Position numbers and translations under genes: made by a program. Of a stretch of DNA of 36,396 bases, positions 1 through 36,396 are shown piece after piece. The number at the start of each line of letters is the position of its first letter. Within the stretch, counting starts at the first letter, position 1. The stretch is from Promethearchaeota archaeon. Its GTDB lineage: Archaea; Asgardarchaeota; Lokiarchaeia; Sigyniarchaeales; SOKP01. The DNA lies in the NCBI GenBank assembly GCA_004375715.1, contig SOKP01000258.1:1-36396 (forward strand), written 5' to 3'. Under the pieces are notes generated by a model, which was not told the DNA's origin, did no database searches, and saw only the letters and a program-made list of their open reading frames with translations.

Positions 1-116
1 TTAATTTGCAAGGTTTTAAGCTTCATTCTTGTGCTCATTAAATCCGCTTTAAGTATTTAACTATTAGTAATGATTTTCTGTTACAAACCAAGTCGCATAT
101 TGTATTAAAAGATAGT

Positions 117-125
117 TTATAAATA
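117..125 (+). promoter_or_regulatory. probable TATA box for the first gene
   Basis: A TTTATAAAT box lies about 57 bases before the ATG at 182, in very AT-rich DNA. It has the form and rough distance of an archaeal TATA box followed by a short leader. The leader ends in a good ribosome binding site (AGGAGA, 4 bases before the ATG). Assignment rests only on sequence and position. Confidence 0.4.
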
Positions 126-181
126 TTAAAAATATAAAAATATCAACAAGAATTTTCATTTAAAGATAATAGGAGATACAA

Positions 182-937
182 ATGGCTTTAGAATTAGTAG
201 ATTTATTACAAGGAAGTTTTAGCTTAATTTTTGTTTTGATTTCTCTTTATATTGGCTTCTCGATATTTTTTAAATACTTTAAATACAAATCAAGGCTTTA
301 TATTTTAGTTGGTATCTCATGGATTGGCGTTGCGAATCCGTGGTTTCCCGATTCTATAAGTTTCCTAATGAATGTATTCTTTCAACAATCGTTGGCTATT
401 GAGTGGTATTTCATTATAGGAAATGCTTTTATCCCTCTTGCATTACTCGCCTGGTTAATCGCGTATACCGATATGAACAACAAGTCAAAACAGAAAATAG
501 TTGTAATCCTAACTGTTGTAATTAGCATTATATTTGAAGTTGTATTCTTTGTACTTTTATTTACAGATATCAATCAAATTGGTGTAATAAACCCATTACG
601 CCCATTTACTGTAGAATTTGGCCTATTTATCACAATATACTTATTACTTGTGATATTAATCATGGCAGGAACAGGGTTGAAATTTGCTCAAAATTCTCTC
701 AAATCGGAAGATCGAGATGTGAAGTTAAAAGGAAAATTATTACGCGCAGCCTTTATTACTTTCGCTATAGCAGCAATATTAGATGCATTACTTGGCATGA
801 TATTCGCCGATCCGTCTGACCCGTTTTTAGCTGTTATGGTTGTTATAACTCGCGTTTTGTTAATCACCAGCGCAATTGAATTCTACGGTGGATTTATTCT
901 TCCAAAGTGGATAAGTGTAATTTTTTCTAAAAACTGA
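182..937 (+). CDS. seven-helix integral membrane protein of unknown function
   Basis: This 251-residue protein has about seven hydrophobic segments, near residues 10-30, 40-60, 72-95, 105-128, 145-165, 188-208 and 215-240. Short charged loops separate them, with lysine clusters after helices 3 and 5, and no catalytic motif is visible. AGGAGA four bases before the ATG fixes the start. I do not recognise the family. The layout resembles uncharacterised seven-helix membrane proteins common in Asgard archaea, sometimes near small GTPases. An MglA-like GTPase lies just downstream on the other strand, but the two genes converge, so they are not co-transcribed. A sensor or receptor-like role would be speculation. 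A T-rich tract at 939-954 ends the gene. Confidence 0.75.
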   Translation: MALELVDLLQGSFSLIFVLISLYIGFSIFFKYFKYKSRLYILVGISWIGVANPWFPDSISFLMNVFFQQSLAIEWYFIIGNAFIPLALLAWLIAYTDMNNKSKQKIVVILTVVISIIFEVVFFVLLFTDINQIGVINPLRPFTVEFGLFITIYLLLVILIMAGTGLKFAQNSLKSEDRDVKLKGKLLRAAFITFAIAAILDALLGMIFADPSDPFLAVMVVITRVLLITSAIEFYGGFILPKWISVIFSKN

Positions 938-938
938 A

Positions 939-954
939 TTTTTTCTTTTTTTTT
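939..954 (+). terminator. poly-T transcript end
   Basis: A run of fifteen T interrupted by one C directly follows the stop codon of the membrane protein gene. U-rich tracts of this kind terminate archaeal transcription without needing a hairpin, and none is present here. Confidence 0.55.
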
Positions 955-1008
955 AATACAAGAAGTGATGTTTTGAACGCAGCTGATGATTTAAGAAGAA
1001 TTTCCTGA

Positions 1009-1701
1009 TTATATTGCTTTTATGGAATTTTTCGATATATCAATTTCTGTTGGTGCTTTACCTTCTCCATAAACATGATAAAGAACTGTTCTACGAGCAG
1101 TTTCGTGAAAACTACGGTAAATATCTTTTTTCTGTTCATATAATGCACAAGAAGTATAAATTAATGGATTCCAGATATATAATTTATTATCTGGCTCGTA
1201 CCATAATTTTTCATCTTTTAATATGATTTGGAAATCCTCTTCATCAATAACATCATCGAGATCTTGCTTGTTTAACATTACGATCATTGGAATTTCTTTT
1301 ATCAACCTATCGTTTGCCATGTTCTTTAATTCTAGCAAAGATTCAACATTATCCTCTAAAAATTTAGTTCGAGAATCTACAACAAATATAACTGCATCTG
1401 TTTGGTCATCAGTTTTATCAAATATTTTTTTTCTTAGAGGAGTAAAGCCTTTTTGCCCTGCCACGGTATAAACTCTATAGTAGACTTTTTTTTGTTTTGT
1501 AGACTGAAAAAGACCACGATCAAAATACAAAGTCGCACCACTAGCTTTTTCAATTATTTGTAGTTCACCAATTGGAACAATGTCTTTTTTGCTTTCCTTT
1601 GTTATTCGATACAGCGTTTTCAGAATGGTAGTCTTTCCAGAAGCGCCCATACCCCAATAAACTATTTTTAAATAGATTTTTCCGTCTTTATAGATAACCA
1701 T
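1009..1701 (-). CDS. MglA/Arf-like small GTPase
   Basis: A 230-residue Ras-superfamily GTPase. Visible motifs are the P-loop GMGASGKTT (about residues 17-25), a G3 region reading TVAGQ (MglA proteins have TVPGQ, Ras has DTAGQ), the guanine-specificity motif NKQD near 143, and TSCA as G5 near 183. The missing Asp in G3 and the overall length are typical of the MglA group rather than Ras/Rab. There is no transmembrane segment and no C-terminal prenylation cysteine. AAAGGAG lies about ten bases before the ATG. MglA-type GTPases act as polarity or signalling switches in bacteria and are numerous in Asgard archaea. No Roadblock/MglB partner is adjacent. Confidence 0.88.
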   Translation of the reverse strand: MVIYKDGKIYLKIVYWGMGASGKTTILKTLYRITKESKKDIVPIGELQIIEKASGATLYFDRGLFQSTKQKKVYYRVYTVAGQKGFTPLRKKIFDKTDDQTDAVIFVVDSRTKFLEDNVESLLELKNMANDRLIKEIPMIVMLNKQDLDDVIDEEDFQIILKDEKLWYEPDNKLYIWNPLIYTSCALYEQKKDIYRSFHETARRTVLYHVYGEGKAPTEIDISKNSIKAI

Positions 1702-1995
1702 GCGATAAACTCCTTTGAAAAAAAATGTTAATAATGTTTGTCTAACTCTAATCTCTTATAATTAATAGTGATGTATTTGATAAATTATTTTTAAAACTTA
1801 AATATATTTATTGCAGTCCTTACCTAAATTGCATTGAGCAACAATAATACGCTTAAAACCTTTATAAAAATACAAAGCTTCGATTTTAATATTTATTTTT
1901 ATAATCATTAAATCTTATAAAGAATAATGATTATAATCAATAAATCTCTCAAATAAGTTGAAAAATCTCAAATAACAATAAAGCATACTAAAAAT

Positions 1996-2523
1996 ATGGC
2001 TGATCACACCGAACTGGAATGGAACTGGGCATTCTATAAGGAATTAGTAGAAGATGTGGATGAAAATAAAAATATAATCCAATGTATTTCTTGTGGAAAA
2101 TGTGTAGGCGATTGTCCTGCTGCTAAAGTATCCACATTCAATAGTAGAAAAATCATTCAAAAAGTTTTGCGTGGAGATAAGAGCGTATTGAAAGATTCAG
2201 ATATCTGGCATTGCTACCTATGCGAAAGATGTAAGCGAGTATGCCCTAAAGAGAATATCAATATACCCTTGCTTATCATAAATCTAAGGAACGAGTCTTT
2301 TAAAAAAGGTTATGGTCCTCGTTATAATGATTTAAGGAAATACGTTGAGATGTCAGAAAGATTCCTAACTAAAGGGACAGTTTTAGAAGAACCACTGGGA
2401 GAAAATTTACCACAAGAGCGAATCGACGAATTAAACATAATATGCAATTTTGCGCGAATAAAATACGTATTTAAAGCAAGTAAAGAGCAAAAATCAAAAA
2501 GTAAAACATCTCAAGGAAAATAA
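1996..2523 (+). CDS. hdrC: HdrC-like iron-sulfur protein (heterodisulfide reductase subunit C family)
   Basis: This 175-residue soluble protein has two [4Fe-4S] motifs: CISCGKCVGDCP (Cys 30, 33, 36, 40) and CYLCERCKRVCP (Cys 73, 76, 79, 83). That is the standard HdrC layout, followed by a basic, Lys/Ser-rich tail. HdrC passes electrons between an HdrA-type flavoprotein or another donor and the catalytic HdrB. The stop codon overlaps the ATG of the HdrB gene in a TAATG arrangement, so the two are translationally coupled. No HdrA flavoprotein lies beside them, so the electron donor and the disulfide substrate are unknown. The pair could serve a stand-alone disulfide reductase or the sulfur genes elsewhere in the window. 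Confidence 0.88.
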   Translation: MADHTELEWNWAFYKELVEDVDENKNIIQCISCGKCVGDCPAAKVSTFNSRKIIQKVLRGDKSVLKDSDIWHCYLCERCKRVCPKENINIPLLIINLRNESFKKGYGPRYNDLRKYVEMSERFLTKGTVLEEPLGENLPQERIDELNIICNFARIKYVFKASKEQKSKSKTSQGK

Positions 2524-3536
2524 TGAATTTTAGTAGCTTAGCGTTAGATTTACGTGAAATTGAAAAGGAATACCCTGAAAGTCCTCTAGATTATTTCAAA
2601 GAAAAAAAATTGTGTTTGTTTAATGCGTGTTTAGAAAAGTATTTTCCAGGAGTACGGTGGGGATTTCAAGATCTATTAGATGAACTTCAGTTAGAATCAA
2701 GTACGTGTATTAATCAATCTTGCTGTAGCGGTACTTTTTTTCAGAGAAATCTTATAACTCGAGCTCAATTTTCAGCAATTAACGAAAGAAACCTTAGCGA
2801 AATGAATCAACAGGCAGAAATTGCCTTTTTTAGTTGTAATGGATGCTACAATTCCCTTCTTAGAGGAAGAGATTTTTTAAAAAACGCTGAAGTAAGAGTA
2901 AAAACTCAAGATATCTTAAATTCAGTTAGTAAAAACGTTGATGGGGAGAGATACCCCGGAATGTATAATATTTTAGAAAATCCTAAGCTAAAACTGGTCC
3001 ACGATTTGGACTTTTTATATCTTATACGGAATGATGTTCTTAACACTTTAAAGTTCGATCTAAGGAACCTAAAAGTTGCTGTTCATTACGGTTGCCATTA
3101 CTTAAATCTCTCGAGGGATAAAAAAACGCTAGGTAGCTATTTAGGTAGTAAAACCAAATTTGAGGAGCTCATTGAGCTTTTTGGGGGCGTTCCTGTTGAT
3201 TACCAAGAAAGAGAGAGCTGCTGTGGCTGGGGTGCAAGTCAACTGTTAATAAATCCTCGGGAAGCTCTTAAAGTAACTTATAACAAGCTAAAAAGTGCAG
3301 AAAATGTAGGAGCGGATTTCCTTTTAATGCCATGTCCAACTTGCCTCTATACATTAAGTAAACCAGAATATAGAGATAATATCGAAAAATGGTTTGGCGA
3401 GAAGCTAGAAATTCCAACAATTCATCTTAACGAATTAATCTCCATTCTTAGGGGATGCGAAAAAGAACGTTGTATTTCTTTGACTCAAAAAACGCCTCGC
3501 CTTGAGGAAATTTTTGAGATTATTACTCAGCAGTAG
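2523..3536 (+). CDS. hdrB: HdrB-like CCG-domain protein (heterodisulfide reductase subunit B family)
   Basis: A 337-residue protein with two CCG (cysteine-rich) domains. The first has Cys31, Cys36, the pair Cys67-Cys68 and CNGC at 105-108. The second has Cys191, Cys233-Cys234 within SCCGWG, and CPTC at 271-274. In HdrB these domains bind noncubane [4Fe-4S] clusters that reduce disulfides. Both domains keep their full cysteine sets here, so catalysis is plausible. About 60 residues of extra sequence separate the domains. The start overlaps the hdrC stop by one base. The gene converges on the homocysteine operon, with only 24 bases between the two stops. The natural substrate (CoM-S-S-CoB, other thiols, or a sulfur carrier) cannot be read from sequence. 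Confidence 0.88.
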   Translation: MNFSSLALDLREIEKEYPESPLDYFKEKKLCLFNACLEKYFPGVRWGFQDLLDELQLESSTCINQSCCSGTFFQRNLITRAQFSAINERNLSEMNQQAEIAFFSCNGCYNSLLRGRDFLKNAEVRVKTQDILNSVSKNVDGERYPGMYNILENPKLKLVHDLDFLYLIRNDVLNTLKFDLRNLKVAVHYGCHYLNLSRDKKTLGSYLGSKTKFEELIELFGGVPVDYQERESCCGWGASQLLINPREALKVTYNKLKSAENVGADFLLMPCPTCLYTLSKPEYRDNIEKWFGEKLEIPTIHLNELISILRGCEKERCISLTQKTPRLEEIFEIITQQ

Positions 3537-3542
3537 TAAAAG

Positions 3543-3555
3543 AAAAAAAAAAAAA
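3543..3555 (-). terminator. poly-T end of the homocysteine operon
   Basis: Thirteen consecutive A on the plus strand read as T13 on the minus strand, six bases after the stop of the NIL-ferredoxin gene. It sits in the 24-base gap between convergent genes and is a good archaeal U-tract terminator. Confidence 0.6.
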
Positions 3556-3560
3556 TTTGA

Positions 3561-3953
3561 TCACATTTCTTCGATTGCGTACCTTGGGCACGAATCTAAA
3601 CACAACAAACATCCAATACATTTCTCATAGGAGAATTCTAACTTATAATCACCGTTAAAGTATAATGCTTCGGTCGGACATAGCGAGATACAAGCTCCGC
3701 AATCTATGCAGTTATCTAATACTATAACCCGCCCTTTCTTATTAACGATTACGTTATTTTTTTTTAACGATTCTGTTATAGTTCTGATTTTATCCTCCGG
3801 AACATCTAATAATAAGTTTACTCCATTTGAACCTGTTGAGAATTTTAATATGTTGAATGTAATATCAAACTTCAAAATTTCATTGATAATTTTAGAATAG
3901 TTATTAATATCTCTAACAATTCCAAACGGTAAGGTGCAGTTAATTATAGTCAT
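3561..3953 (-). CDS. NIL-domain ferredoxin of the aspartate-semialdehyde sulfurtransferase system
   Basis: A 130-residue protein. Residues 1-75 form a NIL-type ACT-like domain, and the C-terminal half is an 8Fe ferredoxin with CIDCGACISLCP and CIGCLLCLDSCP. It overlaps the upstream DUF39-CBS gene by four bases (ATGA), so the two are co-translated. The combination matches MA1821/MA1822 of Methanosarcina acetivorans, which together make homocysteine from aspartate semialdehyde and sulfide. This subunit is thought to supply the electrons. Function is assigned by family, domain order and operon. The start is fixed by the overlap. Confidence 0.9.
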   Translation of the reverse strand: MTIINCTLPFGIVRDINNYSKIINEILKFDITFNILKFSTGSNGVNLLLDVPEDKIRTITESLKKNNVIVNKKGRVIVLDNCIDCGACISLCPTEALYFNGDYKLEFSYEKCIGCLLCLDSCPRYAIEEM

Positions 3954-5428
3954 TTTAACATCAACTCTTCCGAAGTAATAATTCCTACTACTTTTTTCTG
4001 TGCGGTTATAACAGGTAACGCTGAAATTTCATTAGTTTTCATTTTTCTTGCAGCGACATCAATAGGATCGTTGTCTGAGGTCGTAATAACTCGTTTTGTT
4101 ATAATTTCATCAAGGTCCTTCTTATCTTCAGCAATTGCTTTGGTAATATCAAAACTCGTGACAATTCCTTTAAGGATATTGTCCCTGTCAATAATAACGA
4201 TGTGATTTACATTATTCTTTATAATTTTTTCAGCAACTAACTTAATGTCACAGTCGTCGAAGCAGGTTTCTGCTTTTTTCTTCAAGTCTTTAACGAATTT
4301 TAATTCGGATGTAATTTTCATTGGTTTAAATACGGTATCAGTGGGTAACGTCTCCGCAGGCGGATTTAAGAAGAATTTTCCTTCCTTTATCCAATTCTTT
4401 AAGGTTTCCGCGATTTTTTTAGCGTGATAAAAGGATGATAAAGGAGAACATTTTACTTTTTTTCCATTCAATTCAACATAACCACTTTTCATCTCTTTAT
4501 AACTAACTTGCCTTGGTTTAGGCCGATCTCGCCTTGGAACGCCATAATCAACGACATCAGTAAGAAGTTCAGAATCAGAGATCGCAGTTTTTTTCGCCAA
4601 GCCTTCGTTCAATATTGGAATTGCTATTCCTAATCCCACAAATAAAGATGTACCATATTTCTCGTAAGATACTCCTCTTAAATATTCGGGTGTCATTTGT
4701 TTTAAATCTCCTTTAACAAACAGAGTTCCAAATCTATTCCCCGGACTGTGTTGAGTGCCTTCCCCGATAATATAACCAATCCCTCCTCCAAGGAAAATTC
4801 TTGTTCCTATCCCAATAGTTTCATAATCAGGATCGTTGCTCAAAGGACTTAACGCGCCTGCGCCCGCAAAGTGTGCGTTTCCAAACTTCGGTAATAATTT
4901 ACCCATATAAGTATAGAGTGTTTTGTCTGAACTATTGACAGCACACACATAACGTTGATACGCGTTCCTTGGATTTAGCAAGATCGCTTGATTAATCTCG
5001 TCAATCGTAAATTTCGTGTCTACTTCTGCCAAAGGATAGCAATCTGTCGTGTACGAATTTCCTCTCAATCTAATTTCCTTTCCTGAAACAAGATCTTCTA
5101 TAACATGGCCTCCACCGTATTCAAACGGTCTTATGTCTGCCATCCTGGTGCACCCAATGTAGCAATCTACAGCTGCATTTCCGTGATAGGCATGAACATC
5201 GTTTAACCATAGATGTTCGAATTTAATGGGGGGATCAGAGTGCCCGAAATTTAAAAATGCACCGCTAGAACACATAGGTCCAAAAGTTCCCGTAGTAACT
5301 ACATCAATATCTTCAGCTGCTACCCTAACTCCTCTCTCTTCCACTATTTTTACCATCTCTTCGGCCGTAACTACGACCACACTACCATTCTTAATTTTTT
5401 CGTTAATTTCACTATACGATTTAGTCAA
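3950..5428 (-). CDS. homocysteine biosynthesis protein (DUF39 plus CBS pair; L-aspartate semialdehyde sulfurtransferase)
   Basis: A 492-residue protein. Residues 1-365 are the DUF39/COG1900 domain, with PMCSSGAF around Cys53 and a second cysteine cluster near CYIGCTRM. Residues about 370-492 carry two CBS repeats. Members of this family insert sulfur into aspartate semialdehyde to make homocysteine in methanogens that lack the O-acetylhomoserine route. An N-terminal conserved Cys carries the sulfur, and Cys53 is the likely equivalent. The length and the CBS pair match the Methanosarcina type. The gene is first in a two-gene operon with the NIL-ferredoxin. A TTTATAAATA box near 5497-5506 reads correctly for this strand. 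This makes a sulfide-dependent methionine pathway likely in the host. Confidence 0.9.
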   Translation of the reverse strand: MTKSYSEINEKIKNGSVVVVTAEEMVKIVEERGVRVAAEDIDVVTTGTFGPMCSSGAFLNFGHSDPPIKFEHLWLNDVHAYHGNAAVDCYIGCTRMADIRPFEYGGGHVIEDLVSGKEIRLRGNSYTTDCYPLAEVDTKFTIDEINQAILLNPRNAYQRYVCAVNSSDKTLYTYMGKLLPKFGNAHFAGAGALSPLSNDPDYETIGIGTRIFLGGGIGYIIGEGTQHSPGNRFGTLFVKGDLKQMTPEYLRGVSYEKYGTSLFVGLGIAIPILNEGLAKKTAISDSELLTDVVDYGVPRRDRPKPRQVSYKEMKSGYVELNGKKVKCSPLSSFYHAKKIAETLKNWIKEGKFFLNPPAETLPTDTVFKPMKITSELKFVKDLKKKAETCFDDCDIKLVAEKIIKNNVNHIVIIDRDNILKGIVTSFDITKAIAEDKKDLDEIITKRVITTSDNDPIDVAARKMKTNEISALPVITAQKKVVGIITSEELMLK

Positions 5429-5594
5429 ATAATCACCAAGTTTCTATATTTCTAACCAAAAGAATAAAATTGATTATATGGATTAATTATATGCTATTTA
5501 TAAATATTTATATTAGTAATATGCATTTACAACATATTTAATGCGAGAGAATAATATTAGTACTTTTTTGTCAGTTTAAAATGATTAAACAAGT

Positions 5595-5637
5595 TTTAAG
5601 CAATTTATAAAAAAAGAATGACTGCTTAAAGCAGTCA
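5595..5637. repeat. overlapping inverted repeats able to form alternative hairpins
   Basis: TTTAAGCA at 5595-5602 is the exact complement of TGCTTAAA at 5623-5630. TGACTGC at 5619-5625 is the exact complement of GCAGTCA at 5631-5637, with a five-base loop. The two hairpins share TGC at 5623-5625 and cannot both form. An A-run follows on the plus strand. This resembles a switching leader, but it lies almost 480 bases before the next start codon and no transcript is known. Confidence 0.4.
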
Positions 5638-5640
5638 AAA

Positions 5641-5671
5641 AAATTGAAATAAAAGTCAAAAAAACAAATTG
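5641..5671 (+). repeat. 31-base direct repeat, distal copy
   Basis: An A-rich block starting AAATTGAAATAAAA and ending AAAAAACAAATTG. It recurs at 6069-6099 with 27 of 31 bases identical. The second copy lies directly before the ribosome binding site of the metallopeptidase gene. The low-complexity middle lowers its weight, but both ends and the spacing are conserved. Confidence 0.4.
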
Positions 5672-6068
5672 TCTTATGAGTAATAGTCCTCATCTATTTA
5701 AATGTTAAGTGTTACACACAATTGTAATATAAAATACTTAAATTATATACAAATGAATTTAATAACTCACAAAATCTTATTCACTACCTTTTTTTGAACA
5801 CAGAATTCAATTGCTTCATTTCATTTGAGTATAACCAAATTTTTTCTACACGGTTAGAACACACCAAATGGGAAGCGATTTCCACTCCTTTTTCCTCCCT
5901 TTCATTTAAAACAGTAAATTTTAAATATTGAAAAATGGTTAATAATAAATTGTTCCCAAATAAAGTCTATTTAAACTTTTTGGAAATGTGCGAAACATTC
6001 TAAAATGTTGAAAAACACTCAGAATATCGCGAACAAAATAAAAACTAACTTTATATTACAAACTAAAA

Positions 6069-6099
6069 AAATTGAAATAAAAAAATAAAAAACAAATTG
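6069..6099 (+). repeat. 31-base direct repeat, proximal copy in the metallopeptidase leader
   Basis: The second copy of the block at 5641-5671. It ends just before GGAGAC, the probable ribosome binding site of the gene at 6113, so it forms the 5' leader of that mRNA. Confidence 0.4.
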
Positions 6100-6112
6100 G
6101 AGACAAAAAATA

Positions 6113-8290
6113 ATGAATAATAGAAAATTATCAATAACAATATTACTGGTACTGAGTCTTAGTGTTGTTGGCTTTTTTGGTTTTATCAATTTAGCAGCAG
6201 CAAAACCTGAATCTGGAGTACATCCTCTCGAAGAAATGGCCTTAATGGATCTTACTCATGAAAATTTTGTTGATAGGGATTTATCAGAAGTAACTGGAGT
6301 TAATCCTTCTAACACTCCTCTTGATGTCGGTGATGAAGTAAATGTTACATGTTCAGATGATGGCCTTGGAATAGACTATGAACAAACATTTGTTACGGTA
6401 TTTGAAGGTACCCACTCACTAATCCTAATCGAAAAGGAAGCTTATGACAATTACGATCCGGTAACCTATGAGTATGTCTTCCCAAATCCTGCTCATATCT
6501 GGCGTGATGAGGATCGTATTTCGACTGCCGATTTAGCCTATATGGCAGACGAGTTCGATGAAACAATATATCCAACTGTTACAACGATATATGGTGAACC
6601 ACTACCGCGTGGAGATGATGGTCAACAGGTATGGATTCTTATTTTCAATATCCGTGATAATACTTATTACCCCACACCTCCTGGAGACCCCGCACCAACT
6701 TCGTATATCGCAGGTTACTTCTCCTCTTCAACTAATGCTGAAAAAGATGCTAATATCATCCACATAGACACCTATAACTGGCAAGATCGAGTTGGTCCTG
6801 GTGTAGATCGCCCTTATCTCTATGAAGGAGTTATTGCTCATGAATTCGAGCATTTAGTTCATTTTGATATTGATTCTGATGAACCTTCTTGGGTAGACGA
6901 AGGTTTAGCTGATTTAGCTGGTTTTTTCTGTGGATATGGTCATTCTGAAAGTCATATTGCCTATTACATGATATACCATCCTTTTACCGCCCTTACCTTC
7001 TGGGGAGGCGGTTTAGAAGATTATGGTGCAAGTTATTTGTTCCAACTCTATTTGTACGAGAAGTTTGGAGGCGCTGATTTCACCAGTGCTTTAGTCCAGG
7101 AACAAGAAAATGGTATTAAAGGAATAGAGAATACTTTAGCCACACTTGGATATACCGAAACGTTTGACGAGATTTTCGATGCTTGGACAATAGCCAATTA
7201 TCTTGATGATCCCGAAGGCGGTATCTATGGGTATGATACTCTAAATATAGGTACAGTTGATAGTTGGGGATATTCAATAGAATGGGCGTTGGAAAATTTC
7301 TGGGTTGGGGGTCCATTTGAAGCACCAACAGGATTTTACTCAAGTTGGATGTTTGGTACTCAACAACCATATTTACCCACTTATTATCGTTTTGGTGGTC
7401 CTGAAACTTTAAGCGTAGCATTAGATGGAGATGAATTAGCTGGACCTGGACCATATGGAGGATCTGGATATTGTTGGTATTCTGATGTAAGGGCGTGGGG
7501 ATGGCGAAGCTTTTCCCATACCTTCAATTTAATGGGTTATGCAGATATCAGTCTCGATTTTTACACTTATTTTGAGATAGAAGACGATTGGGATTATGGC
7601 TACGTAGAAGTATTCGTCCATGGCGCTGATAGTGATCCTGGTGAATGGTATACATTAAATAACGTTTCAGGTACTGTAGGTACTGTAGATTATATTGCTC
7701 ATGAACAAGATAATCCTAATACTCCTACTGGTCGAGAGCCAACTGATTACTTAGCTGCTGGGCGCTGGCATGCTTTTACTGGAAATAGTGGTGGTTGGGT
7801 TCCCATTTCTATGGATCTAACTCCTTTTGCTGGACATGTAATTGATCTTTACTTTACCACCTGGCAAGATGGCGCATTTACCTTGCAAATGATGTACGTT
7901 GACAATATAAATATTACAGCTGATGGATTTGAGTTAATTTTTGATGATGTTGATGAATTCATCACAACTTGGGATTCAACCCCGAATTACGAGGGAGGAG
8001 GTAGTTGGAGCATTTTTGATGGTTATGAGGATAACAATTGGCAAGCAACACTCATTGAAACTCTATGGCAACCAACTAAGCGATATCCTCATGATCAGAA
8101 TTGGAATGCACGTAAATTATTAAATGAAGTACATATGGTTATGTATCCTGCGACTCAATCAGGAGAAATAACTGGAATTAGAGAAACTCCTGTAAAATCA
8201 CGTCGTACACAAGTTTTAATAGTTAGCAATCGAGCTGATCACATACTACCAGCAGATTATTGGGTTGAATTTACATTTGCATTTGCATAA
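6113..8290 (+). CDS. secreted zinc metallopeptidase (gluzincin, M30/M6-like)
   Basis: A 725-residue exported protein. A signal peptide is clear: Lys/Arg start, hydrophobic core at 8-28, and LAAAK cleavage site near 30. The zinc site is HEFEH (His243, Glu244, His247), with the third ligand Glu263 in WVDEGLADLAGF sixteen residues on, the gluzincin spacing seen in M30-type peptidases. Residues about 300-420 are helical and complete the catalytic domain. The region after 430 is beta-rich, with Asp/Gly/Tyr-rich segments and a jelly-roll feel, like the C-terminal domains of immune-inhibitor-A-type proteases. There is no C-terminal anchor, so it is probably released or bound non-covalently. The likely job is degradation of extracellular protein. 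GGAGAC sets the start; a T12 tract follows the stop. Confidence 0.82.
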   Translation: MNNRKLSITILLVLSLSVVGFFGFINLAAAKPESGVHPLEEMALMDLTHENFVDRDLSEVTGVNPSNTPLDVGDEVNVTCSDDGLGIDYEQTFVTVFEGTHSLILIEKEAYDNYDPVTYEYVFPNPAHIWRDEDRISTADLAYMADEFDETIYPTVTTIYGEPLPRGDDGQQVWILIFNIRDNTYYPTPPGDPAPTSYIAGYFSSSTNAEKDANIIHIDTYNWQDRVGPGVDRPYLYEGVIAHEFEHLVHFDIDSDEPSWVDEGLADLAGFFCGYGHSESHIAYYMIYHPFTALTFWGGGLEDYGASYLFQLYLYEKFGGADFTSALVQEQENGIKGIENTLATLGYTETFDEIFDAWTIANYLDDPEGGIYGYDTLNIGTVDSWGYSIEWALENFWVGGPFEAPTGFYSSWMFGTQQPYLPTYYRFGGPETLSVALDGDELAGPGPYGGSGYCWYSDVRAWGWRSFSHTFNLMGYADISLDFYTYFEIEDDWDYGYVEVFVHGADSDPGEWYTLNNVSGTVGTVDYIAHEQDNPNTPTGREPTDYLAAGRWHAFTGNSGGWVPISMDLTPFAGHVIDLYFTTWQDGAFTLQMMYVDNINITADGFELIFDDVDEFITTWDSTPNYEGGGSWSIFDGYEDNNWQATLIETLWQPTKRYPHDQNWNARKLLNEVHMVMYPATQSGEITGIRETPVKSRRTQVLIVSNRADHILPADYWVEFTFAFA

Positions 8291-8314
8291 ATTTTAAAAT
8301 ACATAATTAAAATC

Positions 8315-8326
8315 TTTTTTTTTTTT
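8315..8326 (+). terminator. poly-T end of the metallopeptidase gene
   Basis: Twelve consecutive T begin 24 bases after the stop codon, with no hairpin. This is a typical archaeal U-tract terminator and separates the peptidase from the EamA transporter. Confidence 0.55.
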
Positions 8327-8465
8327 AAATTCTTTTATTTATCGATAGAATTCTATTCTAATTACATTCTTTAATTATTAATAGTGAGAAATATTGATTG
8401 CACTACAGAATAATTTTTATTTATTTAACATTTTTTAGAATTATTCTAATAAATTTGGTATTTTT

Positions 8466-9377
8466 ATGGAAGATAACTCCACTTTTAAATTAAAAAAAAT
8501 AATAGCCAACATCTTATTAATTTTAACCACTGTACTGTGGGGCACATCTTTCATAATAACTAAAAATCTCACTCAAGAAGTTCCCATTTTCTTATACCTT
8601 GGCATAAGGTTTTCGATAGCGATTATTGGATTTATTCCCTATTTTATTCGAATAAAAAGATTGAATAAAAAAATTCTCTTATTTGGAACCTTGACGGGAT
8701 TAATGTATTACTTTGCAATCGTGTTTCAAACTCTCGGTATTCAAACAACTACAGCTGGTAAGGCGGCGTTTATTACGGGGCTAAGTACTATTATGGTGCC
8801 TTTTATCACTTGGTTAGGTTTCAGAAAAGCCATCAAGAGGAAAGTTTGGCTTGCCGTAGTTATATCTATTAGTGGCATGGTATTATTGTTATTGGAAGGA
8901 GAGGCAAATATCATATTTGGAGATTTTTTAGTCCTGTTTTGTGCTGTTCTGTACGCCATTTTTATCGTTTTAAACGATAAATACGTTCGGATTGTAGATG
9001 TGTATTTGTATTCCATGGTTCAATTAATTGTGATTACCGTTTTAAGTTTCGGGGGCTCGTTTTTACTCAATGAAACGTACGATCTAACGAATATTAGTTT
9101 GCCTTTTTGGTTAGTATTTATTTATATGGGCTTAGCAGTAACTTCAGGAACCTTTATCTTTCAAAATTGGAGCCAACAACACCAGGGACCAACTCAAACG
9201 GCAATAATCTTCACTTTAGAGCCCGTATTTGCCGTAATTTTCGCGTCATTCGTTTTTGGAAGCGAAACTATGACACCATACGGCTGGATTGGGTGCTTAT
9301 TGGTCTTTAGCGCCATTTTAATTACCGTTTTAAAAACCACTAAAGAGAAAAAAAATGAACTTCGACTGATTGATTAA
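8466..9377 (+). CDS. EamA/DMT-superfamily transporter
   Basis: A 303-residue protein with ten predicted transmembrane helices in two EamA repeats (about 12-145 and 155-295). Repeat 1 starts with LTTVLWGTSFIITKNL, and repeat 2 ends with the usual EPVFAVIFASFVFGE-like helix (TLEPVFAVIFASFVFGSE), then a GWIGCLLVFSAI helix. The C-tail is short and basic. Family members export amino acids, purines or other metabolites; no substrate can be given here. The gene stands alone on the plus strand. Confidence 0.88.
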   Translation: MEDNSTFKLKKIIANILLILTTVLWGTSFIITKNLTQEVPIFLYLGIRFSIAIIGFIPYFIRIKRLNKKILLFGTLTGLMYYFAIVFQTLGIQTTTAGKAAFITGLSTIMVPFITWLGFRKAIKRKVWLAVVISISGMVLLLLEGEANIIFGDFLVLFCAVLYAIFIVLNDKYVRIVDVYLYSMVQLIVITVLSFGGSFLLNETYDLTNISLPFWLVFIYMGLAVTSGTFIFQNWSQQHQGPTQTAIIFTLEPVFAVIFASFVFGSETMTPYGWIGCLLVFSAILITVLKTTKEKKNELRLID

Positions 9378-9653
9378 TGATCGGCGAAATGCTCATTTAT
9401 GATTAAACAATATTAATTCGATTTAAATTAGGATATAATCGTTCGTATCCAATGAAATTAAAAAATTCGCTGATTTTAGCAATATTTAACTAAAAATCTC
9501 ATCAATTTTCCTTAAAAATAAATTTATTAACAATTAACCTATTAATTTAACAAAATTGATGTATTTATTCTGAGAACTATTTTTTTCGACGGAAATAAAA
9601 TACACATGCATTAAGAACTCTTCAAAAATCTATTCTCGAAAGGGCTATTAACA
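9378..9653. other. intergenic region with nothing recognised
   Basis: This 276-base AT-rich stretch follows the EamA gene. No reading frame, repeat or structured RNA is evident. A GAAAGGG sequence at 9638-9644 serves as ribosome binding site for the small zinc-ribbon gene that follows. Confidence 0.4.
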
Positions 9654-9809
9654 TTGGAAAGTGTTGAAAGTAAAAAATTGCATATTTGTGAAAAATGTGG
9701 TAATGTTATGGCTAATAGGGTGCTTAAAAGAGATTTGGATAATAAATCAACACATTTAGAAAGAATTCTTCAATGTATTGTTTGTAGACATTGGATTCCC
9801 TTAAGTTAA
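9654..9809 (+). CDS. 51-residue zinc-ribbon protein
   Basis: A short frame starting with TTG and preceded by GAAAGGG at about ten bases. The protein has CEKCG near residues 12-16 and CIVC near 41-44, which together form a four-cysteine zinc knuckle pair. The segment between them is charged, and the tail ends with HWIPLS. Such small zinc ribbons often bind nucleic acid or regulatory partners. Nothing identifies its target. It stands between two transporter genes on the same strand. The cysteine pattern and ribosome binding site make it more likely real than chance. Confidence 0.6.
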   Translation: MESVESKKLHICEKCGNVMANRVLKRDLDNKSTHLERILQCIVCRHWIPLS

Positions 9810-9928
9810 TTCATTTTTTATTTTGAAGTTAAAATAATTTAACGCGTTATTTAACCGTACAAGAGCATGTAGTCCTCACTTAGGGTTTAAAGTAGATGTT
9901 TTATATAACAAGTTAACGAATATTGATT

Positions 9929-11347
9929 ATGAATGATATTATTGAAATGCCAGAAGAACACGTTTCAGTCAAAATAAAATTAAGTTACAGCATTGGAGGC
10001 TTGGCAAATGGCTTGTTAAACGGACTTGTGTTTGGTAATCTTACTTTTTTTTACCAAGTCAAACTTGGCGCCAATGCGGGCTTACTAGCGATTGGGTGGT
10101 TGATCTTTGCGATTTGGAATACCTTAAACGATCCGATAGTGTCCTACTTTGTTGATAATACTAGAACTAAGATAGGTAGAAGAATCCCTTATATTCGTTA
10201 CGGTTCGATTTTCTATGGTTTAGCGTTCATCTTTTGCTGGTTTCCGATATCGCCCTTGGATAACGAAATTGGTCTTTTTATTAACTTTCTAGCGGCGTTG
10301 TTTATACTTGATACAATGTTTACTATTGTAGGAGTGTGCTTTTTTTCGCTCCCGAATGAAATTGCCGTAACCGCTAAGCAACGAGCTAGTTTAGGGGTAT
10401 ATAGTGCTGTTGTAGGTTTTATTAACTTAGTTCTTGGATTAGCAATACCGATAATCTTGCTTACGGGACAAGAGGGGACTCACCCGTTGTTCGGTCCAGT
10501 GATAATAATTATTGGTTTAGGAAGTTCCTTAATCTTATTTGTAACATCCTTTGGGATCAAAGAAAACATGTTTGCTCAACTCCAAGAGCACGAGGGCTTT
10601 ATAGAAGGATTGAGATTAACGTTGAAAAATAAACCTTTCTGGATATTTATGATCCCTGCTTTTCTAATCGGAATTGTCATGCCAATATTTGCTACAGGCA
10701 TCCTCTATTACATCGACTATATTATTTCTGGTCAAACTCCGATCTTTGTTCTATTAGCAATCTTAATAGGGATAGTTTTGGGGATGGTCCTAAACCTAAA
10801 AAAAATTGCAATTTGGCAACCAAAGAAGACGATGATCATAAACGCGCTTTTAATTGCTATAGGATTTACTATCTTGTTTTTTGTTGGGAGCAACGCTATA
10901 CTAGCAGCAATTCCCTTTTTAATTGTTGGAATTGGATATGCGGGAGGTATGGTTGCAATTCCCGTCCTAATGGGAGATGCGATTGATAACGACGAACTCA
11001 TCACTGGAAAGCGTAGAGAGGCAATCTACGGAGGTGTAAACGCAATCGTAACAAAACCGGCGATATCCATTGCTAACTTTATATTCCTCGCAGTCATTGC
11101 TGCTTTTGGTTTTGTAGTTCCTACGGGTGTTATCCAACCGCAAACAGACATGGCATTAATCGGGCTTTTATTCGCATTTTGTATTATTCCGGCTCTACTT
11201 CTAGTTTTAGCCGCTTTAGCATTAAGATGGTATCCCCTGGATGGTCCCGAATGGCGAGAGAAGAAAAGATATATCATGGAACTCCATGAAGAGAAGGAGA
11301 AAAAGTATCATCAATCTCTTTCTGATAACAAAAAGTCTAAAGTCTAA
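9929..11347 (+). CDS. GPH/MFS-type sugar or cation symporter
   Basis: A protein of about 472 residues with twelve hydrophobic segments. The loop after helix 2 carries DPIVSYFVDNTRTKIGRR followed by PYIRYG, the signature of the glycoside-pentoside-hexuronide:cation symporter group within MFS. A later conserved loop reads GDAIDNDELITGKRRE, also typical of the group. The C-terminal 30 residues are highly charged and cytoplasmic. I place the start at ATG 9929; a TTG two codons earlier is possible. No sugar-metabolism gene is adjacent, so the substrate is open. Confidence 0.85.
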   Translation: MNDIIEMPEEHVSVKIKLSYSIGGLANGLLNGLVFGNLTFFYQVKLGANAGLLAIGWLIFAIWNTLNDPIVSYFVDNTRTKIGRRIPYIRYGSIFYGLAFIFCWFPISPLDNEIGLFINFLAALFILDTMFTIVGVCFFSLPNEIAVTAKQRASLGVYSAVVGFINLVLGLAIPIILLTGQEGTHPLFGPVIIIIGLGSSLILFVTSFGIKENMFAQLQEHEGFIEGLRLTLKNKPFWIFMIPAFLIGIVMPIFATGILYYIDYIISGQTPIFVLLAILIGIVLGMVLNLKKIAIWQPKKTMIINALLIAIGFTILFFVGSNAILAAIPFLIVGIGYAGGMVAIPVLMGDAIDNDELITGKRREAIYGGVNAIVTKPAISIANFIFLAVIAAFGFVVPTGVIQPQTDMALIGLLFAFCIIPALLLVLAALALRWYPLDGPEWREKKRYIMELHEEKEKKYHQSLSDNKKSKV

Positions 11348-11675
11348 AATCTCAAACTAACAATCATTTTTTTCATCTTTTTTCTTGAAAAGTTTCCTCT
11401 TTTTCGTTATAGAGCTCAATCTAATGAGGATAAGTCCCGTTTAGCTTTAATAATCACATGCAGCGATCGAAGAGAAGAGAAAGGAAGGGAACGACCTATT
11501 TGGGCAAAAATTATTAAACAGGGAGAGAATTAAACTCAGTGAGCTTAATAGAGGGCGAAATCCAATGTTAGCTCAAATTATCGTGTTAAATTTCCCTTCT
11601 TATAAATATATATGATTATGCGTTTTAAAATACTCGCATTATAAATTAAAAACATACAAATATCAATAACGAGTT
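11348..11675. other. 328-base intergenic region with a GC-richer block
   Basis: Two T-runs right after the MFS stop (about 11367-11383) probably end that transcript. From about 11450 to 11575 the DNA is clearly richer in G and purines than the intergenic DNA around it. One plus-strand frame stays open there for about 50 codons without a usable start. I cannot name an RNA or gene; a decayed gene or a non-coding RNA are both possible. Confidence 0.35.
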
Positions 11676-12476
11676 TTATAAAAAACTCGAAATTTTAAGT
11701 TTAGAGCCGTCTTCTGCAGCAACTATTGTTTTAATATTGGTCTCTTCCCGTAATTTTGCGATTTGGCTTGGGATATAATTTTTTGGGGAAAAAGGGCTAT
11801 CCATGTAGCTTCCAAAATGAGTAATTAGCAGACCTTTTAGCGGAGGAGTAATTTTATTTAAATAGGGGATAACCTCGTCTGTGCAAACATGCCGCCGACA
11901 TTGGATAGAGTCCGGTCTTAGTAAATTTAACACCAATACATCTACACCAGCAAATTGTTTCGAGAACCCGTCAAAAACTTTTGTATCGCTGGAAAATGCG
12001 ATCGAATAATCTTCTAGCTTTAATATAACTCCAAAACCTTCAGCTTTCGAGTGAACAGTTTTAGTGCCAACAATTTCAACCCCTTTAAAATCAACCTTTT
12101 CGCCCTGTGTAAAGGGAATTATATGTTCTAGCATGGTTTGGTGGTAATTTGGTACGAAAGTTAAAACTTCTTCGGTTGTTATAAGAGTTCCTTTTTTAAA
12201 ATAATTGTAATTTCTATCGTGGAGTTGTTCTCTAGATGCTTCAATTACAGCGCATAGGTCGTTAAAATGATCAATATGCATGTGAGTAACAATAAAAAGC
12301 TCTGTTTTTGTAGGGTCTTCTTTGTATTGATTGATTCGAACTATAGCACCGGGTCCGGGATCGATATGAGCTTGAGTTCCGTTGAATTTATAAAGAATAC
12401 CCCCTGTAGCCCTATATTGCGTTCTAATGTGGTGTCGTCCACCTCCAGAGCCTAATATCACTAATTCGTCATTCAT
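11676..12476 (-). CDS. metallo-beta-lactamase-fold hydrolase (RNase Z-like group)
   Basis: A 266-residue soluble protein. The N-terminus has a strand followed by LGSGGGRHH, then IDPGPGA (about 39-45), and the metal motif THMHIDHFND with His65, His67, Asp69 and His70. Further ligands are a His in VHSKAEG (near 142), an Asp in SSDTK (near 162) and a C-terminal His in LLITHFGS. All metal positions of the fold are present, so it should bind two metals. The arrangement resembles RNase Z/phosphodiesterase-like archaeal members more than beta-lactamases, though the substrate is unknown. It lies 42 bases downstream of the Rab-like GTPase gene on the same strand and is probably co-transcribed with it. 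Confidence 0.82.
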   Translation of the reverse strand: MNDELVILGSGGGRHHIRTQYRATGGILYKFNGTQAHIDPGPGAIVRINQYKEDPTKTELFIVTHMHIDHFNDLCAVIEASREQLHDRNYNYFKKGTLITTEEVLTFVPNYHQTMLEHIIPFTQGEKVDFKGVEIVGTKTVHSKAEGFGVILKLEDYSIAFSSDTKVFDGFSKQFAGVDVLVLNLLRPDSIQCRRHVCTDEVIPYLNKITPPLKGLLITHFGSYMDSPFSPKNYIPSQIAKLREETNIKTIVAAEDGSKLKISSFL

Positions 12477-12518
12477 AGTTCAGTTCAAAAATAAAAAGTT
12501 AGTAGATTAACTTTATTT

Positions 12519-13040
12519 CTAATATTTATGTTTTTTCATCAATTCTTCAACCATCACATCAAAGACTTTCTCGATATTAATTCCGGTTTTAGAAGAAGTC
12601 TTTATATAGTCAATCATATGAAATGTATTCTTTATACTTTTTGCTGATTCATCATCAACAGCAATAAATTCCTCCAGATCAAGTTTTGTCCCGACGAGTA
12701 ATATCGGAAGATCAAGGTCGTGCATTCTAACTATATTTACCCAATTTAAAATGTGATCGATTTTTGGCATCGTTGTAAGATCAAACAGCAAAAGCGCTCC
12801 TTTTGCCCCCATTATAAAGGCTTCCAATAAGTGTCGAAAACGTTCTTGACCTCCCAAATCCCAAATTTGAAGCGTACAATTTCCGATATTTTCATACATT
12901 ACCTGTTTAATGAAGAAATCGACTCCCACAGTTGCAATGCTAGAAGCGTCAAAGGTACCATCTACAAATTTTCTGAGTAGCGTGGTTTTGCCAACAGCAC
13001 CATCTCCGCCCACCAAAATCTTAAATACGAAGTTCCTCAT
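12519..13040 (-). CDS. Rab/Ras-like small GTPase
   Basis: From ATG at 13040 the protein has 173 residues and fits the Ras fold exactly. Motifs in order are GGDGAVGKTTL (P-loop), a G2 Thr in ATVGVDF, WDLGGQERF (G3, Asp and Gln present), GTKLD (G4, with Thr in place of Asn) and TSSKTG (G5). WDLGGQERF and the overall order are very close to eukaryotic Rab proteins, a hallmark of Asgard archaea. There is no C-terminal cysteine, so no prenylation. A GTG at 13106 would add 22 residues without similarity to the family, so I prefer the ATG. The gene leads a short operon with the metallo-beta-lactamase-fold protein. Confidence 0.88.
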   Translation of the reverse strand: MRNFVFKILVGGDGAVGKTTLLRKFVDGTFDASSIATVGVDFFIKQVMYENIGNCTLQIWDLGGQERFRHLLEAFIMGAKGALLLFDLTTMPKIDHILNWVNIVRMHDLDLPILLVGTKLDLEEFIAVDDESAKSIKNTFHMIDYIKTSSKTGINIEKVFDVMVEELMKKHKY

Positions 13041-13233
13041 TCTGTATCGGGTATTATTTGTTGAACTGTAGGTTCTATGTCTTTTAAATAATAAAAAGAC
13101 TCCCACAGTAACCTTTATCTATCTTATCTAACTTAAAATACAATTAATATTTATAGATAATCTAGTACAATATTTATTTTATTGTTGCTTCAAGATTTTT
13201 AAGTACAAATCATTTACATCATAATATGTAGGT

Positions 13234-13294
13234 TACCAGATTGGTATCCAGAGGGTAGAGTAATATAGTACCAAATTGATTCCAATCAATTTGG
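13234..13294. repeat. cluster of palindromic sequences
   Basis: TACCA-GAT-TGGTA (13234-13246) is a five-base inverted repeat. At 13271-13294 lies a 24-base perfect palindrome with arms CCAAATTGATT and AATCAATTTGG around CC/central bases. The two elements also look alike as direct repeats (ACCAGATTG versus ACCAAATTG). Perfect 11-base arms are unlikely by chance. It could be a protein-binding site or recombination site; no gene for such a protein adjoins it. Confidence 0.45.
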
Positions 13295-13446
13295 AGCAAA
13301 ACTTAAACTTGTCAGAAATTAAGATTAAGGTTTTGCAAATAATTAATAAGATTGATCAGCATATTTACAATGTTTATAATATTGATGTCACATCTCAGAA
13401 TACAATAGAATCCTTAATAACTTCAAATTATTTTAAACAAATTTAA
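13291..13446 (+). CDS. possible 51-residue protein, unsupported
   Basis: A TTG-started frame of 51 codons that begins inside the 24-base palindrome. It encodes a mildly helical, Asn/Ile-rich peptide without motifs. No ribosome binding site is visible, and in DNA this AT-rich such a frame can occur by chance. It may be the remnant of a larger gene. It is recorded only because the gap is otherwise empty. Confidence 0.2.
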   Translation: MEQNLNLSEIKIKVLQIINKIDQHIYNVYNIDVTSQNTIESLITSNYFKQI

Positions 13447-13647
13447 TTTGTTTAAATTTTGTATAAAATTAAAAAAATAAGAAAAATGCAAATAAGGCTC
13501 ATTCTAAATACAAAAAAGCAAAGAAAAGAGTCAAAAATCAAAATAAAAGAAATAAAGATCAAAAAACCTAAATCTATAAATTATTATTTCACTTTCTCAA
13601 AAACACCTAATCTAATTATCTGCAGCTAATTACATTATATAAATAAA

Positions 13648-14280
13648 TTATATAAGTTTAAAATTAAGGATAATTTCTTTCAAAAATGACATGGCTTCTC
13701 GGCTAACATCTTTTTTCAGAGAATTTTCTTTTTTAAAAGCCTTGTATTCTTCCCTCTTAACTTTTTTTCTTGACATTTTTTTCTTCATAATACTATCGTT
13801 AGCCATTAATTCAATCTTTTGATTTCTTAAGTAAAAGAAATATTCTTCAGCGACTATCCTTATTCTCCTTAAACTTTTTTCATAGCCATCTAATTGACTT
13901 TTATAATAATTGAAAGTAATCAAACGAGTATTGATGTCTATTTCCTTTCTTTTAAACGATTTATTCAATTCTAATATGTAATTATTTATGCTTTGGATTT
14001 GAGATTTGATTTTAAAGAAATTGTAAGGCTCCCTGATTTGAGAATTGACTTTTTTAAGTTTCTGTTTTATTTCATTAGATATAAATTTTAACGCTTTAAA
14101 CTGCGTGGAAACTTCCTCTTCAGTACTTCGCTTAGCCTTTTTTTTCAGTTTCTTTAACTTCTTCTTAATCTCATTTTGCTGCTTTTTTAAGTTGTATAGC
14201 TCGAACAATAAATCAAGCTGGTTAAAATACTCATCATCTGTCAATATTTCTGTGCTTGGATAGGTTTTATTCTCAATCAT
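13648..14280 (-). CDS. lysine-rich coiled-coil protein of unknown function
   Basis: A 210-residue, almost entirely helical protein. Residues 20-110 are rich in Leu, Ile, Lys and Glu in heptad-like order (a poly-Lys/Leu stretch near 38-52), with a second basic coil at 120-185. It has no signal peptide, membrane segment or catalytic motif. The start is well fixed by AGGTGAT three bases before the ATG. The N-terminus MIENKT resembles MVENKT of the plus-strand gene at 17612 and the internal MIENKF of the neighbouring surface protein. It lies 78 bases downstream of that large gene on the same strand and may share its transcript. The function is unknown. Confidence 0.65.
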   Translation of the reverse strand: MIENKTYPSTEILTDDEYFNQLDLLFELYNLKKQQNEIKKKLKKLKKKAKRSTEEEVSTQFKALKFISNEIKQKLKKVNSQIREPYNFFKIKSQIQSINNYILELNKSFKRKEIDINTRLITFNYYKSQLDGYEKSLRRIRIVAEEYFFYLRNQKIELMANDSIMKKKMSRKKVKREEYKAFKKENSLKKDVSREAMSFLKEIILNFKLI

Positions 14281-14357
14281 AAAATCACCTACTTTTTTTT
14301 TAATAAATTTGTTGTAACTTCAGCTTATTTAAATAAAAAAAATAAAAATTTTGAAGT

Positions 14358-17300
14358 TTAATCCTCCTCACCACTAAAAATATCGTTAAAAGGATTGCCT
14401 TTGCCTTTATTTCCAGTATTTTTGATCTCTAATTCCACTTTCATTGGTGAATGCTTTCTTTTCCGCCTGAATATGGCCCTAATAACTCTAAAAGCAATAT
14501 ATCCTGAAACCCCATAAATCACAAATGGAATTAAAAGACTTATTATAAACACAAGAATTGTTCCTATAGTTGGATTTGGAAGATTAATGGGATCAGGTGT
14601 CGGCTCTGGATCAGGTATCGGCTCTTCTGAAGAACTAATCGTGTGTTGATACAGCGTTATTCCATTGGGGTGGTATTCATCGATAAGAATAATATCAAAG
14701 GAGTATTTAAAGTCCTTTTCAGGTTCGAAGTATAGCGTAAAACAGGAATGGTCGTAATTATCAACTCTATCAAACAGTTGAGTATCAAAATATATGTCGT
14801 TTTTGTAAATTTTTGCTTGAACTCTAGAGTTTTCAGCTGGATTGAACCCAGACGCAAATTCGTAGGAAACATTTAATTCAAAGTTTACAGAATTGTTGTT
14901 AGTAGCAATTTTCAGACCGTGACTATGAAAATTGTAAGATGTCAGAAAACTGACATAAGATTGTCCTATTTCTTTTATGTAGTCGTAAACACGTATAATT
15001 CCTTCGACTTTAGGGTAATTTGACGGGCTTTCTGAGACAAGAAAATCCACATAATAGTTAAATTCTGTCTGTTTTTCAAGGTTTAATACTCCTAGTTGAG
15101 GACTTTCAAAAACAACTGATATTTGGTTTCCAAAATCCGTTAGAATCATGTTCCTAAAGGATGCTGTAATGCTATTCACCTGCCCTAATAAAATTTCTTG
15201 ATTGTACTCACAATTAACTTGGAGATCGTCATTAAGAGCCATATCAACCACTCGGAAGAAATTTACTTGCTCGATTCGGGAAGTATTAAGATCGGAATAA
15301 TATTCTTTGAACTCATTGGAGTATAAATCCTGAACAAGAGCGTTTGTGTAACTACAATTGAACTCAACTTGGAGATCAAGAATTTCGGATATCTTATACT
15401 GATAATAGAGAATTTTTAGGTTTGGCGTATCAATGTTTTGGTAAATAAAATTACGTATTTTTTGACTATTTAAATCATATAGTCCTAGTTCTTTAAGTAA
15501 ATACACCATGTAGTAGGTATTTTCTGTCAATGACTCGATATCAGGACAATACTGAGGGTTAAAATGGGTGACTGTCTCGGATTCGTATACATTACTTTTG
15601 ACATACTGGTATAGAGCTGTTTTGTTAAATGAAAGCGATTCTATAGCTCCTAAATTTAGGTGATTAGCAAGGAGTTTTAGTAGTTTCATCGCATAAAAGC
15701 TATATTCAAAAGAAATATATCCTGTTTGATATTCTTGAGGTATTGAAATAGGAAAAGGTAGGAACGCTCCATGAAATTCGTTCCCAATTGATTGAAATTG
15801 AGAATCTAACACGGCGTTAAGCGCTTTATCTAAATCGTATAAATAACCAAGGTCGTTTAATTTGAAGATTTTTTTTAAACTGTCAAGTGCCAAATAAGTG
15901 CTCTTGTGACTGCTTAAGAAATTCAGACCATCTGAATCGTTCAGTTTGCCGTATTTATAGTATTCTATCGGGTAGGATCTAAATCCAATTATGTTTGGAT
16001 CCAATGCCGTACTAGCATATATTTGAATGTGGCCTCTATAATGGTCGAACACGCAAGATCGTTTTATAAGCTCGTATAATCCTGAGATATCTAAATCACC
16101 AATTCTTCCTTTTTGATAAAAGGAGTTCACTACAGAATTAATTGTTTCCAACGACATGTAATCGTTAGAAAGGAGCGAATAACCCCGTTCTTGTTCGTAA
16201 TAAGTTAGTGAGTTCGCTATTTCTTCTTTTTCTGGTTCTGTTAACTGCGAAATTTCTCCTATTTCTTTTAAACTTCGGATTATTTGGAATGTGTCGATAA
16301 GCTCGTGGTATTTGTACACCGTGGAACGATCCCAATTACCTAAAGAATTTCTGTTGTTCATTATAAATTGAAGGACTTCCGTTCGACTAAAGTTGGAAAA
16401 TCCCGTAATATCCGACAATTCAAGCCCTATAGGTGTCGCTACTATATCTAAAGCGTTAGAGATGTCGCTCACCTGAAATTTAAACTCTTGTTCGTCGTAG
16501 ATTACATTGAGAAATGTATGAAATTCATGTGTCCTTATTGTATCAACTAAATCTATTATATGTAAGCTTTTTACTGCGTAATAGGAGGATAATAGATTCG
16601 GTTCGAATAGTGGTGAGCCAAGAGTATCTAAGGTGAGATCCTTATCGTTAAGAAAGCTTCCAAAAAACCAATCGTATCCGTTGATAGTTTGTAAGGAATT
16701 TATAAAGGGCACTATTTTGTTTAGATAAAAACCGTAACCCGGCCAGTCATCGATAAAGAGATTTAACGTGCTCAAGGCAAAAAAAGTGTTGTCCATCGTA
16801 GCAATCTTAAATTCACTCACTAATTCGTCATCATAAGGTTGTCCGATAAAACCATTTTCATCGTCTTCAGGATTCAAACAGCTCCAGATAAAACTAGTAG
16901 ATACTTGTGTGTTTATTAAATCCAATCTACCTAAAATATCCAAAGATAGGACCGCATAACAATGGATTTCAAGCATCGAACTTAAAGGATAATACATCTG
17001 AGGAAAGTTCATGTTTAGATACCGATGGGTATACTCATCTATAAATATGTGTAAATCCTCAGAATAATGATCCAAGATGTAATCTATTATTTTGGTCTGG
17101 TTTATATAATCTAACTTGCCGAGTGCTTCAAGTATATAGAGAGCATAGTATGTCGCCTGTAAGGAAGACTCGTAAATCTGTGGAAAATACCCTAAATTGT
17201 CAAAGTCGTTGAGTTTTCTTTCGAAAATTGCTTCAATGTCATCTCCATTGTCAATAGACGAGACTTTTGGGAGTAATTTGTTGATTTCATCATGATTTAC

Positions 17301-17420
17301 CTTAAAATATTCTCGATCGTTTGCAACAAACTTATTCTCAATCATTGAAAAGTGTGGCGTCGAAAATATACCAATGAAAAAAACCATAATTATAATTGTT
17401 TCTATTGTTTCTTTTTTAAT
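14358..17420 (-). CDS. large membrane-anchored surface protein with alpha-toroid-like repeats
   Basis: This encodes 1009 residues from ATG 17387, or 1020 from an ATT at 17420, which I prefer. AGGTGAT ends six bases before that ATT. The extension gives IKKETIETIIIMVFFIGIFS, a proper basic-then-hydrophobic signal peptide, whereas the ATG form has no positive n-region. Residues about 50-650 are repeated helical pairs (YYALYILEALGKL, CYAVLSLDILGRLDLI, YYAVKSLHIIDL, YYMVYLLKELGLYDL) like the alpha-alpha toroid of prenyltransferase/squalene-cyclase-like and alpha-2-macroglobulin-like proteins. Residues about 680-930 are beta-rich. A Pro-rich linker leads to one transmembrane helix near 960-985 and a basic tail. 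It is predicted to face outward from the cell. Its ligand is unknown. Confidence 0.7.
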   Translation of the reverse strand: MKKETIETIIIMVFFIGIFSTPHFSMIENKFVANDREYFKVNHDEINKLLPKVSSIDNGDDIEAIFERKLNDFDNLGYFPQIYESSLQATYYALYILEALGKLDYINQTKIIDYILDHYSEDLHIFIDEYTHRYLNMNFPQMYYPLSSMLEIHCYAVLSLDILGRLDLINTQVSTSFIWSCLNPEDDENGFIGQPYDDELVSEFKIATMDNTFFALSTLNLFIDDWPGYGFYLNKIVPFINSLQTINGYDWFFGSFLNDKDLTLDTLGSPLFEPNLLSSYYAVKSLHIIDLVDTIRTHEFHTFLNVIYDEQEFKFQVSDISNALDIVATPIGLELSDITGFSNFSRTEVLQFIMNNRNSLGNWDRSTVYKYHELIDTFQIIRSLKEIGEISQLTEPEKEEIANSLTYYEQERGYSLLSNDYMSLETINSVVNSFYQKGRIGDLDISGLYELIKRSCVFDHYRGHIQIYASTALDPNIIGFRSYPIEYYKYGKLNDSDGLNFLSSHKSTYLALDSLKKIFKLNDLGYLYDLDKALNAVLDSQFQSIGNEFHGAFLPFPISIPQEYQTGYISFEYSFYAMKLLKLLANHLNLGAIESLSFNKTALYQYVKSNVYESETVTHFNPQYCPDIESLTENTYYMVYLLKELGLYDLNSQKIRNFIYQNIDTPNLKILYYQYKISEILDLQVEFNCSYTNALVQDLYSNEFKEYYSDLNTSRIEQVNFFRVVDMALNDDLQVNCEYNQEILLGQVNSITASFRNMILTDFGNQISVVFESPQLGVLNLEKQTEFNYYVDFLVSESPSNYPKVEGIIRVYDYIKEIGQSYVSFLTSYNFHSHGLKIATNNNSVNFELNVSYEFASGFNPAENSRVQAKIYKNDIYFDTQLFDRVDNYDHSCFTLYFEPEKDFKYSFDIILIDEYHPNGITLYQHTISSSEEPIPDPEPTPDPINLPNPTIGTILVFIISLLIPFVIYGVSGYIAFRVIRAIFRRKRKHSPMKVELEIKNTGNKGKGNPFNDIFSGEED

Positions 17421-17611
17421 TTTAAAATCACCTTTTTTTGGTAGGAAATTTATTTTAATTATAAATCAGCCCTCCTTATTTAAACAAAAAATGCGTTTTG
17501 CATTTCACCCTCATTTTTTTCTTTATAAAGAATAGTTTTTTAAACCCCCATAAAGTTTGATTTACCGTTAAGGTCCAAGTAAAGGTAAGTTAATTAAAAA
17601 GTGAAAAAAGA

Positions 17612-20527
17612 ATGGTTGAAAACAAAACCAGAAAGATTGAAAGAGATGAAATTATAGTATGTGGAGTATGCAATAATGCAATTCCAAAAGATTATCTTGA
17701 AAATAGTCTAGGAGGAATAAAAAATTTCTATTGTCAATATTGTGGTGTGCCATTAAACCTCACACATAATCCAATCAATAATAATGTATCTGGTAGGGAC
17801 CCTATTATCTCCACTAATACCCAAAAAGAGACAAATTTAACAAATATTAAAAAAAATGGAGAAGAAAACGATTTTGCATTGAGTTACTCAAATATAACAA
17901 ACGCTATACGAAGTTACATTTTTCAGCTGATTTACCAGTTTTTAAAAAACACTCCTTTCACCCTTAAAAAAATACAGAGTAAAAAAGAATTGAAATCTTC
18001 GCATATAAATATAATACTCAAAAAACTTTGGAAAGAATTAAAAGATTTAAATCCAAATGATTTAGCTAATCAAGAATTGGTAAGCTCAAAACGAAGAATT
18101 AAGAATTACTTTGAAGAATTTCAATCATCACTGCGACCTTATAAAAAATTTCGAAAAATTAATTTTGCTCTTTTTGCAGAAAACATTGAATTTGTTTTTG
18201 GGTTAATTTTAGGAGATTATGAATTCTCGAACCTTACAACCTCTAAAAAACGGATCGTACTTGATTTAAAAAAGAGCTTTGGATTTAAATCAGATACAGC
18301 TACAACAAATTCATTTACTTACTCCATCTCATTAGTCGTAAGTAAAATGGTTCGCAGTATACTTAATCAATATCATATAACGGAAGGGAACGATAATAAA
18401 TTAGCATTCGATGAAATAATTGGTTATGTAATTGATTATATTGTCAATAACAAAATTAAATCATCTGATTTAAGTGAATTTAACAACTCCAAAAAAAAGA
18501 AGTTTTATACTACACTGGAAAAATTAATCAAAAATGTTAAAACTGACTGGATATGTCGTAAAAGCTTTGAAGACCACATATATAAGTTGATTTTAATCGT
18601 CAATTCCTTAATAGGTGATGTAGATTATTCATCCCGTCTTTTTGGTCTTGAACGGCTTATTTTTCAAGGATTAACACAATCAGCTCTCTTTGAAAAAGAC
18701 CAGGATTTCTCTCCTCATTTTAAACTTAATTTAACTCTGATTTTATGTCGAGCTATATTCCTAAAAATAAAGAATTTCCCTGATATAACCAAATTAAACT
18801 CTCAACCCGCAAAATTGAGCATTACAGATAAAAACATAATTAAAAATTCTATTACGGACGAAATTACAGCAGGCAAGAAAATCAACTCTCAAATTTTGAA
18901 GAAGTTTTATAAGCTCTCGCTAGAAGAATTTCAAACCTACTACGAAAAATTACAAAATAAATTAGCTTCGGATTTGATTTATGTGGAGAGTTTTCGTGAG
19001 TACCTCAGTGACCTCGTAAGACTTGTGTTAAATATCGTACAATCTATTTCAAAAAAATCTCATCTTACTAAACTCGAACTCGCTGTAATAAAAGATTTAG
19101 CGAATTATAATTTTGAATGGTTTAATAAAAAACATGAAAGGACTTATTTCTATTACCCCTTACAAAATGTTCCTGATAAATCCGCTATTTATAACACTCT
19201 AGAATTAATTGAAGATTTGAAAATTGAAATACAACAATTTTCCGAAGAATTAGCGATTTTGTTTCCAGATAGGTTAATGACTGAAGTTCGTAATATATAT
19301 TCGCATGAATGGCTTTCTCAATTGTGGGGTAAAGGATGTACTTATGTTAGAAAGAGTATAATCAGGAAAGCTAAAGCTCATACAGACTTTAGAGTTAAAG
19401 AAGAAGAATTATTGCGATTGCGAGAAAAATTGGAGGAAAAATTGGGCGTAAAAACACTTGGATGTCTTAATATTATTAGAAAATATATAGGTAACGAAAT
19501 ATATACGCTTCAATTCGTGGACTTATTGGAAAAAGAGTTAGGAAGAGTTTCGGGCGAAATTAAGGTTACTGACGAAGAACTTAGCTTGATTCTTGCCGGC
19601 AATCACTCTTTTATTAAATCTATTAAAGGAAAAATTAGGAATCCCTCTCACTCCAATTACAACCCCCATTACAAATTTTCAAAAGAACGATTGTACGAAT
19701 TTAAGGACTTTCTTTTTGAAATTTTTGGAGATCGCGTTAAAAAGAGTTCCGAACTGCTTGAAAGATTCGAGCGTTTAAACCCTGATTTAAAAGAATATTC
19801 ACTACAACAATATACGATTACAGAGCCTAATTACTTTCAAAATATTAAAGAAAAAATATACGCATCTTATTGGTTTGGTTTCTTGCGCGCTGACGGCTCT
19901 CGGGCTGGAGATCCTTATAGAGTCACTTTTGCGCTCGCAGAAAAAGATAAAGATAGCGTGGAAGATTTTGCTAAAGCCGTTGGATTTCCATTGGACCGTA
20001 TTTCTCCCCGTACACGCTACCAACGGTATAAAGGGAAATTAAAAACTTACAAAAGTCTTACAGTTCAATTCAGATGTCGACCAATGGCGAAAGATATTGA
20101 CGATCTAGGATTTCAAAGCTCCAAAGCTGAACAAAAATATGTTCCAAGTTATGTAGTGGAGAGTCTCAAGGAGGCAAAAAAAATTGCAAAGCAAACAAAG
20201 GCAGGTTGGTGGCTAACTACGCCCGGTAAACTCGCTTTAGCGTTTCTACTTGGTTATTACGACGGCGATGGAGAATATCTAGGGGGTAGGACAGCAAAAA
20301 TTTATTCGTCAAGTAGGTCATTTTTAGAACACATTACAGAACTGTTCGGTATAAAAAACAAAGTTTACCCTGAAACGAAACCTGGAGAGGAAGCTTGGGC
20401 GTTTGATCGCCAATACATATCTAAAGGTTTATGGGCGGTTTATTTAGGTCCCGATGTGTTCGATATGATGATGAGTTCTTACGAAAAGAGCATGAAAAGG
20501 AAGCGCCTATTGTATTCCGCAGAGTAA
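17612..20527 (+). CDS. 971-residue zinc-ribbon protein with C-terminal LAGLIDADG endonuclease domain
   Basis: The N-terminus holds a four-cysteine zinc ribbon (CGVC near 17-20, CQYC near 39-42). Residues about 80-740 are helical, Lys/Leu/Phe-rich and unrecognised. The last 225 residues contain two LAGLIDADG-type motifs: YWFGFLRADG near 753-762 (Asp761) and LAFLLGYYDGDG near 876-887 (Asp886). Both metal-binding acidic residues are kept, so the domain could cut DNA. There is no self-splicing intein signature at its edges and the reading frame is unbroken, so it is a fusion rather than an intein. GTGAAAAAAG precedes the ATG without a strong ribosome site. It lies beside a methyltransferase and a TnpB in an accessory stretch. 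Confidence 0.72.
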   Translation: MVENKTRKIERDEIIVCGVCNNAIPKDYLENSLGGIKNFYCQYCGVPLNLTHNPINNNVSGRDPIISTNTQKETNLTNIKKNGEENDFALSYSNITNAIRSYIFQLIYQFLKNTPFTLKKIQSKKELKSSHINIILKKLWKELKDLNPNDLANQELVSSKRRIKNYFEEFQSSLRPYKKFRKINFALFAENIEFVFGLILGDYEFSNLTTSKKRIVLDLKKSFGFKSDTATTNSFTYSISLVVSKMVRSILNQYHITEGNDNKLAFDEIIGYVIDYIVNNKIKSSDLSEFNNSKKKKFYTTLEKLIKNVKTDWICRKSFEDHIYKLILIVNSLIGDVDYSSRLFGLERLIFQGLTQSALFEKDQDFSPHFKLNLTLILCRAIFLKIKNFPDITKLNSQPAKLSITDKNIIKNSITDEITAGKKINSQILKKFYKLSLEEFQTYYEKLQNKLASDLIYVESFREYLSDLVRLVLNIVQSISKKSHLTKLELAVIKDLANYNFEWFNKKHERTYFYYPLQNVPDKSAIYNTLELIEDLKIEIQQFSEELAILFPDRLMTEVRNIYSHEWLSQLWGKGCTYVRKSIIRKAKAHTDFRVKEEELLRLREKLEEKLGVKTLGCLNIIRKYIGNEIYTLQFVDLLEKELGRVSGEIKVTDEELSLILAGNHSFIKSIKGKIRNPSHSNYNPHYKFSKERLYEFKDFLFEIFGDRVKKSSELLERFERLNPDLKEYSLQQYTITEPNYFQNIKEKIYASYWFGFLRADGSRAGDPYRVTFALAEKDKDSVEDFAKAVGFPLDRISPRTRYQRYKGKLKTYKSLTVQFRCRPMAKDIDDLGFQSSKAEQKYVPSYVVESLKEAKKIAKQTKAGWWLTTPGKLALAFLLGYYDGDGEYLGGRTAKIYSSSRSFLEHITELFGIKNKVYPETKPGEEAWAFDRQYISKGLWAVYLGPDVFDMMMSSYEKSMKRKRLLYSAE

Positions 20528-20751
20528 CTAAATTTATTGGGTGATTAGACTTAAATACAATTAGTTTTTTTAATTTTATTGTAATGCTGATCAAAAGCGA
20601 TTACGCGACTCCTTTAAGAAAAGAAGACTTTCTTTAAGCTTATAAATTATGATAAGTTAATACATCTGTGTAATTTAAAAATTAATCCTAATAACCTATT
20701 TATTATTAATAATACAAATTTGCCCTTTTATTTTATTATATCCAAATTTAG
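20528..20751. other. gap between convergent genes, nothing recognised
   Basis: These 224 bases, AT-rich especially toward the right, lie between the LAGLIDADG protein gene and the methyltransferase gene. No gene, clear hairpin or long T-run was found. Confidence 0.35.
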
Positions 20752-22977
20752 CTAAGTCTTCAAATCATTAGTTAAAATTTCATCGATTTCATTCAAAATC
20801 GGTGCTAAATCCTTGCTAAGAATTGATTGAATTTTATTTTTTGATATAGTATGATTGTTTATCCTTTTTAAATCAAGGGTAGAGGTTTCAGATATTTTAT
20901 GAGCCTTCTTTGCTAATTCCGCAAGCTTTCTATGATTTGCGTTATTCTCGTCATATATTTTTATTGGAATCTCAAACGGGATTTTAAAAATATGCCTTGA
21001 ACTCTTCTTAATCTGAACTTGTTTTGTCATTAAAGGTGAATTTAGAATTGCTGACAGGTAATACGCTTCTTTTATATTGCTGGTTGAATAAAAGCTTAAA
21101 TCTCCAGTAATAAGAAAATCTCCTTGAACAACTGCGGAATTAACAACTGATCCCGAATTATTATAAACTACTTTTATTTTAGATATTTGACGAGCATTTA
21201 TTAACTTAGCCCACCGGTTTAAATTATCCATCAAAGATTCGTTCATTGTCGAATCCTTCTTATTATTTAAATAAATCTTATTAATTTTATCGTAAAATTT
21301 TTTAGCATGTGTTTTCAAAGAAAAATACTCAAAGCTTAAGTTTTCCTTTTTTAAAGGTAGGAAGACGTTGTAGAAATCATACACATAAAACTTCACCAAT
21401 TCAGTACTCTTTATTACTTTAAACGAATAATCTTTTTCAATAATCTCGTTAGAGAATTCAATTTTAACCCAAGGTTCTTTAGCTCTCTTGAAAATTCTCG
21501 GATCAGGATTTATTGTTATGAAAGAATCATTTCGAAATCTTTGCTTGATGAAGATTAAATTTCTTGGATTTAAATCTGCTCCCTTATGGAATAACTTTTT
21601 ATAATCACTCGTTTTAATTGGGAGAAGCTGTTGCTGTTTTTCTTTAGTGATAAGTTTATTTGTATAAAGTTTATTTCCTTTAATTTCGGTACCATAAGGA
21701 ACTAGTTCTTCAATTTTTTCCAAGGAAAAATTTATCGAATCGTAATAATTTAATTTTTTGCTGTTAGAATTTACCGAAAAGAGAAAAGAAGGTACTTCTA
21801 AATTATGCATTGCTCGATCTTCTGCTGTTTTCTGAGCGTAAATGCATATAAAGTCTATATTGAATATGTCAGTAATTTGTTTTGTAAATTTCCACAGATT
21901 TATGTTATTAAATCCTTGAAAATTACGAAATCGGGCTGCGTGAGATCCGTTTATAACGCCCATAGTAATAACAAAAAAAATTTTTGCGCTCTCTTTCATA
22001 AGTGATATTTTAGCTTTATAGAAAAAGAGCGAGGCAACTTCAATATTTAAGACATTTTTGGGAAGTGGTTTTATTTCAAGCTCTTCAGCTAAATTTTTTA
22101 TCTTTTCTTGATAATCCCGGCTTTCTATATCTCTTAAAGTAAACCAAGGGGGATTACCTATTACTAAATCAAATTTTTCTTTAATTTCTGCTTTATCCTG
22201 AAACAAAAAGTCGGTAGTGACAAAATTAAAGCTAAGTAGATGAAAATCCTCCTTTAGTAAATATAAAAGGTTTATTTTTGTTAAGTAAATCGATATTGGG
22301 TTTATATCAATACCATGTAATTTTTTGATAGCTTCTATCCTTTCTCTTTTAGTGTAATTCGCACTTAAAATTGTTTTAATTATTTCAATGATAAAATTTC
22401 CTGAGCCACAGCACGGATCGATGACTTTTTCACCAAAAACATACGACTCCTCTACCATTTTTTTCACGATAAACGGAGGTGTATAAAACTCTCCAGATTT
22501 ATGCCTAATATAGGAGTGTACAATATTTTGAATAGTGTCGTCAAAAAAATACTCCGGTTGGGTATCAATTAAGTTCACTTTCTCTACAGTAAAAAGGAGG
22601 AGCTGATCGAATTTTTCTTGTTCTAAATCTTTAAGCGCATTTATAATAGAAGAAAAAAATCGCACTTCAATACAATTTTTAAGGTTAAACAGTTCTTTAA
22701 CTTTTCGTGGGATTGATTTAAGGAAGTTAGGGGTAATTTTAGCGTGATTCGAATTTAGTTCTTGATTCAGCACAAATTTAACGATAAAGAGTTGAGAGAT
22801 TAAGTAGACTACTGAATAAATAATAAATAAATCAAAATTTGCATATTTTTTTCCATAGATTTTCACATAGTAAGCATACCATTCTTTATAGTTTTCAGTT
22901 TCTTGAATGTCTTTACTTAATAAAAACTCTTTAATAAGATGTAGTTCCCCCTCAAACTTCGATGCATCCAATTTCAT
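20752..22977 (-). CDS. Eco57I-type N6-adenine DNA methyltransferase, apparently orphan
   Basis: A 741-residue protein. Motif I is DPCCGSGNF (about 187-195), preceded by SGEFYTPPFIV (motif X-like), and motif IV is NPPW (275-278), the catalytic signature of amino-methyltransferases. Residues 1-150 are helical. Residues 420-741 should be the target recognition and helical spacer region, as in type IIG/PglX-like enzymes. I see no PD-(D/E)xK nuclease motif at the N-terminus, and no restriction or BREX gene adjoins it, so it may only methylate. The neighbour at the 5' side is TnpB, which fits an accessory or mobile region. Confidence 0.82.
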   Translation of the reverse strand: MKLDASKFEGELHLIKEFLLSKDIQETENYKEWYAYYVKIYGKKYANFDLFIIYSVVYLISQLFIVKFVLNQELNSNHAKITPNFLKSIPRKVKELFNLKNCIEVRFFSSIINALKDLEQEKFDQLLLFTVEKVNLIDTQPEYFFDDTIQNIVHSYIRHKSGEFYTPPFIVKKMVEESYVFGEKVIDPCCGSGNFIIEIIKTILSANYTKRERIEAIKKLHGIDINPISIYLTKINLLYLLKEDFHLLSFNFVTTDFLFQDKAEIKEKFDLVIGNPPWFTLRDIESRDYQEKIKNLAEELEIKPLPKNVLNIEVASLFFYKAKISLMKESAKIFFVITMGVINGSHAARFRNFQGFNNINLWKFTKQITDIFNIDFICIYAQKTAEDRAMHNLEVPSFLFSVNSNSKKLNYYDSINFSLEKIEELVPYGTEIKGNKLYTNKLITKEKQQQLLPIKTSDYKKLFHKGADLNPRNLIFIKQRFRNDSFITINPDPRIFKRAKEPWVKIEFSNEIIEKDYSFKVIKSTELVKFYVYDFYNVFLPLKKENLSFEYFSLKTHAKKFYDKINKIYLNNKKDSTMNESLMDNLNRWAKLINARQISKIKVVYNNSGSVVNSAVVQGDFLITGDLSFYSTSNIKEAYYLSAILNSPLMTKQVQIKKSSRHIFKIPFEIPIKIYDENNANHRKLAELAKKAHKISETSTLDLKRINNHTISKNKIQSILSKDLAPILNEIDEILTNDLKT

Positions 22978-23069
22978 GAGGATGTTAGAACCCAGAGCTC
23001 GATTTAAATTTTAGGTTAGTTTTTACTTCTTTCATAGAATAATCAATGAATTAAGACTATTAAAACGAG

Positions 23070-24299
23070 TTAATTTATACTCATTTTATTACAAATAATA
23101 TTATCAGCGATGTTTTGCTGAATTATTTGTGGCACTAGTCCGAATACCTCTATCCCATCCACCGATATAGCATTTGAAAATGCTTTTTTCATGATATTAT
23201 ATGCCGCATTTACATCGGCATTGATTTTTAGCCCTTTTGATGTTTTAAACAAACCTCTTTTAATTCTCCTTCCTTTGTATTTTTTATGTTTTTCAATGGA
23301 TTCTTTATCCAAAAAACTGCACTTAGAAGTATAGGCTTCATCAATAGTTAAAACGCTAATTCCATTTAATTGAGCTTTATACTCTATTTGTTTTACCAAT
23401 TTCAATAAAGGTAATTGAACAAAGTTCTGATTATTCTTTTTTCCGATATTTATCTTCTGTTTCCATCCATTATTATAACCTATTACAATTGTTCCTATGT
23501 CATTATGAATACAATACTCAATTACATTCTTGGAAATTCGATGAAATATCGTTTTTATTTTATTGTTTCGAGTTAAATGCAGTTTTTGAATTTTTTTCGT
23601 GTCCTGAAAATTACCTTTCTTATGTTCTATACGTCTAAAGTATGCTAATTGTTTGTTATAGTATTGGTTTATTGATTTAACGATCCCACCTTTAATAATA
23701 AATGGTTTACACCCATTATTATTTACAGCAGTTATGAGATTAGTTAAACCTAGATCAATACTTAAAATATGCCCTTTATTTAACCATAAATCCTGTTCTT
23801 CCTTTTCATATACCATTTCTATCTTGTATTCTATCCCTAATGGAATAACTCTTACTTCTTTTAGGTTTTTTTTTATTCTTGTTTTCATTGGTTTGAGATT
23901 AACTCTTTTTGGAAAGTTTAGATACCCCTCCTTAATTCTACATTGCTGGTTTGTAAAAATAACGATAGATTCTCCGTTCTTCTTTTTATATTGTGGAATT
24001 CTTGGTTTGTTCTTAAATTTTTTATAATTAACTTTATATGATTTTACTGCTCTAAAATACGATTTCCAATTTCGAGTAACTAGCTTTAGAATCTGTTGAG
24101 AAGTCTGAGAGGGTAATTTTCTATATGCTTGTTTATTTTTTAAGATATAATCTAGATCGTAGTAATTGAGAATATTATTCAATTTGAAAAAGTCTTGTCG
24201 TACGTACCAATTGGATAAATTATATAAATTCTTAGCTAAATGACACAATTTAGAAAGTTGGTCAGTAGGATTTGTGTGTATTGTTTCAGTTAATCTCAC
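23070..24299 (-). CDS. tnpB: TnpB, RNA-guided nuclease of an IS605/IS1341-type element
   Basis: A 409-residue TnpB starting with GTG. Residues 1-165 are the wedge/REC-like part. The RuvC domain has SIDLGLTNL (Asp182) and a C-terminal block from EAYTSKCSFLDKES to INADVNAAYNI (Asp362). The usual RuvC-II Glu, expected near residue 274, is absent: the strand reads IVIGYNNGWK. Glu306 in KQIEYKAQ is the likely relocated residue. The zinc-ribbon cysteine pairs of classical TnpB are missing, which is normal for this TSKCSFLD subgroup. No TnpA transposase is present. A guide RNA would be expected to overlap the 3' end near 22978-23150. The frame is intact. Confidence 0.88.
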   Translation of the reverse strand: MRLTETIHTNPTDQLSKLCHLAKNLYNLSNWYVRQDFFKLNNILNYYDLDYILKNKQAYRKLPSQTSQQILKLVTRNWKSYFRAVKSYKVNYKKFKNKPRIPQYKKKNGESIVIFTNQQCRIKEGYLNFPKRVNLKPMKTRIKKNLKEVRVIPLGIEYKIEMVYEKEEQDLWLNKGHILSIDLGLTNLITAVNNNGCKPFIIKGGIVKSINQYYNKQLAYFRRIEHKKGNFQDTKKIQKLHLTRNNKIKTIFHRISKNVIEYCIHNDIGTIVIGYNNGWKQKINIGKKNNQNFVQLPLLKLVKQIEYKAQLNGISVLTIDEAYTSKCSFLDKESIEKHKKYKGRRIKRGLFKTSKGLKINADVNAAYNIMKKAFSNAISVDGIEVFGLVPQIIQQNIADNIICNKMSIN

Positions 24300-24357
24300 G
24301 TTAATTTTTAAATAGATTTACCTATATTTAATATAATACAGAGTCTAATAATACTGA

Positions 24358-24510
24358 TTAATAATATCAATTGATCCCGAAATACTTAGGGCAGAAATTA
24401 AAGAATTTGTCCAACTATGGCAAAAGAAAAAGAACAAACTTATGGTAACTAGGGGGACTCCTCGAAGAATCCTTGACGATATCGAGAAATTAATATGCGT
24501 TAAAAGCTAA
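24358..24510 (+). pseudogene. open 50-codon frame without start, possible gene remnant
   Basis: From just after a TGA to a TAA the frame stays open and reads as a charged, helical peptide (PEILRAEIKEFVQLWQKKK, then VTRGTPRRILDDIEKL). It has normal codon use but no ATG, GTG or TTG start except a late ATG at 24443. It sits directly beside the 5' end of tnpB and may be the right part of a gene cut by that element. I do not recognise the family. Confidence 0.3.
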
Positions 24511-24549
24511 TATCTATCTAATAGTACTTATTTTTGTGTCTGATCGTAA

Positions 24550-25170
24550 GTGACCGATTCTTCTTCGCATAATGTTCAGTTGACAAAGAAATTCGAAAAC
24601 GGAGTGTATTTCACGTGCGAGAAGTGCGGTTCTTGTTGTCGCGGTTTTAAGGAAGGAGAAGTGTATTTGTACCAAGACGACATTAAACGGTTAGCCGAGC
24701 ACTTGAAAGTAAAAGGGACGTCAGGATTACGAGATTTCGCAAAGAAGTACCTCAAAGTAGTAAACGATTCGTTTTTTTTGAAAGAGCCCAGCGCAGAACG
24801 AGGAAAGACCTACCGATTTAAATCACTTGGTTTTAAGTTTGCGGGGGAGGACGAACATTGCCAGTTCTTAAAAGATAGTAGGTGTACAATTCACGAAGCC
24901 CGACCCTTCCAATGTCGCGCGTTCCCAATTGGATGGAACATGCTCATCAATAACATAAAAAATTTTAAAGATTACTCGAAAAGGTGTCTTGCGCTTCAAA
25001 ATTCGCTTGAAAACAAAGGAAAGTTTTACTCTAGAGAGGAGATAATACTATGGGCTACTAAAGAATACGAAATGGAGAAAGAATATTTTTTTGAAATGAG
25101 ACGAAACGATTTTAATATCTTTAATGTATATCCTTTCCTCTCTAAAGATATGTTAGAAAAGAAACCGTGA
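24550..25170 (+). CDS. YkgJ-family CxxCxxCC protein
   Basis: A 206-residue protein starting at GTG, with the family signature CEKCGSCCRG near residues 24-33. A mid-protein segment has C-x-FLKDSRC-TIHEARPFQCRAFP, which completes the eight-cysteine metal- or Fe-S-binding site of the YkgJ (PF03692) family. The family is widespread and thought to bind zinc or iron; its biochemical role is not settled. The DNA here is GC-richer (many ACG, GCG, CGA codons) than the metalloid island to its right. A T-rich or hairpin end is not clear. The next gene is on the opposite strand. Confidence 0.8.
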   Translation: MTDSSSHNVQLTKKFENGVYFTCEKCGSCCRGFKEGEVYLYQDDIKRLAEHLKVKGTSGLRDFAKKYLKVVNDSFFLKEPSAERGKTYRFKSLGFKFAGEDEHCQFLKDSRCTIHEARPFQCRAFPIGWNMLINNIKNFKDYSKRCLALQNSLENKGKFYSREEIILWATKEYEMEKEYFFEMRRNDFNIFNVYPFLSKDMLEKKP

Positions 25171-25236
25171 TTAAAATCCTTTTAGTAGAGTCTGGATTGT
25201 TTGCTGATGTCTTAATTTTCGATCTCTAGTTTTTGG

Positions 25237-25632
25237 TTAGATTAGTTTGTTAATCAGTAAATTTACACATAGTTTGAGTTTATCTTCGACAACTTCATAA
25301 TGTGTGAACTTTCCTTTCTTCCAACCCTTAATTAATCCCGCTTTTTCAAGAATTCTTAGATGATGAGATATTGCTGGTTGTGACTCATCCAATATTGCCT
25401 CTAATTCGCAAACGCACCTATCTTTTTTCTTTAATATACTTAAGATCAAGATACGCTTTTTATTTGCTAAAGCACTAAAAAATTCACTTAAATCATCAGC
25501 AAATTTTTCTTTTTTTAATTCTTCTCTTAGAACGCTTAATTGGCTAAAGAATGCATCAACATTAGTCACATCTTCGCATTTACTTAAAGTTGCTTTTAAT
25601 TCATTCTCACGTTTAATATTCAGATCTGTCAC
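25237..25632 (-). CDS. arsR: ArsR-family transcriptional regulator
   Basis: A 131-residue winged-helix protein starting at GTG. Residues 45-110 form the ArsR fold: FFSALANKKRILILSILKK, then RCVCEL at the start of the alpha-3 region with Cys-x-Cys, the recognition helix SQPAISHHLRILEKAGL, and the wing GKFTHYEV. The paired cysteines resemble the ELCVCDL metalloid site of classical ArsR. The N-terminal 40 residues are an extra helix. It is divergent from the QueG-like gene, whose promoter region carries a probable operator at 25688-25722 that recurs before acr3. It most likely represses these genes until arsenite or antimonite binds. Confidence 0.87.
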   Translation of the reverse strand: MTDLNIKRENELKATLSKCEDVTNVDAFFSQLSVLREELKKEKFADDLSEFFSALANKKRILILSILKKKDRCVCELEAILDESQPAISHHLRILEKAGLIKGWKKGKFTHYEVVEDKLKLCVNLLINKLI

Positions 25633-25687
25633 CGTTTTGTTATTATATTTTCATTTTCAATAATATATAATTTTTATATTTAAAAAA

Positions 25688-25722
25688 GCTTATTCAAATC
25701 AGCAAACTTTTATATGATGTAT
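25688..25722 (+). promoter_or_regulatory. promoter/operator block, copy 1 (ArsR-type)
   Basis: GCTTATTCAAATC followed by four variable bases and AAACTTTTATATGATGTAT. The same 35-base block, with 28 or more positions shared, occurs at 26814-26848 before acr3. AAACTTTTATATG includes a TATA box, so a repressor bound to the TTCAAAT half would block TBP. It lies about 92 bases before the QueG-like start. Confidence 0.6.
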
Positions 25723-25791
25723 GTATTCTTCATCAATATAACCTTAAAATAAATTGTAAAAAATAATAATATTTCGAAAAAAGAAAAAAGA

Positions 25792-25809
25792 AAATAACTG
25801 AGGTTATTT
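25792..25809 (+). promoter_or_regulatory. hairpin with the ribosome binding site in its loop
   Basis: AAATAAC (25792-25798) pairs perfectly with GTTATTT (25803-25809) around the loop TGAG. The Shine-Dalgarno sequence GAGGT starts in the loop and runs into the 3' arm, four to nine bases before the ATG at 25814. Folding could modulate translation of the QueG-like gene. Confidence 0.45.
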
Positions 25810-25813
25810 AAAA

Positions 25814-26644
25814 ATGGTAATTACAAATCAAAGTGTTAAAGAAAAATCGAAAGCGCTAACTGCAAGAGTTGTTGGAATCGCCTCTGTTGATCGGTGGAAA
25901 GAAGCTCCTGTGACTGTTCAACCAGAAACAGTTTTACCAGGAGCTAAAAGTGTGATTGTATTTGGAGTACCGATACCAAGAGGTATGGTTGAGACAATAC
26001 CTGGCCATCTTTGGTCTAGGGAACATGGACATCTAATGGGGGGAAAAGTTGATGAAATATCGACTGAACTCGCATACTGGCTTGAAGATGAGGGTTTTAA
26101 ATCTTGCCCAATAGGGGGTTTATCAATGCCCAAAGATGTATACTATACCATTTCAAAAGCTTTAGGAGGGGTTCCATATGATGACTTCGAGTTCTATAAA
26201 CCAGGTGGAATTGCTCTTAACATGGCAGGTGCAGCCGCTGGCATTGGTACACTTGGAAAAAGCGGAAACTTGCTTGTTCCGAAGTATGGTCCCAATATTA
26301 TTCTTGGATGAGTCGTCACAACGGCAGAGATTGAACCAGATCCGATAATGGATTATGAACTCTGTACTGATTGTGATGATTGCATTGGAAGGTGCCCAGG
26401 TGATGCAATTTCTGTAGACGGAGAAGCAGGAAAACCGATCTTTGATCCCGTAAAATGTTGGCTCATGAATGCTGTTGAAGGTCGTACGTTAAAAAAAGCA
26501 ATGGATGCAGGAGATACCGCTGTCAGTGAATATCTTACGAAGACTATATTTATGCAATCAGAAGCAACTCCTGCTACATGTATATGCGGAGATGGTTGCT
26601 TGACATCATGTCCAGTTGACAATAGGATCAAGAAACTCAAATAA
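25814..26644 (+). CDS. QueG-like double [4Fe-4S] protein with one in-frame TGA (possible selenoprotein)
   Basis: From ATG 25814 the frame runs 165 codons to a TGA at 26309-26311, then continues in the same frame for 110 codons to TAA at 26644. Protein similarity runs straight through the TGA: NLLVPKYGPNIILG, TGA, then VVTTAEIEPDP. That junction is the standard G-x-VVT-x-A-x-LEPD segment of QueG/reductive-dehalogenase-like iron-sulfur proteins. The second half carries CTDCDDCIGRCP and CICGDGCLTSCP, a double-cluster site. There is no frameshift or deletion. Either TGA is read through as selenocysteine (residue 166), or one base change has broken the gene. No clear SECIS element was found. It lies between arsR and acr3 and shares an operator with acr3. 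Confidence 0.75.
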
Positions 26645-26936
26645 ATAAAATCAATTTATTTTTTTTTATATGTTATTGACTTTCCCTAATTTTAGATGAG
26701 AAATCTTTCCTTGAGGTTGTTAGAGAAATTTTTTAAAGAGAATTCAAATTTATGTTTTTTTTTTAATGTAGAGAAAAAAAAGATCGAAATATAATATTAA
26801 TATAATCAAAAATGCTTATTCAAATCTATAAACTTTTATTTGAAGTATTTTTTTATCAGTTAAGCGTTACCAAATATCCATGAAAAATTTCAGATAATTA
26901 AATTTTCTAAAAAAAAATCTACAAACATGATTTATA
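26645..26936. other. intergenic region before acr3
   Basis: T-rich bases just after the QueG-like stop (about 26659-26667) are a likely terminator. The acr3 promoter/operator at 26814-26848 follows. I searched by eye for an archaeal SECIS hairpin (GAA opposite A, with a short GC stem) and did not find a convincing one. No gene is present. Confidence 0.45.
26814..26848 (+). promoter_or_regulatory. promoter/operator block, copy 2 (ArsR-type), before acr3
   Basis: GCTTATTCAAATC, four variable bases, then AAACTTTTATTTGAAGTAT. Here the inverted repeat TTCAAAT / ATTTGAA is perfect with a 12-base spacer, and the TATA-like ACTTTTATTT lies within and beside it. It is the better-preserved copy of the block at 25688-25722. 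It lies about 88 bases before the acr3 ATG. Confidence 0.65.
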
Positions 26937-27998
26937 ATGAGTGAAAAAGAGAAAAAGTTAGGTATCTTCGAGAAGTTTCTTCCCATATGGATTGCTTTAT
27001 GTATTGTGTTTGGAATTCTGCTTTCTCAGGTGGTCCCTGGCATAAGTGAGGCTATCAATGCTTTACAAATGGGCGGGATCTCAATACCTATTGGCATATG
27101 TTTATTTCTAATGATGTATCCTGCGATGTTGAATCTCCAAGCTTCAGAATTGAAAAAATTGGGGAAAAATCCCAAACCAATTATACTAACTCTTGTTTCA
27201 AATTGGATCGTTGCGCCAATTGTTGGTTTAGCGATGGCACGCATATTTTTACAAGGAAATGAGCAATTAATAGTAGCAATTATTCTTCTTTCAAGTTCAC
27301 CGTGTACAGCTATGGTTTTAGTTTGGGGATGGCTCGCGAAGGGAAACCAAGAGCAAAATGTGGTTAATACAAGTCTAAATACGGTTACCATTATTTTTTT
27401 ATATGTTCCACTTGTAACAATATTGACTGGGATTCAAAATATTCCCATTAATTGGGTTCTTCTACTAATATCTTTATTTTATTTTATTGGTCTTCCCTTA
27501 ATATTCGGTATGATTACGAAAAGAATAATTATTGCTAGAAGAGGTGAAACTTGGTTTAAAGATACTTACATCCCTTTAGTTGGGAAAATTTCTATAGTTG
27601 CCCTATTGACAACATTAGTAGTATTATTTTCTCTGAATGGAACTGCGTTAATAAACAATCCTAGTCTATTATTACTTGTATCCGTCCCACTTCTATTGGG
27701 TTTTGTAGTCGTATTGGTTTACAATATTCTACTAACTAAAATTTTTAAACTGAAATATCGGCAAGCCATAATCACAGTTATTATTGGGTCATCCAGCCAC
27801 TTCGAGATTGCAATTGCAACTGCTATAGCATTATATGGGATTGGTTCAATAGCTGCTTTAGGAACCACTATGGGATTATTCTGGGAAGTTCCAGTAATGT
27901 TAGCAATGGTGTATTTAGGAAGATATCTTGGTAAAATTGGGTTCTGGAAAGATTATAATGAAGCAAATGAAGTCTATGGAAAACGGAATAATAAATAA
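26937..27998 (+). CDS. acr3: arsenite efflux transporter, Acr3 family
   Basis: A 353-residue protein with ten hydrophobic segments and all Acr3 hallmarks: LPIWIALCIVFGILL at the N-terminus, LFLMMYPAMLNL, a helix with SSSPCTAMVLVWGWLAKGN (the essential Cys of Acr3), and SSSHFEIAIATAIALYG near the C-terminus. Acr3 exports arsenite, and sometimes antimonite, driven by proton motive force. The upstream operator shared with the QueG-like gene, and the ArsR gene 1.3 kb to the left, support arsenic-induced expression. There is no arsenate reductase or ArsA ATPase in the window. Confidence 0.93.
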   Translation: MSEKEKKLGIFEKFLPIWIALCIVFGILLSQVVPGISEAINALQMGGISIPIGICLFLMMYPAMLNLQASELKKLGKNPKPIILTLVSNWIVAPIVGLAMARIFLQGNEQLIVAIILLSSSPCTAMVLVWGWLAKGNQEQNVVNTSLNTVTIIFLYVPLVTILTGIQNIPINWVLLLISLFYFIGLPLIFGMITKRIIIARRGETWFKDTYIPLVGKISIVALLTTLVVLFSLNGTALINNPSLLLLVSVPLLLGFVVVLVYNILLTKIFKLKYRQAIITVIIGSSSHFEIAIATAIALYGIGSIAALGTTMGLFWEVPVMLAMVYLGRYLGKIGFWKDYNEANEVYGKRNNK

Positions 27999-28076
27999 AT
28001 TTTTTTGATTTTTTAATAAATTTATATTTTTTTGTTTATAATAAGATAAATAAAGGGGTGAGGTAGGTTTAAAAAA

Positions 28077-28424
28077 ATAAAATTTAAAATCTCTCTTCCG
28101 ATAACGGGTTTACAATCTGGAAAAGAATATGATATTGAGATAAAGGATAATGCAAATTTTGTTGAAGCATTGGCTTTAGTAGATAAAGAAGAGAAAGAAA
28201 GTAGTAGTAAATGTATATTTCCTCTTTATGAGGGATATATCCATAATTATCTTCAGCTGTTTGTAAATATGGAAGATGGACTAATCTATGATGATGTCGG
28301 ACTATCTCCATATGCGCCTGATGACGAAGGTTTTTTTCGAAAATTCAACCCTATAAGGGAAAATCTCTATTTTAATATATTTCCTGATACGATTATTGAA
28401 TTACAACAAGACGTTGGATGTTGA
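28077..28424 (+). CDS. beta-grasp (ubiquitin/MoaD-like) protein ending in Val-Gly-Cys
   Basis: From ATA 28077 it would have 115 residues. The frame is open only back to a TGA at 28059-28061, and without the stretch before the first TTG (28170) the first beta hairpin (KIKFKISLPITGLQSGKEYD) would be lost. GGTGAGGTAGG lies about nine bases before ATA, so an ATA start is likely. Strand-helix-strand order, YNIFPDTIIELQQDVGC-like final strand and small size suggest a beta-grasp modifier or sulfur carrier. ThiS/MoaD end in Gly-Gly; this ends in Gly-Cys followed by two TGA codons. It sits after acr3 and before the DGC genes. No E1/ThiF-type enzyme is in the window. Confidence 0.5.
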   Translation: MKFKISLPITGLQSGKEYDIEIKDNANFVEALALVDKEEKESSSKCIFPLYEGYIHNYLQLFVNMEDGLIYDDVGLSPYAPDDEGFFRKFNPIRENLYFNIFPDTIIELQQDVGC

Positions 28425-28433
28425 TGAGAAAAA

Positions 28434-28613
28434 GTGAAGAATAGATTAGACATTGGAACATTTAAGAGGGCTATTACGAAAATATACGGCAAAGAAAATG
28501 AAATTTTTGCCCATTATTTTAAATTAAAGATAAACAATGAAAAAATTGAATGAAATCTTTCAGAAAATGCTAGTGAAAGATTAACAATAGGGTTGTGCCC
28601 TAGCCATTCCTAA
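28434..28613 (+). pseudogene. short frame with an internal TGA after the beta-grasp gene
   Basis: A GTG-started frame of 39 codons reaches TGA at 28551-28553 and stays open for 19 more codons to a TAA at 28611-28613. The readthrough product would be 59 residues (KIYGKENEIFAHYFKLKIN, then NEKIE, TGA, NLSENASERLTIGLCP). I do not recognise the family. It could be a broken gene, a 39-residue protein, or a second recoded frame. It directly follows the tandem TGA stops of the beta-grasp gene in the same frame. Confidence 0.3.
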
Positions 28614-28701
28614 AAATTCTAGAATTTTTTAAATCCATAAATTATAATGAATAAATGAAAGGAATTCTGATAAAATCTTTAAATGGTTTTAAATTTATAG
28701 A

Positions 28702-29178
28702 TTAATTTTCATTAAATTTATCAATGTTAAGACCTTGTTTCTTTAATTTTTGAAGAACAAACTCAAGAACCTTTCTTATATCCTCCTCTTTAATTTCGCT
28801 TAATTTTGGGAGATTTTTAAAAGTATTGAGATCATTTAAATTCATACGTTGCTTAGGGATGACATCTTGTACTGAAATAATCAAATCTGGTACAATATCA
28901 AGGTGTTTATATATCACACTTGTACAGGCTGTGTTACATCCATTAATAATAATAATAAAGGAATGTTCGAGATGATTTTTAGTGATTTCAACTAATTTTT
29001 CTTTTTCTAATAATACATTTTTAAGAAAAATAGTAGAGCACGTCATCGAACTAATAGAAGCTATTTTACTTTTCTCTGCTAATCGTATTGCGACCTGTCG
29101 TGCTAATTCACCGTGGTATTCTGAACCTGAACATGGTATTAAAACGATATTTTCTGCCTTGATTTCTTTCTTACTCAA
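28702..29178 (-). CDS. DGC-domain putative zinc-binding protein
   Basis: A 158-residue member of the DGC family, named for an Asp-Gly-Cys motif. It has LIPCSGSEYHGELARQVA near residues 12-29, a Cys in SMTCST, and IIINGCNTACTSVIY near 78-92, where Asn replaces the usual Asp of IDGC. DGC proteins bind zinc through these cysteines; their physiological role is poorly known, though they occur near sulfur, thiol and metalloid genes. It is the last gene of a minus-strand operon behind arsR2 and the CxC protein, and one base separates it from the latter's stop. Three more family members lie on the divergent operon. Confidence 0.8.
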   Translation of the reverse strand: MSKKEIKAENIVLIPCSGSEYHGELARQVAIRLAEKSKIASISSMTCSTIFLKNVLLEKEKLVEITKNHLEHSFIIIINGCNTACTSVIYKHLDIVPDLIISVQDVIPKQRMNLNDLNTFKNLPKLSEIKEEDIRKVLEFVLQKLKKQGLNIDKFNEN

Positions 29179-29179
29179 A

Positions 29180-29473
29180 TTAAATCAAACCTTTTGCCTT
29201 CAATATTTCTGGTAGCTTTTTCTTCAGAGCAAATGAGGTCTTAACGATCTCAGTCCCATCAATAACTACACTATTACCGTGCAAATTCAATCTTCTTGCT
29301 TCTTCAGAATCCAAATTTTTTGTATTGTATAATATATACTTATTATAATGTGTAATTACTTGAAAAACGAGATTCATAAAGTTCTCCCATTGACAAGCGC
29401 ATACATTTAAAGGCACATAAATATCTACTTTAACTTTGTTTTCTTTTTTAAGTTCACTTTCTTGTTGAAACAT
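29180..29473 (-). CDS. thioredoxin-fold-like protein with a CxC motif
   Basis: A 97-residue soluble protein. The segment VDIYVPLNVCACQWENFMN puts Cys25 and Cys27 at the end of the first strand, where thioredoxin-like proteins have CxxC. A strand-turn near NLHGNSVVIDGTEI resembles the later part of that fold. CxC redox centres occur in some thiol oxidoreductases and metal-binding proteins. The gene lies between arsR2 and a DGC gene in a tight operon, suggesting thiol exchange with a DGC protein or handling of a metalloid. The fold assignment is from visual similarity only. Confidence 0.6.
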   Translation of the reverse strand: MFQQESELKKENKVKVDIYVPLNVCACQWENFMNLVFQVITHYNKYILYNTKNLDSEEARRLNLHGNSVVIDGTEIVKTSFALKKKLPEILKAKGLI

Positions 29474-29488
29474 TTAACCACCTTCACT

Positions 29489-29824
29489 TTATATTTTTTG
29501 TTGGAGTTCTACAATTTTTTTAAATCTTTCATTTCTTTTAATTAAATTATCTACTACAGCTAATAACTTGAAAATTTGTGTATCTTTTACTTTAAACAAT
29601 TTTTTATTTCCATCCCTCCTACTTTCAAGGATACCCGCTTGAGTAAGAGTTTTTAAGTGTCTAGATAATGTAGATTGAGTTTTATCAAACACTTTTTCAA
29701 TGTCGCAAACACAAATCTCATTTCCATGCCTTAGAAATTCTAGAAGTTTTAATCTAGTTTCATCTGAAAGAGCTTTTAATAAATCCAATCTTAAGTTTTC
29801 AAGTTTCATATTTGTTCTATGCAT
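29489..29824 (-). CDS. ArsR-family regulator 2
   Basis: A 111-residue winged-helix protein with LLKALSDETRLKLLEFLRHG, then EICVCDIEKV (Cys-x-Cys metalloid motif) and the recognition helix STLSRHLKTLTQAGIL. It is only about 30% like the first ArsR of the island by eye, so it is not a recent duplicate. It starts at ATG 29824; ATG 29809 is also possible. It heads the minus-strand operon with the CxC and DGC proteins and faces the HdrA-like operon across a 120-base promoter region. It probably controls both, in response to a metal, metalloid or sulfur species. Confidence 0.88.
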   Translation of the reverse strand: MHRTNMKLENLRLDLLKALSDETRLKLLEFLRHGNEICVCDIEKVFDKTQSTLSRHLKTLTQAGILESRRDGNKKLFKVKDTQIFKLLAVVDNLIKRNERFKKIVELQQKI

Positions 29825-29944
29825 TTATGCGTAGTAATACATATATTTATAAACGAATTTACTATTTAAATCTTGTGTTATTAATACATTAAATTAAATT
29901 AAAATTGAGATAAAAAAACGAGATTATTGAATGGTGTTATTAAA

Positions 29945-30331
29945 TTGAGCAATGCAAAAAAATCAGTTGGATTCATCATGTGTGTTTGTACTGGAAAATG
30001 CCCTGGATTTGCCAAAATGGATATATGGGATTTTATTAATCGTGTAAGAATTGAACTTCCTGTAGAATATGGATTTATTCATCCTCAATTGTGTGAAGAA
30101 GATGGCGATAGATTTTTAGATGATTATTTACGCTCTGGTCGAAAATATATGGTGGCTGGATGTGCTCCAAACATGCAATATAAGTTATTCAGGGACGCCT
30201 TTAAAAAGGCAGGATTAGATGTTAAAACAGATTTGATTCCCTTGGATATTCGCGAAATGACTACAGATGAAGCTGTTGATTTAGTTGAAAAAACATTAGG
30301 AAATTTAGAGGAAGATGTTAAAAATGAGTAA
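29945..30331 (+). CDS. stand-alone HdrA N-terminal-like domain
   Basis: From TTG 29945, with GGTG eight bases upstream, the protein has 128 residues; a TTG at 29927 would add six. The pattern matches the segment that precedes the FAD domain in HdrA/QmoA-type proteins: KSVGFIMCVCTGKCPG (Cys-x-Cys then Cys), then IHPQLCEEDGDRFLDDYL, then MVAGCAPNMQYKLFRDAF-KKAGLD and IREM. No flavin-binding part follows; the gene ends here and overlaps the ferredoxin gene by eight bases. It is the first gene of the plus-strand DGC operon. A stand-alone copy implies it docks onto other subunits, such as the ferredoxin next to it, as an electron or sulfur relay. Confidence 0.65.
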   Translation: MSNAKKSVGFIMCVCTGKCPGFAKMDIWDFINRVRIELPVEYGFIHPQLCEEDGDRFLDDYLRSGRKYMVAGCAPNMQYKLFRDAFKKAGLDVKTDLIPLDIREMTTDEAVDLVEKTLGNLEEDVKNE

Positions 30332-30632
30332 GATTTATGACGCTGAAAAAGAAACATTTATGGGAGTTCCAAGAAAAAGAATTCCCTGGTGGCCAACAAT
30401 AGATTATGATAAATGCAACTTTTGTATGGATTGTGATAAATTCTGTCCACATAATGTATTTGCAAAGATTGATGATGAAAAACAACAATTAATAGTTAAA
30501 AATCCATACAATTGTGTTGTATTTTGTCGAGCATGTGCGAAAACTTGCGCTCCTGATGCATTAGAATTCCCTGAAAAAAGTGAAACATCAAAATTAATCA
30601 AAAAATTAAGATCTGAATCTTTAGGTGATTGA
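30324..30632 (+). CDS. two-cluster ferredoxin
   Basis: About 102 residues from ATG 30324. An N-terminal PRKRIPWWPTIDYDKC leads into CNFCMDCDKFCP, and a second CVVFCRACAKTCAPD completes two [4Fe-4S] sites (the second with CxxxCxxC spacing). The start codon overlaps the end of the HdrA-like gene, so both are co-translated. It ends with TGA at 30630-30632, in the same frame as the DGC-H gene that follows, only one codon away. The expected role is electron transfer to or from the HdrA-like domain and the DGC proteins. Confidence 0.82.
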   Translation: MSKIYDAEKETFMGVPRKRIPWWPTIDYDKCNFCMDCDKFCPHNVFAKIDDEKQQLIVKNPYNCVVFCRACAKTCAPDALEFPEKSETSKLIKKLRSESLGD

Positions 30633-30635
30633 AAA

Positions 30636-31532
30636 CTGGAAAAGAAGAAAACTTGTATTTTACCTTGTAACGGTTTGGATAAATCTTTAGGGGTGATTGC
30701 TAGAAGCATAGCTCTTAAATTAATTGAAAAACGGCCTGAAATACAATTAATTTGTCCTGTTTTGCTTAATACTGGTGATGAAAAATATGAAAATTTCATA
30801 GAATCTGCAAAGATTATTGCTATTGATGGTTGTATGACTAGATGTGCAACTAAATTAGTTGAGAATAGAGAAAAAAAGCCTTTTAAACGAATATTTATTC
30901 CTGATATGTCTAAAAAATATGGTATTAAACCTACTAAAGAACTTACATTAAACGAGGAAAATGAAAAACTTGCTGAGCAAATTATGGAAGAAATTATTAA
31001 AGAACTCGAGGATGTTGATGTGAAAAAGGTATTAAAAAGTCCGAAATTTGAAGCTATAGAATTTTTTGACATTACTGTTGATAAATACCATTTTAATGTA
31101 CCTAAAGAAGGATATTACTTTAATGAAAATGATTATTGGATTAAACCGGAAGGAAAAACAGCATTATTAGGTATTTCAGATTATCTACAAAATGCTGCAG
31201 CGGATATATTATTTGTAGAGTTTCCAGAAATTGGTAGTGAAATGGAACAGTTTGATGATGCAGGAAGTTTTGAATCTAGTAAAACAGTATTACAATTAAT
31301 ATCTCCCGGAACTGGTAAAACTATTAGAGTAAATAAAGCATTAGAGAACAATCCAGAATTAATGAATCAAGATCCTTACCAAAAGGGGTGGTTTATCGAA
31401 ATAGAATTGAAAAATTTTGAAGAAGATAAAGAACTATTACTGAATGGACCAGATTACTTTGAATATATGAAAGAGAAAATTATGAAAGAAAAGAATGCGT
31501 TAGAACAAATAAGAAGTGAGAAGGATGTCTGA
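30636..31532 (+). CDS. DGC domain fused to a GcvH-like lipoyl-carrier domain
   Basis: A protein of 298 residues from a CTG start at 30636. AGGTGA lies seven bases before that CTG. The next TTG (30675) would remove the conserved CILPCNG, so CTG is most likely. Residues 1-120 are a DGC domain: CILPCNG (Cys7, Cys11) and IDGCMTRC (Cys66, Cys70). Residues about 155-280 are a glycine-cleavage H-protein fold: YYFNENDYWIKPEG, LLGISDYLQNAAADILFVEF, PEIGSE, then ESSK where Lys216 is the expected lipoylation site, PGTGKTIRVN, and NPELMNQDPYQKGW. No glycine-cleavage genes are nearby. Lipoate-binding proteins of this fold serve the sHdr sulfur-oxidising system, which fits the Hdr-like and Dsr/Tus neighbours. 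Confidence 0.83.
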   Translation: MEKKKTCILPCNGLDKSLGVIARSIALKLIEKRPEIQLICPVLLNTGDEKYENFIESAKIIAIDGCMTRCATKLVENREKKPFKRIFIPDMSKKYGIKPTKELTLNEENEKLAEQIMEEIIKELEDVDVKKVLKSPKFEAIEFFDITVDKYHFNVPKEGYYFNENDYWIKPEGKTALLGISDYLQNAAADILFVEFPEIGSEMEQFDDAGSFESSKTVLQLISPGTGKTIRVNKALENNPELMNQDPYQKGWFIEIELKNFEEDKELLLNGPDYFEYMKEKIMKEKNALEQIRSEKDV

Positions 31533-31932
31533 AAAAAAAGTGTTTATTATCCCTTGTAGCGGAATTGGCAAGGTATTTGGAAGTATTAGTAGAAAAACTG
31601 CCTATATATTAGTGAATGAATTAGCAAAAGGTAAAACTGCTTTAGAATGTTTACCCTTGATAGTAAAAGGTAAAAAGGAGATAATTCAAGCGTTAAAAGA
31701 AAATAAAGTTATTGCTATAGATGGTTGTCCATTGAAGTGTTCCTATAACGATTTAATAGAGGCAGTAGGGAAAGTTGATGCTCAATTTATGACTACTGAA
31801 ATTGTAAAAGAAAATAGGGATTTAAAGCCAGAGTCTTCAATAATCCCCATTGGAGAAAATACTAAGGCGTTATCACGAAAATTAGCAGAAAAAATTGCTT
31901 TAAAAATTGATGAACTATTAGAAGAAAACTAA
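31525..31932 (+). CDS. DGC-domain putative zinc-binding protein (third of the set)
   Basis: 135 residues from ATG 31525, which overlaps the DGC-H stop by eight bases. Features are FIIPCSGIGKVFGSISRKTAY, then LECLPLIVKG, then IAIDGCPLKCSYN, with the classical Asp-Gly-Cys intact. A final segment near EKIALKIDELLEE is helical. This is the canonical DGC form and by sequence probably the zinc-binding member closest to the family consensus. It is co-translated with the DGC-H fusion, so the two probably act together, perhaps as a heteromer. Confidence 0.84.
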   Translation: MSEKKVFIIPCSGIGKVFGSISRKTAYILVNELAKGKTALECLPLIVKGKKEIIQALKENKVIAIDGCPLKCSYNDLIEAVGKVDAQFMTTEIVKENRDLKPESSIIPIGENTKALSRKLAEKIALKIDELLEEN

Positions 31933-31947
31933 GAGGTAGTAAAATAA

Positions 31948-32367
31948 ATGAAAAAAAAAGTAGGTATTATTGCTTGTAGTGGTGAAAGTTTAATAGGTGG
32001 CACTTTAAGCCGCGCTGCTGCAAGAATCGTGGTTGAAAAACTAAGACCAAATCAAACAATCATTTTATGCCAACCTTTATTTATGGCCGGAAATCTAGAA
32101 AAGCACGGTGGGCAAGAAGAAAGAGACTTTGCAAAGAACCATCCAACAATTACTATAGAAGGATGCGAGGAAGAATGTGCAAAAATCGCAGTTAACAGAT
32201 ACAGTGGAACACCCAAAGCTACAATATACATCCAAGAGTATATTGATGCTCATCCCGAAGTAAAAACAAACTCTCGAGAAAAGCTAGGAGAAGAGGGGAT
32301 AAATCTTGCGGAAATTATTGCCGAGGATATAGCAAAGAAAGTTGATGAGCTTTATAGAACGAAATAA
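31948..32367 (+). CDS. DGC-domain putative zinc-binding protein (fourth of the set)
   Basis: A 139-residue protein starting at ATG, with GAGGT nine bases upstream. It has GIIACSGESLIGGTLSRAAA near the N-terminus, a Cys in TIILCQPLFMAG, and TIEGCEEECAK, where Glu replaces the Asp of the DGC motif. The C-terminal helix AEIIAEDIAKKVDELY is the part whose DNA recurs at 36137-36250. It is the last gene of the plus-strand operon, and a 444-base gap follows to the DsrH-like gene. Confidence 0.83.
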   Translation: MKKKVGIIACSGESLIGGTLSRAAARIVVEKLRPNQTIILCQPLFMAGNLEKHGGQEERDFAKNHPTITIEGCEEECAKIAVNRYSGTPKATIYIQEYIDAHPEVKTNSREKLGEEGINLAEIIAEDIAKKVDELYRTK

Positions 32368-32419
32368 ACATTTGTTCCTAATTTTCATAAAATTTTATAA
32401 AAAATTTAATTAAAATGTT
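32306..32419 (+). repeat. source copy of a duplicated DGC-gene tail
   Basis: The last 20 codons of the DGC gene and about 50 bases of its 3' flank. A copy of about 85-90% identity lies at 36137-36250. The shared part includes GCGGAAATTATTGC, ATATAGCAAAGAAAG, TTGATGAGCT and CATTTGTTCCTAATTTT. Similarity ends near 32419. Confidence 0.7.
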
Positions 32420-32442
32420 TTGGGCATACTTGTGATAAGGAA

Positions 32443-32580
32443 GTGTCCGGGATCATTCACATTCTTGCTTTTATAGATTGTATCGATCTTGAGAAAGCTT
32501 CCATTTTTGATAATGAGTTGCAAGAATTTATTGAAAATTTGAATCAGGAATACAAAAATAAGACTGAAATGAAAAAGTAG
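32443..32580 (+). CDS. possible 45-residue protein or gene remnant
   Basis: A GTG-started frame (VSGIIHILAFIDCIDLEKA, then a charged, helical rest) of 45 codons, with AAGGAA just before the start. The N-terminal hydrophobic/cysteine part and helical tail look protein-like, but no family is recognised. It may be the decayed end of a former operon gene. Confidence 0.3.
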   Translation: MSGIIHILAFIDCIDLEKASIFDNELQEFIENLNQEYKNKTEMKK

Positions 32581-32781
32581 TGGCTTAAAGTGGGAGATCT
32601 ATTATAACTTTTATATAATTATTTACTGATCAATTATCCAAAAGAAAATTTCGAAAGAAATCTTAACAATTTTTTAGAACCTTACTTGATATTGTTGGAT
32701 CATAGAGGAAATAAAAAAATATAAGCTCTGTCTAGTCAAAATAGAATAATTTCTCTCAAATGAAAACCATTTCTAATCTAT

Positions 32782-32795
32782 AAAAAAAAAAAAAA
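32782..32795 (-). terminator. poly-T end of the TusA-YeeE-DsrEFH operon
   Basis: Fourteen consecutive A on the plus strand (T14 on the minus strand) lie 17-30 bases after the stop of the last gene. This is a strong archaeal U-tract terminator. Confidence 0.6.
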
Positions 32796-32811
32796 GTTAA
32801 AATTTCCTTAA

Positions 32812-33120
32812 TTACATATTTATTATTGAATCATTCTCAAAAATTAAATCAATCACATCATCAGTGGCAACTAATTTAATTTTGTCTGAAATGAAATTAG
32901 ATAATCCTCGGATTTCTATGTGTTCTTCACATGCAGCAACTTTTTTGTTTTGATTGAGAGCTTGTGAAACAGCTTTATTAGATTTATTTGCAAAATAGAC
33001 TGCATTTTGAAGTAAAAGAATTGTTACATCGTCTTCTTCAGTATGCTCCATAGCAAGTTCTACACCTGTAATATCTTCACTTGTTATAAAATATAACACT
33101 TTTTTGCTCACTTTTATCAA
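32812..33120 (-). CDS. dsrH: DsrH/TusB-like sulfur-relay protein
   Basis: A 102-residue protein. ILLLQNAVYFANKS (about 33-46) matches the DsrH/TusB hallmark LLQDAVY, and IEIRGLS (about 68-74) is the second conserved block. A cysteine in VAACEEH, between them, is the only cysteine and may be the functional residue. In DsrEFH, DsrH pairs with DsrF and DsrE in a hexamer that passes persulfide sulfur between TusA and downstream enzymes. It is the last gene of the operon and is separated from the DsrF-like gene by five bases. Confidence 0.75.
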   Translation of the reverse strand: MIKVSKKVLYFITSEDITGVELAMEHTEEDDVTILLLQNAVYFANKSNKAVSQALNQNKKVAACEEHIEIRGLSNFISDKIKLVATDDVIDLIFENDSIINM

Positions 33121-33125
33121 TCCTC

Positions 33126-33470
33126 CTAAAATGGTATCGCAACGGTTGAATCTTCAATCATTTTTAATATTTCGCCATGTTCTTTTACTTCAACTTGATC
33201 GATTAAATCATTCTTTGTAAGCCCCCGTTCATTAAGAGCCTTCCTATCTACATAAATGTCAAGATCTATATCTTTTATGAAATCTATGTGCATAGAATAC
33301 ATTGTTTTATCTACATCCTTAAGAAAGGCATAGACACCATCATTTATAGCAACAGTTATCGGCTCAAAATCACCACTAAGAGCAACAGTCATTCTTAAAC
33401 CTTCAACAGGATAAAGCGTCCCGTGAGGAGGTTGCCGTAAAAGAATAACAACATTTTTTTCTTCTGACAT
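33126..33470 (-). CDS. dsrF: DsrF/TusC-like sulfur-relay protein
   Basis: A 114-residue protein of the DsrE/F fold. VVILLRQPPHGTLYPVEGLR (about 7-26) and VAINDGVYAFLKDVD (about 41-55) are characteristic of DsrF/TusC. It has no cysteine; DsrF proteins are structural partners and do not always carry one. It sits between the DsrE- and DsrH-like genes with short spacers, as in classical dsrEFH operons. Confidence 0.78.
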   Translation of the reverse strand: MSEEKNVVILLRQPPHGTLYPVEGLRMTVALSGDFEPITVAINDGVYAFLKDVDKTMYSMHIDFIKDIDLDIYVDRKALNERGLTKNDLIDQVEVKEHGEILKMIEDSTVAIPF

Positions 33471-33481
33471 TTTTTATCACC

Positions 33482-33844
33482 TTAACAAATTACTACGAGT
33501 CTATCAGTTTCTTCTATAATTTTCGCAAGATCGGGAGTTCCTGCTCGTTTCACATCGCCACATTCCTTTTTTAGACAATATTTCATGGTTCCCCTAACTA
33601 AAAGACAGAGGTTGCATAATCTTACCGTGGCGCCCTTATTCAGGATTTCTTTAAAACCTTCTTCAATGTTAACTATCCCTTCGATTTTTTTCTGATTTTC
33701 TAAAAGTGCATTCACCGCATCCATGTAGCAAAAAACACGTACTTCATGCCCTTTATCTAATGCGGCATTAGCTAACCTAACCACAGTTTCAGGGGCTTGT
33801 TTTTGATATGGACCACTAAAAAAAAGAATTCCTAATCGAGACAT
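33482..33844 (-). CDS. dsrE: DsrE-family sulfur-transfer protein
   Basis: A 120-residue protein. It starts LGILFFSGPYQKQAPETVV as in DsrE/TusD proteins and has VFCYMDAVNALL near 38-49. It carries NLCLLVRG at about 78-85, where the Cys is in the position of the DsrE persulfide cysteine. Two more cysteines in YCLKKECGD and a C-terminal Cys (VVIC end) are unusual and could bind metal or form extra persulfides. It lies between the YeeE-like transporter gene and the DsrF gene. Confidence 0.83.
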   Translation of the reverse strand: MSRLGILFFSGPYQKQAPETVVRLANAALDKGHEVRVFCYMDAVNALLENQKKIEGIVNIEEGFKEILNKGATVRLCNLCLLVRGTMKYCLKKECGDVKRAGTPDLAKIIEETDRLVVIC

Positions 33845-33869
33845 CTCTTTTTATCAACTCAATCTCATA

Positions 33870-34934
33870 TTAATCTTTTCTCCACATAAAAAGTAGATAA
33901 GCCATCAACCAACAACCGAGGATAATGAATGCACCTGATAATAAGCTTCCGAGAGAGAGAAGTGGAAAACCACTTAAAATATTTCCTATATTGCATCCCA
34001 TTGCTGTTATCGCTCCAAATCCCATCGCTAATCCTCCAATAAATTGAATCACGATAGTTTTTGCATGTTTAGGGGTTCTCAACTTGAATTCTTTAGCAAT
34101 AATCGCACTGATAAAAGCACCAATAACAATCCCTATTACTAACCAAGTTTCCCAACCTAATGCTGAATCAACTCCAGTATTCCAAAATTTATTCCAGCCT
34201 ACCCAACCGCCTGTAATTCCTAAAGGGTAATTTCGGCCAGCTGCTGCAGAAGAAACATACGCAAAGCATGCTACTATACCAATTGCAATTGCAGTCACAG
34301 CCCAATGCCATCCTTGTTTAAAAGTCTTATGTCCAAAGTTGGAAAAATCAAATAAGGGTTTATTTTCTCTTTTTTTTGCTCGCAATTCGCGCCATATCCA
34401 AAAATAACCAATTATAACAATTCCTACGATGCCGATGATTAACATAAATATTGGTGTGAGATCTCCAAAAAGTGTAAGTGCACTTCCATCTGGGTTTGTA
34501 ATTTTTGTGTTATCTTGTAAAGTTTTAGCTATAGGGTTAAGTACTCCAAACTTCGTAAAATATGCACCACCTGCAAACCCTAATAAAGCAATGAATGAAC
34601 CCATCATGCCTTCTCCTACTCGATATGTAGTTCCACTCGCGCATCCAGCTGCTAAGACCATTCCGATTCCAAAAATCAAACCTCCGACAATGTTACCACC
34701 CCATGCAAATTGCTTAGGATTTAAGGTAATTATTCCCGCAAATGACATTATTGAAAAACCTAACATTGACACAAGTATTGTTAGTGCTACTGATTTTGCT
34801 AATTTGAACTCTTTTAATAATATAATATCTCTAAAAGCAGAATTCATGCAAAACCGTCCTCGTTGTAATATAAATCCAAAAATAATTCCTAAAATTAATC
34901 CAGGAATTAACACAACAACTATATCTATTGCCAT
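33870..34934 (-). CDS. YeeE/YedE-family sulfur-compound transporter (TsuA-like)
   Basis: A 354-residue membrane protein with about nine helices. It contains the three cysteine motifs of the thiosulfate transporter TsuA: GRFCMNSAFRD near 26-36, AAGCASGTTYRVGEG near 90-104, and MGCNIGNILSG near 315-325. YeeE/TsuA moves thiosulfate through a line of conserved cysteines. Family members next to TusA or selenium genes may move other sulfur or selenium species. AGGTGAAAAGG sits right before the ATG. It is second in the operon after TusA, a common pairing, and probably feeds it. Confidence 0.87.
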   Translation of the reverse strand: MAIDIVVVLIPGLILGIIFGFILQRGRFCMNSAFRDIILLKEFKLAKSVALTILVSMLGFSIMSFAGIITLNPKQFAWGGNIVGGLIFGIGMVLAAGCASGTTYRVGEGMMGSFIALLGFAGGAYFTKFGVLNPIAKTLQDNTKITNPDGSALTLFGDLTPIFMLIIGIVGIVIIGYFWIWRELRAKKRENKPLFDFSNFGHKTFKQGWHWAVTAIAIGIVACFAYVSSAAAGRNYPLGITGGWVGWNKFWNTGVDSALGWETWLVIGIVIGAFISAIIAKEFKLRTPKHAKTIVIQFIGGLAMGFGAITAMGCNIGNILSGFPLLSLGSLLSGAFIILGCWLMAYLLFMWRKD

Positions 34935-34947
34935 TTTTCCTTTTCAC

Positions 34948-35181
34948 CTATTTTATTTGAACTACTATTTTCCATTCAGAAACTCCAACTTTATCAATTG
35001 AAAGAACTTCATTTCCCATTGATTTCATTGTTTCAGGAATTCTTTCTGCTGAAAGAGGATAGTCTATCAAGATTTCTAAAATTTCTCCTGAATTCATTTT
35101 TTTAGCTTTCCTCTTACTTTTTACATCTGGATAGGGACATACTTCCCCTCTACAATCTAATTTATCTGTAACATCAACCAT
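34948..35181 (-). CDS. tusA: TusA/SirA-family sulfur carrier
   Basis: 77 residues from ATG 35181; a GTG at 35193 would add four lysine-rich residues. DKLDCRGEVCPYPDVKSKR holds the CPxP motif, whose Cys (Cys15 from this ATG) carries the persulfide, plus an extra Cys five residues before it. The beta-alpha-beta-alpha-beta-beta length matches TusA. TusA next to YeeE and DsrEFH marks a sulfur import and relay unit. It is the first gene of the minus-strand operon, with a dyad and TATA box upstream at 35239-35274. Confidence 0.85.
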   Translation of the reverse strand: MVDVTDKLDCRGEVCPYPDVKSKRKAKKMNSGEILEILIDYPLSAERIPETMKSMGNEVLSIDKVGVSEWKIVVQIK

Positions 35182-35238
35182 TTTTTTTTTCACTTTTTTA
35201 TCAATTTTAAGTTACATTTTGTAATAGATACGAATAAA

Positions 35239-35274
35239 CAATATTAAGAAATTTATAAAGGTTTCCTAATATTG
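35239..35274 (-). promoter_or_regulatory. TATA box framed by an inverted repeat, promoter of the TusA operon
   Basis: CAATATTAAGAAA (35239-35251) and TTTCCTAATATTG (35262-35274) are inverted copies with 12 of 13 bases matching. They frame TTTATAAAGG (35252-35261), which holds a TATA box. It lies about 60-95 bases before the TusA start. A dimeric regulator covering it would block TBP. The divergent Lrp-like gene is the natural candidate. Confidence 0.6.
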
Positions 35275-35331
35275 AATAAAAAGGTAAAAGTAGCTTATTT
35301 AACTAATGTCATATCTTATTTAACCCATTAC

Positions 35332-35354
35332 ATTTCTTAATATATTTATATTAA
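35332..35354 (+). promoter_or_regulatory. second copy of the operator motif before the Lrp-like gene
   Basis: ATTTCTTAATAT (35332-35343) is identical to 12 bases of the TusA operator read on the minus strand. It runs into a hyphenated palindrome TTAATATA-TT-TATATTAA (35337-35354). A shared regulator, perhaps autoregulation by the Lrp-like protein, would explain it. AT-rich DNA weakens the palindrome. Confidence 0.45.
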
Positions 35355-35466
35355 AATGATTCCAGATTGTAATATGTTGTTAAAACATTAATAATAATTA
35401 TAAGAGAATAATTAATATATGTAGTTACAATTTGCAACTTAATTCAACTGAAGTTCTTATAGAAAA

Positions 35467-36075
35467 ATGGATGAAATTAACAAATTTAAAAAAATTTTAA
35501 AGTTAGATAGAATTAACCTTGAGATTTTCAGGTCTTTAACTAAAGAAGGTAAGATTAATTATTCTAAAATTGGCAAGGAACATGGTGTGTCTCATGTTTC
35601 AATAAAAAACAGGTATGAAAACCTAATAAAAAGAAATATTATTAAACCAAACATTTTAGTTAACTTTTCAAAGTTAGATTTCAAATTAGCAATTTTATTA
35701 CTAGAATTAGAAACTGAGGGCTACGAAAGAGTAAAAGATACATATTTTAATTGTCCTAGAATTATATACTCTTTTAACATAATAGGTGAATATAACCATG
35801 TTTTAGTGTTTTTTGCTGAAAATCTAGATATGGTTGAAACAATCTTCAATTCTTGCATGCTTAACAATTTAAAGGGTGTGAGGAAATCTAATATCCTAAT
35901 TTTTGGAAGCTTAAGCGAAAATCTCTTTTTACCTTTAAATTTTAATCAACTTGACCAACAAAACGAAAATACTCCATGTGGAGTTTGTTGTAAGTTCTGT
36001 AAATCTTTTATTAAAGGACAATGTTTCGGATGTCCAGCATCAAAGTATTACAACGGACCGTTAAAAATTACATAA
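35467..36075 (+). CDS. Lrp/AsnC-type regulator with a C-terminal six-cysteine cluster
   Basis: A 202-residue protein. Residues 12-60 form a winged helix-turn-helix of the Lrp/AsnC type (LDRINLEIFRSLTKEGKI, then SHVSIKNRYENLIKRNII). Residues 65-150 resemble the effector-binding part. The tail at 171-189 holds CGVCCKFC and CFGC, six cysteines in 19 residues, as in DUF3795-like or metal/Fe-S knuckles. The tail could sense sulfur, redox state or metal and alter DNA binding. It is divergent from the TusA-YeeE-DsrEFH operon and shares a motif with its promoter, so it is the probable regulator. Such a tail is uncommon on Lrp proteins. Confidence 0.78.
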   Translation: MDEINKFKKILKLDRINLEIFRSLTKEGKINYSKIGKEHGVSHVSIKNRYENLIKRNIIKPNILVNFSKLDFKLAILLLELETEGYERVKDTYFNCPRIIYSFNIIGEYNHVLVFFAENLDMVETIFNSCMLNNLKGVRKSNILIFGSLSENLFLPLNFNQLDQQNENTPCGVCCKFCKSFIKGQCFGCPASKYYNGPLKIT

Positions 36076-36136
36076 TTCAGAAAAATTAATTACAATAGTA
36101 AATAAAATATTTTAGAAGTTCTACTGATATTAGAAA

Positions 36137-36250
36137 TTGCGGAAATTATTGCTGCTGATATAGCAAAGAAAGTTGATGAGCTCTATGGAATGAAATAATC
36201 ATTTGTTCCTAATTTTTATAATATTTTATAGAAAATTCAATTAAAGTGAT
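36137..36250 (+). repeat. decayed copy of the DGC-gene tail
   Basis: About 85-90% identical to 32306-32419: the last 20 codons of a DGC gene with its stop and 50 bases of 3' flank, without the rest of the gene. It begins abruptly after 36136 and has no start codon. It marks a past duplication or recombination between the two sides of the sulfur operon. Confidence 0.75.
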
Positions 36251-36257
36251 TCAGTTG

Positions 36258-36396
36258 ATGGTTGGAGTAATATCTGACGGGAAATTTCTCCGACAGTTAT
36301 GTTAGATAAGGCGATTGATCTTAAACCCCCAGAGTGTGACCTTTATTTATTATATGTAAGGCATCCCGATATTATATTAGAATTAGCTACGCTCCA
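36258..36396 (+). pseudogene. broken DUF166-like gene running off the right edge
   Basis: ATG 36258 opens MVGVISDGKF, the usual start of DUF166 (thymidylate-synthase-like annotation) proteins, but the frame ends at a TAG at 36303. A second frame, open from ATG 36299 to the window end, reads SPTVMLDKAIDLKPPECD before it and LYLLYVRHPDIILELATL after, which resembles the middle of the same family. An internal deletion that also shifted the frame near 36287 would join the two. The right end is outside the window. Confidence 0.5.

Follow-up and report, generated by a model that had tools for sequence, protein, structure and literature searches.

Lipoate is known mainly as a cofactor of carbon metabolism and as a target of arsenite. 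Since 2018 it has also been described in sulfur oxidation, where the lipoyl protein LbpA works in the sHdr system (PMC6067878). The five-gene cassette described here resembles sHdr-LbpA in combining a GcvH-like lipoyl protein outside carbon metabolism with an HdrA-type partner and, nearby, the lipoate ligase gene LplA. A dihydrolipoamide dehydrogenase gene also lies near LbpA in sulfur-oxidising archaea (PMC6067878), and sHdr likewise has an ArsR-family regulator (PMC10451225). With described ars operons (ArsR, ACR3, ArsC, ArsA and ArsE/F/G-type genes) the cassette shares its neighbourhood, the type of regulator and efflux by ACR3. Among the literature matches listed, no ars operon with a lipoyl carrier, an HdrA N-terminal (HdrA-N) domain or DGC proteins is described, nor are this gene set or a lipoyl-arsenic-Hdr link; the first-pass annotation likewise knew of no pathway with this set. 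Another possible parallel is Fusibacter sp. 3D3, an anaerobe which, like the carriers of the cassette, has ferredoxin genes in an arsenic gene context (arsC-1) and shows ArrAB-independent arsenate-dependent growth (PMC9751042). Compared by text, the main text of that report gave no match to "lipo", "zinc-binding" or "heterodisulfide" in a word search.

The window, i.e., the whole stretch of 36,396 nucleotides analysed, carries the cassette on its plus strand. The genes HdrAN, Fd, DGC-H, DGC2 and DGC3 fill positions 29945-32367, with successive intergenic gaps of −17, +3, −5 and +15 bases, none longer than 15 (Table 1). The first-pass annotation had read here an operon of overlapping or closely spaced genes for an HdrA N-terminal-like domain without the flavin part, an 8Fe ferredoxin and three DGC proteins, one with a lipoyl domain, from which a fourth DGC gene diverges together with arsR and a CxC protein gene (28702-29824, minus strand). 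All of this is borne out by the results below. In many relatives, a DUF166 gene follows DGC3, and its homologue in locus L042 matches PF02593; in the window, a remnant of it was detected by tblastn (90.6% over residues 184-236). The five genes seem to encode a machine not described before, which would use iron-sulfur clusters and lipoic acid to handle arsenic in the absence of oxygen. Our proposal is a module in which a lipoyl arm, driven by ferredoxin or NADH, would serve to detoxify arsenic under anaerobic conditions, by either reduction or As(III) capture.

Table 1. Features of the cassette and its surroundings in the window.
Feature	Position	Strand	Description
HdrAN	29945..30331	+	free-standing domain resembling the HdrA N-terminus; five invariant Cys; starts with TTG
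Fd	30315..30632	+	predicted 2[4Fe-4S] ferredoxin, 8 cluster Cys
DGC-H	30636..31532	+	fusion of a DGC and a GcvH-like lipoyl domain; Lys216; starts with CTG
DGC2	31528..31932	+	DGC protein, four near-invariant Cys
DGC3	31948..32367	+	DGC protein, C10, C41, C73, C77
DGC4	28702..29178	-	fourth DGC protein, in divergent operon
Small CxC protein	29180..29473	-	C25/C27; thioredoxin-like by eye
ArsR1	29489..29824	-	repressor, EICVCDI box
Divergent promoter region	29825..29944	.	conserved AT-rich block, imperfect inverted repeats
ACR3 arsenite efflux permease	26937..27998	+	TIGR00832 match
ArsR2	25237..25632	-	a further ArsR-like regulator, close to ACR3; contains CVCEL
DUF166 3' remnant	32419..32577	+	tblastn match to DUF166 gene of relatives

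HdrAN of the window has no Pfam match at E ≤ 1. A profile of 14 relatives (alignment A1) finds HdrA chains of known structure, in their N-terminal domain (7bkb, E 3e-4; more weakly 9sfi, 0.057, and 5odc, 0.51). The protein has the CxC...C...C pattern of HdrA; unlike HdrA, it stands alone, possesses one extra invariant cysteine and lacks the FAD and ferredoxin domains. Its five cysteines are 100% conserved in 91 aligned sequences. With 128 amino acids and a match to only about residues 4-93 of HdrA, it is not a complete HdrA and has no room for the flavin part. Its mean column identity is 65% in the 14 Asgard rows of A1 versus 46, 42 and 49% in A2, A3 and A6, which are other, wider samples; on this measure it is the best conserved protein of the cassette. 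The ferredoxin exceeds the Pfam cut-offs of Fer4_10 and Fer4, and its eight cluster cysteines are conserved at 98-100% in 74 aligned sequences.

DGC-H matches both DGC (E 3e-18) and GCV_H (E 1e-30) in Pfam. Only with the CTG start is its first conserved cysteine retained, and this CTG recurs in the second copy, L039. Across 81 aligned fusions of 270-345 aa, the lipoyl-position lysine (Lys216 in the window) is K in all 81; 80 fusions have it within ESxK, the remaining one within ETTK. In the DGC-H model (pLDDT 88.8), the H half matches solved H-proteins (3klr, E 1.6e-14, TM 0.94 by target). Hence both the lipoyl-type fold and the Lys216 site noted at first reading are present, as a predicted lipoyl domain with a putative acceptor lysine that would be lipoylated. 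This fold and the ESxK lysine are shared with GcvH; unlike GcvH, DGC-H carries a DGC domain in front and stays below the cut-off for glycine cleavage H protein (TIGR00527, 107.9 bits, cut-off 115.85). The GcvH-related protein NF045810 was also rejected (40.4 bits, cut-off 150). GcvP and GcvT were not noticed among the recurring neighbour clusters, and the genome of the window contains a separate 131-aa H-like frame (C137). In four loci with Bathyarchaeota titles (L129, L130, L134 and L147), DGC and H are encoded by two neighbouring genes; the fusion thus unites components that also function as individual proteins.

To our knowledge, the DGC family (PF08859) is uncharacterised. All four DGC proteins of the window score over 27 bits against PF08859 (DGC2, E 1.4e-16; DGC3, 4.6e-12; DGC4, 5e-12), and DGC2, DGC3 and DGC4 each have four near-invariant cysteines. 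Conservation of the four reaches 98-100% in 89 aligned DGC2 and 100% in 90 aligned DGC3 sequences, with the spacing mostly C-x30-C-x25/31-C-x3-C. Of the zinc sites assigned to these proteins at first reading, the cysteines are conserved; zinc, which follows the Pfam description of the family, is a candidate ligand. No PDB match to the DGC fold was obtained at E ≤ 1e-3 (DGC3 model, pLDDT 89.5, pTM 0.86), and the best match of the DGC profile to PDB sequences had an E-value of 0.27. Relationship to HdrB CCG domains (PF02754), an idea that arose from the cysteine spacing, was rejected by hhalign (0.6-1.1%, control 99.9%), as was relationship to DsrE by profile comparison (0.4%).

A weak fold likeness of DGC to the LMW-PTP structure 4etm (Foldseek probability 0.91, E 0.039), together with the cysteine positions, raised the idea of an ArsC relative of the LMW-PTP type, which hhalign rejected (2.5% and 1.5%). 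The LMWP family PF01451 occurs in 155 of 227 Asgard genomes, and no pattern was drawn from this. C25 and C27 of the small CxC protein (97 aa) are 100% conserved in 28 aligned sequences; the protein is not TsoX of the three-selenoprotein operon (NF045809, 12.9 bits, cut-off 52). The name TsoX reportedly comes from Haft and Tolstoy 2025.

The conserved neighbourhood of the DGC-GcvH fusion, an HdrA-like domain and a ferredoxin, suggested as a check at first reading, was found. In a search with HdrA-N over 84,980 species, 74 of the 80 best loci had the complete set of five and 79 had Fd; four of the six incomplete loci are contig ends. The carriers in these best 80 loci are archaea and many bacterial phyla, and include the cultured strict anaerobes Clostridium ljungdahlii, Acetobacterium bakii and Sedimentibacter saalensis. 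The Asgard sample comprised 36 loci, the window and 35 fetched by DGC-H matches, and contains Fd in 34, DGC2 in 34, DGC3 in 33, HdrA-N in 31, the small CxC protein in 23 and DGC4 in 10. HdrA-N is missing at the contig ends L040, L041 and L058 and also in L059 and L062. Neither viral contigs (queried with the single HdrA-N sequence of the window) nor plasmids (queried with HdrA-N of C. ljungdahlii) gave a relative. Ars islands gather accessory genes, and the five could be unrelated genes hitchhiking together in an arsenic island. Against this speak their joint presence in 74 of 80 loci, because of which the co-occurrence is not due to chance, and the mostly phylum-coherent tree of the 81 fusions; such an explanation has practically no credence.

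Neighbours were counted within 10 kb in 81 loci (80 named loci and the window). ACR3 was found in 37 and ACR3, ArsA or ArsC in 43, while any ars-type gene, a count which includes ArsR and loose ArsE-thioredoxin and ArsG/CcdA clusters, was found in 73. Many of the 44 loci lacking ACR3 lie on short contigs; where both flanks extend for 8 kb or more (37 loci), ACR3 occurs in 23 and ACR3, ArsA or ArsC in 25. The eight loci with no ars-type gene include L138, with flanks of about 10 kb each, and L114, with flanks of 10 and 4.8 kb. Of the ACR3-cluster members, 39/40 match TIGR00832 at 1e-10, and ACR3 of the window passes its cut-off (286 bits, cut-off 282.8); representatives of ArsC, ArsE, SO_0444 and the methyltransferase are below their NCBIfam cut-offs. 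ArsR1 matches HTH_5 in Pfam (8.6e-15), and ArsR2, in which CVCEL was read by eye, is 28% identical to it (1.7e-9). A CxC box is present in 51 of the 53 nearest ArsR, including those of L089, L109 and L132, where it is unlike the ELCVCDL-type motif; ELCVCDL-like boxes of ArsR presumably bind As(III). Nine intergenic stretches from this family, when aligned, showed a conserved block in the divergent promoter region, which might be a candidate ArsR operator; the inverted repeats are imperfect only. The genomic context is strong evidence for an arsenic link, and the cassette is very probably an arsenic-linked lipoyl redox module.

Lipoate-related genes recur as well. Dihydrolipoyl dehydrogenase (Lpd) is encoded within 10 kb in 14/81 loci, directly before HdrAN in 11 places, and the single Lpd tested passes TIGR01350 (535 bits, cut-off 408.8). 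LplA lies within the same distance in 12/81 loci; in the Asgard sample, 3/36 loci have it. The assembly of the window, 84% complete, yielded no LplA. Matches do occur in 210/227 Asgard genomes, among them each of the 23 others of the genus, so a gap in the assembly is the likely cause; the absence of LplA was accordingly dropped as a sign against lipoylation.

For the chemistry we prefer, as a plausible if not quite probable course, that low-potential electrons pass through the lipoyl arm to DGC cysteine pockets, where arsenic is reduced. The product of the cassette would be a soluble, presumably oxygen-sensitive redox module. Electrons would enter via the ferredoxin (8Fe) and the iron-sulfur domain HdrA-N; in Clostridia, NAD(P)H would also supply them via dihydrolipoyl dehydrogenase. 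The lipoyl arm, carried by Lys216 of DGC-H, would take them up, and its dithiol would then reach the pockets formed by four cysteines in the DGC domains. There, arsenic in an oxidised form, whether arsenate, a thioarsenical or an organo-arsenical, would be reduced. The As(III) product would be exported by ACR3 and would release ArsR, switching on both divergent operons. Arsenate reduction by the cassette would be redundant in 14/81 loci, because these contain ArsC-type genes.

The reduced lipoyl dithiol could instead bind arsenite as a cyclic adduct and hand it over to the DGC cysteine sites and then to ACR3, similarly to an ArsD-type chaperone, with electrons merely keeping the thiols reduced. 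Arsenite is known to be bound by lipoic acid (PMC10138600), and the near-invariant cysteines of DGC2, DGC3 and DGC4 and the neighbouring ACR3 and ArsR would suit this role. However, a chaperone would have little use for HdrA-N and ferredoxin, which are present in nearly every locus, or for a dedicated Lpd, so we consider capture somewhat unlikely. The near-constant ferredoxin (34/36 and 79/80 loci) and the high conservation of HdrAN point to a constant electron input, which argues for turnover rather than for a passive chaperone. Outside the cassette, the genome of the window is rich in HdrB-type CCG domains (30 matches), so the cassette may have partners outside those considered.

Lipoyl enzymes are inhibited by arsenite, and the module might keep them, or other thiol proteins, working under arsenic stress, or might handle antimony, mercury or similar elements. 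The best NCBIfam matches of Fd, although far below cut-off, are HgcAB-like (38 of 285 bits) and HgcB (34 of 99), and an SO_0444/ArsP-type permease cluster occurs in 6/81 loci. Still, the lipoyl domain looks like a working part rather than a client, because it is fused to DGC within the operon, and ACR3 is present in 37/81 loci; protection or repair is decidedly improbable.

The first-pass annotation had proposed a lipoyl-bound thiol or persulfide carried among DGC sites and an Hdr-like/ferredoxin relay. The lipoyl-type carrier beside these cysteine sites and this relay stands; persulfide as the first-choice cargo does not, the recurring neighbours being arsenic genes. In a sulfur version, the lipoyl arm would carry persulfide or thiosulfate sulfur, or build or break thioarsenates, with TusA/DsrE partners. 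TusA-, TsuA-, DsrE- and DsrH-like genes indeed adjoin the cassette of the window, and LbpA offers a precedent (PMC6067878). Yet within 6 kb DsrE/DsrH occur in only 4/36 and TsuA/TusA in 3/36 Asgard loci (a fourth pair, in L058, lies just beyond 6 kb), and neither is among the clusters found in at least three of the 80 named loci and the window. The ArsR is of the CxC kind, its CVC pair differing from the two distant cysteines of sulfane-sulfur sensors, Cys50 and Cys116 in SoxR (PMC10451225). In contrast to sHdr-LbpA, with its hdrC1B1A-hyp-hdrC2B2 genes, the cassette of the window has only the HdrA N-domain and ferredoxin, lacking HdrB, HdrC and the flavin part of HdrA; its lipoyl protein is fused to DGC, and its neighbours are arsenic genes. 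Nor does DGC-H qualify as LbpA by the two strictly conserved cysteines near the ends of that protein, which some archaeal LbpA lack (PMC6067878): DGC-H of the window has cysteines only at 7, 11, 40, 66 and 70, none in the H domain, where one cysteine column reaches 64% across the 81 fusions. A sulfur function is thus very unlikely.

The cassette can be tested now, because cultured strict anaerobes carry it. It is a doubtful but far-reaching idea that free HdrA-N, ferredoxin and DGC form an anaerobic ferredoxin-driven, lipoyl-coupled arsenic reductase, old and widespread among archaea and bacteria, which could be the missing electron link in arsenate growth without ArrAB. If the proposal is true, a dedicated lipoyl protein in archaeal and bacterial arsenic operons would add a role to lipoate, reversing the view of it as a target, and would provide a function for the DGC family and for free HdrA-N domains.

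The window (contig C142) belongs to a genome of 3.07 Mb in 320 contigs. It contains the plus-strand operon of five genes with overlaps or very short spacers described in the first-pass annotation. This cassette encodes a stand-alone HdrA N-terminal-like domain (HdrAN), an 8Fe ferredoxin (Fd), a DGC domain fused to a GcvH-like lipoyl domain (DGC-H) and two further DGC proteins (DGC2 and DGC3). The DUF166 and DGC3 pieces downstream point either to rearranged DNA or to an error in the assembly. The same assembly contains the region a second time (L039, G000:C259), with proteins 85–96% identical and a longer DUF166 gene; this is either a genuine duplication or DNA of a co-binned strain. Farther upstream, the apparently split iron-sulfur ORFs would result from a frameshift or a sequencing error, and the DUF39-like protein with its ferredoxin appears to resemble the homocysteine-forming pair of methanogens. 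CCG domains gave 30 matches in the genome.

Features of the window and of one related locus
Feature	Coordinates	Strand	Remarks
HdrC-like and HdrB-like genes	1996-3536		separate Hdr-type pair (by eye)
DUF39-like gene, small ferredoxin gene	3561-5428		DUF39-like protein with CBS-like end
ORF, 971 aa	17612-20527		zinc-ribbon-like beginning, homing-endonuclease-like ending (by eye)
Two adjacent ORFs	25814-26644		together resemble a single split iron-sulfur protein (by eye)
HdrAN, Fd, DGC-H, DGC2, DGC3	29945-32367	plus	gaps −17, +3, −5, +15 bases
DUF166	32419-32577		reduced to its 3′ end; gene 3′ of DGC3 in many relatives
DsrH, DsrE, DsrE/TusD-like, TsuA-like thiosulfate transporter and TusA/YedF-like genes	32812-35193	minus	adjoin the cassette
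Copy of DGC3 end and DUF166 start	36136-36396		extreme contig end
Acidobacterial cassette	L132, 10368-12968		ferredoxin-like beginning continues as a long frame of unrelated sequence; a further HdrAN and Fd match lies nearby

DGC-H starts with a CTG codon, common to the 86%-identical second copy in the assembly; locus L042 has ATG at this position. The H half matches GCV_H (E 1e-30), solved H-proteins fit its model with a TM of about 0.9 by target length, and the acceptor lysine is K in 81/81 aligned fusions, deduplicated and length-filtered (270–345 aa) from 121 ORFs of the DGC-H class. The lipoyl fold and lysine site proposed earlier are borne out. In four loci with Bathyarchaeota titles (L129, L130, L134 and L147), separate neighbouring genes encode DGC and H. 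A dihydrolipoyl dehydrogenase (Lpd) gene immediately precedes HdrAN in 11 places, and the window's own genome has Lpd above the cut-off on contig C275. Lipoate ligase (LplA) occurs in 3 of 36 Asgard loci and was not found in the window's own genome, which is 84% complete; as it is present in each of the other 23 genomes of the genus, its absence here is probably a gap.

Four cysteines are conserved at 98–100% in aligned homologues of DGC2, DGC3 and DGC4, the DGC protein of the divergent operon; the second of the conserved cysteines stands at 79% in DGC-H. In the DGC3 model, which has an alternating beta-alpha fold, the cysteines come after strands 1, 2 and 3, where folds of this kind hold active sites. 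A structure search gave no significant PDB match for the DGC fold, and the model resembles flavodoxin-like proteins, ArsH and LMW-PTP only weakly. Homology of DGC to ArsC or to HdrB CCG was rejected by profile comparison.

HdrAN of the window has no Pfam match. A profile of 14 relatives matched the HdrA N-terminal domain in solved structures (7bkb, E 3e-4; 9sfi, 0.057; 5odc, 0.51). HdrAN retains the HdrA cysteines (CxC, C and C) and has an extra, fifth invariant cysteine.

The DGC-H search of 227 Asgard genomes gave matches across both domains at 34 places in 32 genomes, some with internal stop codons. These places minus the window and genome G165, plus three partial ones, made 35 stretches, or 36 loci with the window. 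Fd and DGC2 are each found in 34 loci, DGC3 in 33, HdrAN in 31, ArsR1-type regulators in 24, the small CxC protein in 23, DUF166 in 12 and DGC4 in 10. HdrAN is absent at three contig ends (L040, L041, L058), and L059 and L062 lack it too. In another scan, HdrAN was run against one genome per species (84,980 species) and gave 138 relatives; all five components are present in 74 of the best 80, a count biased towards HdrAN by the query. The first-pass annotation had called for a search for a conserved neighbourhood, and one was found. Of the six incomplete loci, four stop at a contig edge, L132 has a DGC3-like gene called farther downstream, and L075 has lost DGC2 and DGC3. In L075/L050 (Lokiarchaeota bin132 chromosome), the DGC-H match covers only residues 1–202, DGC2 and DGC3 were not found and DGC4 is short; judging by its sequence, this cassette is in decay. 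The midpoint-rooted tree of the 81 fusions, with unfused and truncated loci left out, has 12 rows in a Thorarchaeota-type group; the 19 remaining Asgard rows form an open group, and the 50 bacterial rows cluster mostly by phylum. Given this tree and the conservation, the cassette looks old rather than recently spread.

Neighbours within 10 kb of HdrAN were counted by similarity clusters at 81 loci (80 named loci and the window): ArsR 53, ACR3 37, ArsE-type thioredoxin 32, ArsG/CcdA-type permease 32, ArsF-type 20, methyltransferase 16, LMWP ArsC 14, Lpd 14, LplA 12, SO_0444/ArsP-type 6 and ArsA 4. ACR3, ArsA or ArsC is present at 43/81 loci; adding ArsR and the ArsE-, ArsF- and ArsG/CcdA-types gives 73/81, with loose clusters that also include generic relatives. 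Where at least 8 kb is available on both sides (n = 37), the counts are ACR3 23, ACR3/ArsA/ArsC 25 and ArsR 29. With one representative scanned per cluster, Lpd, ArsF, ArsG and ArsA passed NCBIfam cut-offs, and LplA, ArsC, ArsE, SO_0444 and the methyltransferase fell below them; another LplA (L068) passes Pfam. TIGR00832 is matched at ≤1e-10, a match level rather than a cut-off pass, by 39/40 ACR3-cluster members, and 10 members also match the bile-acid symporter family. An ACR3 homologue occurs at 13/36 Asgard loci (L066, at 23% identity, is doubtful). Since most of the Asgard genomes listed in the ACR3 search carry one or two matches to the family in 3–4 Mb, fewer than one would be expected by chance within 6 kb of 36 loci, as a rough estimate, compared with the 13 observed.

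The nearest ArsR, in some cases nine or more genes off, has a CxC in 51/53 loci. The box is mostly ELCVCDL-like, presumably binding As(III), and is unlike this motif in L089, L109 and L132. Sulfane-sulfur sensors have two distant cysteines in common (PMC10451225), unlike the ArsR CxC box. The genes that adjoin the cassette on the minus strand in the window would suit a sulfur role; however, sulfur genes lie beside only a few loci (DsrE/DsrH in 4/36 Asgard loci), which makes such a role less likely.

The nearest known system in logic is Hdr-like sulfur oxidation with a lipoate-binding protein (sHdr-LbpA), whose Hdr genes and LbpA cysteines are not in the cassette (PMC6067878). Fusibacter 3D3 can grow on arsenate in the absence of ArrAB, and the published table for it includes the ferredoxin Fdx-3, whose accession number is three away from the ArsR-1 one and whose closest match is a protein of Sedimentibacter saalensis (PMC9751042). 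S. saalensis has the cassette (L145). No description of the cassette was found in a literature search that reached few subscription papers.

The main rival to arsenic reduction is As(III) capture and hand-over by the cassette. However, the electron input (Fd, HdrAN) is nearly constant, so a redox reaction is likelier than pure binding, and a reductive mechanism is favoured. In this mechanism, the lipoyl arm of DGC-H would be reduced by Fd and HdrAN, or by NADH and Lpd, and would then serve the DGC cysteine pockets, where an arsenic species may be reduced; the As(III) formed would be exported by ACR3.
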